From: Manis javanica
Lineage: Eukaryota; Chordata; Mammalia; Pholidota; Manidae
Reading direction: 5' to 3'
NCBI RefSeq assembly: GCF_040802235.1
Contig: NC_133166.1
Coordinates: 118,310,991-118,374,990 of the forward strand
Length of the DNA: 64,000 nt
In this document: positions 1-64,000 of the stretch, one piece after another
Layout of the letters: each line of letters begins with the position of its first letter
Numbering within the stretch: the first letter of the stretch is position 1
Translations under genes and position numbers: made by a program
The notes under the pieces: generated by a model
What the model was told of the DNA's origin: nothing
Seen by the model: the letters and a program-made list of their open reading frames with translations, nothing else
The model's database searches: none

Positions 1-279
1 ATTAGAAAATTTGTTTCAAGGACAGAAAACAAGTCTACCCCTGAATCTGGGGAGAGAGGCTGTTCTAATCACAGCCGATAAATCGCAGAAGTTGGAGGGG
101 AAGAAATAGGCCCCCCAGAGGAAAATCTGCATCTAGTATCCAGAAGGGGGATGGATGTGGGAAGGCAGGTGTGGCTCTTGGAGAAATCACTAATTCCAGA
201 AAATGCAGAATGTCTGGACTGCTGCCACTACCACCACACACCACCCCACAAGATCGAAAGGACATCGGGACAGGGGAGC

Positions 280-350
280 AAGTAGGAAAAAAATTAGAGC
301 TACATTCAAGCTCTACTACAAAGCTACAGTAATCAAGACAATTTGCTCTA
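280..350 (+). mobile_element. L1 ORF2 3' fragment
   Basis: The stretch around 305-350 matches, with a few changes, the sense L1 ORF2 segment at 31930-31970 in this same window (tyrosine-rich block followed by the 'aatcaa-acaatttgg' run). It is only about 70 bases, with no 3' tail and no visible target-site duplication, so it is a broken old copy. Confidence 0.6.
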
Positions 351-1109
351 GTTGGGAAGTAGGTCATCTTAAGCACCTGATGCATGATCAGCTCCAGCCC
401 CAGGGACCTAAAGGGTCTTTTGGGAGAGTTTACCTGATTCTCAGACCCCACAGGGGAATGAAAGGCTGTGAGCCCTTGGGGGAGGCCTTACGCACAGTTT
501 CCAACCCTGGTGCGTCCACCTGTGGCCAAGCAGAGGCCTCCAGGCCCACAGGGAGCATTGCAGGTCTGAGGAGCCAGCCTCGGTTCCCATTAATGGCATG
601 TTCTAGAAGTACCCTCAGGTCTCAGCAGCGGGCCTGACTCAAAGATGCTGCTGAATTGCCAAGGGTCTCCAGGCCTCCCAGTCATGTCATCTCCTTGGTG
701 CCGGCCATGAGCACCAAGCTCAGGAGATAACCGAAGGCCAAGTTCACCATCTGAACCTTGCCATGAGGTCCCTGTGGTTCTGAAAAACCACAGAACTCCC
801 ACCAACCAAACAGGACTCCTGTGTAATCGGCCTGTTAATTGTGATAATCACTCTTTGCTGCTGGTGGGAATCACAGCAACTACTTTGAAAGTGCCATCTG
901 CCAACCTGGGTGCCTGGATGCTGGCTCACCTTTGCCTGGGGCTCTGGGCTGCAGGAACTGCTCTCCACCTATAAAGATATTATAGTCTCCAAGCAACTGG
1001 AATCTCAAGGACTTTCTCCCTCCACGCCTAGTGGCCAAGGGTCATGTACTAGCAGCTGTGCTGACTTTCGTTATCATAATGGATGCATCAGGGCCCCAGA
1101 TCTGGAAAA

Positions 1110-1205
1110 TCACCCCACAATTAGACTCCAGGGTCTTACCAGCTGTGGGACCTTGGGCAAGGTGGTCACTGAACCTCTCTGACCTTCTGTTTCCTCCTCT
1201 GCTTA
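1110..1205 (+). repeat. MIR-like SINE relic
   Basis: It contains the diverged MIR core order 'agctgtgggaccttgggcaa' followed by 'aacctctctgac' and 'tttcctcctctg'. That is the sense orientation of the ancient tRNA-derived MIR family. Called from consensus memory, not from a search. Confidence 0.5.
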
Positions 1206-4200
1206 CAGCCAGGCTACCTGCCCTACCTCGTCCTCAGAGGTGGTGTCAGTGTCAGCCACAGTAAGGTGTCAGCTTACTTTGTGTGATCTCTCTGGCACGT
1301 CATGTCCATGGCATGATGGTGACTCCAAGCATGCTCTGGTCCCATCATCAGGGAGCACGTGGCACATTTCCTAGTAGAGAGAATCCATCCTTCAACATTT
1401 CCTCCCTGGCCCCCTGTGACCTCTTGCGAATGCCTCCAGTTGAGGAAACACTGTGACCACAGAGGCAGGCAAAGGGAGCCTGTCCTCAGAGCAGAAACCT
1501 GTGACCATGGCGTCACTGTCCCATGGCCCAACTGGTCAGACCCCCATGCCATGCAGTGTTCTCAGGCCTCTGCCGGGGAATAATCTTCAGACCCGAGGAG
1601 TGGTCACCTGCATCTTCCATGAGCAAGGTAGAAGGTGCTGGTTTTACTAAAGTAAAGACAGCAAAGCAAACCTTGGAGGCAAGCTCCTCAATAACTGGAA
1701 ATGTAAGAGCTGGGCTCTGAGATGAAATCCAACACAGGGCTCTCAGGAGGCAGTGAGACTGGCTCTTCCCTGGGTACTGAGGGGGGACAGGCGAGGCATG
1801 GCCAAGAGAAATGGGGCCAGGGGCTCCCCTTCTAGCACCGGAGGCAGGGGCACAACAGGTCCCTGCAGTACAGGGGTGGCAGTGGGGGAATGTTCAGAGC
1901 TGGAGGCACCGAGCAGGCAGGTTCTCAAGTGGCCATGGAGTTAGGAAAAGCCTCAGAGGATATGTGAGCTGGGAGTTGAAGGTTGGGCCCGTTTTTCAGG
2001 CAGAGAAGTCAGGGAGGGCATTCGGGCAAAGGGGCCAGTTGTGCCAGGTCCTGACATGGGGGGACAGAGCTGCTGGGCTGCGGGGAGTGCCTGGAGAGGA
2101 GCTCCGGGAGGAGTGGCAGGCCATGGGCCGCACAGAGGACTTACACTTCTACCCCTGGAGCAGTGGAGAGGCCTTGGGGAGGTTTTTTGGGGGTGGGGGT
2201 CAGAGCTTAAGTGCTTCCCTTTGCATTTCATAGAGCTGGGAAGGGCAGAAAAGAGCAAAGCTGGAGCGGGGTCAGGCTGCAGGTGGCAATGCAGGCAGGA
2301 AATGAGGGGCCAGGACACCTGGAGCAGCCACTGGCTGACCGGGGTCACTTCCACGCTGACCATGAGGTCTTTTGGTCCTGACCCCTCTCAAAGGACACTC
2401 AGGACTCCCCCCTGCTGACCAGCCACACAAGCTAGCTTGCCCAGACTGCACCTAAGGAACGTCACCAGTGGCAGGAAAGTCCCCTGGCTGCTCACTCCAG
2501 ATGCCCCATTCTCCTGCCTCCCAGCCCGGTCAGCCCCAGGCTGCCCTTCAGCTTCCTCCTCCCCTCTGCCCCAGGCTGAGACTCCTAATGAGCGTCTTTG
2601 TCCTGTCCCCCACCTCCCCTCCCCACACGAGAGGCTAGGATTCCGCACCCCACCCCCGACTCTGCGCAGCCTGTAACTGCAGCTTCCCCAGTTCCTCAGG
2701 GGGCACCCACAGGCAGAGTGTACCGGCACAGCCTCCCCCAGGTGTTGGCCAAGTATGTGTGCACCGTGAAGGCCAAGGCAGACCCAAGACTCCATTTCCA
2801 CCAGGAGCCGCCCAGCCCCTGGCTGCCTGGCCCTGCCAAAGTGAGCACGCCACCCTTCTCTTTCCTTCTTTCTGAGGCTGCTGGCTGTTGCTCCCCCCTG
2901 CCACCTTTGCTGAGCTGGACCTCTCCTGGTTCAGCCGCGGTGGGCACAGCTGAGCCTGGATCGGGTGACGTGGGCGGGCAGTGTGGCTAGGTATCAGGTC
3001 ACAGGGTGCAACATTAATCCAGGCACCTAGAGTCAGGGTGGGGGGAGGAGGCGACAGGGTAGCATGGGGGAGAACTGCTCCAGATACTCTAAATACATAC
3101 AGGTCCAAGGTACAGAGAGACCAGGTGATCTCTTCAAAGCATCTAGAATGTGGGAAGATACCCAGGGGATCATTTGGAAGGACACAGCAAGAGACCATCA
3201 AAGGCAAGATCCTTGACCTCCAGGGCCCTACAGTCCCAAGATAGAAAACAGATATTCCACTGAGTTTGGTCATTCCAGAGGAGAGCTCTAGGGCGGCAAA
3301 CCGCTGGAACTGGAAGCCCCCCAGGCCATGCTAGGGTCTGGGAATACAGCACAAGACGGAGCTCCATGTCCAACGGGAAGACGGACAAGCAAACACCAGC
3401 CAGGGCCCAAGGGATAGGGGCTCTGGAGAGGTGAGCACGCTGGGCTCTCCCGGTGGGAACTCCCACAGAGGCCGCAAGACCTGAGTTGCCCTCAAGCAGG
3501 CCTGCCAGTCTCAGTTCTCCTCTTACACCCAAGATGGTGGCTCTTGACTTCAACCTCTGGAGCAGGGGGATCCTGAGTACCCAGACTTTGAGTCTACATT
3601 GCCTCATGGGTTTTTAAGAAATGGCTTTAGGACAAGTTCTCTGAATCATGGTTGCATTATCCAGAAATATCTGTGACTCTGATTCAGCATTGCTTTTTCC
3701 AATTTCTAGATTGCTGAACTCTAATTTCTGGTACATGTCACTTTATTTAACTTCAGGGGGAATCCCAGATATTTAAAATATCAGCTATTCACTTAAAACA
3801 TCACTCAACCATTCTTTCCCAATCCATGTGTTTCCAACCCTGGGATTTTTCTTCACTGTGATCAGCTTTTCATACACACGGTCCAAAAACAAACTCACTG
3901 TTTTTAACGAGCACACCTTATGCCCTCATGGGTCTGATCCTACATTTCCAGCGTGTGTTTTTGCCAACAACATGGCCTTGGGCAAACCTGGGCCGACCCT
4001 TTACCTGTAGCTGTGAAACAAGCTGATTTGGAGACCCTAAAATCCTTCCCAAGTCTTATCATTCTGAGGGGCTCTGAATTTGCAGCTGTGGAATCCTACA
4101 TTGTAACCCCACAGCAACAATCCCTAGAAGGGAAGAAGGGCACCAACATCTGCTGAGAACTCCCTCTGAGGTGGGAAGGCACTGAGGAAGAATTAGATAG

Positions 4201-4374
4201 GAAAAGTGACACCCCGCTTTCCAGGAAGAATACAGTCTGAGGCCTGGCTGGGAGACCTCTGTTCCGGGTCCAGCCTGTATGGCCAGCCACACTAGGGAGT
4301 GGGGGGCTGTTCTTTCCCTCTCCCCATAGTGAAACCATAGCCCTCTCAGCCTTCTCACCTTCTTCTTCCCAGAG

Positions 4375-4433
4375 TGACAAAGCACTTTTGGAGCCCAAGC
4401 CCCAAGCCCTTGTGACACCAGAGTGCTGAGTCA
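4375..4433 (+). promoter_or_regulatory. FTH1: Candidate FTH1 far-upstream antioxidant response element
   Basis: Two antioxidant-response/AP1-like cores lie 50 bases apart in opposite orientation: TGACAAAGC at 4375-4383 (matches TGACnnnGC) and GCTGAGTCA at 4425-4433 (the reverse complement is TGACTCAGC, also TGACnnnGC). They sit about 4.0 kb upstream of the FTH1 start. Mammalian FTH1 is known to have a bidirectional ARE about 4.1-4.5 kb upstream (mouse and human), bound by NRF2/JunD and used for oxidative-stress induction. Position, spacing and the mirrored arrangement all agree. That this copy works is inference. Confidence 0.8.
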
Positions 4434-4749
4434 CGGTGGGGCAGCAGATCTCAGCCACAACCCACACTCTGCCCGCTACAGCTCTGGCGTGAACCAGTGT
4501 CCTGCAGAAACAACCCTCCCAGCTTTGCTCCTGCCTGCAGCCCCTCCCCCTGTCCCAGCCCTGGGAGGTGGCTGTCCCTGGAGGCCAGCCAAACTCCTCC
4601 TAGAAGTCACAAGGAGCTGGGGATCGAGGGGAGGGAGGCTGAACCCTGTCAACAAATGTCCGAAGACCAGGCCACGGTTTCAGAAAAATCTAGAGGGTTG
4701 GAGATGGCAGTTCTGACACCCTGGGCTCCCAGAAGGTGGGGAATGGCCC

Positions 4750-4754
<5 letters not shown>

Positions 4755-4782
<28 letters not shown>
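4755..4782 (+). repeat. (CA)n microsatellite
   Basis: An uninterrupted CA dinucleotide run of about 14 units. No gene is nearby. Confidence 0.95.
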
Positions 4783-5579
4783 AGCACAAGATGTATCTTT
4801 CATTCTTCCCAGCCACCTCCCCCAGTGACCTTCTACAGCCCAGACTGCCCCTCAGTTTTGCAGTGATGGGGTCACCGCAGCTGACCAAGCACTGAACGAA
4901 TACTTGGTCAGGAAACCTACTTTCTGCAACAGACCCACTCCCCTCAGGTGGGTCCAACTTCATGCTGGCTCTGTGCACCAAATGTCCGGAGGCCCTGAAA
5001 CTTGGCACTGCCAGACAAAAGCGAGCTGATTTTCCTTGCCAAACGCATTTCCTCCTGGGCTCCCATCCTCAGGAAATGGCATCCAAACCCAGCTGCCCGG
5101 GCCGGAAAGCTGGGGATCTTTCTTTCCCACCTGCCACCCTTTGTCTCCACCCCCGGTGTTAGCCATTCAGCCACCTCATCCCTTCTGCTCTGTCCTCTCC
5201 AGCTCTCTCCAATCTGCTGTCTCCTCCATTCACTGAGAACTAGGGCTCTTGCCTCCCGACTGGTACCCAACCCAGTTACCTGGCTTTAATACATCCTCTG
5301 TATTCAATCATTCATCCATCTGTTCATTCAATAAATACTGAGCACCAAGTAATAAGCATCTTGCAAAATGCTGGAGAATTGTAGGATAAAGACAGAAGCA
5401 ACATCTGTCCTCCAGTTTATGATACACAGTAGCAGGGAAGCCAACCAGAAAGTCATTTATATTTATGTAATATGTATCTAGACATATGAATATATATTAT
5501 ATAGGAGCATTATTAATCTTCACTATTGAAAGAGCTACAAATGTCAACTCAATTGGTCATTTGTATTTGAGCTTTACGG

Positions 5580-5850
5580 TGTCTTTATGGTGTTGTATGA
5601 TTCCATTTATATGAAAACCTACAACATGCAAAGTTAATACTGAAAAACATTTTGAGAGTGGTTGTCTTGTGGGGGAGGGTTCAGGGGAAATGTACTGGAA
5701 AGGGATACAAAGGAACTTTCTGGGGTAATGGAAATGTTCTGTACCTTGTTTCAGCTGTATTCGAGTATCAAACTCATTTAATTAAACACCTAAGAATCTG
5801 TGCATTTCATTGTATGCTAATTAACCTTAACTTTAAGAAATTAAATCACT
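5580..5850 (+). mobile_element. Old L1 (L1M-type) 3' end
   Basis: It has the typical L1M 3'-UTR order: a 'gggaaatgtactggaaaggg' block, 'aactttctggggtaatggaa' + 'atgttctgtaccttg', 'cacctaagaatctgtgcattt', then a degraded A-rich tail. It is truncated and non-coding. Confidence 0.6.
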
Positions 5851-6689
5851 CATTTTTGCAAAAAAACCAAAACAATTCTGTTGGCCTTTTTACCTACTTG
5901 ACTCCAGTCAGCTTCACATTCCAAAAACTATACCGTTTTTTCCTAGATATGCCTCTCAAATACTTAACTATCTGTATCTTGAGTTTATGAAGCTGTTGTG
6001 ACACCAGACCCTTTGTTCTTTTACCAAGTGCTTTTGTCCAACTGAAGTGACTCACTAGCAACTACCTTAGTCCACCCATACATTTTAACAAACTCTGACA
6101 AACATGCCCTGACCCGGTCATTGTCCTGAAGATCCATCTTGATCGATCTTTGTTATTCAAAGCATTTCTCAATTTTATTTTTATTGGTTGAAAAAGGCAA
6201 ACAGTTCTAGCTTCAACACTCCAAGGGTTCTCTATTTTCCTCTTCATTCCCACTGGCAGATTCTGTTCTAAATTCATCCCTTTCTTGTCATCGAAGGTAT
6301 AGCGGATCACCAAGGTACTCTAGAAACATTGTTTTGCAATCTTGTTACATTTGGGAGCTCTTTCAGGAATTGGGAGTGTCGCTTATTTTCTCTTTGGCAG
6401 GTTCTCTCTTCTCTCAAGACTTTGGCATTTTTCTTTGGCGTAATTCTATGGTTGGTCCTTACTTCCTCCACCATCATCTTCCTGGAGGGCAAGGCACCCT
6501 TCCAGCTCCGGCACAGCCCAAGTCTCCTGCTCTCTGGTCACCACCTTGGCTGCCCAGCTTTTCATTTTTTAGTAGTCAAATCTGCCAACTGTTCTATGGT
6601 TTTTGACAGCTTCAGAAGAACACGCTACCCCAAAATTCTACAAGATAACCTATATATTCTTCTAGTAACTTCATAGGTTTTTTTTTTAA

Positions 6690-7240
6690 GCTGTGCATCT
6701 TTATCCACCTGGAACGTATTTTGAAATACAGAGTAAATCAGTTTTTTACATGACTATCAATTGTTTCAACATTTTTAAAAATCCATTCTCTCTCCCCTAG
6801 TTTGAAATTCCACTTTAGCATCTACCAGATTCCCATAGGTATGTGCATAGGGCTGTTGCACTCTGCTCGTTCCTTCCTGTGCCAGTAACAACTGCTCATA
6901 GTACTTTTTTTTTATATCAGGGAGGGCAAATCTACCCTCATAACCCTTTTTTTCCCCCCCTCTCAAATGCTTATCAGGTATTCTACACACTTAACTCTTC
7001 CAAAGGAACTTTATAATCACTTTGTCAAGTTCCAAAAACTTGCTGAGTTTTACAGAAATTGCACTGAATAGATAAATTTATTTGGGGAGACTGCTGCCAT
7101 CTTTACAGAACTGAGGTTGGCCATCTAGAAACATGGTGTCAATTCATTTATGCAAGTTTTCTTTTCTGTCCAGCAATAAAGTTATAGTTTTTATACATGT
7201 ATTGCCAACTTTATCCTGAGGTCCTTTTATTAAAGAAAAT
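6690..7240 (-). mobile_element. Old L1 ORF2 relic, antisense
   Basis: On the plus strand the segment reads like the reverse complement of the C-terminal L1 ORF2 and its flank: 'gaatagataaatttatttgg' + 'ggagactgctgccatcttta', then 'agcaataaagttatagtttt'. Its frames are broken. Confidence 0.5.
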
Positions 7241-8320
7241 AGATAGGTGGCCCACCTCTGTGTGGAAGGCCTTGGCTAAGACAGTGAACCTAGAAGCCAA
7301 CAGACTGGGGGACAGAAGCTCAGGCCTAACTCCAGTTCTGCCATCCCTGAATTCACACCCACCCTGTGCTCGGGACCTGCCCCTCCAGGGTCCCTTGCAC
7401 CTGGAATGCTTGTCAGGCATTCAGCCCCATCAGCTGTTCTCCAAGGGCAACCCCAGAGGGTGGTCTGTATAGAGCCTCCTCAGCCTGAGGCTCCTGTGAC
7501 TGGGCCAATAACAAAGGTCACTTCAAAATGGCGTTAATGACCGGTCTTCCAGATCCAAATGGCTTTTCCTTTCTTTCCTAACCCCAATCTAAATTTTAAG
7601 CCGCACGGGTTCTTTCTTTCCTCAGAAGCCCAGGTGGCTCACCCCCAGGACTCCCTCAAGGAAGGCGGTCTCCTCCCAACCTTTGTTGCATAAACCCGCA
7701 CAAGGAGCCATATTTGCTTTTAGCAAGAGGCGGACAGGGTTGGCGGAGTCGAAGGAGCGGGGCCAACCCCAGCCGGCCGCGACCCCACTCCGCACCCTTT
7801 TGCCCCTTAGTAGACTCGGAGCAAGGGAAGGCGAGCCCCTTCCCAGCCCCGCCTCTGACTCACTTGCCTCCCGTGGCCCCGTGTCCACCTTCCCGTTTCC
7901 CCATTTACATTACGGCGCAATCACTTCGGGATGTGGCGGCTGCCGCTCTACAGCTCTGATTGCTAACGGGCCCTTGCCCAAGAGTCTCGGGGTGCTGGTT
8001 CAGACCTCAGCCCGCCCTGAAGCCCCCGGGGCCAGAGACGCTTTCCCGTCTCTTTCGAGACCAGGACGCCTCTGAAGCCGGGGTCCGAGTTGGGCTTACC
8101 GTCCCTCCCCGGGTGGTCCCTCCAACCCCACCAAACGCGCCCCAGAGCGCTCGGAGCCCTCCGCGGCCCCAAAGCCCCCAAAGGCCTCCCGGCCTCGCGG
8201 GCAGCACTGTCCATCATTCCCCCCCCCCCCCCGCCCACCTCCCGCCCCTACTGGGGAGCGGCCGCGGGCCCACCGGAAGGGGCGGTGCTCCGCGCCAAGG
8301 CGGGCGGGGGGGGCGGTGTG

Positions 8321-8357
8321 ATTGGCCAGGAGGCCTGACGCCCGCTCCGGCTATAAG
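8321..8357 (+). promoter_or_regulatory. FTH1: FTH1 core promoter: inverted CCAAT and TATA box
   Basis: The sequence gattggccagg supplies an inverted CCAAT box at 8321-8325, and ctataagagcc supplies a TATA-type box at 8352-8357. Transcription would start about 25-30 bases downstream, near 8382. That leaves a 5' UTR of about 195 bases containing the IRE close to the cap, as translational control requires. Confidence 0.85.
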
Positions 8358-8404
8358 AGCCCGCGGCGGCCGCCTGCGCCACAGTCTTCGTCGAGAGTCG
8401 CCGC

Positions 8405-8438
8405 GGTTTCCTGCTTCAACAGTGCTTGGACGGAACCC
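8405..8438 (+). promoter_or_regulatory. FTH1: Iron-responsive element (IRE) in FTH1 5' UTR
   Basis: The RNA folds as an upper stem TTCAA/TTGGA around the six-base loop CAGTGC (8420-8425), with the internal-loop TGC and bulge C 5' of it and a lower stem GGTTTC/GGAACC. This is the canonical ferritin IRE, bound by IRP1/IRP2 when iron is low to block ribosome loading. It lies about 25 bases from the predicted cap site, as in other ferritin H mRNAs. Confidence 0.97.
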
Positions 8439-8513
8439 GGCGCTCGTCCCCCACCCCGGCCGGCTGCCCAGAGCCAGCCCAGCCCTCCGCCACCTCCTCA
8501 CAGAGCCCTCTGA

Positions 8514-10902
<2,389 letters not shown>

Positions 10903-11038
10903 GCCTTAGTCTGGCTTCCCAGAGCCACAGGGTGACTTCCCTGGTTCCCAAGGCAGTGCCTGCATGCTGGGATTACCTGTACCTTTTCTATAAATTTTAC
11001 CAAAACATCTAAGTCCTTTAATTTGTACCATTCCTTCA

Positions 11039-11044
11039 AATAAA
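11039..11044 (+). terminator. FTH1: FTH1 polyadenylation signal
   Basis: AATAAA lies 137 bases after the stop codon, followed about 15-20 bases later by a GT-rich stretch (ggttgtctttg). The short 3' UTR matches that of other FTH1 mRNAs. Confidence 0.93.
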
Positions 11045-11060
11045 GAAATTTGGTACCCAG

Positions 11061-12349
11061 TGGTTGTCTTTGATTTCTTGGGATGGGCTAGAACTGTATC
11101 TGGCCGTCTTCACTGAGTCAGTTACATCAAAATAAAACATCTAAGGAGAATTCCTATTAAACTCCTGAGTTTGGGAAAGATACCAAACATGGGTTATGGA
11201 ATTCAGACAGGACTTAAGGACTCCTGATTCTGAACTTGGTGTTTCGAATTACATGTTTCTAGTTCATTCTAGCCTTCACAGTCTTTATGTACAAAAGACA
11301 TTGAATTGAAACTATTTTCATTATCCATTAAACTAACCATTTAATCCAGGCTGCCACAGAAAACCCATTAAGAGTGGACAGCTACGTGGCTATGAACCAG
11401 CATGACTGGATCAGTGTCCTGCCTGTGTACATGCAGGTAAGACCAGGTCAGTGACATGTCCCTCTTGGGAAACAGGCTGGAAGTGTACTTCATCCCTACT
11501 GAGGATTTTGAGAAAGTTACTGTGAGTGACGGCAAAGGCTGAGACAGTATTAAAAACCAGCAAGTACTGGAAGACTACAGAGCTCTGAGTGCCTAGTCCT
11601 CGGCACAAGACAGACTAGCCCTTGTAAGTTTTCAATCGCAAAGTTGTACTGACTGAAGTAACTGCCTGAAAATATAGAAACAGGAAGTTACACTTCCCAC
11701 AAGATGGGGTTGTGGTGGGGTGGGTCTCATCGGTGAGTTACCATGAAATCTGGAATAAAGGGAAACGTCTGGTGGTTTCATGACAGCTTTGGACTGACCC
11801 CAAGGAAGCAGGAAGAGCACATTGAAGTGAGGTTCCCAAAGCAGTGAAATACCACAAAGGACCTGGACACCCTCCTGGTGCCATCTGCCAATTCCCAGGG
11901 GTGTTTCAGGACCCCGGTGAGTATATGGGGGAGCGTTCACATGCTAAGCCTTGGTGGTGAGGTTGAGTTCTGCCCTGTGGTTTTGGGTCGGCTGCCTGTG
12001 CTGAGAGCTGGGCCTGGGGATACCATCTGTCCGCCATCTTAGGTCTCGCCTGCCAGTCCTTTGCCCAGCATTGGTCCTGTCAGGGCCACCTCATCTTCCC
12101 TGGGTCCCAGGGAAGTCGTCCTGGGGATGTCGGGCTCTTGGGTGAAGAGTGAACATCCCCAACACTTCCCTAGGACTCCTGCTTAGGCAGCGAGGTGTGT
12201 GCCCCAAGCCAGCACTGGGTGTAGATCCAGCGTGTTCTGGCAGCGACGGGACCTTTGGGAACTCATGTAGGAATGGTAGGCTCAGAGCAAGGGAAGTGGT
12301 GGGTGCCGCCCATGGGGGGAACCTGGTGACCCTGGTTTGGGTGGAAGAC
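11061..12349. other. FTH1/BEST1 convergent spacer
   Basis: Apart from the inverted exon-6-like segment at about 11370-11510, the sequence is unique. I could not find a convincing relic of the short last coding exon of BEST1 or its 3' UTR, although they should lie here. Open frames are short. Confidence 0.6.
11370..11510 (+). pseudogene. Inverted BEST1 exon-6-like fragment
   Basis: The plus strand here resembles BEST1 exon 6 and the start of intron 6, which lie on the minus strand at 17075-16940. Collinear shared blocks are GTGGACAG (11374-11381), ACTGGATCAGTGTCC (11405-11419), GTGTACATGCA (11425-11435), a GT donor (GTAAGA against GTGAGG), and TTGGGAAAC about 30 bases into the intron. About 10 extra bases precede the Trp codon. 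It looks like an inverted genomic duplicate rather than a retrocopy, because intron sequence is included. I found no neighbouring exon duplicated. The alignment was done by eye. Confidence 0.6.
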
Positions 12350-12959
12350 TTGCTTTCCAAGGCCCAATAAGGATCTACAAGAGCTTTGAGTATAGTGCGT
12401 ATGCTGATGATCAGTTGTTCCAAATGTGGTTCTCTAAGATGTTCAGGGGCCTCTGGCATGTCCATCAGGTTAAACGAGTTTTCTTCATGTGACCCAATTC
12501 TGGGTGCTCCGCTGAGGCCCCAGCACTGTGGGAGCAATTCAGACTTCGAGTCCCAGGAGCCACAGGTGGTATAGGCTTTGGCCTTTGACAGTGCCATCCC
12601 TGCCTGAGGCTCTGCCTGGACCTCCGGGTGGGAAGACCACAGGGTGGGGCTGAGGGGTGGCTGGGGCACCGGTAGCCTGACCTCCCACACAATGCAGCGG
12701 ACTTGAAGGCATCCTCCTCCGTAAGCTCCCAGGCCTTGCTGTCTTCCTGGTCCCAAGGCTTGTGTCCGGTTCCCCCAAGGTTCTTGGGCTTGCCCTCGTG
12801 GAGAAGGGACTTCTTTCTTGGGCCGCTGGTTTGCTCTTCGAGTTTGTCCTGAGGGGATGGTGGCCATGGGACTGCAGCCCTAGGAAGCGGCCACAGATGC
12901 CCGTGTGACTCCTCCTCCTGCTCCTCCTGATTTGGCTGAAACATCTGTTCTTGTGCCGA
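12350..12959 (-). pseudogene. BEST1: BEST1 exon 10 relic, multiple frameshifts
   Basis: The family tail appears in three frames: FQPNQEEQEEE, then GRFLGLQSHGHHPLRTNS (shifted +1), then SLLHEGKPKN and QEDSKAWEL back in the first frame, and finally NLMDMPEAPE and DPYWALESK in another. The relic is about 610 bases against about 639. The acceptor tttccag at 12960-12961 remains. Confidence 0.88.
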
Positions 12960-14625
12960 CTGGAAAGAAGCAGGAGACTCAGGGCTGGGTGGGGGGACAG
13001 AGGCCGGACCTGGCCTGCCTTCCTCACCCCTTCCCTCTCCACCTGGCCCAGGCCAGGGACACCGTGTTCCTCACAATACCCTGGACTCACCTTCCTCCTG
13101 ACCCATCTGCACCTTGCAATTAATCCCTGCTGGCGCAGCTCAACTGTCTGCAGCTCCCTTTTGCCCATGTTAATACCTAAACTCCTTAGCCTGGCATTTA
13201 AGGGCTTCCTCTCCTTCACCATGTCTCCCCTTTAAAACCCCTCACTCCAGGCAATCCGAACTACTAGTCCCCAGGTAGGATGAGGCCCAGGAGTGGCTCT
13301 GAGTAAGCTAAGGACTTGTGGTTCCAACTGGGGACCAGCATCCACAGGGAGAGAAGTCTGGCTTGCTGGGAGCCCAAGGCCTTTACTCCGCAAGAGCAGG
13401 CCCCCCTACCCCACAGTGTGGCCTGCCCTTGCCTGTGTCCAAATTCTCCCCGTGCTTCACAGCCCAGCTCCAGGTCCAGCTGGGTGGGTCTCTGTTCTGT
13501 GTTCTGTCCCTTTTCCAGACATCTGGTACTTTGTACCTTGTATTTAGAGCCTGAGCCTTGGGTTTGAGCTCCCTTACTAAACTGTGATCCTTGGCAAGTT
13601 CTACGCATCATTATTGTCTGTGATCCATCTTCCCCCATCCAACCTTAGGCTGCTGGAGTATAGACCATATAAAACTCAAAGGTGACCCCCAGAAATGCTT
13701 CTGACCTAAGCAAGCCTCCAACCTTCACTTGATCACTTTTTCAAACCTTCCTCACACCATCTAGGGGCTCTAGCTAAATCTAATTACAGCGTAATAAGAT
13801 ATTCAGTTTTTAAAAGAGAATAATGCTTAGTAGTAGAGAATTCTCAAGGACAGAACAGTGCTTAACACTGCAGAAGGGAACCCTGAAACACACCAGCCCT
13901 CTCCAAGTCCTCTCCACTGTCTCATCCTGGGCAGACGGATTCTGACCAGGGAAATAGGAACCACGTGGAAGAAAGTTTGGCTGCTGTGGGTGACCCGAGG
14001 CCTGTACTGTGCGCACAGAGCCTACCCAGAAGATACCAGTGATGACCCCGCCTCCCACTGGGACATGCTTGCTGCCCCTCCCCATCCGGAGACGTCCTCT
14101 TCCACTCCCCATCCATGCACCTAGCTTATCAGAAAACAATTCTGGACCAGAGTCATGGAACCAGGCCCTGACATCCCAGCTGTATCACTACCACTGACTG
14201 TCCTTAAATAACTCCCTTCTCTTTCTGGTCCCCAGTGTCCAACTCTGGACATGGGGGGCTTAGGCTGGAGGTACCTAAAAACTTACAGCTTTAGGAGTTA
14301 CTAAGCAGCACAAGGTAAGTAAGAGTTAAGGATGCGGAGGTGGAACGAGACTCACCTGGTGTATATATGCCACTTGCTAGCTATGGGACCTTGGGCTGGA
14401 CAACCTACTTACCCTCTCTAAATTTGGACTTAGTCATCTGAAAACTGGAGATAACCAACCAGGGTCATTGGGAGGAAACAAAAATAATACATATAAAGAG
14501 CTTAAAGTACCTAGTAGAGTACCCAGCACTCAGTACCCAGCATGTATGAGCTAGTGCTATTCTGTTCTTAGGGCCTCACACTTGGGGCCTTCTAGCCACC
14601 ACAGTGGTTCTCTAGCACTGCCCAC
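12960..14625 (-). other. BEST1: BEST1 relic intron 9
   Basis: Contains a MIR-like piece near 13545-13620 and a good sense MIR at about 14330-14560. Otherwise unique sequence; the short open frames have no family resemblance. Confidence 0.7.
14330..14560 (+). repeat. MIR SINE
   Basis: Sense MIR order: 'gccacttgctagctatggga' + 'ccttgggc', 'tacttaccctctctaaattt', then 'gaaaactggagataa' and the 3' part 'aaagagcttaaagtacctag'. Full-length-like but diverged. Confidence 0.75.
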
Positions 14626-14777
14626 TTGATGTTGAAGGTGAAGCCTAAAAAGAAGGGTCGGTGAGACTGGGCAAAAGCGGCTGTGCAGGGGGGATATGGT
14701 TCTAGCTCATTCCAGTGCATGTCCCTCTCCATCGGGGGCAGGTCCTGGTGCATCTCGTTCATAGCCAACAGGGACAC
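14626..14777 (-). pseudogene. BEST1: BEST1 exon 9 relic, still open
   Basis: Full length (152 bases), with acceptor accag and donor gtgggc. It encodes [20 protein letters not shown] and onward to FTFNIK, clearly the start of the bestrophin cytosolic tail, with many replacements. Confidence 0.9.
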
Positions 14778-15073
14778 CTGGTTGCCGGGGACAGAGGGAG
14801 AAGTCCAACAGGAAGGCCAGTGTGAGCAGGGCCACGGGCTTGTCAGATGACTTCAAGAGGTCACTGCCTTCTCTCTGGGCCTGTTTACGTACTTGTGAAA
14901 TGGAGAGACCAGTGCCTGCTGGTAGTCTCAAAACTTGGGGTGAGAATCCTGTAAGTGAATGGTTGGCTGGGGGTGGGGGAGAATTCACAGTGCAGTCTCC
15001 CTACAGAACTGTAGGTCCCCTTCCTGGGTTCAGTTTGGGGAGGATCCATGGGTCAGGCTCTCTCCCCCGATAC

Positions 15074-15151
15074 CTGCAAGCTCCTGTCAATCCAGTTAAT
15101 CTCAAAGTCAGCATCATCCTCTCCAAATGGGTTGATGAGCTGCTCTGCCAC
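15074..15151 (-). pseudogene. BEST1: BEST1 exon 8 relic, one codon lost
   Basis: Encodes [20 protein letters not shown] then IDRSLQ, against the family [27 protein letters not shown]. This is the EDDDD Ca2+-clasp segment, one of the most invariant parts of bestrophins. One of the four aspartates is Ala here and one Val codon is deleted. Donor gtatcg. Confidence 0.9.
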
Positions 15152-15757
15152 CTTGGGGACTGGTGCAGCTCTGGGAATCCTGCTAGAACCTGCAGCCTTT
15201 CTTCCCACCCTTAAACCTTGGCTCCTGCCATCTGCACACCCACCGTGCTGCCCTTCCTGCCTGACCACTATCTCCAAAGCCGTGGTGTAAGGGCTCCAGC
15301 CACCCACCTGCTCACAGACCCCTTCCCTTCTGGACACGGAGCCCAAGCCCCTCTGACTCTCTTGAACCAGCCCTTCCTTGAATACCCAGAGCTGTCCTAG
15401 AGCGTGTCACTCAGCCGAGTCACCACTTTTGCCTCTCTTCCCTGGATCTTCCATGGAGTTGCCTAATTTGATGCATTTGTTCATTTACTCATTCATGTCT
15501 TCAAACATCACTAGTTCCTTCCTTTCTAATGTGACAGATGTGCTGAGGCTGTGCTAAAGTAAAGGGGGGCCCGGGTGGACAAATACCTGTATAGTAACCT
15601 CTGAAGTCCCCTAACAAAGCCCCACAGTGGCTTGAGCTGCCCTAAGAGTTCGAGGGACATCCTGCAGTCACTGGGGCACCACTGGAGAATTTCAAGCAGA
15701 AAAATGGTGTGATCTGTGGAAACCAAGGATGACTGGGGGAGGCTGTGGCCTGAATAG

Positions 15758-15760
<3 letters not shown>

Positions 15761-15797
<37 letters not shown>

Positions 15798-15804
15798 ATG
15801 TGTG
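15761..15804 (+). repeat. (TG)n microsatellite in BEST1 relic intron 7
   Basis: About 18 TG units with one gcatg break near 15797. The ORFs across it are repeat-derived. Confidence 0.95.
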
Positions 15805-16535
15805 TAGCATGGACAGGAGGGGCAGAGGGGAGACCCACCACTGCCAATGCCACAAAACAAAAGAAAGGAAGAGATGGAGAGTAGGTGAGAAATGGAAGGA
15901 AAGAAAAAGACAGGAGAGGAAACTATTATTCAGAACTCCTAGGCGGAAGAGTACTGGATCCAGTGGGAAGGAATACTTGGATAAACCACTTGGGGTGGAG
16001 ATGAGACCCCCTGTCCCCCACCCCATCACACCACCCCGCAACAGACATCTCAAGTAAGGGGAGGTGGTGCTACCACGCCTTCTAAAGGGTGGGGCCCGGG
16101 GGTGGTTAACTTCAGGACTTCTGTTTTACCAAGCAGAGGGACAATGTGGGAAAAGAGCCTAATTCTGGGGACAGTGAGAAGTTGCCTCACCAGCAGGGCC
16201 TGCCACTGCCATTCATATCCCATGCATTCCTTGTTCCTCCAGAACATTCTCTGGAGGAGGCATCAAGTGGTTTGATGACAACTTTCCCCATGTTTCTGCT
16301 GCCTGTTCAGTTCCAGGTCTCAGGTGAGGCACTGAGATCAGACACAGGCCTCAAGCAGGTCCCGCTTCCCTTTGGGTCTCAGCTTCTTCAAATATAAGGA
16401 CACGGGGAAAAAGTGGACCAGAAGGTCGTGGTTGGGGTCCAGCACCACACTTTCCACGTCTGAGACTCTCCTTTCCTGACTGGCTAGGACCCCGCCAGCC
16501 TCGCCACAGCCCAGCCTTGTTCCAAAGAGTTACAC

Positions 16536-16675
16536 CTTCAGCCAGCATAGAACTGCAGGACCGTGGAGGCAGGTAGCGCAAGGTCTAGCTCACGGCCAGG
16601 GTAGGCCTTGGCTGCATCCAGGAACTGCCACCCGATCAGGCGCGGAAAGGAAATGTACACCACCATGCCCACCAG
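16536..16675 (-). pseudogene. BEST1: BEST1 exon 7 relic, frameshift and TGA
   Basis: Conserved blocks are WQFLDAAKAYPGRELDL and TVLQFYAG. The exon is 140 bases against 153. One codon is missing near the start, the FFF run is cut to F, and a further 4-base loss leads straight into TGA at 16540-16538. The donor is the weak gtgtaa. Confidence 0.9.
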
Positions 16676-16997
16676 CTGGGAGCGAAAGGAGGAAGCAGCA
16701 GGAATGGGCTGGGTGCTCCTGAGGATGGGAGGAGGAGGCCTTGCTTTGATTTGCACACCCATGTGACTGTGATCTCTTCTCTAAAACGGGGATAATCACT
16801 CTGCTTCCACTGGGCTAGACCAGGCAACAGCTCTGGGACTCTTCGAACTTGGCACCAAAAAGAACCTGTGAAGTCCAGACCTGACTCCCAGTCTAAGCCT
16901 CTTAGCTTCCCAGTGAGCCCTTCCCATGACAGACTGCTTCCTGGGTCCTCCTAGCCTCAGTTTCCCAATGGGGAAGCTTCACCCACCTAGTCCTCAC

Positions 16998-17075
16998 TTG
17001 CATGTACACTGGTGGGACACTGATCCAGTGGTAGGCATACAACTGTCCACACTGAGTATGCAAGGTGTTCATCTC
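16998..17075 (-). pseudogene. BEST1: BEST1 exon 6 relic, still open
   Basis: Full length (78 bases), with acceptor cccag and donor gtgagg. It encodes EMNTLHTQCGQLYAYHW then ISVPPVYMQ, against the family EMNTLRTQCGHLYAYDW, ISIPLVYTQ. Uncommon changes such as D to H before WIS suggest drift without constraint. Confidence 0.9.
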
Positions 17076-17139
17076 CTGGGGGGCAGAAGGGAGGGCTGGG
17101 GTTCTGATTGCCATGTGCTCTGCCAGGCTCACCCCCCAG

Positions 17140-17260
17140 CTCTTCCCCAGGTACCAAAGTCTGGTGCTCATGGTCCAGCCCTGGCTGTGTGGTCATGGGA
17201 AGCTCACTAACTTCTCTGTGCCTCAGCCTCTTCATCTATCAAAAAGGAACCAAGATCTCA
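17140..17260 (+). repeat. MIR-like relic in BEST1 intron 5
   Basis: Contains 'gtgtggtcatgggaagctca' followed by 'ctaacttctctgtgcctcag' and 'cctcttcatctatcaaaaag', the diverged sense MIR core. Confidence 0.55.
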
Positions 17261-17465
17261 GAGGCTCACTTTAGGAGAGGATGGGAGGAGGATTTGGGAA
17301 AGGGACAACCTTTGGCTGTGGAATTTGCTAAAAAGACCCTAACAATCCCTGGGCAGGCTGTAGGAAGACCCTCAGAGGTTCAAGCCTCTTGGTAGGCAGC
17401 CTTGTTCCACCTGGGGCACAGCACACCCCCAGCCTGCAGCAGCCGCACCTGTGCAGTGGACTCAT

Positions 17466-17608
17466 GTCTGGCAGGCTCTGGAGCAGGACAGAGTCCCGGA
17501 CTTGACCTCCAATTCATGCTTTCAGTGGCAGGTTGGCAAACTACATCCAAGGCACCCAGAACATGTTGGGTGGCAAGCTGAACTTTTCTAAGTGATTGAG
17601 TTAAAAGC
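17466..17608 (-). pseudogene. BEST1: BEST1 exon 5 relic, two nonsense codons, lost donor
   Basis: NMFWVPWM is followed by TAG at 17543-17541 where the family has Trp (VWFANL). FANLPLKA is followed by TGA at 17516-17514 where the family has Trp (AWLGG). Both stops are in the frame that aligns on either side. Near the start a net 12 bases are missing. The donor, which should read gtgagt after 17466, is atgagt, so the invariant +1 G is gone. Confidence 0.93.
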
Positions 17609-17754
17609 CTGCAGGGTACAGCCAAGAAGCAAATGGGAGGGGGTACCTTGCAGAAGGGGTGGCTGGCCGAGGTAGCCAGAGCCAGCCCTGCCGGGGTCTA
17701 GGGTTCAGGCCCAATTCCACAGGGATCTCGGAGACCCTTCGCCGCCCTCTTTCT

Positions 17755-17812
17755 TTCAACAAATAATTATTGAGTACCTATAATGTGCTGTTCTGGGCTC
17801 AGCACGTGAGAG
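17755..17812 (-). repeat. L2/MIR-like end
   Basis: 'caacaaataattattgagta' followed by 'cctataatgtgctgttctgg' is typical of old LINE2/MIR ends ('ttattgagcacctactatgt' consensus). A short relic. Confidence 0.5.
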
Positions 17813-18183
17813 GGGTCTGTCTGATCATCAGGACCAGGTCAGGCAAGGCCGAGGGAAGGCGAGAAACTGAAGTCCTAGACGTGCAGACTGGAAACGGGGA
17901 GGGCACAGGGAAGTAGACCCGACTTTCTCACCAGTACCCAAGGCCCCGCTCTCAGACTGGGCTGTTCCCTCTTCCCTCAAGGGTCTTTAACGTTCTCCAA
18001 GGGTCGGCTCCTGGCCTCGCCCCACTCTCAGGCCCCTGACTTCGCCCAGCCCGATTCCACCCCGGGGTTTCGATTCTGTTCTGCTCCTGGTGCCCCCAGC
18101 CCCAGCCCAGGGGCCTCTGGCTGCACCCATCTCCGGCTCCGCCCCCGACCCCGGCAGCGCCCCGGCAGCCCACAGGCTTTCAC

Positions 18184-18390
18184 CTTTCACCGAATGCTGG
18201 GAACTGGGAAAGCGCTTGGCGCCAGCGGCGCCGGCCCTGCTGTGCAGAATGCGTCCTGTGCCAGGTTGGCGTAGTCTGGGAGCGTGCTCCGCACACAAAA
18301 CCGGGCTCGTCCTGTCCTCTATGAGGCTCGACGCCAAGTTCGTGAGGCTGTCGGGCCAGGGCAGGTGCTCGGACAGGTTCCACCAGCAGG
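18184..18390 (-). pseudogene. BEST1: BEST1 exon 4 relic, 5' loss and several indels
   Basis: Recognisable pieces are WWNLSEHLPWPDSL (family RWWNQYENLPWPDRL), RTLPDYANL in a second frame, and KRFPSSQH in a third. The first about 30 bases of the exon (FYVTLVVT region) and its acceptor are not recognisable. The donor gtgaaa remains. It lies in GC-rich DNA. Confidence 0.85.
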
Positions 18391-18851
18391 AGGGGCGGGG
18401 AGCTAGGGGCCGAGGGCCCAGGCTGCGGCCAGGAACCAGCGAGGGCTATGCCTCGATTTCTCCAACTTTCTAATGGGGGCAGGCCCAGCCCCAACCCTTC
18501 TGGCAGATGTCCAGGAGGGAAAGACCGTAAGAGACCCGCATGAGGGCCCAAGGGTCTTAAGTTCTTCCTCTGGGGCCCTTCTGTCTGTCCCAGAAATCCG
18601 CCAGACCCCTCCCCTCCTGCGCAGAGGCTCCAGGGACTATAACGTCCGCGCAGCCCTCATAAAGTGGGTCTTGAGTGCGAACAGCAGGTCGTCCTTCCCA
18701 GTGTCTGACAAGTCCGCCTGGCTGCAGCCTCCCCATTTCCCTGAACTACCGAGAGGCACTGACATGCCACTGGCCTTCCCCAGCTTGCTCCGGGGGTCCG
18801 CCAGTCTGGAGCCTGGAGCCCCCAGACCGACACGCGGAAGGGGGCGCTCGC

Positions 18852-18944
18852 CCAGCAGGAAGGAAATGGGAATGGGCTGGGGGTAGCTGTTGCAATGCAG
18901 TCAGCTGCTCGAACATCACGTGCTGCTCATCAGTAAGAGCCATC
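18852..18944 (-). pseudogene. BEST1: BEST1 exon 3 relic, 2-base deletion
   Basis: The acceptor (ccgcag) is followed by MALTDEQHVMFEQLT, close to the family LALTEEQQLMFEKLT. Two bases are then lost where the family encodes LYCDSYIQLIP, and the rest reads out of frame. The relic is 93 bases against 95. The donor dinucleotide is GC (gcgagc) instead of GT. Confidence 0.88.
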
Positions 18945-19253
18945 CTGCGGTGGGGCTGAGAAGGTGGAGATGTGCAGACACTGGGAGGCCATGTCGAGAC
19001 GGGTCCCGGGGCCAGTCAGGCCCACAGTCGGGGTGTGGCTGCCTCTGTGCTGCCCCACCCCCACCCTGTCCCTTTCCCTGGAGGGGCCTGAGGTCCCTCC
19101 TCTGTTCTGAGCCGCATCCCACTCCTCTTCTGGCAGCCCCGAAACCCAACGAGGCCTCTGCTCCACGGCTGGAGGAAGCCCTCTAGGGAGGTTTTCCATG
19201 AGGTTGTAGAAAAGGGGGTCCTATTGAACAAGTCAGTTGTTGGCACTGTTGAC

Positions 19254-19512
19254 TTTTAAAAAATTTTTTTATTAAGGTATGGTTGATATACACTCTTATG
19301 AAGGTTTCACATGAAAAAACAATGTGGCTACTATATTTACCCATACTATCAAGTCCCCACCCATACCCCAATGCAGCCACTGTCCCTCAGTGCAGCAAGA
19401 TACCACAGATCTACTATGTGCCTTCTCTGTGCTACACTGTCTTCCCCGTGACCCCCACACCATGTGTACTGAACATAATACCCCTCAGTCCCCTTCTCCC
19501 TCCCTCCCCACC
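19254..19512 (-). mobile_element. Lineage L1 3' UTR, antisense
   Basis: It starts with a T-rich run (the reverse of the tail), then 'attaaggtatggttgatata' and 'cactcttatgaaggtttcac', the reverse complement of the L1 3' ends at 22705-22998 and 33340-33460. It is a 5'-truncated, non-coding insertion in the dead BEST1 intron. Confidence 0.85.
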
Positions 19513-19689
19513 AGGGCACTATAGACCTTTTTAAAGGACCCAAAGGACAGTTTGAAGGCAGGATGAAACGGAGTATTCGGTCTTTAGACATGTATGGTAG
19601 GGAGGGCTGACTAGGCAGAGCCCAAAGGGTTTTGAGGGCGGTGACACAAAGACAGGCCATGGGGATGCCTGTCTTTACACATTTGCCCA

Positions 19690-19920
19690 AACCCATGGAA
19701 TATACACCCCCAAGGGTAGACCCTAATGTGAACTATGGACTTTGACAATGGTGTGTCCACATGGGGTCATCTGTTACAACAAAGATACCACTGCTGTGGG
19801 GTGTTCATAGTGGGAGAGGCTGTGTATGGGTGGGTACAAGGCTATAGGGGAATTCTGTACCTTCTGCTCAGTTTTACTGTGAACCTAAAACTGCTCTAAA
19901 AATAAAGTATAGTTTGTTTT
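19690..19920 (+). mobile_element. Old L1 3' end
   Basis: L1M-type 3' UTR: 'accctaatgtgaactatgga', 'gggtgttcatagtgggagag', 'gtgaacctaaaactgctcta', then 'aaaataaag'. Diverged and 5'-truncated. Confidence 0.75.
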
Positions 19921-20468
19921 TCTGTCTGTTTAAGTATATCGGTGCACTAGTAACAACCAAAGGGAATCAATGTGCTTTGTTATTAGGACGATCATTATGA
20001 ACTCAAGAATCATATGTATTTGACATTGCTTAATCCATTGCAGTCATTAAAGCTTTTTCCATTTAAAATCCTATTCGTATTTTCTGTGATTGTATCTGTC
20101 CTATATTTTACTATTTAAATCAACATTTTTATTGGGGAATAAAAAGTATGGTCTGTGCCTGTGAGCCTGTGGGATTCCAGAAAATGGGCTGGCTGAGAGG
20201 GACCAGGGAAGGCCTGGGTTCCAGGGCCGCTGCCTGGGTTGGAGGAAAGGGGGTCTGAGACACCCCCAACCTGCTTTGAGCTGTGCTCCCTCCCAGTCTG
20301 CCTCCTCCTGTCCCTCCCCCCAGCTCCCAGCCCCCAGGGCTTGGCCACAAGCGCAGCTCAGCTTGTTGTCTCTGATGCATGGGCCCCTGGATGGCTGGGA
20401 GGCCCCCTAGTTGCTCCAGCACCCAGCTGCACCCCTCTTGGGCCCTGGCCGCAGCCCGCCTCCTGTAC

Positions 20469-20609
20469 TTGTAAATGAAGTGGAAGGTGTAGCATGAGCA
20501 GGAAGCTGCACAGAGCAGCAGCTTGTAGATGCCGCCTCCCAGCACGGCAGCACACAGGCAGAGCAGCCTAAGCAGGCGTTAGCCACTGGCTTGAGTAGGT
20601 GATGGTCAT
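20469..20609 (-). pseudogene. BEST1: BEST1 exon 2 relic (start exon), frameshift and stop
   Basis: Reading down from 20609, the sequence begins ATG with MTITYSSQ, the highly conserved bestrophin-1 start. One base is then missing relative to the family: the frame continues into a TAG at 20570-20568 (codon 14), while the shifted frame shows VANA-LG. Further on, GGGIYKLL and HFIYK match the first membrane segment, but the residues between them are scrambled. The relic is 141 bases against 152 in human. The donor gtacag survives. Confidence 0.9.
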
Positions 20610-22683
20610 GGCCAGCCACTGGGTTGCCGCTGGTGGGCTTGGGTTCTGGCAGCAGAGAGGGACACTGAAGGGGGACCAGGAGGGGCAGGGGCCTGGTCAG
20701 AGCTCGTCCCAGCCTCATGAGTGACCTTAGTCAGGACTATTCCCTGCTCTGGGCCTTAAGCTCTCCCTTCGGGACATGGGAGGGGGGTGAAGTGGCCTCA
20801 AAGGCCACTCTGACTCTGCCTGCCTGAGGAAGGTGGGGAACCAGGGAAATAAGCCCAGAGGCTGCCCACAGCCTTGGAAGGGAAGACACAGGTAGGTCTG
20901 TGCCCTTAATTGTATGACAAAGGCCGGGAGAACAGCAATGTCCACACGCTGGACTCTGTCCTCAGAGCCAGAAAGTGTCCTGAGCCATCTTGTTCATTAG
21001 CTCCCCAGACTCCCTCAACCACCCTGGGGCAAGAATTAGTAAGAGGCCTGGTCAGTCTTGTCCACGGTCCTGTCCCCGAGGCCCAGAACAGAGCTGTCAA
21101 ATACTGTTTACTGACTCCCTGTCCTCCTGCCTGAAAAATGCCCCTCCTGATCTAACTACGTGGCTCGCTCCCACTTCAGGTCACCTCCTAGGAAAGGATA
21201 TCCCCCCGCCCTACCTGGAAATAGCATCTCAGAGCCACTGGCGCACTTTGCTTACCTTGCTCGATTTTTATGCATAGACAGCATTTGTTATGTTACACTT
21301 GCAATTACCTTTTGCAGGACCTCTGCTTGTTTTCCCCCTCATCCCCTCCGAGAGTGGCAGCTCCCACTGTGTTCTCACAGGAGGTGCTCAGTGAGAACAG
21401 TGATGAAAGCCTGACGCCCACCCTCCCCCCACTTGCTCAGAAGCAGCCGCAGCGGCCGTCTCTCTGTGCCTGGTGTGTACCAAGCTCATTCCTACCTCAG
21501 AGCCTTTGCACAGACGCACAGGGGCCCACACACCTGCCACACATACCGCCTGTGTGTAACATCACCTCTCAGACACTTAGGCAGGGACACTCATGCACCC
21601 TAAAGGCCCCAAAACCCCAGCCCGGCCATTGGGGCAACCCCTACTCACAGTGGGGCTTCAGGCTGGCCAGGTGATCCCGCAACATGTCTGGCCACTGGAG
21701 TGGTGGGCCTCTCTGGGGTCCTGTGGCCAGTGTCCCTGCCCATGCTTAGGGGCCGGCTCTGCCATGTGTGTGCTGAACAGTCACGTGACTCCCTAAGCCT
21801 GGGCCTCCACAAAGGAGCCCTTGTCTTGGCCCTCCTCTTAATCTGCCCATAAGGAGCGGCCCAGCACAGTGTGGCCGGGCCCCTCTCCTTCCTTCCTGGG
21901 GGGCATGAGGCCAAGACCAGGACCGGAGCTGGGGGCATACCCCCTCTACCACAGGCCCTGCCAATTCTGCCCTTTTAGGTCTGGGCCCTAAAATTCAGAG
22001 ATTGAGGGATCTGTTTCTGGTCCCTGAGGTCTTTCCAGGAAGCTGTTGTGACTGGGGCCCTGGGCCTCTCTCCTGTGCTAGAAACTATCTAGAGATCGGG
22101 GGACCTCTGCCCAGGCCATGTGGGGCACTGACAGCACTGTGGGCCGTAGAAACCCTGGACTTCAGTTGGAAGTCCTGGCAATGTCACCTGTGTGTGGTGA
22201 CCCTGGGTGGGCCTCTAATCTTCTCCAGGCCTCAGTGTCCCTATCTGAAAACATAGCTTTGCTTTAGAATTCTATCCCCTGGGGAAGGGTGAGAGAATTC
22301 TGCACATCCTGGTGAGGAGATCTGATTGGCTGCCAGTGACATCATAGGCTACTGGAGCCATTATTGGCTAGCAGTATCGAGTTAGTGCTATGGAAGAAGG
22401 GGGGCAGGGGGCTGCTGTGGGGGTGCTGGGCTTGGTGCTGGATGACACAGCAGCCCTGGTATTTATGCTGCTGGCTCACAGCCAGCCCATGCAAAAGGGG
22501 AGTATGACCCAGGTGCCCAAGGGCAGCCGATTAATATCTTAGCAGGTGGTTCCATACATTTTAATACATCAGTCCATTCATGAGAGCCCTCCTAAGCCAC
22601 TGAAAGTGATGGGTATCTAGGACATGCTCCTCTTGTGCTAAATGAAAGCTCAGAGCAGCAATGGCTCTTGGTCTTCAATGGCC
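20610..22683. other. 5' flank of the BEST1 relic
   Basis: It should hold the BEST1 non-coding first exon and promoter, but I cannot pinpoint either. A MIR-like relic lies at about 22140-22260. Positions 22320-22480 contain an inverted-CCAAT-like 'ctgattggctg' and a 'tattggcta' motif. Their relation to a former promoter is unproven. Confidence 0.5.
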
Positions 22684-23012
22684 AAAAGAATGGCCTGGAA
22701 ACTTGCTGCACTGATGGACAGTGACTGCATTGGGGTATGAGTGGGGACTTGATAATATGGGAAAATGTAGTAACCACATTGTTTTTTCATGTGAAACCTT
22801 CACAAGAGTGTATATCAATCATACCTTAATAATAATAAAAAAAAAGAATGGCCTGGATACTACACTGATGGACAGTGACTACAATGGGGTGTGTGGGGGG
22901 GACTTGATAATATGGGTAAATGGAGTAACCACAGTGTTGGTCATGTGAAACCTTCATAAGAGTGTATATCAATGATACCTTAATAATAATGATAATAAAG
23001 AATGGCCTGGAA
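22684..23012 (+). mobile_element. Two tandem L1 3' ends separated by a repeated host motif
   Basis: Two copies of the lineage L1 3' end lie head to tail: 22705-22841 ('ctgatggacagtgactgcat' to 'ataccttaataataataaa') and 22862-22998. The host motif aagaatggcctgga occurs before the first, between the two, and after the second (around 22686, 22844 and 22998). This pattern is expected of target-site duplications around two insertions, or of a local tandem duplication. Both copies end in imperfect TAA-type tails. Confidence 0.85.
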
Positions 23013-23913
23013 GATTTATTAAACATGCAGCTTCTCAGGATCTTTCTCCAGAGTCTGATTCTGCAGTCTGCAGGGTACTGCATTTCTAAAGAGCTCTGAG
23101 GGGATTCTGAGGGCAGTAGCCTTCAGAGGCCCTGATTTACACTGTGACCCAGCCTTAAAATACATGCCCCGCCTCCCCCTCTCTCCCCCTGCTTCTCTCT
23201 CCGATGACATACTCCTAAGTGTTAATGATGCTAGATTGCCAGTGATTTTTGTGTACAACACTTTTGCCTTTATAATTCTTTGTCCTGAAGAAAAACAATT
23301 ATTCCACAACGACCTCAGATACTTTCTAATCACAGCAAACAGTAATGCCTTTGCTGTTATGAGGGTGGCTTATCAGAGATCAGGGACCTTTTAGGAGTAT
23401 CTGCTGCATTCCTGCTGCCTGTGCTGTGATGGGACAGGTTTCCCAGCGCTGTCCTTAACTCACCTAGGGAGAGGGTTCATCTGAGTCTCAGTCTCCTTAT
23501 CTGCAAAATGGGGCAATGACATCTACCTCAGTGGTGAGAATGAAGGATGGGAAATGTTTTAGCTCCCTCTCCGAACCAGTGGCTCTCTTGGAAGCCTGTT
23601 AACTTCCTGTGGAAAGTCTACAAGCCCCTGGTGCCTCTGTCCCCACCCCTCTGGATTCAATCGGGTTAATAGACAGTGTGGGTTGAGAATCACTAATAAG
23701 GGGATATTTCCCTACTTGGTATCCCCTCCCCCCATACACATATCAACACTCGAGAGAGATTTTTCCACTTAGCAGATGGTTAATATATTTTTAATTAAAA
23801 TTGAACATGTGCCTGGCTCCATGCCTGGCTCAGAGATGCCCATTCTGCAGAAGTTGAAGAAATAAATCGAAAACCCGCCTTTTTGTGGGGTCAGATTCCT
23901 GCCTACCCCATGG
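23013..23913. other. Intergenic DNA between L1 cluster and CTCF motif
   Basis: Unique sequence. A MIR-like 'cagtctccttatctgcaaaa' segment lies near 23480-23560. No gene is visible. Confidence 0.6.
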
Positions 23914-23932
23914 TGGCCACTAGAGGGCGCCC
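23914..23932 (+). promoter_or_regulatory. CTCF motif, forward orientation
   Basis: TGGCCACTAGAGGGCGCCC agrees with the CTCF consensus (CCASYAGRKGGC core at 23917-23930) at nearly every informative position, in otherwise CpG-poor DNA. It lies between the BEST1 relic and the RAB3IL1 promoter. Confidence 0.75.
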
Positions 23933-24724
23933 TTGAATAGCTGGCCCTGGATTATCAGAACCCGTGTGGACCTTGGAGCTGGCCCTGGATGGTTCCTCCT
24001 TCTCCTTGACCCTAACCAGCAGCTATGGAGCTACAGGAAGACAATGGGAGACAATAGATTCCTCCCTCTCTTTCCCCTGAACCACAGGTTACTTGAAAAT
24101 ATCCCCAAATTCAACCAGGACCAGTTGATAATATTGCCTCAGCACCCCCACCCCTGCACAGGTGCCCCAGGATAACCCCCAGGGACACCCCATGAGAAGC
24201 TGCTCCTGGCCCCATTCCAGTGTTAGGATAGGCCCATCCCAGGCATAAGTCTCTTCCACTGGGTCTTGACCATGAAAATGTCACCAGCCAACTAGGCATG
24301 GCCCGGGCACACAGAAAAGCCTCAGCAAGCTATGGCTGACCCAAACCATGCTCAGATGAAGGGTTCCAGGATTGACACCTGCAAGGATGGGACCCCAGCA
24401 AGTCAGGGTGAGTCTCTTCTAATTTCCATTCCACAAAATAGTCATTCAACAAACCATTTCCAATGCCAGAACTGAGTCTAATCTGATCCTGCCTCCATAA
24501 TTCATAGTAGAATAAAGACCTAGGAAACACTTAAATAACTCACACAGAGCATCAAGGCCTAATGTCTGTGCCAAGCACAGAGGTCAGGGGAATTTTTACA
24601 GAGAAGGGAGCTTTTGAGCTGGGTCTTGAAGCATGAGGAGGAGTTTGAGCTGAGGAGGATATAAGAGTGTTACATATTAGGGGGACAACCCATGAAAAAT
24701 CTCAGAGGCGTTACTGAGGGCCAG

Positions 24725-24865
24725 TTCAGTTTGGTGTTATTATCCATGTTTTACAGGCAAGGATGCTGAAGCTCAAGGCTTACCTTTCCAAGGTCACACA
24801 GGTATAAAGAGTCAGGTTGGACTGGAATCTGTGTCTGCTGATTTTGAATCCTGTGCCTTTTCCAC
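24725..24865 (-). repeat. MIR SINE, antisense
   Basis: 'ttacaggcaaggatgctgaa' to 'ccaaggtcacacaggtataa' and 'cctgtgccttttccactgcc' is the reverse-complement MIR order. Confidence 0.75.
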
Positions 24866-26164
24866 TGCCTGTTATCACCTCTCCAGTGGAGTCAGTTTTT
24901 GAGGGGTTGAGTCTTACCTGTTAGGGTGGTGGTCTCTGTTGAGGCTGAAGGGAGGTCCAAGGGATGGGAGACACACAGAAGGGACTTTGACTGCAGCAGA
25001 GCCCGTGCCCCCTGAGCCCCCAAGCAGAGCCATCTCTGGGGGCAGGCAGAGCAGAGCTGGGCAGATGGCGGAGGTTCCAGAGGAAGAATGCTATATGGCC
25101 TTGTCATCTAGGATCTCCGTGGCAACAGGTACATCACAGAGGGCTTGCCACTGTGCACCTCCAGGCTCTGCCTCAGCCTGCACCAGCTTGGCTGTGGGCA
25201 GTGGGCAGGGGACCCTGGGGTGGGCCAGCCAGGCCTAGATGCTCTTCCAGGCTCTACATAGGACACCTGCCAGCCCACACCCTTCTCTTGGGCCAATCAC
25301 AGAAGAAACAGGGCAAAAGCAAAGAAAGAAAAGGAGAGGGCTTGGCACAGCTGGACAGGAGAGCACAGGGATGCTGCCAGCCCAAGGCCTCGAAGGAAGA
25401 CACAACAACACCTCTACCCCAGAGCTAGGCCACCTTGATCCCCGAAAGACTGGACAGATTCAACATTCAGAGAGATGAACGCATAAGCTCTGGCTCCTGC
25501 AGAAAGACAGTAGGGACCAAGATAGGCAGGGAGGGGCCGGTTTCATCCAGCCCAGTCCTGCCAATAACAACAGAATAGCATGGAATAGGCCAGAGCCAGC
25601 TAAACTAGAGACACAAGGCCAGAGGATTCAGCACAGCCTTGGGAAGAACGCTGAGATCTCCGAGCTGCCCTGTCCCTACAGAGTCTGTCCCACTGAGGCC
25701 AGCCAGGTGAGACTCAGACCCCTTCTGCAGCCCTGCTCCCCAACCAGCTCAGAACGGGGGCTAATGGGCAGGTGAGGAGGAGGAGGAACGTCCCAGGTCA
25801 GGCTTCTCCCAGACAACTGTGCTGAGAATGAACAGACTGGATGCTGCACACATTCCCTGCAGGTCAGCAGCCCTGGGGCTCCTCACATGTGCAGTGGGCA
25901 TGGCAAGCTGAGATGCCACCAGAGAATGTGGGCAGTTTCTCATCCAGCTGCTCATTGTGCAGACAAAGAAACCGAGACATAGAGAAGTTGACTTGTGACA
26001 AGTCACAAGAATTAGAAACGGAGCTGGGAAGGTGTAAGGAGGTCACCTGTCTAGGTCAGAGCAGTGCGTCTCTCCACTGTTCCAGGACATTCTGGCATTT
26101 CAGTTCCACAAGCATGTGCTAAATGGCCAGCTGTGCTTAGCTTTCCCTAGGGAAGGAAGAGAAG

Positions 26165-26375
26165 AAACATGGTTTCTCCAATATCTTGAGCATTTACTGG
26201 GTGCCAGGCAGTACACTAAGCACTTTTTGGAAATTATATCATCATCAGAACTGGGGAGTAGGAAGTGTTATCCACCTGTAACAGGTGGGTGGGTGTCAAG
26301 GCCCAGAGACAAGGTAAGTGACTTGCCCAAGCCTCCACTCCAACCCATGTCTGCCTAGTTCAAAACCCTTGCAGA
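26165..26375 (-). repeat. MIR SINE, antisense
   Basis: 'gagcatttactgggtgccag', 'gcacttt', then 'gcccagagacaaggtaagtg' and 'acttgcccaagcc': nearly full-length antisense MIR. Confidence 0.75.
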
Positions 26376-26999
26376 AACGACTGTGCAAACCACCTTCTGG
26401 CCCTTAGTTGCTGACCACAGGGTTGGGGTGAGGACGCCTGGCAGGGATGCCCTGGAGGGGATTCATAGACTGGGTGGGCAGTTGGACCAGGGAACCTGCT
26501 CTGACAGTCTACCTGTCGATTTCCAGAAGAGCATTACTCTGGAGGCAGCCAGGTGGTTGGAACAAACCCACGGGCAGTGGGGGAGGAGGGCACAAGGGCA
26601 GGCGGGCCGAGGAACAAGCAGTCTCGGTGACTATCTGTTAGGTCAGCAGGGCCACCAAGCAAGCTGCCTTTAGTTGCCTTGACGCCTTGGGCCCAAGTTC
26701 CCTGCACAACCACAGTTCCAGCCCTTCTTCACCCCAACCCAGGGCTCCAGAGTTAGCAATGAAGACACAGGACAGTCACTTCCATATGAATTTCAGGTCA
26801 ACAATGAGAACTTTTCTAGGATAAGGATGTCCCACGCTACCCAGGCTCCTGGAGTGCATTCACAAGCAGCAGTCTTTTCTGCGTTGGCACCTCAGCTTCC
26901 GTGACTTGATCCATCCTTTTTCTTGCTCTGGCTAAAACTTCCAGGAACATGCTGAATAGAAGCGGCAACCACAGACACCATTACACTATTTCTGATCTT

Positions 27000-29640
27000 A
27001 GAAGGGAAGCTTTTGGTTTTCACCATTATGTATAGTGTTCAAGCTGAAGAAGATCCCTTCTATCCTGGTTTTGTGAGTATTTTTATTATGAAAAGCTGTT
27101 CGGTGGTTTTCTTCCCAACTTTTTTTTTTTTTTGCGACCCCACCTCCCTCTTCCCAACTTTTTTTTAATTGTAAATACACATAACATAAAATTGACCACC
27201 ATAACCATTTCTAAGTGTACAGTTCAATGGTATTAAATATACTCATAATGTACAACCCTCACCACCATCCATCTCCATAACACGTTTCATCTTATAAAAC
27301 TGAAACTCTATACCCATGAGTCAGTAACTCCCTACCCCACCCTGCCCCGGCCCCAGGCAACCACCATTCTACTTTCTGTCTCTATGATTTTGGCTACTCG
27401 AAGAATCTCATATAAACAGGGTCATATAATATTTGCCTTTTTTTGACTGGCTTGTTTCACTTAGCATAATGTCCTCAAAGTTCACCCATAGAGTGTTACA
27501 TTGTATCAAATTATTTTTTGGCATCGGTTTAGATGATCAAGTTGTTGTTTTCCTTCATTCCATTATTATGGTATAGTACATTGATTAATTTTCATATGTT
27601 GAACTACCCTTGTATTCCTAGGATAAATCCCACTTGGCCATCCAATATAATCATTTTAATATACTGCTGAACTCAGATTTTCTAGGATTTCATTGCATCT
27701 ATATTCACAAGGGATATTGGTCTATAAGTTTCTTATGATGTCTTTGGCTTTAGTATTAAGGTAATACTAGCATCATAGAATGAATTATGAAGCACACTCT
27801 TCTCTATTTTTTGGGAGAGTTTGATAAGGATTGGTGTTAATTCTTTTTAAATGTTTGAGAGAATTCACCAGTGAAGCAATCTGGTCCTAGCCATTTCTTT
27901 ATTGGCAATTTTTGGTTACTGATTAAATCTCTATTTATGGGTCTATTCAGGTTTTCTATGTTTTGAGTCACTCTTAGTAGATTGTGTGCTTCTAGGAATT
28001 TGTCTTTTTCATTTGGTTTGTTGATATACAATTATTCATTGTATTCTCTTATAATCCTTTTCATACCTATTTGGTATCAGTTAAAATGATCCATAAGGTT
28101 GATAGTAATGTCCCTACTTTCATTTCTAATTTTAGTAATTTGAATCTTTTATCTTTTTTCTTAGTCTAACTAAAGTTTCATCAGTTTTATTACTCTTTTC
28201 AAAGCAACTCTTGTTTTAATTGATTCCCTCCACTGTTTTCTTATTCTGTACTTCCACTCTTCATTATTTCCTTCCTTCTGCTTGCTTTGGGTTTAGTTTG
28301 CTCCTCTTTTCCAAATTCCTTAAATTGAATGTTTAGGGCTGGACTTGAGTGAGAGGTGTGAAGTTGGAGACTCTGTAGCCATCTTGCTACCAATAGAGAA
28401 CCCAGTCTGAGAATAGTCAGCCCAGGAAGAGGACAAAAAAATAATCTGGGTCTTGAGACACTGCTTGAACTCCTGAATCGATCCATGTCTGAAGCAAATA
28501 TGCTTCCACACACTCAGTTACATAACAAATTTTCTTTGGGCTCATAAAAAAATTTGGAAGTTTAGATAACTGATTTGAGATCTGTTTTTCTGCTTAATAT
28601 AGCTATTTAGAGCTATAAATTTTCCTCTGAGAACTGCTTTTACTGCATCCCATAAGTTTAGGTATTCTGGATTTTCATTTTCATTCATCTCATCTAATTT
28701 CCCTGTGATTGTTTTTGATCCTTTGGGCATTTAAGAGTGTGTTTTTAATTTTCATATATGTGCAAATTTTCCAGTTTTATTTTTTATTAATTTCTAACCT
28801 CATTTCATTGTTGTCAGATCAGATGCTTGATATGAGTTCGATATTTTTTAATTTATTGGGACTTGTTTTGTATATAAACATGGTCTATCCTGAGAACTGT
28901 TCTATGTGTAAATTGAGAAGAATATGTGTTCTCTTGTTGGGTGTAGTTAGTTCTAGTTGTTTTACAGTGTTCATATCTTCTCTTTCCTTGTTTCTCTCTT
29001 GCATAGTAGTGGTGCCCATTATGGAAAGTGGAGTATTGGAGTTTTCTTTTGTGTCAGGTGCTTTCTAGTGTACCATTTTGATTCCCTGCTTGTTTCTTTT
29101 ACTAGATATATTTTAGTTATTTTCTTAGTAGTTTTCCTGGGGATTATAATTAACAACTTAATTTATAACAATCTACTTCAAATTAATACCACCTTAGTTT
29201 CAATAGTATTCAAAAATGTATTCCTCTATAGCTCCATACCCTGCCATGTATGTTGTTATTGCCAAAAATGACATCTTTGTACATTGTGTTCTCATCCACA
29301 TAGATTTATAATTATTGTAGTTGTGTTTTAAGTCACATGGAAAAAATGAAGGATTACATTCTAAAAATACATCAATACTGACTTTTGTATTTACCTAGGT
29401 ACTTACCTTTACCCATTTTTTAAAGTTCTTCATGTGAATTTGAGTTTCTTTCTACGGCTTGTTGAGGCTTCTTATAGTAGAAATTGGTGTTTGTTAGTTT
29501 AGTGACTTTTCTGAACTAATTTTGCAAAGTCTATTTTTTTGTTGTGTGGCTATAACTGAAGTCTCTGTTCCATTATTTTAGTGGTCACTGGTCATTTCAC
29601 AGACATTTCCTTAAATGCCTGGAATAACAACAAAGATCTC
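27000..29640 (-). mobile_element. Old L1 (L1M-type) with ORF2 relic, antisense
   Basis: The plus strand reads as the reverse complement of an old L1: 3' UTR near 27165-27500 ('aattgaccaccataaccatt', 'gtacagttcaatggtattaa'), then ORF2 with 'gagaattcaccagtgaagca' near 27860 and further reverse-transcriptase-region blocks to about 29460. Frames are broken throughout. A nearly exact repeat of 'cttcccaactttttttt' at about 27111 and 27150 brackets a small T-rich insertion. Confidence 0.75.
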
Positions 29641-30734
29641 CCAAATGATCTCTGTATCTATGTTTGACATACCCTCAACTCTCAGCCAGGCAACTTACAA
29701 CTCTGCCTTAGCATTTATTTCCTGCTTTCACAGAGCCTGAAGATCATCTAGAGGTGAGAGATCTTAGGGTTTTCTCAGGTATTTTCTGGGCATTAACCCA
29801 GCTCTGAGAATGCATGAGGACTTCTATTCCCAGGAATCTGTAGAAGTTTTTTAGTCATTCCCTAAATCATCCCATTCCTCAGCCTTTCCTCCTACCTAAG
29901 CTTTTGGGTTTGTTTGCTGTTTGCTCCAAATGTCATCCCTTGTCTCAGATGGCAGCAGTTGATACAATTGTCTTTATATATTTTCAACAAATGCCCCCTA
30001 GGTAGCCATCTCTGGGAGAGTTCTTAATTAGGCAAAATAAAGACAAGCCCTTTGAGCTAAGCCTTTCAGGAGTCACCAGCCAGGTCAAAACAAACAACCA
30101 CGATTTTTTCAGTGGATGGTCTGTTCTGTTCCAATACTAGAACTTATACCAGGAATTCAGGCTGTTGTCTTCCATGCTGTTACAGAGCTAGGGAGTACGG
30201 AATGGCTAGGGTAAGTTAAAATAGAAGTTCTTTTCCTGAGATTCAGCTGTTTATTTCTTGATAAAGTGTTCACTAGTTGATGTAAACTTTGTTTCCAGAG
30301 TTCTGATAAAGCTTATTCTGACAATTTTGCCAGTTCATTAGCTGCTTTTATGAAGAGACAGACCCTTGGAGTTCCCTACTCATTTTTCACTGACATCTTC
30401 AGTCTTTTTTTTTTAAAGCATATATTTTTATATAAAAACAGTTGTTTGGTAGATAAAATTTTGCATTCAGGGTTTTTTCCTACTTAATGTTATACCATAG
30501 AATTTTCTATTTAGCCACATTATTGTTCATAAATATCCATTTCAGTAGTTCACTCAGCAAATATTTATCGGACATCATTTGCCTGTTGGTTACTCTTCCA
30601 AGGGACTGGTTTTATAACTGTGAGTAAAATCAGGCCCTGCCCTTTTCGAGCTTACATTCTAGAATGGAAACAAATAAAAGACATACACATATTCATTTAT
30701 TATTACTGCTATAAAATATTCCATAATAAGAACA
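29641..30734. other. AT-rich intergenic DNA
   Basis: Probably further old LINE sequence. An L2-like 'cagcaaatatttatcggaca' lies near 30557. I cannot name the rest and see no gene. Confidence 0.5.
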
Positions 30735-31205
30735 CAGCTGTGTCAAGATGAAAAATGGTCCCCAAAAGATATCAGGTCCTAATCCTCAAAAACTGTAAAT
30801 GTTACCTTATCTGAAAACAGGGTCTTTGCAAATGCGTGATTAGGTCAAGGATCTTGCGATGTGGAGATTTTTCTGGATTATCAGGGTGGGCCATAAATGC
30901 AATCATGTGGGTCTTTATAAGAGGGAAGAAGAGGGGGATTTGACATGGACAGAACAGAAAAAGGCAATGTGACGATGGAGCTGGAAACTGGTGTGAGGCC
31001 AAGGAATGCCAGCAGTCACCACGAAGCTGGAAGAAGCAAGAACGGGCAAGAGACGCCAGCACAACAGAAGCCTGCCAACATCTGATTTGGGTCCAGTGAT
31101 TTTGGATTTTTGGCCTCCACAATGGTGAGAAGTAAATTTCTGTTGCTGAAAGCCACTTAGTTTGTGGCAATTTGTTGCAGTTACCAAAGAAAATTAATAC
31201 AGATT
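30735..31205 (+). mobile_element. MaLR (MLT1-like) LTR relic
   Basis: The order is 'ggtccccaaaagatatcagg', 'tccttatctg', 'agggtctttgcaaatgcgtg', 'gtgggcc', 'ctttataagaggga' and finally 'cacttagtttgtggcaattt' with a terminal 'aattaatacagat'. This is typical of ERVL-MaLR LTRs. It carries no coding capacity. Subfamily uncertain. Confidence 0.65.
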
Positions 31206-31524
31206 TTGGAACTGAGAGTGGGATGATCCTATACAAATACCTAAAAGTATAGAGATGGCTTTGGAATTGGATAATAGATAGAGGCTAAAAGAATTTTGGA
31301 ATTTGAAAAGCATGATAGAAAAAGCCTGGACTGCCCTGAACAGACTGCTGGTAGAAATATGGGTGTTTAAGGCTCTGCCAGTGAAGACTCAGAAGAAAAT
31401 GGGGAAACCATTCAGAAACCATTCCTGAAAACTGGAGAGGAGATCTCTGTTATATAATGACAGACAGTCTAGCCAAATTGTGTCCTTCAGTGTGTGTAAA
31501 GAAGCACGTGTAAGTGATGAACTA

Positions 31525-33465
31525 GTATATTCCTATATACTAACGATGAACTAGCAGAAAGAGAAATCAGGAAAATAATTCCATATACAATTGCATCAAA
31601 AAGAATAAAATACCTGGGAATAAACCTAATCAAAGAGGTGAAAGACCTATACCCCGAAAACTACAAGACACTATTGAGGGAAATTAAAGAAGACACCAAT
31701 AAATGGAAATACATCCCGTGCTCATGGATAGGAAGAATTAATATTGTCAAAATGGCCATCCTGCCCAAAGCAATTCACAGATTCAATGCAATTCCTATCA
31801 AAATACCAATAGCATTCTTCAATTAACTAGAACAAATAGTTCTAAAATTCATATGGAACCACAAAAGACCCCAAATAGCCAAAGCAATCCTCAGAAGGAA
31901 GAATAAAGATGGGATTACACTCCCCAACTTCAAGCTGTACTACAAAGCTACAGTAATCAAAACAATTTGGTACTGGCACAAGAACAGACCCATAGATCAA
32001 TGGAACAGAATAGAGAGCTCTGATATAAACCCAAACATATATGGCCAATTAATATACAATAAAGGAGCCATGGATATACAATGGCGAAATGACAGCCTTT
32101 TCTATTTGTGTTGGGAAACTGGACAGCTACATGTAAGAGAATGAAACTGGATTATTGTCTAACTCCATACACAAAAGTAAACTCAAAATGGATCAAAGAT
32201 CTGAGTGTCATAAAACCATAAAACTCTTGGAGGAAAACATAGGCAAAAATCTCTTGAATATAAACATGAGCAACTTTTTCCTAAACACATCTCCTCAGGC
32301 AAGGGAAACAAAAGCAAAAATGGACTAAGTGGAACCACATCAAACTAAAAAGCTTCTGTACAGCAAAGGACACCAGCAGCAGAACAAAAATGCTTCCTAC
32401 CATATGGGAGAATGTATTTGTAAATGACATATCCAATAAGGGGTTAACATCCAAAATACATAAAGAATTCATATGCCTCAACACCCAAAAAGCTAATAAC
32501 CCAATAAAAAGATGGGTGGAGGATCTGAACAGACACTTCTCCAAAGAAGAAATTCAGATGGCCAACAGGCACATGAAAATGTGCTCCACATCACAAATTA
32601 CCAGGGGAAATGCAAATTAAAACCACAATGAGATATCACCTCACACCAGTTAGGATGGCCAACATCCAAAAGACAACAACAAATGTTGGCAAGGCTGTGG
32701 AGAAAGGGGAACCCTCCTACACTGTTGGTGGGAATGTAAATTAGTTCAACCATTTGTGGAAAGCAATGTGGAGGTTCCCAAAAACTAAAAATAGAAATAC
32801 CATTTGACCCAGCAATTCCACTCCTAGGAATTTACCCAAAGAAAACAAGACCCCAGATTCAAAGAGACATATGCACCCCTATGCTTATCACAGCACTATT
32901 TACAATAGCCAAGACATGGAAGCAACCTAAGTGTCCATCAGTAGGATGAATGGATAAAGGAGGTGGTACATATACACAATGGAATACTACTCAGCCATAA
33001 GAAGAAAACAAATCCTACCATTTGCAACAACATGGATGGAGCGAGAGGACATTATGCTCAGTGAAATATGCCTGGTAGAGAAGGCAAGTACCAAATGATT
33101 TCACTCATTTGTGGACTATAACAATGAAACAAAACAGGAAGCACAATAGCAGCCGACTCACAGACTCCAAGAAGGGATTAGCTGTTACCTAAGGGGAGGG
33201 CATGGGGAGGATGGGTAGGGAGGGAGGGAGAAGGGGATTGAGCGGCATTATGATTAGCACAGATAATGTAGGGGGGTCATGGGGAAGGCAGTACAGCCCA
33301 GAGAAGACTAGTGACTCTATAACATCTTACTACGCTGATGGACAGTGACTGCAGTAGGGTGTGGGGGGGACTTGATAATATGGGTGAATGTAGTAACCAC
33401 AATGTTGCTGTGAAACCTTCATAAGATTGTATGTCAATGATACCTTAATAAAAAAATAAGAATGG
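31525..33465 (+). mobile_element. 5'-truncated L1, C-terminal ORF2 and 3' UTR
   Basis: Sense L1 begins within ORF2 near 'ctatatactaacgatgaact' and runs through the ORF2 C-terminal region. The longest remaining frame, at about 31638-31826, begins [20 protein letters not shown]. It ends in the lineage 3' UTR and an A-rich tail at about 33450. Stops and shifts break ORF2, so it cannot move. It is the best sense copy in the window of the same family as 19254 and 22705. Confidence 0.9.
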
Positions 33466-34590
33466 GAGTTTAAAAATGGACAGAAACTCTAAGCATGGCA
33501 ACTTTGAGCTTCGCAGCATGGTGGTCTGACTGGGCATTTCATGGGTAGCACTAGTCTTGAGTTCTGTCTTTGTAAGCTGGCAGGAGTCCCCAGGAAGGGC
33601 TCTTCCAACGCGTTGCCTGGAGGTTAAAGATCTGGCTGCAGCCATTCTGGCTGTCAAGTGAGGGAAGAGGAGAACCTCAGTTTACAACTTGATGTAACCA
33701 CTTAATCCCCTCAGTCAGCTACAGGCTCAAAAGACTTTTTTTTTTAATTTTTAATTTTGATATCATTAGTTTACAATTACATGAGCAACATTATGGTTAC
33801 TAGACTCCACCCATCATCACAGCTCAAAGACTTTTTGTTTTACTATCTCAAGAGAATAAATTTCTAATCTCATGCTAGTGTTGAGGAGGAAGAAATTTCC
33901 CGTCACTCTCTAGGTTCTTGTAACTGGTCTAAGAATCACATTGACATGAGACAGATTCACAGAAGAAAAAAAAATTAAAGTTTAATTATGTACATATAGG
34001 GAAGCCATAGACATGGGTTCCAAAGACAGTCAGGGAGAATGAGGTCTGTATGTCATCCTGCACCAAGGAGATGGGAGCAGGGTCTGAGACTTCAGAGGAG
34101 AAGGGAAGCAATTCGCAAGAATATGAAAAGAGCAAGGGTTCGGTAAACAAAATGCTTGATGGCCACACAGAAACAAGGGCGCCTTGTCATTTTGGCAGCT
34201 TGGTCACACCCCTCCCTGCCTACCCCGCCGCCTTTACCGTATGATACAGCTGTCTAGGGTGACAGCTCTTTTCCTGGAGCGGTTCCTCCATCTGAATTCC
34301 TTTTATGCAGTGGGTGCGTGGGAGGTCAGAGTGTTTGAGTCTTTGGTTCTTGAAGGTTTTCAGCTCAAAATAATCTGCATGTCACAACGGCACATCTTGG
34401 GGCGTCCTGCTCTTGTTCCTCACACTAGACTCAGAAAGGGGAAGTTGCTCAGTGACATGAAGTAGGGAAGGGGGTATAGGGATCTAATTACTTCTCAGTC
34501 AGCTTTGATTGAAAGCTCCATGTTTTAGCCTTTACCACCAATGAAGAAGTCTCTGTTGCTTCCAGCTCCTGGTGTGTTGCTTTCTTGATC
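33466..34590. other. Intergenic DNA with a short L1 tail
   Basis: Positions 33737-33815 are a short antisense L1-type 3' end (T-run, then 'ttgatatcattagtttacaa'). The rest is unique or unclassified, with no gene. Confidence 0.55.
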
Positions 34591-35084
34591 TATTCATGAT
34601 TGGGAGAAATTTCTTTTACTTTATGCTGTAAAGACAGATTTGTCCAGCTTCCCTCTGGAATGCTAATGATTTTTGCTTTGAGTATTTTCAAGCTATTTTG
34701 TTAGAAACATATCAATTTAGCATTATTATATCTTTCTGGTGAATTTGACTTTTATTTTGTTTGGCATTGTCATCATGTTTTTATTACTTTATAGTAATCA
34801 TTTCTACCACTAATAATGCTTTTTGTCTTAAAGCTCAGTTATTAATATAGGCAGACCATTTGCCTTCTGTATTTTCTTGATATAATTTTTTCAATCTAAA
34901 CCTTTCATATTCTTAGGTGTATCAAGTGTGTTTTTTAAAAACCATTCTTGAATGTACAGTTTATCAGAATTAAGTACATTCACATTGTTGGGCAACCATC
35001 CCCATCATCCAGAACTTCCTTTGTCTTCCAAAACTGAGACTCTGTATCTAATAAATATTGCCTCCCCTTCATGCTTTATTTTCT
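34591..35084 (-). mobile_element. Old L1 relic, antisense
   Basis: Reverse-complement L1 ORF2-like sequence (34640-34930) is followed by an old L1 3'-UTR-like block ('gaattaagtacattcacatt', 34967-34986). It abuts the next antisense L1. A diverged, non-coding relic. Confidence 0.5.
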
Positions 35085-37050
35085 TTCCTTGGATTTTATA
35101 GGCCTTATAAGTCTAATCTCTCTCTTTTTTATTTTCACTGAAGTAGCACTGATATGCAATCTTATATTGGTTTCAAATGAACAGCATAGGGGTTCAACAG
35201 TTACCCATATTATTAAATCCTCATGCCCTCTAGTGTGGTCGCTGTCTACCAACATAGAAAGATGTTACAGAATCACTGACTATATTCTCCATCCTGTACT
35301 TCCGTCTCTGTGACCAACTTATATTGTGATTGTGAATTATTGTGCCTCTTTATCCCCCTCACCCTTCTCACCCACCCATCCCAACCCCTTTCCTATGGTA
35401 GCTGCTAGTCACTTCTCCATGTCTATGAGTCTACCGCTGTTTTGTTCATTCTGTTTTGCTTTGTTTTGATATTCCACAAATAAGTGAAATCATATAGTTT
35501 TGTCTTTTTCCACCTAGCTTATTTCACTGAGCATACCTTCTAGCTCCATCCATGTTGTTGCAAATGGCAGGCTTTCTTTTCTTTTTGTGGCTGAATAATA
35601 TTCCATTGTGTATATGTACTACTTCTTTACCTATTCACCTATTAATAGACACTTAGGTTGCTTCCATATCTTGGCTATTGTAAATAATGTGATGATAAAC
35701 ATAGGGGTGCATATATCTCTTTGAACCAGGGATTTTGTTTTCTTGGGGTAAATTCCTAGGAGTGGAATTCCTGGGTCAAATGGTATTTCTATTTTAATTT
35801 TTTTGAGGAACCTCCATACTGCTTTCCACAGCGGTTGCACCAATTTACATTGCCACCAACAGTGTAGGAGGGTTCCCATTTCTCCACAGCCTCACCAACA
35901 TTTGTTATTTCTTATCTATTGGATAGTGGCCATTCTAACTGGTGTGAAGTGGTATCTTATTTGCATTTCCCTGGTGATTAGCTACGTGGAGCATCTTTTC
36001 ATGTGTCTGTTGGCTATTTGTATTTTTTCTCTGGAGAAGTGTCTGTTAGGTCCTCTGCCCATTTTTTAATTGGGTTACTTGTTTTTGGCGGCATTGAGGT
36101 GTATGAGTTCTTTATATATTTTGGATGTTAACTCCTTATCAGATGAGTCATTTATAAATATGTTCTCCCATACTGCAGGATACTTTTTGTTCTGATGATG
36201 GTGTCCTTTGCTGTTTTAATTTGCTGTAGTCCCACTTGTTCATTTTTGATATTGTTTCCCTTGCCTGAGGAGATGTGTCCAGGAAAAAATTGCTCATACT
36301 TATGTTCAAGAGATTTTTGCTTATGTTTTCTTCTAAGAGTTTTATGGTTTTCATGACACATTCAGGTCTTACATTCAGATCCATTTCAAGTTTTCTTTTG
36401 TGTATGAATCTAGACAATAATCCATTTTCATTCTCTTACATGTAGCTGTCTAGTTTTCCCAACACCACTTATTGAAGAGGCTGTCCTTTCCCCATTGTAT
36501 ATTTGTGGCTCCTTTTTTGTATATTAATTGACCATATATGCATGGATTTATATCTGGGCTCTCTATTCTGTTCCTTTGATCTATGGGTCTGTTCTTGTGC
36601 CAGTATCATACAGTGCTGATTGCTATAGTTTTGTAGTAGAGCTTGAAGTCAGGGAGCATAATCCCCCAGCCTTATTCTTCCTTCTCAGGATTGCTTTGGC
36701 TTTTCGGGGTCTTTTGTGGTTCCACATGAATTTTAAAATTATTTGTTCTAGTTCATTGAAAAATGCTGTTGATATTTTCAAAGAGATTGCTTGAATCTAT
36801 AAATTGCTTTGGGCAGGATGGCCATTTTGACAAATATTAATTCTTCCTATCTGTGAGCACAGGATGTATTTCCATTTACTGGTGACTTCTTCAATTTCTC
36901 TTATGAGTGTCTTGTAGTTTTCAGGGTATAGGTCTTTCACCTCCTTGATTAGGTTTATTCCTAAGTATGTTTTTTTTGATGCAATTATAAATGGAGTTGT
37001 TTTCCTGATTTCTCTTTCTGCTAGTTTGTTGTTACTATATAGGAATGCCA
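35085..37050 (-). mobile_element. 5'-truncated L1, antisense
   Basis: The plus strand reads from an L1 3' UTR (35130-35620) back through ORF2 to 'ttctgctagtttgttgttac' + 'tatata' near 37020-37040. Broken ORF2 frames remain at 36148-36417 and 36797-37150 on the minus strand. It covers almost the same ORF2 portion as 31525-33465, in the opposite orientation. Confidence 0.88.
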
Positions 37051-37589
37051 CCACCACGGAGCACTTCAGCCTTCCTTGAGGGCCCTGGTTTAATGTAATT
37101 GTCCAAGATTCAGCTGTTCCACCTTCTCCTGGCCATGCTCCCAACTTCATTCTAACTTTCCTCTGTGGGTCAGGAAGTATTTTTTTGAGATCTTGGTAGA
37201 TAACAGGGCCTCAAAGAATCATGGCCTCTCTTTGTAGGATATTCTTTTTCTGTAGCAGGAAAGTTCCTCACTGCTCCAGGTCCACCATATCAGTAGAAGC
37301 AGGAATCTTCCAATCCATTTCACACACAACCCTAGGAGCCATCTCTTTGACATGCAGGTCTGATCACATCACATTCCTGCTTAAACCTTCAGTGACCATA
37401 TGGTCCCTGACTCCCTTGCCAGACTCATTCCCACTCCCAAACTCTTCCCTTGGGAATGTTTCTCAGGCTGCAAGTCTAGGTTAGGAGTTCCTTGATGCAC
37501 TTCCTATCCTTGTGCCTATCGCACAGTGCTGTAATTGGTATCTGAACCCCCCTACACACACTTCCCCCAATCTGTATACTTCATGAGTA

Positions 37590-37682
37590 TAGAAACTTTC
37601 TCTTACCCATTAATAACTCCTGAGCACTTGACATGGGTGCTCATTAAATATTTGTTGAATGAATGAATGAATGAATGAATAC
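37590..37682 (+). repeat. L2 3' end with (TGAA)n
   Basis: 'gtgctcattaaatatttgtt' runs into six TGAA units at 37659-37680, the standard L2 3' terminus. Confidence 0.8.
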
Positions 37683-37796
37683 CCTTACTGGGTTCCCAGT
37701 GTTTTTCTCATTGATTTTTGTGAATTATTTTTATATCAAAGACATTAACACTTAGCCATTTGCTGGGAATATCTTCCCCAGACAACTTGCCTTTTA

Positions 37797-37835
37797 GTTG
37801 TTGTTGTTGTTGTTATTATTATTATGATGATTATT
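37797..37835 (+). repeat. (GTT)n/(ATT)n simple repeat
   Basis: A short run of GTT units passes into ATT and ATGATG units. Confidence 0.85.
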
Positions 37836-38374
37836 TTGGTGGAGGCAGGAAGATGATTTAAAAATTTTAATATAAACAGATCTATTGATTTATCCCTTTT
37901 GAAATCTCTTCAAATGCTTCCAAGTTTAGAAAGTCTTTCCCTTTCCAGATATTTGATAAGTATTCACTTCTATCATCTATGTACATGGCTGTCGATTTAA
38001 TCTTCCCAAAGCAGGGCTCTAATCACGTCAATCTCCCACTCAAAAATGTTTAACTTTCTCCTTGGAGCCTTTAGAATAAAATCCAAATTCTTTAACATGG
38101 CCTCCAAGGCTTTTCATGATGCTTCCCGAGTGTGCCTGTCCAGGCTTTTCTTTCCCATCCCTCAAATCAGCTTTTACTTTGGCTAGTGGGGGCGGGCTTG
38201 CTTCTCTGTGTGTGCCCTGCTCTGTCCCACCTCCAAGCCTTGTTCCTGGTAGTCCTTCTGCATAGAATTCCCATCCTCCATTGCTATATATTTAAGTTCT
38301 GCTTATTTGAAATTCCTCCTTTCTCAAAAAAGCCCCACCATGCACTCCCCTCCCCCCACCCACTCGAGAGAATG

Positions 38375-38510
38375 AATGCTGGAGGCTAAGAACATGATCT
38401 TCTGGAGTCAAGCTAGCCTGGATCAAAATCCTAATTCTCTGTTCAATGTTGCCAAATCCTTTCACCCTTTCCGTGTCTCTGGCTCTCTCATCTTTAAAAT
38501 GGGAACAGAA
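38375..38510 (+). repeat. MIR SINE
   Basis: 'gctggaggctaagaacatga', 'ctggagtcaagctagcctgg', 'ctctcatctttaaaatggga': sense MIR order. Confidence 0.7.
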
Positions 38511-40944
38511 AGCAATGAAGGAGCTTGCAAGGGTGAAGTGTCTGTCACATGTAAAGACTGGTGCATGGTCCCTGCCCCATTTTGGAATGGAGTCAACAGG
38601 TGCCTGGGGGTCACGCCCTCCCGCTCCTGTCTATCTGCCCTTGGAGGTTTGGCTGGTTTTCAAATTTCATTAGGTGTCTGAGCTTTCCTGCTGGGAGCTG
38701 TGAGTGGGTAAACAGGTTCCAACTGAAGGAATCCAGCGCAGGCTCCCAGGCACGGTGGTGGGTCTCCCCTACCCACCTAGGCCCAGAGAATCTCCTCCCT
38801 CTTTCCCTCCTGTGAGCTCCAGTGTTTCATAGGTCTCCAAAAGGGTTCACTGCCGCCAGCCTCTACCCTCACTGTCAGCACCCATAGTCTGGTGATGAGT
38901 CAGGCAGAGCAAGGATAATCTTCCCCATCTGAAGGTGGGTAAACTGAGGCTCAAACTATTTTCCATATAGTTGAGCCTAGAAAGTGTGTGTCTTCTCAGC
39001 CTTACTCAAGGGACCCCGGTGGGGGCTGCTGGCAGCTGTGATGAAGAACCTGGGGGAGCTCTGGCCCCAGAGTAGGAGATGGCACAGGAATCCTGGCTTT
39101 TGAGGCCTCCAGTCCTTATCTGCAAGTGGGTTAATGCCAGATTCTGAAACTGGGAGCTCAGTGTCTGTGTATTCTCCTTGTGAACCCCGAGCATCACACT
39201 TGAGTAATCATCTTGCCTGTGTCTTTTGGGGACGAGCAGGGATGACAGCTGGCTGGGGAGTGTGTGCCTCTCGAGCTGGAGGTGATGGTGGGGACAGCCT
39301 GGCCAGTGAGAAGGGCAAGCTTAAGGTGGGGAGCCCTGGGATCCAGCCCAGCTCTATGCCCAGCGTGTGTGTCACCTAGGGCCAGCGCCTGCCCCTCTGG
39401 ACCCCAACTGCACTTTGTAAAATATGGGTGGTGGTAGAGGGGATGATCTCTTGTAAGATCTTAGCTTCTCAAAGTGTTGTCCTGGGCCAAGCCCAGACTG
39501 TCCCCAGGGCCTGACTTCAGTGGTTGGCCCCACCAAATCTCTGACACCATCGGCTATCTCCGACCCACCCCCTCTCCTTCTCCTAGGGGCTCAGGCCTGA
39601 CTCTAACTCCCCATCCTGCTGGAGCTCCACAGCCATCGGTCTTGGTCAGGCCCGGGTTGGGTGGGGGTGCCTCCAGACCCACATTTGACCCCTTCAGCCT
39701 ATGTCCCTCTCCCTGGAGCCAGCATCCTCTCCTCCCTCCCTCTTGAAATCTGAGCTCAGAGATCCTAGGAGGACTCTAGCTGCAAAACATTCCATCCGGT
39801 TGTCCAAACAATCTACACAGCTGGTGGAGGCAGGCGAGCCTGAGCCAGACTTTTAAGAGCCCTCAGGCTGTTGTTTTCATGGAAATGCCAGCGTTGTTGT
39901 CACTGGACACCCAGCCCTGGATGCCCTGAGGGTAATCAAAAGGCTGAGAGGATAAAGGGTAGCCCCAGCACACCCATTACTGGGCTTGCCCAAGGCCTCC
40001 TTCCCCTGTGCCCGGCCCTGCTGGGGCCCATCTAGGACTGCCTGGCCTGGTGTATGCCATCGGACTCATGCCTGCCAGCCCTGCCGGACTGTGGGCGGCC
40101 TTGTGAGCCTCCCCTCGTGACCGGGCCCAGTGCTTGGAGGCAGAGGGAAAGGGCGGGCAGGAATGACGCTGAGATAGCAAGCCCTGGAAGTGCCTTTAGG
40201 AAGCAGCTTTCCCTTAGGGCCAGCAGTCCCAGACCTGGCTGCCTTAGGCTCTGACTCACCCATGACCCTGGACCAGTCTCCAAGCCTCAGTTTCCTCATC
40301 TGCAGCAGGAGGGGATCGGACCTCTTCTGACTCTGAATTTCTAAGTGACAGAGAAGGCCTTCGCAGCTCCCTATGCAGTCCCACCTGTGCCTAAATGTCA
40401 CGAAAGTTGTTTTTCTATACAGTCCCCAGAGCAACTCTGACTTGGTTTACGCCCTGCAAGGTTGGCTGGGGCTTGACAGGAAGGGATCATCTCCCATATG
40501 CACTGTCAACAGCCAGGCTGAGTCCCTTCCCTTCTGCTGTATTGGTGTGATGGGGAGACCCCCCTCTTCTTTCCACACATCCTGTTTTCCATTAATTGTT
40601 TCCAGGTGGGCCCAGAGGTTGCCCTGCAGAGGAAGGTGGGGGCACGGGAGAACTGAGCAGGGGGATCAGTGAGGAGCAAAAACAGGAAGGGGGTGGGAGC
40701 AGGCCATGGAAAATTCACTGCCAGGAAAGAGAGGCCAGCATCTGGTTTGAATTAGGCTGAGAGAGCTAGAAGCCCAAGCCTGAGTGGGAGATGTTATCCG
40801 AAGGGCAGGGCAGGCAGCGGGTGTGACTACTGGGCAGGAACTGGCCGCGTCTCCCCAGTGGGAACTGGGAGGCAGACAGGAGAGAAGAGAGACAGCAAGG
40901 GAGATGGGAATAGGACACTCTCATTTCAAGCGTGGCAGACCCTT

Positions 40945-41095
40945 CACCAATGTTACCTTCTTTGACGTTTACAACTTCACAGGGGAGAACTGTTCCCATT
41001 TTATAGGTGAGGGAAATGAGTCCCAGAGAGTTTAAGATCAAGATCACATGGCCTGGAAGTGACAGAGCTAGGATTAGAATTCAGGCCAAATGAGT
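40945..41095 (-). repeat. MIR SINE, antisense
   Basis: 'cattttataggtgagggaaa', 'gagtcccagagagtttaaga', 'agtgacagagctaggattag', 'aattcaggcc': antisense MIR. Two weaker antisense MIR pieces follow at about 41455-41570 and 41640-41720. Confidence 0.75.
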
Positions 41096-44000
41096 CAGGG
41101 TGGGACATTCACACCATTCTGGGGGGCCTGTGGCTGATTATGTGCCAGGAAGTGGGGCACCAAGGATTTGGTGATAAATGTGGGCCAGCCTCTGCCCACG
41201 GGGCCACTCAGTTCTTGTGGGACTGTCAAACAGTTCCATGGGGCACATGTCACCACACAAGGTGGCACATGTCTGAGGGCTCCAGCCCAATGCCTGCAGA
41301 GGAAGAAACAATCCACAGGGGAAGGCTTCCTGGAGGAGGGGGTGTGAGCAAGAGAAATGTATCATTGTGGGGAGGATGGACTGGCAGGTGCAGAGACAGG
41401 GGATTGTGTGAGGAAGGGTGGGGGCATAGGGCATGCTGGGCAATCGCAGCCGGCCTAGTGTGCCTTAGAGGATGAGATTCTAGTGGAGGAAACTGAGGCA
41501 CAGAGACATTCCCAAAGGTTCACAGTATGGAAGCAGGGTTGAATCAGCCTTTCTGCCTCCAGAACTATGTTTCTGACACATTGAGTTGTCCTTTTTTGTT
41601 GGTGATTAGAAGTTTTAAGGGGATATTGAGGCCAGAGACCAATGGGAAGCAGGGGTCCTTGCTCAAGGCCACACAGCCAGCTAGTAACACAGTTAGGGCT
41701 AGCAGGTTCTTTCCAACTCACCCACCTGGGTGGCAAGGGGACAGGCAGCCCCATCTAGTTGCAACCTGGACCTACTGAAACCTGGAGCCTTGCGCATGTA
41801 GAGGAAGGCTCCTACCTCCCTTCTAGGCATCTAGCCTTCCTTGGCCCAGAGCCCAGGAGGGAGGCCCCTTCGTCTTCTGCTGCCCCCTGAGCCATGGGAG
41901 TTAATAATTGTGGGGTTTATGAAGATAGAGGTCTGTCTGGGAGGCACCTCCCTCACAGGCGTCTGCTCTGCGGAGATAGCAAAGGTTAATGTGAAGCCCA
42001 GCCTGGGGGTGGGGAGAAGGCCTGTGCCACCTGTTTGTCTGGCGGACTCCAGAGGGACCTTGGGTCTGGTCTCCAGGCATGGAAGCCCCTGAGGAGTGCA
42101 CCAGGTGCCCGGCCCGAGGGACATGCCCTGTGTTCCTGGCAATGAGCTCGGGAACTGTTCACTATGTCCCACCTGGTCTGGGCCCTGCATTTGAGGAGAA
42201 CTTGGGAGAGGAGTCTTGGGACACAGACAGGTGAGCTAGTGACCTGGGGTGAGGTGGGAGGGGGATCCTGCCACTCTGCGGGGGGTGCTAGGGGAGTGGG
42301 GAGAAGCCAGGCTCCACACAGGGGAACTGTGAGGAGTTTCATGAGCCACCGCCCAGGTTAGCACCGGGGGTGGCCCTGATTGTCTGTCCAACATGGTGGT
42401 TGTGCAGACGTAGTCTGAGGCTCAGACCCTCGTCATGGGTCACGCGGTGAGCTGAATGCAGAACTAAGTGCAGAATCAGGGTCTGGGTCATCCAGGCAGG
42501 CAGTCTCCTGATCTTCATCTGCCTCCAGCCAAGGGTCTGTGGTCAAGGGTGCCAGGCAAGGACAGGGGGCAGAGGTTTGGGGAGGGCAGTGGCTTAGGGG
42601 CAGAGGACACACTTCTTATTTCTCCCTCCCCATCTGCTCTCCAGGCACCCAATAGACTCCCCTTGTTACCCGAAGGCATGCTGCCGTAGCTTCCAGTGAG
42701 CCCTCTGGTTTCTGGGCCATCTTTTCAGAAAACTGGTGTAAGGGGTCTCAGCCCCATCCCAGCTGTGTGAATTGGGCAGATTTCTTGGCTTCTCTGAGCT
42801 CATCCTTTTCAGCTGAGGAGCAGAGCTCACGGGGCTGTGGGAGGAGTTAGTGAGGCCCGCGAGTCCCAGGTAAATGGACACCTAGATGATGGGATATTTT
42901 TGGTTAGTAATTGGGGTACCAGTGCTCCCAGGTTGGTGACCCCACACTTGCCTTTTGAGGCTTTGCTCAAGGGCCTCTGTAGCTCACCATTACTTCCTTG
43001 CTGAGGACTCTCCTCTGGCGCTGTAGTGCTGGGCTCTACCCTTATCTCCCACCCGTCGCTGTTACCATGCTTGGACCCGGTCTTATCTCTTGCTTGGGCT
43101 TGTGAAGACTTGGAGGGTAAGGGCCCTGTCCTGAGTGCCTTTGTGTCATCTTCTCCCACTTCCCCTAAATAGTGAACAGCGTAAGGGCCAGGAAGACAGC
43201 AGTTGCTCAAGACTTACTTGGTGAAGGACATAAGTCAATAAACATATGATGACATCTGCTTTGGGTCAGATGCTGGGCTGGGCTGGGTAGAGGAACACTG
43301 CACCTAGGAGGTGGTCCCAACCCTTGGGAAACCACAGCGGAGGAAATGGTTGCCCTGCTGAGTGAAGGGCATGGGAAGCCTGGGCAGGATAGTTCTGGGA
43401 AGTCAGCAGGGATGTCACAGAAGGCTGCTCAGGTTGCTCACTGCACAAAGTGCTGGCCAAGGAAGCAAGTGAGCAAGGCATAAAGTTCAGCCTGCCTGCC
43501 ACTCACCAAGTCCTGTGACTTGGCATGGGCTTTGCCCACCTAGGAAAGGAGTACCATTTTGTATTTTGAACAAAGACACCATTCACTTAACAAGGTGTGT
43601 CCAGGGCAAGCAGTGGCCCTAGGAGTGGAAGTCCTTGAAACTATGTTCCCCATCTCCCATCCCCCCACCATACTGGAATCCCAGGACAGAGCCTGTCTGT
43701 GCAGTTTCCCCTTGGGTGCCCAACCCTTGTATGACCCATAGTTTGTGCTCAGAAAGGCCAAATGAATGAAATATGTGTCCCCAAATGCAGACCTGACAAA
43801 CTCAAGCCTGAGCCCCCAGCTCTGTGGGACTGGAAAATGAGTGCCCCAAGTTCTGGTAGCAGCTGGATGGGAAGTATCTCCTCCCAGCCTCCCTGGCCTC
43901 CTCTAGACACAGAGGGTGACAGCATGGTCCCCAGAGGGAGGGAAGATGCCCTCACTGGATCCAACCCTAGGCTGAAGTTGGAGCTGATGAGCAGGGCTCC

Positions 44001-44459
44001 GGATAGGTGACAGGACTGAGGGGCAGGAAGACCAATGGTTTGGGATTCAGGTAATGGTTTAGCAGAGGACTTGGGACCAGACAGGTGTGTATGTGGGGGC
44101 TGGTTTCCCCCAGACAGATGGTGGGGAGAGGCAGGGATGGACAGGGCATGGTCAGAGCAAGAGGCGAGGCCCCCGTGGGAGAAGACTGGGGCTGGAGACT
44201 TGGGCCAAAGGTGGGTCCTCCCGGGGAATAAGCGCTCAGAGAGCAGGACTGAGAAAACTTGTCTTGGGGTCTGACCCCTTCCCGACCAGGCAGGATGTGG
44301 CAAACGGACAGGCACAGAGCAGGGAGCCCAGGGAACGGGTGAAGGCCAGGAGGCCCGGTGCGGATGTGGGAGGGGGTCTGGGGGCCTGGGTGACAAACCG
44401 CCAGGAATCAGGGAGTTGAAAATCCCGGAGCCATTGTAGTTTCTTGAGCAGTGGTGTCT

Positions 44460-44985
44460 CGGGCGGGTGCTGCGCTGGGCTGGGGCGGCTGGTGACCACA
44501 GAGGCGACAGCTGGGGGCATCTGGGAGCCGCGCTGGCGGCGGGGTGTTGGCGGCCCAGCTGCCCCCCCGCCCGGCCGCCGCACTGTCCCGCGCCGGCGGC
44601 CGGAGCTGGGCCCCGGGAGCGCGCGCGAGCTCGGCGCCGGCCGGCGGGGGGCGGGGCCGGCACGTGGCCTCGGCCTCCGCGCGGCACGTGACCCGCCGGG
44701 GCAGGGTCGGGGCCGCGCTCGGGGCTGCACGGACAGACTGGCTGCGTGCGGGACTGACAGCGGCCCGGGCAGCCCGGCCGGGCCGGGGCGGAGTCGGCGG
44801 CGGGCGGGGACGCGGCCCGGGGCGGCGCAGGGAGAGCGCGGCGGCGGGGCGGGCACCGGACGCGCGGGCGCCCCGAGGCGCCGGGATGTGGAGCGGGTAG
44901 GTCCACGCGCACTCGCGGCCCCGCGCGGGATCCGGCCGCGGCTCCTCCGGGGATGGGGGTTCCTGCCCTGTGTGCTCACACACCG
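44460..44985 (+). promoter_or_regulatory. RAB3IL1: RAB3IL1 CpG-island promoter with two CACGTG boxes
   Basis: Very GC- and CpG-rich DNA surrounds the first coding exon (44886-44896) and has no TATA box. Two palindromic E-boxes, CACGTG, lie at 44661-44666 and 44685-44690, 24 bases apart. Such sites bind USF, MYC/MAX and MiT/TFE factors. The long open frames on the minus strand here (up to 387 codons) are composition artefacts. Confidence 0.88.
44886..44896 (+). CDS. RAB3IL1: RAB3IL1 exon 1 coding part (MWSG)
   Basis: Eleven coding bases, ATG TGG AGC GG, precede the donor gtaggt. The protein start MWSG matches human. It is split in phase 2 from exon 2 by a 7.8 kb intron. Confidence 0.92.
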
Positions 44986-47900
44986 GGGTGCCCAGAGTCC
45001 TCAGCCCTGCTCGCGGCGGAGGAGCGCCGTTGTAGCCCGAGGACGGGCGAACGGACTCGCACCAGGAGACGGAAGGACACTCCTCGGGGAGGGGCCAGGG
45101 GGTCTCCCTGCGGATGGGGAGTGTGAAGGGTGGGCGACAGACCATCCTGGCATGACAGTGCCAACTCCTCTCAGCTTATCTGAGAGCGCAAGTGAGATGG
45201 GAATGGGGGAGCAAGCCAGAGTAAGTCGGGTGCCTACCTAGAGGAGGCTGGATGACCTTTGGAAAGCAGTGCAGTTGGGAAAAGGGAGCTGGTCTCAGCC
45301 AAGGTCTCCAGCAAGTTGATGAACCTCCATCTAGGGCTCAGAGGTATGGGGTGGGACCTCCCTGCAGCCTGGCCCGGGGTGGCACAGGCTCTGGGTCCTG
45401 GGTTAGTGGCCACAGTACCCATTATTGTTCACTGGCTCTCAAGGGTGGTCCCAGTGCCTGGCTGACCAAGTGTGGAACCCTTGTCCTGGATATACAGAAA
45501 GTTGGTGGTCTTCTCTTGGAATTGGGCAAACACTGTCTCTACCCTGTGGCCTGGAAAGAGCAGGGCCTGGAGGAGATGTGGCCAGAGTGGGGGTGGGTCG
45601 CATTCTTGTAAAGAGCTGTGACAGACTGGTGGTCTCAGGACAGGGCTCTTTCCCAGCCACAGCTGGGGAGTGAGGGGAGCCCCCAGAGAGGCCCGTGGGT
45701 TGGGTCCACTTTACTCTGCGACACCCAGCAAAGCTGAGCTGAGATGCTGGGGGAGTAATGGGATTTCATCCCCAGCAGGGGGTGCTGAGAGAATGGGTCC
45801 CTGGTAGGGGTGAGTGTGGAGAGGCTTGTGAGGGAGAAAGTTGAAGCAGTGTGTTCTCTGGAAATGCACCCCAGGGAACGGAGACTGTGTTTAGGGAGAA
45901 AGTGGTTGTGTGGTACTTGGAGAGATAAGGGTAATCTGCCCGGTGGTCACTATGTTGAGGAGCAGCCTCGCCTGGATGAAGCTGTGGCCCCATTTATTAG
46001 GTGAACTGGGGAAAAACAGTCACAGAGTTGCTGTGGGGCCTTGAGAGTATGGCCACACTTTTCTGGGTCTTGAAAGGGAGAAATGAGTGGGCTGCCAGGT
46101 GGGAGTGATCCAGGCCCACCAGACAGACAACCCTGGGATCCACCAGTAGATGGATACTGTCTTTAAAGACAGAGTCAAAAAGACTCAAGGTCCTGGAGAA
46201 AGCCCCAGTCCAGCCTCCCTGCTGTATTCCCAGGACCTTCTGGATGAACCAGGCTGCCGGCTGACCCCCACATGATCCTCATGTAAGCTCACTTCTTAAA
46301 TGAACATTTGGATCCCCAGGCCCGAGCCAGGTACACTGCACATAGTAGGTGGAAAGCGTAAGGTGCAGAGTGGGCACCTGGGGAATGAGAGGCAAGAGTT
46401 CTGGGGTTACCCTGAGGACTACATTTTTACGGACCCCCACTTTGGATATTGGAGGCAGGGATTGAAGGATCAGGGGCCAAGCTGCCAGCACTCAGTGGGC
46501 GTCTGGTGTCCTGGGAGCTCACCCAGACGCCAGCAGGACGTGGGAGGGACCCTGTGTAGGCCACACTTGCCCACTTAACAAGACGGAGCTACTTGTGCTC
46601 ATGGCCCCGGGAGCTCATGACAGTGTGGGTAGGTGTGGACTTGGGATCCCAGACTGGGAACAATCTAAGAGTAGGAGTCAGTGACCCTGGCCGAACCAAT
46701 GATGTCCTTGGGGCCTGGTTTCCTCATCTACAGGTGATGGTGACTGCTCTGTCAATGGCCAGATCCTGGTGCCAGTTCACCCCCTAGTCCCTGGACCCAG
46801 GGCTGTTCTCCTGGGAGGGTAGCAGTGGCAGGACCCTGCAGGAGCTTGGATAGACCCTCTTCCTTGGGATTCCTGGAGCATGAACCCTCAACTCTGAACC
46901 CAGAGTGGCTTCCCCCAAACTGGGCTGCTGTCTCCCCCACAGTTTCCCAAGCCCACAGTCTTGGGTGCCAAGCCTGCTCCGAGGGGATGGGGTAAGGACA
47001 GCATCATGGGTATTTCTGTAGCCAACACAGTGCTGGGCACTTGGGGTTGGATCAGCAAAGGCTAGAGATTGGATTCTGGCTTAGTTTTCTGCCACTAAAT
47101 GGCCACAGGACACTGGTGCAGTCCCTGTGTCTCAGGTTTCCTTGTGTGACAGGGGGTGCTATCTTTAGAGAGTGCCGGGCTCTGCTGGACTGCCCAGGAA
47201 TGAAATGAGATCACCCCAACCTCTCAGGGATGGGGAACTGTGTCTTTTCCCCAGGCAGGATGCTGGGGAGCTCCAGGGCTGCAGACTGGCTCTGTGATCT
47301 TAAGCAAGTCACTTAACTGCTCTGGGCTTTGGCTACTCTAAAGGGCCTCGATCTGTGGCCTTAGTCATAGATTACTACAGGCTCAGATGGCTTCTGGAGT
47401 CAGGTTGTCTAGGGGTTCTAAGGGCAGGCAGGTGGGCCCACTCCTGGGGAAGGGGCTGTGCAACCCTCACTGTTGCCTTCTCCTGGAATCTGTCTATGAT
47501 CTAACTACCTACCTTGTCCCTTCAACTGGTGGAGGCATCTTTCCTGCTGTTCCTTCATCAGTACCTCTGTGTGTACGGCTCAGACCCTCAGTAGAGTCCT
47601 GTTTGTCCTAGACAACCAGTATTTGTTCCCAACAGGGTAAGGCAGGGAATTTGAATGAATTTGAATGTGGCAAGGGACTTGGTAATGTCGCCGCCAAGTC
47701 TGGGGGTCTGCAGATTGCGTGGATCAAGACTGGTGGGGTGCCAGGCACCAGATGGGTGCTCCCTATGGGTGTGCTGGGCATTTGAAGTCATGGGTGTCAG
47801 ATTCTTACAGGACCAAACTGGCAGAATGGGAGCAGGTGTGGTGTGCCCCCAAGGCCTTTTGCTGGCTCCCTGGGGAGACGTGGGGCTGGGTTCCCTCATC

Positions 47901-50900
47901 AGGGCTGGGCTGGGCTGGGCTGTGTCAGGGAGAGGCTGGGCCTGGCCCACCTGCTTCTGGTGTTCGGACGTCCTGCTTACTGTCTGTGGAGGCTGTTGCT
48001 GACCCCTTTCCTATTCTGTGTGCTCCTGCTAGGTCCTCTGCCTCCCACACACCCGCTGCCCCCTTCCTGGAGTAGCTCCGGCCCACCCTCTCCCACCTCC
48101 GGGGTCCCACTCTGCTCTCCTTCCTGGCATTCTGTTCCCATGTGTGACGTATATGGCACATTATATGTCCCACTCTCCTGGAACCCTTCCCTGTAGCGCC
48201 TGGGATGGCTCCTCAGATCCCCAGGCTCCGTCCTCATCCAGGCTGGGCAGCGGCTGCTCCCCCTGCCCTGGGGACTTCCTCAGCCACCTGTAGGACATGC
48301 CGCCTCTCACATGCCTCTGCCACCCCCTTTCCCTTCCCCGAAAGACCCCCTTCCAGTTCCTCATTCCTGCCATGATACCACTGTTCTCTGTGGTCACCTT
48401 TCCCTTGATTTTTAATTATATTAATTACTGTAATACTTTTTCTGTCACCCTGTTCGGCCCCTGGTCCTGCCACGATCCCCGCCTCAACCCAGGGCCTGTC
48501 CTGCTTATGCAGCAGCCTTGGTTGGAACCTCCACTCGCCAGCCCACCACCACTCAGGCACTATTTCAAACTTCCTCAAACCCCATCTGCATCCTGTCTCA
48601 CTTCTCGGAAACCACCATTCACCCCCTTTCCTCCTATCCGGATTTCTCTGGGTGACAGGTCACATGAGGTGATAGTGCCAGACTCTGGGTTCAGTTGAGC
48701 CGTCACTTCCTTGCTGTGTGTTCCAGCCAGGTTGCCCTCCCCCTCTGAACCTCAAGTGCCTCATCATTCAAACCAGGCTGGAGGGAGTGTCTCCCTGCAG
48801 TGGCCCTGTGGGCTCACAGGCGGGGACCCGTGTGGTGTATGGAGTGGTGGGGCTGGCGTGGATGCGGGGGGAGCTCAGGAATCCGCCATGCTTGTGGCTT
48901 TGGAGCTGCAGACCTGGTCCCTCTCTGAGGGCTGAGGCTGGCCTGAGAGCCAGCACAGGAAACCTTTCCTGGGACCCCCTTGGCCCCCAGGTGTGGGACC
49001 CTGGGCTTTCAGCCTCAGTGCCCGCTGGGCTGCCCATGAGTGCCTGAGTGCAGGTCTGAAGTGGGCACCTGTGCCCTGGCACTGCCCCAGGGCTGGGCCC
49101 TGAGGTGCAGTTCCTGCAGACCAGACCAGCTGCCGCTGCCCCAGAGTGTGGGCCTGTTGGTGGGCAGGCAGGCGCCATGGGCCCCGACGCTCCCTCCCAT
49201 CCCCCTCCTTACCCCGGTTTAGAGCTACCTTTGCTGGCGCCTCCCTATTGTTTAATGAACCCATTGTGCCCATTACCACAGTGGGCTTTCACTCAAAGAG
49301 GTGTCCTGGGCATTGCTGGACAGAGGGGCAGAGGTGGGGGGCAGAAAGACCACCAGCAGGCTAGGCTGGGAAGGGGTCTGCAGGACCCTGGTTGGACCCT
49401 CCTGGCTCCAGGAGTGGCCTCCTGGGCCAGTGGCTTGCTGGGTGACTGGGGACCACAGAATCCAGGGGTCCTTGTTTTCATGTTGCCATTGTTTGTGGAT
49501 GGGGACAAAAGTCCTGCTGGCTCCCCTAGCCAGGCCTGTGGGGTGAGGACTGTGGTCATTGCATACCCCCACCCTGTGTTTCCTGGGGAAGTGACCCAGC
49601 AGGGTCCTTCCTGTATGAACTGCCCTGGCTCTAGGCGGCAGACTAGGTTCAGGGTGGGGGATGTTGGCTGCCCCCTCCTACCTCTGACCTTGACTCTTAC
49701 CAGCTCCCACCCCTGAGCAGACCTCCTTCCCAGTAGCCCCTGCAGCATATCCTGGAGCCTGGACTCTGTTTCTGCCAGGAGTGGGGATGGAGATTGAAGC
49801 AAAGGGCCATGAACCTGGACTGAGGTGGGGGCAGAGGTGTGGTGCCAAGGAGCAGCACCCCCCTACCCTGGGCATTCACACCCAGCTTTTTGGTCTAGGA
49901 GGCTGGAGTGGGTGGAAGATGGGGTTTCTGGCATGGGCTGAATCAGGGGGCAGCCCAGAATTGGGTCCCTCCTTCCTCTGAAATTTCCGAGTCACTGGAC
50001 CTGGCCTCAGCCTGAAGATGTGGGGGTTGAGGGTTTGAAGCTTTGAGTTTCCCTCCCTTTGGGCAGGTCCTTCTCCTCTTCCTATTCCTGTGGCACCCCC
50101 CAAGCCCCCTCCTAGGCCGTTGGCCCTGGGTAACAACAGGGTAGCCCTGCTGTTCCCACACTCTCTGCCATTAGGATTTCGCACTGGGCTTTTCCCAAGG
50201 AAGGGGAGTGTGTCACAGGGACACCATCACAGGCCTCCTGGGGCCACTGTTTCCTCTGGCTGCAAAATAGGGCTCCATCTCCCCCCCTTCCCCCCGCACC
50301 CCCAGTGGGCTAACGTGAGAGCTTTTTGGGAAAATGACGTCTGGCCACACCCCCAGCCTGTGCCCTTGGGACCAGCAGCAGAGTTAGAATCCTTCCCTGG
50401 GGTCACAGGCCTAGACCACCTGGGTGGACGGAGTCTGGTCCTTGTGGGCGGCGCTCATGGCCTTTTTCTCCTAGGAAGGGGGTGTGGACAATGGCGGGGT
50501 TGTCTTTGCAGTGGGGAAGGCACCAGGGCTGGGTGTGTGATCCCTGGATTCTGCCCTGTGCCCTGTGCTGTCTCTGTGGGTCACCCCCCACCCTTGGCCT
50601 ACAGTTCTGCTCATTCTCCCGAAGTGGGCAGCTCCTGAGGTGGGACCTCCTGCCCCTGCCAGTCCTGAGTGGCCAAGGCCATCCTCTCTCACCTGGGGAG
50701 ATATGGCTGGGCCTGGGCCTCCAGACTCCCTGTGGGGTCGCCTCCCTGAGGCTGTGGCTTCAGCTGCAGGACCCAAAACCTGGGCAGGCGTGGTGGGGCG
50801 TCTGCCTAGTGTAGCCGGGGGTTACACACTCTTTACCTGGTGCCATATCCGAGACTTGTTCATCTAATTAGTGCACCTCCTGCAGGGTTTACCCCCATCC

Positions 50901-53900
50901 TACAGTTGGGGAAGCAGGGTCAGAGGATTTCAGTGACTTCCAGGGGCTCCTGCGTACCCCAAGTCAGAGCCTGGCACAGACCCCAGGCTTGCCCAGCCCT
51001 GGGTTCTGCTCCCAACCAGTCTCCCTAGGCCTGGCCCTCCCTCCTGGGAAGCAGTTTCTGGGCCTGAGCAGAGTCTGAGAAGCCAATTCAGCCCAGAATT
51101 AGGTCAGATTTCCCTGCTGCAGCCAAGGAGGAGCGTCAGAGTCCCTGGCCTAGCAGCCCTTGATCGCTAGACAGATTGTGCCAATTCCACCCCCTATGCC
51201 TATGTGGCCCTGGGCAAGTTCCGTCACCTCTCTGAGACTCCTGCCTTCATCTGTAGAATGGAAACAATACCAGGGGCGCTTTGAGAGCTTCAAATGAGAT
51301 CACAGGGGCAGAGCGCCCTGTGTAGCATGTGGACAGTGCACTCCCCCGGGTGCAGACCCCAGCCTAGAGCTGCCCCAGCGCTGCTGCATCCCCACAAGCT
51401 TCAGGGACCCTGTTGTCAATGAGACCCCCCCCACACACAGGATTAGGGAAGATCTGTGTCTGGCGTAAACACTGTTGATAGAGCATTGGATGTGTGTTCC
51501 TGCTTTATTCATCAAAGCCTGTGTCCCTGCCTGAAGGTCCTTGAAGGCCGCACTCCAGGCTAGTTTGAAAGCAGAGAGCAGGCCAGGCTGGGCAGCTGGG
51601 CAGAGCCACATGGAGGGCTGGGACACGGGCTCATTGCTGGGTTCCCTGGGACGAAACAGGTTCAGGGACTGCTTGGTGAGCACCCCAAGGCCCAGAAGAC
51701 AGGGAGAAGGGACTGTCCCCAGCCTTGCCTTCCATATTCCCCTCAGCAACCCTGAATCCCACAGCCCCTTGGCCCTGTCTTTCCTGCTTCCTGTGCGGGC
51801 TCCCCTGAGCCCCCTTCCCTCCACTTCCCCACTGTTATCAGGTGACCTGGCCCAGCCCCCACCCTCAGTTCAGTCACTGCGGCTTAGAACCTTCTGGCTC
51901 ATGAGCTGCTGGTTTTGCTGAGTGAGCAAGTCCCGAGGTGCTGTCTTGGCACAAACCAGTGCTGGCGGCGGCCTCTCCTTCCGCCGTCCCTCCCCACTTC
52001 TCCCCTTTTCTCCCTTCCCCTCTCCCTCCCCACGGTCTGCAGCAAGGTGGGAGTGTGGATGGTGGGGGGGTGCGTAGGCTGTGGCCCCACCCCACACGGC
52101 CTCTAGGTCTCCAGCTTCAGGGAGAGAAGGGTCCTGAGGCCCAGAGAGGGGGTGTCTGCCTGAGGTCCCAGGGTAGACTGGTGAGAGCTGGGACTGCTCC
52201 CCACGAGGTCCACAATTAGGTGCTGTTTTCAGTCTTCCTGTCTCAGCCCTGTCCACCCTGGCTGGCCATTCCACTCTGGTCCACCCTAAATGGAACCAAA
52301 TTTGCATAACGTTTGCATTAACAATGACAGCAAAGGCAGTTCTTCTCACTTAGGCATCTGCTGTGTGCCAAGGTTTATGCACATCTCTGATCCACTCAGT
52401 GTCCCTTCAGGCAGGGCCACTGGGATTGTCCCACTGCCAAAAGGGGAACACAGGCTCTCACACTGATGCATTCAGAATCATCTGTCGGACAAACACAGAC
52501 TGAGCACCTGCTGTGTGCGGAGCACAGCCCTAGGCCCTGGGCTGCAGGGGGTGGTTGACAAAGGTGAATGAGCCCCATCCTTCGGTCATGCTGCCCTTGT
52601 GACAACGCTGGTGATATCCTCACCGGGCAGACCGAGGCCCAGAGTGGCAGACGCACTGCCCACGGTTAGTCCCTGGGCTCAGCTCTCCAGGTCTCAGGAC
52701 CCCATCCTGTATCTGCTGTTTGCCTCGCAGCCAGCCCTGTCCAGACGAGGGCCACCCGCCACCCCTCAAAGCTGTCCCAGTCCCCTGGAAGAGCGTGGGC
52801 CCCTGCAAAAGCCACGGGGAGTCCCCAGGAGGTCGGATGGAGACCTCTGTCAGGGAGGAGGCTCAAGGAGAGGAGGGCCCTGCAGCCACCCAGCTGGACG
52901 TGTCGCGCCTACGCAGCTCTTCCATGGAGATCCGGGAGAAGGGCTCCGAGTTCCTGAAGGAGGAGCTGCTCAAAGCCCAGAAGGTGGGATCCAAGGGCGG
53001 GGCAAGAGAGCCCTGGGGACTAGGGGCCCGCCTGGGACAGCTGTGGGCTCTCACTGAATGCCCAGAGGTACCGCACACCTGTCAAGGCCACTGGCATGCC
53101 ACGCCTGTGCTGGCCACGGGGGAGGTACAGACAAAGGACAAACCTGGTCTCCCCGACTTGTAAATGACTCTCAGAGCCTTAACTTCTCTGAGCTCCTATT
53201 TGGAGCTCTAATAAATTGGCAGGTGGGGTTTCAACCCCATGCTGTGAGCTGAATGGAAAATGCATCATAAACTATGGAGCAACGCAGGAAGTCAGCTCTG
53301 GGCCCAGAGGGCTATGTAATGGGTATGGAGCCTGTTGTCAGGTGGGCCTGGTCCCCCAAGTGCCAGGCTTGGGGTCCCCTGTGGCCCTGACAGCTGCTCA
53401 CCCTGTGCCCCCAGGAGCTGAAGCTGAAGGATGAGGAGTGTGAGCGGCTGTCCAAGGTGCGGGAGCAGCTGGAACAGGAGCTGGAGGAGCTGACAGCCAG
53501 CCTGTTCGAGGTATGGTGGCCAGCCAGCCCTGGGGGCAGCCTGGGATGGGTCTGCTTGACGTGCCTGGCTCCTCACCACTCACACAGAACTGCCCTCTCC
53601 CCAGGAGGCCCACAAGATGGTGCGAGAAGCCAACATGAAGCAGGCGGCATCTGAGAAGCAGCTGAAGGAGGCCCGGGGCAAGGTGGGTCCTCCCAGCCTG
53701 GCAGGTGCTGACCTGTGCTTCCCCTCTCGGACCCCCGCAGGCCTGGTGCAGCCACTAAGGGTGGGCAAGCCAGGGACTGGAAGGGTGGGGCCAGGCTGTT
53801 GGAGGTGGCCGCTGACTCTGCCATTTCCACTGCACGCAGAGGCCTTCCTGGGGCCCTTCAGGGCCTCGGAAGATCCACCCGGCCGTGTGGGCCGCAGCAG

Positions 53901-56900
53901 GTAACCTCCTCCCTTGGAGCCTTTTTGTCCACGAGGCCTGGGCTCTTCCTGGGTTACAGCGTGACATCAGACAGGCCATGTCTCCTTTTTGAGCCTCAGT
54001 TTCCCTATGTGAAAATGGGTGCCTCAGTCCCCATCTCCAAGGCTGTTCCAAGGGTAATGGGTGGGGTTAGGTGCTAGTTGTTGCTGCGGCTGGCTGTCCT
54101 GAGCTGGTGGCCGGTGGTGGTAGCCAGGGCGACACCAACTCCAGGCTAAGGTTGCTGGCTGTCTCGTCCTGGGCAGATCGACATGCTGCAGGCAGAGGTG
54201 ACAGCCTTGAAGACACTGGTCATCACGTCCACACCTGCTTCTCCCAATCGTGAGCTTCACCCACAGCTACTGAGTCCCACCAAGACCGGGCCCCGCAAGG
54301 GCCACTTGCGTCATAAGAGCACGAGCAGCGCCCTCTGCCCTGCCATGTGCCCTGCTGCAGGACACACCCTCACCCTGGACATGGAGGGCAAAGAGGTGAG
54401 GGGTGGTGGGTGGCAGTGGACACAGGGAAGGATGCAGTGATCACCATCCGCCGGTGGGGCCCAGTGAGGACCAGGCCTGACCTCTGTGTGATCTGCAGCC
54501 TGTGCTCCCCTCTCTGGGCCTCTGTGTCCTCTGTCTGAGCTGGCTGGACAGGCTCCTCATGATATGAGGGGCATGGCCCTCAGCCTCCGTGCTGTGCAGT
54601 CTGGGGGGTGCCTGATAACCACTCCCCACCCTTCCAAGCAATAGGTGTTATTTTCTGCTCCTGGAGTTGTTCTTAGGACTGAGGGCCGGCCCTTGGGGGT
54701 CTGCAGAGACACACACTTCCTCAGCCTAGAGGCTGCCTTAGCCCTGTGTGCCTGTAGCCCTGAGGCCTAGCGCCACCTTGTGACATTCCTGGACTTGAGG
54801 GTCCTCAGAGCCCTCAAGCTGTGGTGCCGAGACAGTTGTGGCCTTTGAGGGGCTGTCTCCCTTGCCCTCAGCTGGGTGAGGTCGTTGGGCCAGGCTGGAC
54901 ACTGGACCGTGAGATGTCCTTGGTCGTGGGTCTTTGGGCAAGTGAAGCCACCTGTCAGCGCCTCAGTTTCCTCACATGAGTGGGGCCTTCAGAATGTCAG
55001 GGGCTCAGCTCAGGGCCTACCCAGCGAGGGCGGTAGTGAGAGTCCGCTTCCTGGGGTCTGCGATGCGAGGCAGGCCCCAGCTCTGTGCCAGTCTGTGTCT
55101 CCAGAGCTTCCAGGCCTCTCAGCCCCCTCTGAGCTCTAAGCTTCCGACCGGACACTAACATCTCCTTCCTGTTGTCTGTCTGTGCGCCGTCTGCCTGCCC
55201 CACCGGCCGCCCGCCCAGCCCGGGCTGGCCCCGCTCCTCTCCCTGCTCCTCTGCGTGGTCCCCAGCAAGGCGGTTCACCTCACCTATGAGCCGGCCTGGC
55301 AGCTCCCGCCTGGGGAACCCCCTGAGACCCCCACCTCCGCTACCTCTCTCTCCTTTTCCCGACAGGTAATGGCTCCAGAGAGAGGCTTCCCCCTCTGCCC
55401 AGTCCCAGCCTCATTCACTCTGCATGTGCCCCCAGGTGGCAGCGAGTTGCCCTTCAGAATATGTTCCTTCCTGTGCCCATGTGTGTGTGGGGGGGGACGC
55501 TTGGGGACCTGCATGTACCTGTGGGGACCTGCAGAGTAACTCTTCAGCTTCTCCTCCTCAGTTGGCAGTGGAGGCCTTCAAGACAAGGCCCCAGACCCAA
55601 GTCTGTAATCATGCAGTGCGAGGAAACCGAAAGCTCACCTGGGAGGGAAGCTCTGAGTTCTAAATTCTTGTGCAAAGGGGAGAAGGGAGTTCTTCCTCGG
55701 GCCCAACTTCCCAGCGTGGCCCCAAGGACAGACCTGCTGGCACGCTGGGGCCTGCCCTACACCCCCCTGGTTCTCTACCTCCCCCCACACTGCCTGGCTC
55801 ACCTCCTGCAGGTGGACACAACCCTGTTTGCAGAGTTCCAAGCCTGGAGGGAGTCGCCCACCCTGGACAAGACCTCCCCTTTCCTGGAAAGGGTGTACCG
55901 GGAGGACGTGGGTCCCTGCCTGGACTTCACCACGCAGGAGGTGAGGCAGGGCAGAGGGCGGCCAGTTAGGAGGCCCAGCCCCCGAGCCAGCCGCCAGCCC
56001 CTCACCAACCCTGCCCACCACCCTGGTCTGCCGCAGCTCTCTGCACTGGTCCGGGCTGCTGTGGAGGACAACACACTCACCATCGAGCCGGTGGCTTCAC
56101 AGGCACTGCCCACAGTGAACGTGGCTGCAGTCAAGTGTGGGAGCACCAGGTAAGCTCAGAACCCTTTACTCTCCTGCCACCTGAGAAAGTCCCATATAGG
56201 CTGGGCTCTGCCAGGGCGGCCTGAGCCCCAGGCCTGCCTACGGGGGTCCTGGGGTGGGACCTGAGGGTGGGCAGGGGCCATGGCATACCAGCTTGGCAGG
56301 AGAAAGGTGGGAACTGCTCCCCTGCAGGGCAAGGAGGCATCTTTGGCAGAAATCCCTGTCTCCAGTCATGGACCCCCAGGCACCCCAGTGGGTCCAGGCG
56401 CTGGGGCCTCCCTCTTCCTGGCTGGCCTGGTGTGTGTCCCCCTCCTGCTCCGCCGCTCTCCCACAGCGGATTCTGGGCCCCAGTTGACATGTAAGCGATG
56501 TCAGCTGTTGGCCTTGCCTTCTGCTAATAAATACCCGAATGGCCCTGGCGTCTTGTCTTCCTGCCGCTCAGCTGACATTGAGCAGCCGCTAGCAGCAGAA
56601 CAAAATAGCTAGGGTGGGGCAAGGGGCAGAGCCTGGTGAGCACCTCCCTTGGCGGCCCAGAATCTGGCCTGCAAGGGAGGCCCTATGGTGGGATCCTTGT
56701 CACAGAGGGGGACAGTTTGCCAAGCAAGGAAGGGCCTTGCAGGCAGAAGGAACAGAATGAGGGAAGGTATGAGACACTCGGGTTTTAATGGCAACACCAC
56801 GGGCCAGTAGGTGGAGCAGTGGGGTGGGCAGGGCAATGGGGCTGAGACTGTAGAAGGGGCCTGTGGCCAGAGTGTAAAGAGCCTGGAATGAGGTTTGGGC

Positions 56901-59900
56901 TTTAATTCAATAGACCAGCTTTAACTCGATAGACTCCTTTTCCTTGAAAAGGGGGTTCCCCATACCAGTCAGAGTCACAGTGAACCTGGGGGCAGCAAAG
57001 ACTATGATAAGTCCCGCAGCAAAGGAGCCTATGTAGCCTTCCTTCACTCAGGATTCTCTGTAACTATTTGCTGGCCAGCAGGAAAGCAGCAGGGAACAAT
57101 GATGGGCTAGATGTGGGAGCCCCTGCCTGTGACGTGTAATATGTAACATGGAGAAGAAGGGGAGAGACGAGGCAGAGGGCTGGCTGGAAGGAGCTGAAGG
57201 GTTCAGGGCAAAAGGGGTTCCAGGCGCTGCTGGCATGATCTACCCTGTGGACTTGGTGACCAAGTAGAGGAGAAAGTATATACCTGCTCAGCTGGGAGAA
57301 GGGACAGAGTCAGCCCCAGTGAAGTAGGTGGGGGCATTTTTTTAGCTGCTCTGGCGGGTAGAGCTTGAGTAAACCAGATGTGAGCGTGACCAGTCTCTTT
57401 TGCCCAATAGGGGCAAGATCAGGGCGGTTAGGGATAGGGTCCAGCTTGGTTTAAAGGTCAATCCCAGGGATTGGGGTTGCCCCCTCTCCTAGGCCTGGCC
57501 CTGGGCTCCTTGGGAAGCTGGGGCCTGGGGAGAGGGTGCCAGGCCCCACCCCCATGTCTGTTTGCCTGCTGCCCCCACCTTCTCCCTGTGCATCCTGCTT
57601 GCTGCTGCATCCTACCTGCGTGAGCCAGGTGGCAAGCCCCAGCTGGCCTCTCTGGCCCCCTCTGCTTGCCCCTAGTACATGTGCCCTGAGCGGGCTGGCT
57701 CGTGCCTGTCACCATCGAATCCGGCTTGGGGACTCCAAGAGCCACTACTACATCTCGCCGTCCTCCCGAGCCAGGGTGAGTCATCCAGTGGGAGTGTCAC
57801 TTGGCTCCTCAGGGGCTCCCTGCACTGGAACCTGGGAGCACAACCTCTATCTACAGAGAAGGGCATAGGCTCACAGAGGTACAGAGACTGACTTGGGCCA
57901 CCCAGCCAAGCCAGGTATATTAATTTGCTATTACTGCTTAACAAATTACCATAAATTTAGTGCTTATAACACCCGTTTATTATCTCACTGTTTACCTGGG
58001 TTAGGAGTTCGGCACAGCTTAGTTAAGTCTTCTCAGGGTCTCATGGGCTGTGTCCAAGAAGTCAGATGGTTACACCCTCTTCTGAGCTCACGCGGCTATT
58101 GGCAGAATTCAGTTCCTTGTGGGTGAAGGACTGAGGCACCTGTTTTCTGGCTTGCCAAAACATGATCGTGGGAATGGTACCTGTCACCTCTGTTGTTTCA
58201 TGTAACCTAGTCAAGGGAGTGACACTAGAGTTCAGGTTGAAGTTCCAGACTCCTGACTCTTGGCTTGGGCTCTGGTGTCATGCTTTCCAGAAGGTTCTGG
58301 GGCATGTCTGTCACATGAGCCTGACAGCCATGGGTGCTGAGGGATGTCCAGGAATCCCAGTTGTTGCCCTCCCTTTTCGGGTGACCCAGGTTGGATCAGG
58401 GGACCTCACTGAGCTGGGGGTAAAGATGGGGTGTTAAGAGGATTATAGGGAACAACACAGAATCTGTTTGAAAAACTCTGAAGCATGGTGCAAAGATATA
58501 ACAGTGTGGACAAGCCCTCTTTGGGGAACCATCTCCTCCCCTCCCCTTAACCTACCAGAGGTTCTTCATGGAGACTTAAGTGGACAAATGGCTCTGTCAC
58601 TGGGCAGCAGACTGATCAGGGAGGGCAGCTTGTCTGGTCCTGACAGCTTCCCCAGGGTATCCAGCGAGTTCCTGGCACCCCTCACCCCCTTGTGGGCAGC
58701 AAGCTGGGCTCCCATTTACAGATGGGGAGTCGGAGCCTTAGAAAGGAAAGGGGTGTTTCCCAGGGCCATGCAGCCTTGACCTGGGGTCTCCCCGTTCTGC
58801 ATCCAGTCTCATTGCTGCAGCCTCCACCCCATGCATCTGGGCACACAGCCTTTTTGTGGCTCCAGATCCCTTTTCCCTTTCTGATCCCAACCAGGGTTCA
58901 ACAGAAGGATCCACACCAGACATTCCTGTGCCCAGTGACATCTAGAACTTCCCCCGGCTGGGGCCCCATCTCCCCACTGCTGAGAGCACTGGCCACTAAC
59001 GGCTCGTAGGTGCCCCTCTGTGCCCCTCACCCCCACAGACCTCAGCCAGTGACTGATGGCTCAGGGGATATAAAGGGCCGGCCTCTTGCCCCAGGGTGGA
59101 TCCCCCTCTGGGATCCAGAGCCCCTGTGGATCAGGCCACAGAAGGCTCCATCTGAAGCCACACCCTCCTTTGCTGCCACTCCACATTCTGTCTCCCTTCC
59201 TCTCCTGTGAGTTGCATAAAAATCTTTTGTCTTAGGCTCTGCTTCTAGGGAAACTAGCCTAAGACCAGGCGGAAGGTGGTGGCTGCTGTGACTCCATTTT
59301 CTCCACGTGTGAAATGGGATGACAAGCATGTCTGCCTCATTAAATGCTTGATTAAACGTTAGTGGCTGCTGTTGTCTGTATCAGGATAGTGATAGCACTG
59401 CTATTGTTAATTCAACTTCAGAGCCCAACCCTGTACCATTCAGGGAGCATTATGAGGCTCTGACCAGACGTGGGGATTCCTGCTGTGATCTCCAAGCTGC
59501 CCTGGCTTTTGGGGCAATTGTGAGGGCTGGCGGGTCACAGCCTGCGTGTTTCTGCCCACAGATCACGGCAGTGTGCAATTTCTTCACCTACATCCGCTAC
59601 ATCCAGCAAGGCCTGGTGCGACAGGACGGTGAGCGCCCCCTGGTGGCCGGCGGGGATGCGGGGAAGGCTGAGGGTGGCCCGGGCAACCCACGTGCTTTGC
59701 GGCAAGGACTTACTTAGTGAGGGGGAAGTCTGTGGGTTAGTGAAAGTCTGGCGAACCTCCCGGTGCTGAGTTCAGTGGAGAGATAAGCTGCAGAAGGACC
59801 CTCCCGGCCCTGCCTCCCCAGGAAAGCTACCGGGATGCCCACCCCAACCCCTACCCCCACCCCCGGGGCCCGGGAGGGACATTTCCTGTTACTGGCCTGA

Positions 59901-60397
59901 CATTCAAGGCCCTGCACCATGATGTGTCCCTGTGAATCTCCTCGCCCCCCTGCTGTGGCCTCATGGCTGTCCACCTCCCACTGCAGTGTGAGACCCCAGG
60001 GAGGCGGGGCTGGAAAGCGTTTGCAGACTGTCAGGTACATGGCCCTGTGTACGTGCATGTCTGTGTCAGGCTGTGAGGGTGACCATCGCCTCTGCCACCA
60101 GCGTGGTATAGACCCCTCGAGTGTGTTAAGCACCCAACAGTTTGCAAGTTCTCAGGGTGGAGCCTCAGAGAGCTCCAGCCACTCACCAAGGTCATCTGTC
60201 CTGGAGGACTGGGGAGCCCTAGGGTGCCCACCAGCTATCCTGCTCCAAAGTCAGGGGAGGGGGCTTTAGGTCATCCTGAGCTGTCACCAAGCTGTCCTCC
60301 CCCTTTGCCTACAGCGGAGCCGATGTTCTGGGAGATCACGCGGCTGCGGAAGGAGATGTCACTGGCCAAGCTTGGCTTCTTCCCCCAGGAGGCCTAG
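44886..60397 (+). CDS. RAB3IL1: RAB3IL1 (GRAB), guanine nucleotide exchange factor for RAB3A, ten coding exons
   Basis: Exons 44886-44896, 52731-52983, 53415-53510, 53605-53682, 54177-54395, 55812-55940, 56037-56149, 57676-57775, 59562-59628 and 60315-60397 join in phase to 382 aa, the human length, all with GT-AG introns. The protein activates RAB3A, and RAB8 as reported for the GRAB/Rabin8 family, in vesicle docking and exocytosis. The Sec2-type coiled coil, the exchange module, runs from about residue 68 to 165 ([20 protein letters not shown], then [20 protein letters not shown]). A Ser/Pro/Thr linker (about 166-219) follows, then the conserved C-terminal half ([61 protein letters not shown]), and the end [11 protein letters not shown]. 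The start MWSG is the family start. No disabling change is seen. Confidence 0.97.
44897..52730 (+). other. RAB3IL1: RAB3IL1 intron 1
   Basis: A 7.8 kb, GC-rich intron with scattered MIR relics (47270-47330 and 51160-51300 sense; 52340-52440 and 52600-52660 antisense). Several long open frames (for example a 203-codon one at 49105-49716) have no family resemblance or splice support. Confidence 0.85.
52731..52983 (+). CDS. RAB3IL1: RAB3IL1 exon 2 (residues 4-88)
   Basis: Pro-rich N-terminus ([14 protein letters not shown]), an acidic EEAQGEEGP stretch, then the start of the Sec2 coiled coil. Acceptor cctcgcag, donor gtggga. Confidence 0.95.
53415..53510 (+). CDS. RAB3IL1: RAB3IL1 exon 3 (residues 89-120)
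   Basis: Heptad-rich coiled-coil core of the Rab exchange domain, ending ELTASLFE. Phase 0 at both ends. Confidence 0.96.
53605..53682 (+). CDS. RAB3IL1: RAB3IL1 exon 4 (residues 121-146)
   Basis: Encodes [20 protein letters not shown] and then KEARGK. The [15 protein letters not shown] segment across exons 3-4 is the Rab-contacting part of Sec2-family proteins. Confidence 0.96.
54177..54395 (+). CDS. RAB3IL1: RAB3IL1 exon 5 (residues 147-219)
   Basis: Encodes the end of the coiled coil ([15 protein letters not shown]), then a basic, Ser/Thr/Pro-rich linker with likely phosphorylation sites ([17 protein letters not shown]). Phase 0 at both ends. Confidence 0.95.
54768..54786 (-). promoter_or_regulatory. 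CTCF-like motif, reverse orientation, RAB3IL1 intron 5
   Basis: The reverse complement reads ATGTCACAAGGTGGCGCTA, matching the CCACnAGGTGGC core with one change. Confidence 0.5.
55219..55365 (+). CDS. RAB3IL1: Candidate in-frame cassette exon of RAB3IL1 (49 codons)
   Basis: A 147-base open block sits between a pyrimidine-rich acceptor (ccgcccgcccag) and a good donor (cagGTAATG), phase 0 at both ends. It can be inserted between exons 5 and 6 without disturbing the frame and would give a 431-aa form. It encodes a hydrophobic start ([14 protein letters not shown]), then [20 protein letters not shown] and a Ser/Thr end. The paralogue RAB3IP (Rabin8) is known for alternative inserts after its coiled coil. 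Use of this exon is inferred from sequence only. Confidence 0.6.
55812..55940 (+). CDS. RAB3IL1: RAB3IL1 exon 6 (residues 220-262)
   Basis: Encodes [20 protein letters not shown] and then [16 protein letters not shown], a block conserved with Rabin8. Phase 0 at both ends. Confidence 0.96.
56037..56149 (+). CDS. RAB3IL1: RAB3IL1 exon 7 (residues 263-300)
   Basis: Encodes [20 protein letters not shown] and onward. The tail AAVKCGST differs from the human AEVDCSST, so it is the least conserved part of the C-terminal half. Donor gtaagc, phase 2. Confidence 0.95.
57676..57775 (+). CDS. RAB3IL1: RAB3IL1 exon 8 (residues 300-333)
   Basis: Encodes [20 protein letters not shown] and [13 protein letters not shown], a Cys/His-containing, highly conserved segment of GRAB and Rabin8. 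Confidence 0.96.
57912..58190 (-). mobile_element. MaLR (MLT1-like) LTR relic, antisense, in RAB3IL1 intron 8
   Basis: 'gtatattaatttgctattac' and 'acaaattaccataaatttag' mirror the 3' terminus of the LTR at 30735-31205, in reverse orientation. Non-coding relic. Confidence 0.6.
59562..59628 (+). CDS. RAB3IL1: RAB3IL1 exon 9 (residues 334-356)
   Basis: Encodes [22 protein letters not shown], nearly invariant in the family. The donor gtgagc lies in the edge of a CTCF motif (59631-59649). Confidence 0.96.
59631..59649 (-). promoter_or_regulatory. CTCF motif, reverse orientation
   Basis: The reverse complement CGGCCACCAGGGGGCGCTC agrees with the CTCF consensus almost perfectly. It begins two bases after the GT of the RAB3IL1 exon 9 donor, so splice donor and motif are constrained together. 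Confidence 0.75.
60315..60397 (+). CDS. RAB3IL1: RAB3IL1 exon 10 coding part (residues 356-382)
   Basis: Encodes [20 protein letters not shown] and GFFPQEA, then TAG at 60395-60397. The 3' UTR follows to about 61.2 kb. Confidence 0.96.
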
Positions 60398-60829
60398 GGC
60401 ATGGCGCAGGCCTGGAATGGGGCTCGGGGCTGGGACCAACATCTGCCCTAGGAGAGACAGACAGGAAGACGGGGTCCTGGAACCAGCCCTGAGTGAGATG
60501 CTGGACAGACAGACAAATGGCCAGGCCGTGGAGGCAGCACAGAGCCGGCATCAACTGTCTGTCCCAGGACAGATAGGACCTCACGAGGTGACCCTTCTGT
60601 CTTCCCCAGTGGTGCTAGAGCCAGCAGGGACTTTCAAGAAAGCACCAAAGACCAAGGAGCCTGGACCCGTATTGAGAGGCTCCGCCCCTGGGAGGGGAAC
60701 ACCCGGGGCAGCCAGCACCCCCTGCCCAGGCTCAGGAGTGGCTGTTGCTGCCTTGTCCTCAGAAAGGAACCATACGGGGTGGCCTGATATCCAAGCTATC
60801 CCCAACCCTATTTCCAAGCCCTGGGCCAC

Positions 60830-60848
60830 TAGCACCCCCTTGTGGCCA
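60830..60848 (-). promoter_or_regulatory. CTCF motif, reverse orientation, RAB3IL1 3' UTR
   Basis: The reverse complement TGGCCACAAGGGGGTGCTA has the full CTCF core with one G-to-T at the GGCGC position. Confidence 0.6.
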
Positions 60849-61194
60849 CCTCTCACCCTGATCTGCACCTGCCTGAGAACTGCCCCAAAGCGTTAAGACG
60901 GATCAGGGCCTCTCCTTCCACCCTCCCACCTGACCTTCCCCCTCTCAGCTCTCAGCCCTGTGCTCCAGGAGGCCCTACCCCCCCCCACTGCTGGAAGGAT
61001 TGGGGTACTTTTCTCCCAAAGGAAAACAGAGACAGGGCCTCAGGACGCCCAAGCTGTTTTCAGCTGTGGGTTGCCATTTAGGCAACAGAGGCTGAGGTTG
61101 CCAAGCCCTGTACACAGGAGTGGGGTCCAACCTGCACACATCCCTCACCACGTCTGATTTTCTCCTCGGGTGGAATGTAACCCGATCTCTATGT

Positions 61195-61218
61195 AATAAA
61201 GGATGGCTTTGTAATAAA
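61195..61218 (+). terminator. RAB3IL1: RAB3IL1 polyadenylation signals (two)
   Basis: Two AATAAA hexamers, at 61195-61200 and 61213-61218, sit in a near-repeat (tgtaataaagga). Cleavage would fall at about 61215-61240. Confidence 0.88.
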
Positions 61219-61240
61219 GGAAGGGAGAGGCTGGGCAGCC

Positions 61241-63429
61241 ACGCGCCTTCACTCCTGTGCCCGGGGCTCAGGCCAAGGCTTGGGGATACAAAGGAATGAA
61301 ACCAAATCCTTTCCTAGCTCGCCCTCGTGCTTGGGATTAAGCCCCAATTCTGAAGGCATTGCTTTAGGGAGCGCTCCTCCAGTCCTCCCCGAAGTGCCAT
61401 GAGGCTGTGGGCGCTGAGGGATGAGCCCGGCTTCCCCACCCCGGTGAAGTGGCCGGCTGCAGAGAGAATAGCGCTGAGGCTGCCTCCGCTGCTGCCTCTT
61501 GGGGGTGGGGGGGGCCTTGGGCAGATCCCCCTCTCGTCTCCCTGCCTCTGACAGAAGCTGGGAGTCCAGACTCAGGCTGCCTGGCAAGGGCAGGGCAGTG
61601 TAGGATTGATGGGTGATGTCTGCCAGCAGCACAGGCAGTGGCTCTGATGACTCTGCACCAGCGGGGGTCTTCGTGGGTTCTTAGAAAGGGACAGGAGTCA
61701 CAGGTGGAAGGAGGTGGGTCTCTCAGCCCTCGGGGTGGACCTGGGCAGGTGTCTCGCGGTGCCTGATCCCCTCCCCACCTGTAGGGATGTGAGCCTGGGC
61801 CTGTGGGTGTCCTTCTGGAGGAGTGAGGGTCCCAGCAACTTCTGGGTCAATGTCTCCTGGGACTGATGATACCTCGAGGGGCCTTCCCTATCGGCCTGAG
61901 GCCTTGGTGCTGCTCAGCTGGTAGGTCAGGCCGGCTGTGGGCTGGCCAGGACTGCATGGAGGCTACCGACCCTATCACCCTCTCTGCCTGCAGCCTTTTC
62001 CCTTGGCCTCTCAGATTCCCCCTCTCTTCCCCTACCCACTCTTCCCCTATCCACTCCCCACCTGCCACCTCCATCTGTGATTTGAATCCCCTCCCCAATC
62101 AGATGCTCACTGATTAGGCCTCCTTTCACAGACATCCATGCTTTCACTCAACAAATGCCAGCAATGCCTGTGCTCCAGCCACTGTTCCTGGTGCTGGGGG
62201 CACCCAGGCCTGAGCTGAGAGTCTCAGGGGAGACTGGCCCTGAAACCATGCACAGGTACCATACCAGGGAGTGTCAGATGGAGGAACTAAAGCAAGGAAG
62301 GCGTGGAGGTGTCAGGGAAGGGCTCGTGCTACCGTGTGCCATGGGCTGACCCTTGCATCCTCTCCTGCATACACATCTCCTCCTGTCCTCCCCAGGGTCA
62401 ATCCTGTGTCAGCGGGGGACAAAGAAGTTCTGGGTTCTGGAGCTGCCTGTCCCTCCCCCTGGCTTCTGTGCCCTTGGCTGAGCTACCCCAGGGCCAAGGA
62501 GAGACCAGGCAATATTTCAGATCTCTGGCGGACGGTGCCTTCTCCGGAGATAGCATTTCCTTTGTCAGGCCTGGTTGGGGCCACGGTGAGCAAATAATAG
62601 CTGAGACCACCTGGCGTGCTGTAAGGGACTGAGGGACACACACACACACAGTCTGGCCTCAGTATCTCCCAACAATAGCTATTATCTGAGCACTTACTAT
62701 GTCCTGGGACTTGGCTTGAAGCTCTTAAAATGAATGGATTTACTTAATCTTCCCAGAAACCAGTAAGATATTATTTTTCCCATTTTGCAGAAGAATCAAT
62801 TGAGGCATTAGAGGAAATGGTGACCCCAGGATAGGAATGAATGAGTCCAGCTCATTCATTGGTATTGGCCAACATCCTAGAGTCCTTTTACTGACACCTG
62901 CTGTGTGCCTGGTACTGAATTAGGCCCTTGCCTATTTTCCAGAGATGTAGAAACTGTGGCTCAGGCAGTGGCAGAGCTGGATTTTGATCTGGGTTCATTT
63001 CCTGCATTTTTACCCCATTAACCTGCCCCTGCCCCTGTCTGCAGGCTTCTGGGGCTGGAGGTGGGCTGTCCACAAGGGCTCAGGGCTCTGGCCCTTGGAT
63101 TTGGGAGGGGAGGGTTAGCTGACAGCCACACGGAAGTTGCTCTTCTTGATGAATTTTCTACATAACCCACTCAGGCCTCTCTAATTGCCCTGACACATGT
63201 AGCTACCTCTTAAAAGCTAGCCATGACCATGGCCATTAAGCCAGAGCCCAGCCCCACATCGCTGGGGTTATGTAACTCTGCTGTGTCCCATTTGACATCT
63301 TGCCAAGCCTGTCCTGATTTGATGCTATTAGGGCTGTGTACCTAGGCAAGTCATTGTCTTGGCCTCGGTTTTCTCATCTGTGAGGTGGGAAGATTGGACT
63401 AAATGACCTTTGCAGGCCCTCCTCCCTTT
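61241..63429. other. Intergenic DNA beyond RAB3IL1
   Basis: Unique GC-rich sequence to about 62.6 kb, a short (CA)n at 62637-62650, then antisense MIRs at 62665-62830 and 62880-63010 and a sense MIR-like piece at 63310-63410. No gene is seen. Confidence 0.6.
62665..62830 (-). repeat. MIR SINE, antisense
   Basis: 'tagctattatctgagcactt', 'actatgtcctgggacttggc', 'cccattttgcagaagaatca': antisense MIR. A second, shorter copy follows at 62880-63010. Confidence 0.78.
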
Positions 63430-63755
63430 TTTCCATTTATTATATTGTAAAAAACAAAATTTACCATCTGAGCCATTTTTAAGGATGCAATTCAGTAGTG
63501 TTAGGTATATTCACATTTCTGTGGAACAGATCTCTAGAACTTTTTCATCTTGCAGTTCTGAAACTCTGTGCCCATTAAACAACCCCTCTCCTCCCACCTC
63601 TAGCAACCACCATTCTCCTTTTTGTTTCTATGAATTTGACCACTTTATACTTCTACAGGTGAAATCATGTAGTATTTGTCTTTTTGTGACTGGTTTATTT
63701 TCCTTAACATAATTGTCCTCAAGGTTCATCCATATTGTATGTAGCAGGGGACAGG
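63430..63755 (-). mobile_element. Old L1 (L1M-type) 3' UTR, antisense
   Basis: 'aaatttaccatctgagccat', 'gatgcaattcagtagtgtta', 'aaccaccattctcctttttg' and 'ttgtgactggtttattttcc' parallel the old L1 3' UTR at 27165-27500. Non-coding. Confidence 0.7.
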
Positions 63756-64000
63756 ATTTCCTTCTGAGATAGGGCAGAGACAGGAGACAGGCGTCATGGT
63801 TAATTTCCGAAAGCCGAGATATACACAGTATATAGTAGGAATGGGAGGGACTCCATCTTAAAAACCAGGAAGTTAGGAAGTAAGATTCCTAACATATTCT
63901 TTGATAAACAGACAATAATTCAACCCGCTTCGGGGGCAGGGCAGGCAGTCTTGATTGATGTTCCCAGAGGGACGCTGCTATCCTGGAGAGGAGCCTACCA
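63756..64000. other. Unidentified segment at the window end
   Basis: It abuts the L1 relic and continues past the window. 'gagggactccatcttaaaaa' recalls the ends of some endogenous-retrovirus LTRs, but too little is visible to name it. No ORF. Confidence 0.35.

Follow-up and report, generated by a model that had tools for sequence, protein, structure and literature searches.

The stretch of Sunda pangolin (Manis javanica) DNA analysed here, 64,000 nucleotides in all and referred to below as the window, carries FTH1 and RAB3IL1 on its plus strand and, between them on the minus strand, the relic of BEST1, whose coding exons 2 to 10 lie in ancestral order over 8.3 kb, from the old ATG at 20609 down to 12350 (Table 1). 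BEST1 encodes an ion channel located at the back of the eye, and its loss leads to retinal disease in humans and dogs. The gene order FTH1, BEST1, RAB3IL1 is that of the human genome, which we take to be the ancestral place of the relic. Both flanking genes were found to be intact and conserved, as the original prediction had claimed. The FTH1 exons join into a complete 183-residue frame with GT-AG borders, preceded by an iron-responsive element, while the translation of the RAB3IL1 exons is 100% identical to the annotated M. javanica protein over a 377-residue query, a match that identifies the species. Besides the iron-responsive element, an Rfam scan of the window returned nothing, and a tRNA scan of the window found none. 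Repeats at 19240-19540, within intron 2 of the BEST1 relic, and at 22684-23011 resemble each other by eye; the former looks like what is presumably the end of a LINE, and the latter is a tandem repeat of 2.1 copies of 154 nt.

Table 1. Coordinates and state of the genes, exon relics and RNA element in the window.
Feature	Position	Strand	State
Iron-responsive element, upstream of FTH1 start	8404..8439	+	Rfam RF00037, 55.9 bits
FTH1, four coding exons	8577-8690, 10091-10237, 10506-10631, 10738-10902	+	Intact
BEST1 exon 10 relic	12350..12959	-	Eight frameshifts; AG acceptor; GT at donor position
BEST1 exon 9 relic	14626..14777	-	Frame open, length as expected, splice sites present
BEST1 exon 8 relic	15074..15151	-	One codon (3 nt) deleted; frame open; splice sites present
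BEST1 exon 7 relic	16536..16675	-	13 nt under expected length; two splice sites present
BEST1 exon 6 relic	16998..17075	-	Frame open, length as expected, two splice sites present
BEST1 exon 5 relic	17472..17594	-	Two in-frame stops; donor AT, not GT
BEST1 exon 4 relic	18185..18385	-	Three frameshifts; GT donor retained
BEST1 exon 3 relic	18850..18946	-	2-nt frameshift; AG acceptor retained; donor GC, not GT
BEST1 exon 2 relic with old start codon	20468..20609	-	Two frameshifts, net 11 nt short; GT donor present
RAB3IL1 coding exons	52735..60394	+	Matches annotated M. javanica protein

The nine exon relics were placed by frameshift-aware alignment to horse BEST1, from 20609 downwards. Their alignment scores ranged from 99 to 570, in search stretches chosen from earlier matches, against best random scores of 24 to 53, and every relic scored above the best of its 60 random stretches, which were drawn from both strands of the 22-51 kb part of the window. 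This bore out the earlier claim of nine relics in ancestral order and orientation. The borders and expected lengths of the ortholog exons were those of the human gene, most of which agree with the splice sites found. For exon 10 the alignment spanned 12953 to 12334, thus running about 16 nt into the intron, and the end of the relic at 12350 was set from splice borders. Exon 11, which codes for a few residues, was not identified at the locus.

The conceptual BEST1 pieces were then compared with known structures and domains. In the PDB they matched bestrophin-1 with 356 bits, as against 168 bits for the top-scoring chain that is labelled Bestrophin-2 and 171 bits for a chain labelled only Bestrophin, which we take to be bovine BEST2, and the Pfam Bestrophin domain was recognised in them with 126 bits. 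Judged by these matches, the relic belongs to BEST1, as had been proposed, and not to a paralog; another bestrophin was accordingly rejected as its identity. Intron sequence is present between the nine relic exons, with AG or GT where expected at most of the borders examined. Introns and borders having been retained, the relic is not a processed copy, and a processed pseudogene was rejected in favour of decay in place.

The BEST1 relic carries several disabling changes and not a single one. In total, the alignment contains 14 frameshifts, divided over exons 2, 3, 4 and 10 as two, one, three and eight, together with the two stops in exon 5, and translation from the old ATG ends after 13 residues. 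Both stops, TAG at 17543 and TGA at 17516, stand where the ortholog has Trp. The first nine codons of exon 5 could not be aligned, and the first 10 codons of exon 4 are unrecognisable, as are its acceptor and the donor of exon 5. Exon 7, being 13 nt under its expected length, breaks the frame ahead of exon 8. The damaged exons are the same six (2, 3, 4, 5, 7 and 10) that had been listed previously. Counting against decay are exons 6, 8 and 9, which have open frames and splice sites.

The residues that can still be read were compared with those of other mammals. Relic and horse BEST1 are identical at 360 of 513 residues (70.2%), whereas at the same sites the horse protein is 85.6-90.3% identical to those of the set's eleven other laurasiatherians. 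Of 179 sites at which 31 mammals do not vary, 49 are altered in the relic. By comparison, the 12 control mammals printed showed no change (eight species) or one change (four species) at 179-180 sites, each species being scored at the sites on which the 30 others agree. In unbroken, gap-free blocks, 16 of 73 invariant sites were altered in the relic. Taken together, these comparisons indicate that selection on the BEST1 relic is relaxed. The counts of exon 8 (1/22) and exon 10 (0/4), lower than those of the other exons and low if drift alone had acted, are perhaps due to chance, and as nine exons were counted, a single low value is unremarkable. In exon 8 (15074-15151), 21 of the 22 residues invariant among mammals are still unchanged, a higher retention than in most of the other exon relics.

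If neutral, the relic has accumulated, with all sites counted, some 0.14 replacement changes per site (bootstrap 0.10 to 0.19). With the rate assumed to lie between 3 and 1.5 changes per billion sites and years, this corresponds to 47 to 95 million years. Since alignment near frameshifts can inflate the date, the unbroken blocks were also counted, giving 0.11 replacement changes per site and 37 to 73 million years. These dates are rough, being derived from assumed neutral rates and a protein-level comparison in one species. They overlap the 46 to 77 million years reported for the inactivation of ten pangolin tooth, jaw-muscle and taste genes (PMC12906968).

A second source of sequence was found in public read assemblies, namely P0243, a protein of 289 residues. 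P0243 matches the exon 10 relic over 12944-12615 at 97% and over 12648-12094 at 96%, in both cases ungapped and in the same shifted frames. Being ungapped in these frames, P0243 appears to share the eight frameshifts of exon 10. It differs from the window by about 16 nt near 12620, where it seems to be without the deletion found in the window; it could come from a different pangolin species or a different allele. In the exon 10 relic and next to it (window positions 12091-13222), the shifted frames are open over long distances, from 159 to 258 residues; P0243 follows two of them, and automatic annotation may therefore list them as protein.

The pangolin locus is in the orthologous place, has retained its introns and shows numerous disabling changes together with altered mammal-invariant sites. 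It is highly probable that the Sunda pangolin has here its ancestral BEST1 locus, which lost its function long ago and has since decayed with little or no selection on its protein. A dead duplicate could be envisaged instead, with an intact BEST1 elsewhere in the genome, and the protein database offers some room for this: its entries are grouped at 90% identity and each cluster is shown under a single name, so that a functional Manis copy could hide under the name of another species. However, no Manis protein named bestrophin-1 occurred among the best 120 of 3296 and the best 120 of 828 matches, and within the window the two orthologs whose matches were printed fit the BEST1 relic only. Moreover, the relic holds the ancestral place between FTH1 and RAB3IL1, as in human, and a duplication would therefore require the moved copy to be the live one. 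We consider an intact copy elsewhere very unlikely.

Less probable still, if anything, is that the channel was lost while selection continued to act on exons 6 to 9 or on the DNA of that part, which might, for example, have a regulatory role. The absence of frameshifts from exons 6, 8 and 9 and the single altered invariant site of exon 8 would agree with such a role. In contrast, however, exon 6 (4/15) and exon 9 (6/21) are altered at invariant sites like the rest of the relic, and exons 6 to 9, when joined, give no continuous bestrophin reading. A remnant of exons 6 to 9 that still codes for protein was rejected, as exon 7 breaks the frame. Finally, error of assembly or sequencing in an intact BEST1 was rejected as having next to no chance of being correct: small indels, which are the most frequent error in certain long-read assemblies, make up many of the lesions, and the match to annotated RAB3IL1 is no independent check of quality, since that annotation may stem from the same assembly, but the adjoining coding exons of FTH1 and RAB3IL1 are open and free of indels, the invariant-site substitutions and unrecognisable exon ends are not patterns of error, and P0243 follows the same shifted frames of exon 10. 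With introns kept and damage far above sequencing error, the original prediction of a pseudogene in place was upheld.

Decay of the ancestral locus would have proceeded as follows. In an ancestor that was nocturnal and burrowed, selection on the eye would have been relaxed before BEST1 was lost; the loss would have taken place on the pangolin stem branch or early in the history of the group, with no functional copy expected elsewhere in the genome. The retinal pigment epithelium would since have functioned without the BEST1 chloride/bicarbonate channel, or a paralog would have substituted for it. Relaxed selection on vision is thus a plausible cause of the loss. We think it likely that BEST1 was lost on the pangolin stem, at about the age of the tooth-gene losses, which would make all living pangolins natural knockouts that still use their eyes. 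If this is true, the pangolin pigment epithelium would reveal how a mammal manages without the BEST1 channel. A mammal lineage without BEST1 would be a natural test of when the channel is dispensable and of which paralogs or transporters may stand in for it.

The original prediction had known of no described natural loss of BEST1 in a mammal. The hint that there is none proved wrong, as PMC7671337 (Sharma and Hiller) and PMC9355568 (Indrischek et al.) list BEST1 with other eye-disease genes that mammals, for the most part subterranean species, have lost. These two papers were also the only literature found for pangolins together with BEST1 or bestrophin, and no pangolin BEST1 loss is named in the text of theirs that was examined. 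Neither BEST1 nor bestrophin appears in the main texts of PMC8851862, PMC5643096 and PMC10671557, and the word BEST1 occurs in papers on birds (PMC7566403 on owls and PMC6714440 on raptors). Among database records, bestrophin-1 of the naked mole-rat is filed as LOW QUALITY PROTEIN and an isoform record of the star-nosed mole starts within exon 4; both fit the published subterranean losses.

Other losses are known from the pangolin lineage itself. Descriptions of pangolins give them a nocturnal, partly burrowing life and poor sight (PMC9355568, PMC4876002), and the retina of a tree pangolin is reported to be without the short-wave cone opsin (PMC4876002). Loss of SERPINE3 in pangolins has been reported in the context of small eyes, poor vision and a nocturnal, partly burrowing habit (PMC9355568), and losses of melatonin genes have likewise been reported (PMC7613276). 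To these known losses BEST1 adds an eye gene.

The pangolin locus compares with these systems as follows. The losses in subterranean mammals (PMC7671337, PMC9355568) are alike in gene, in being natural and in their association with poor vision, but they concern subterranean mammals, and pangolins are not named for BEST1 in the text examined. SERPINE3 (PMC9355568) resembles BEST1 in being eye-related and lost in the same lineage, yet it is a different gene of a different protein family. The tooth, taste and melatonin losses (PMC12906968, PMC7613276) are, like BEST1, pseudogenes of the same lineage, whereas they affect other functions and their dating drew on several pangolin species, the BEST1 date given here coming from one species at the protein level only. 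The pangolin is thus not the first natural BEST1 loss to be reported in mammals; it is a clear added case.
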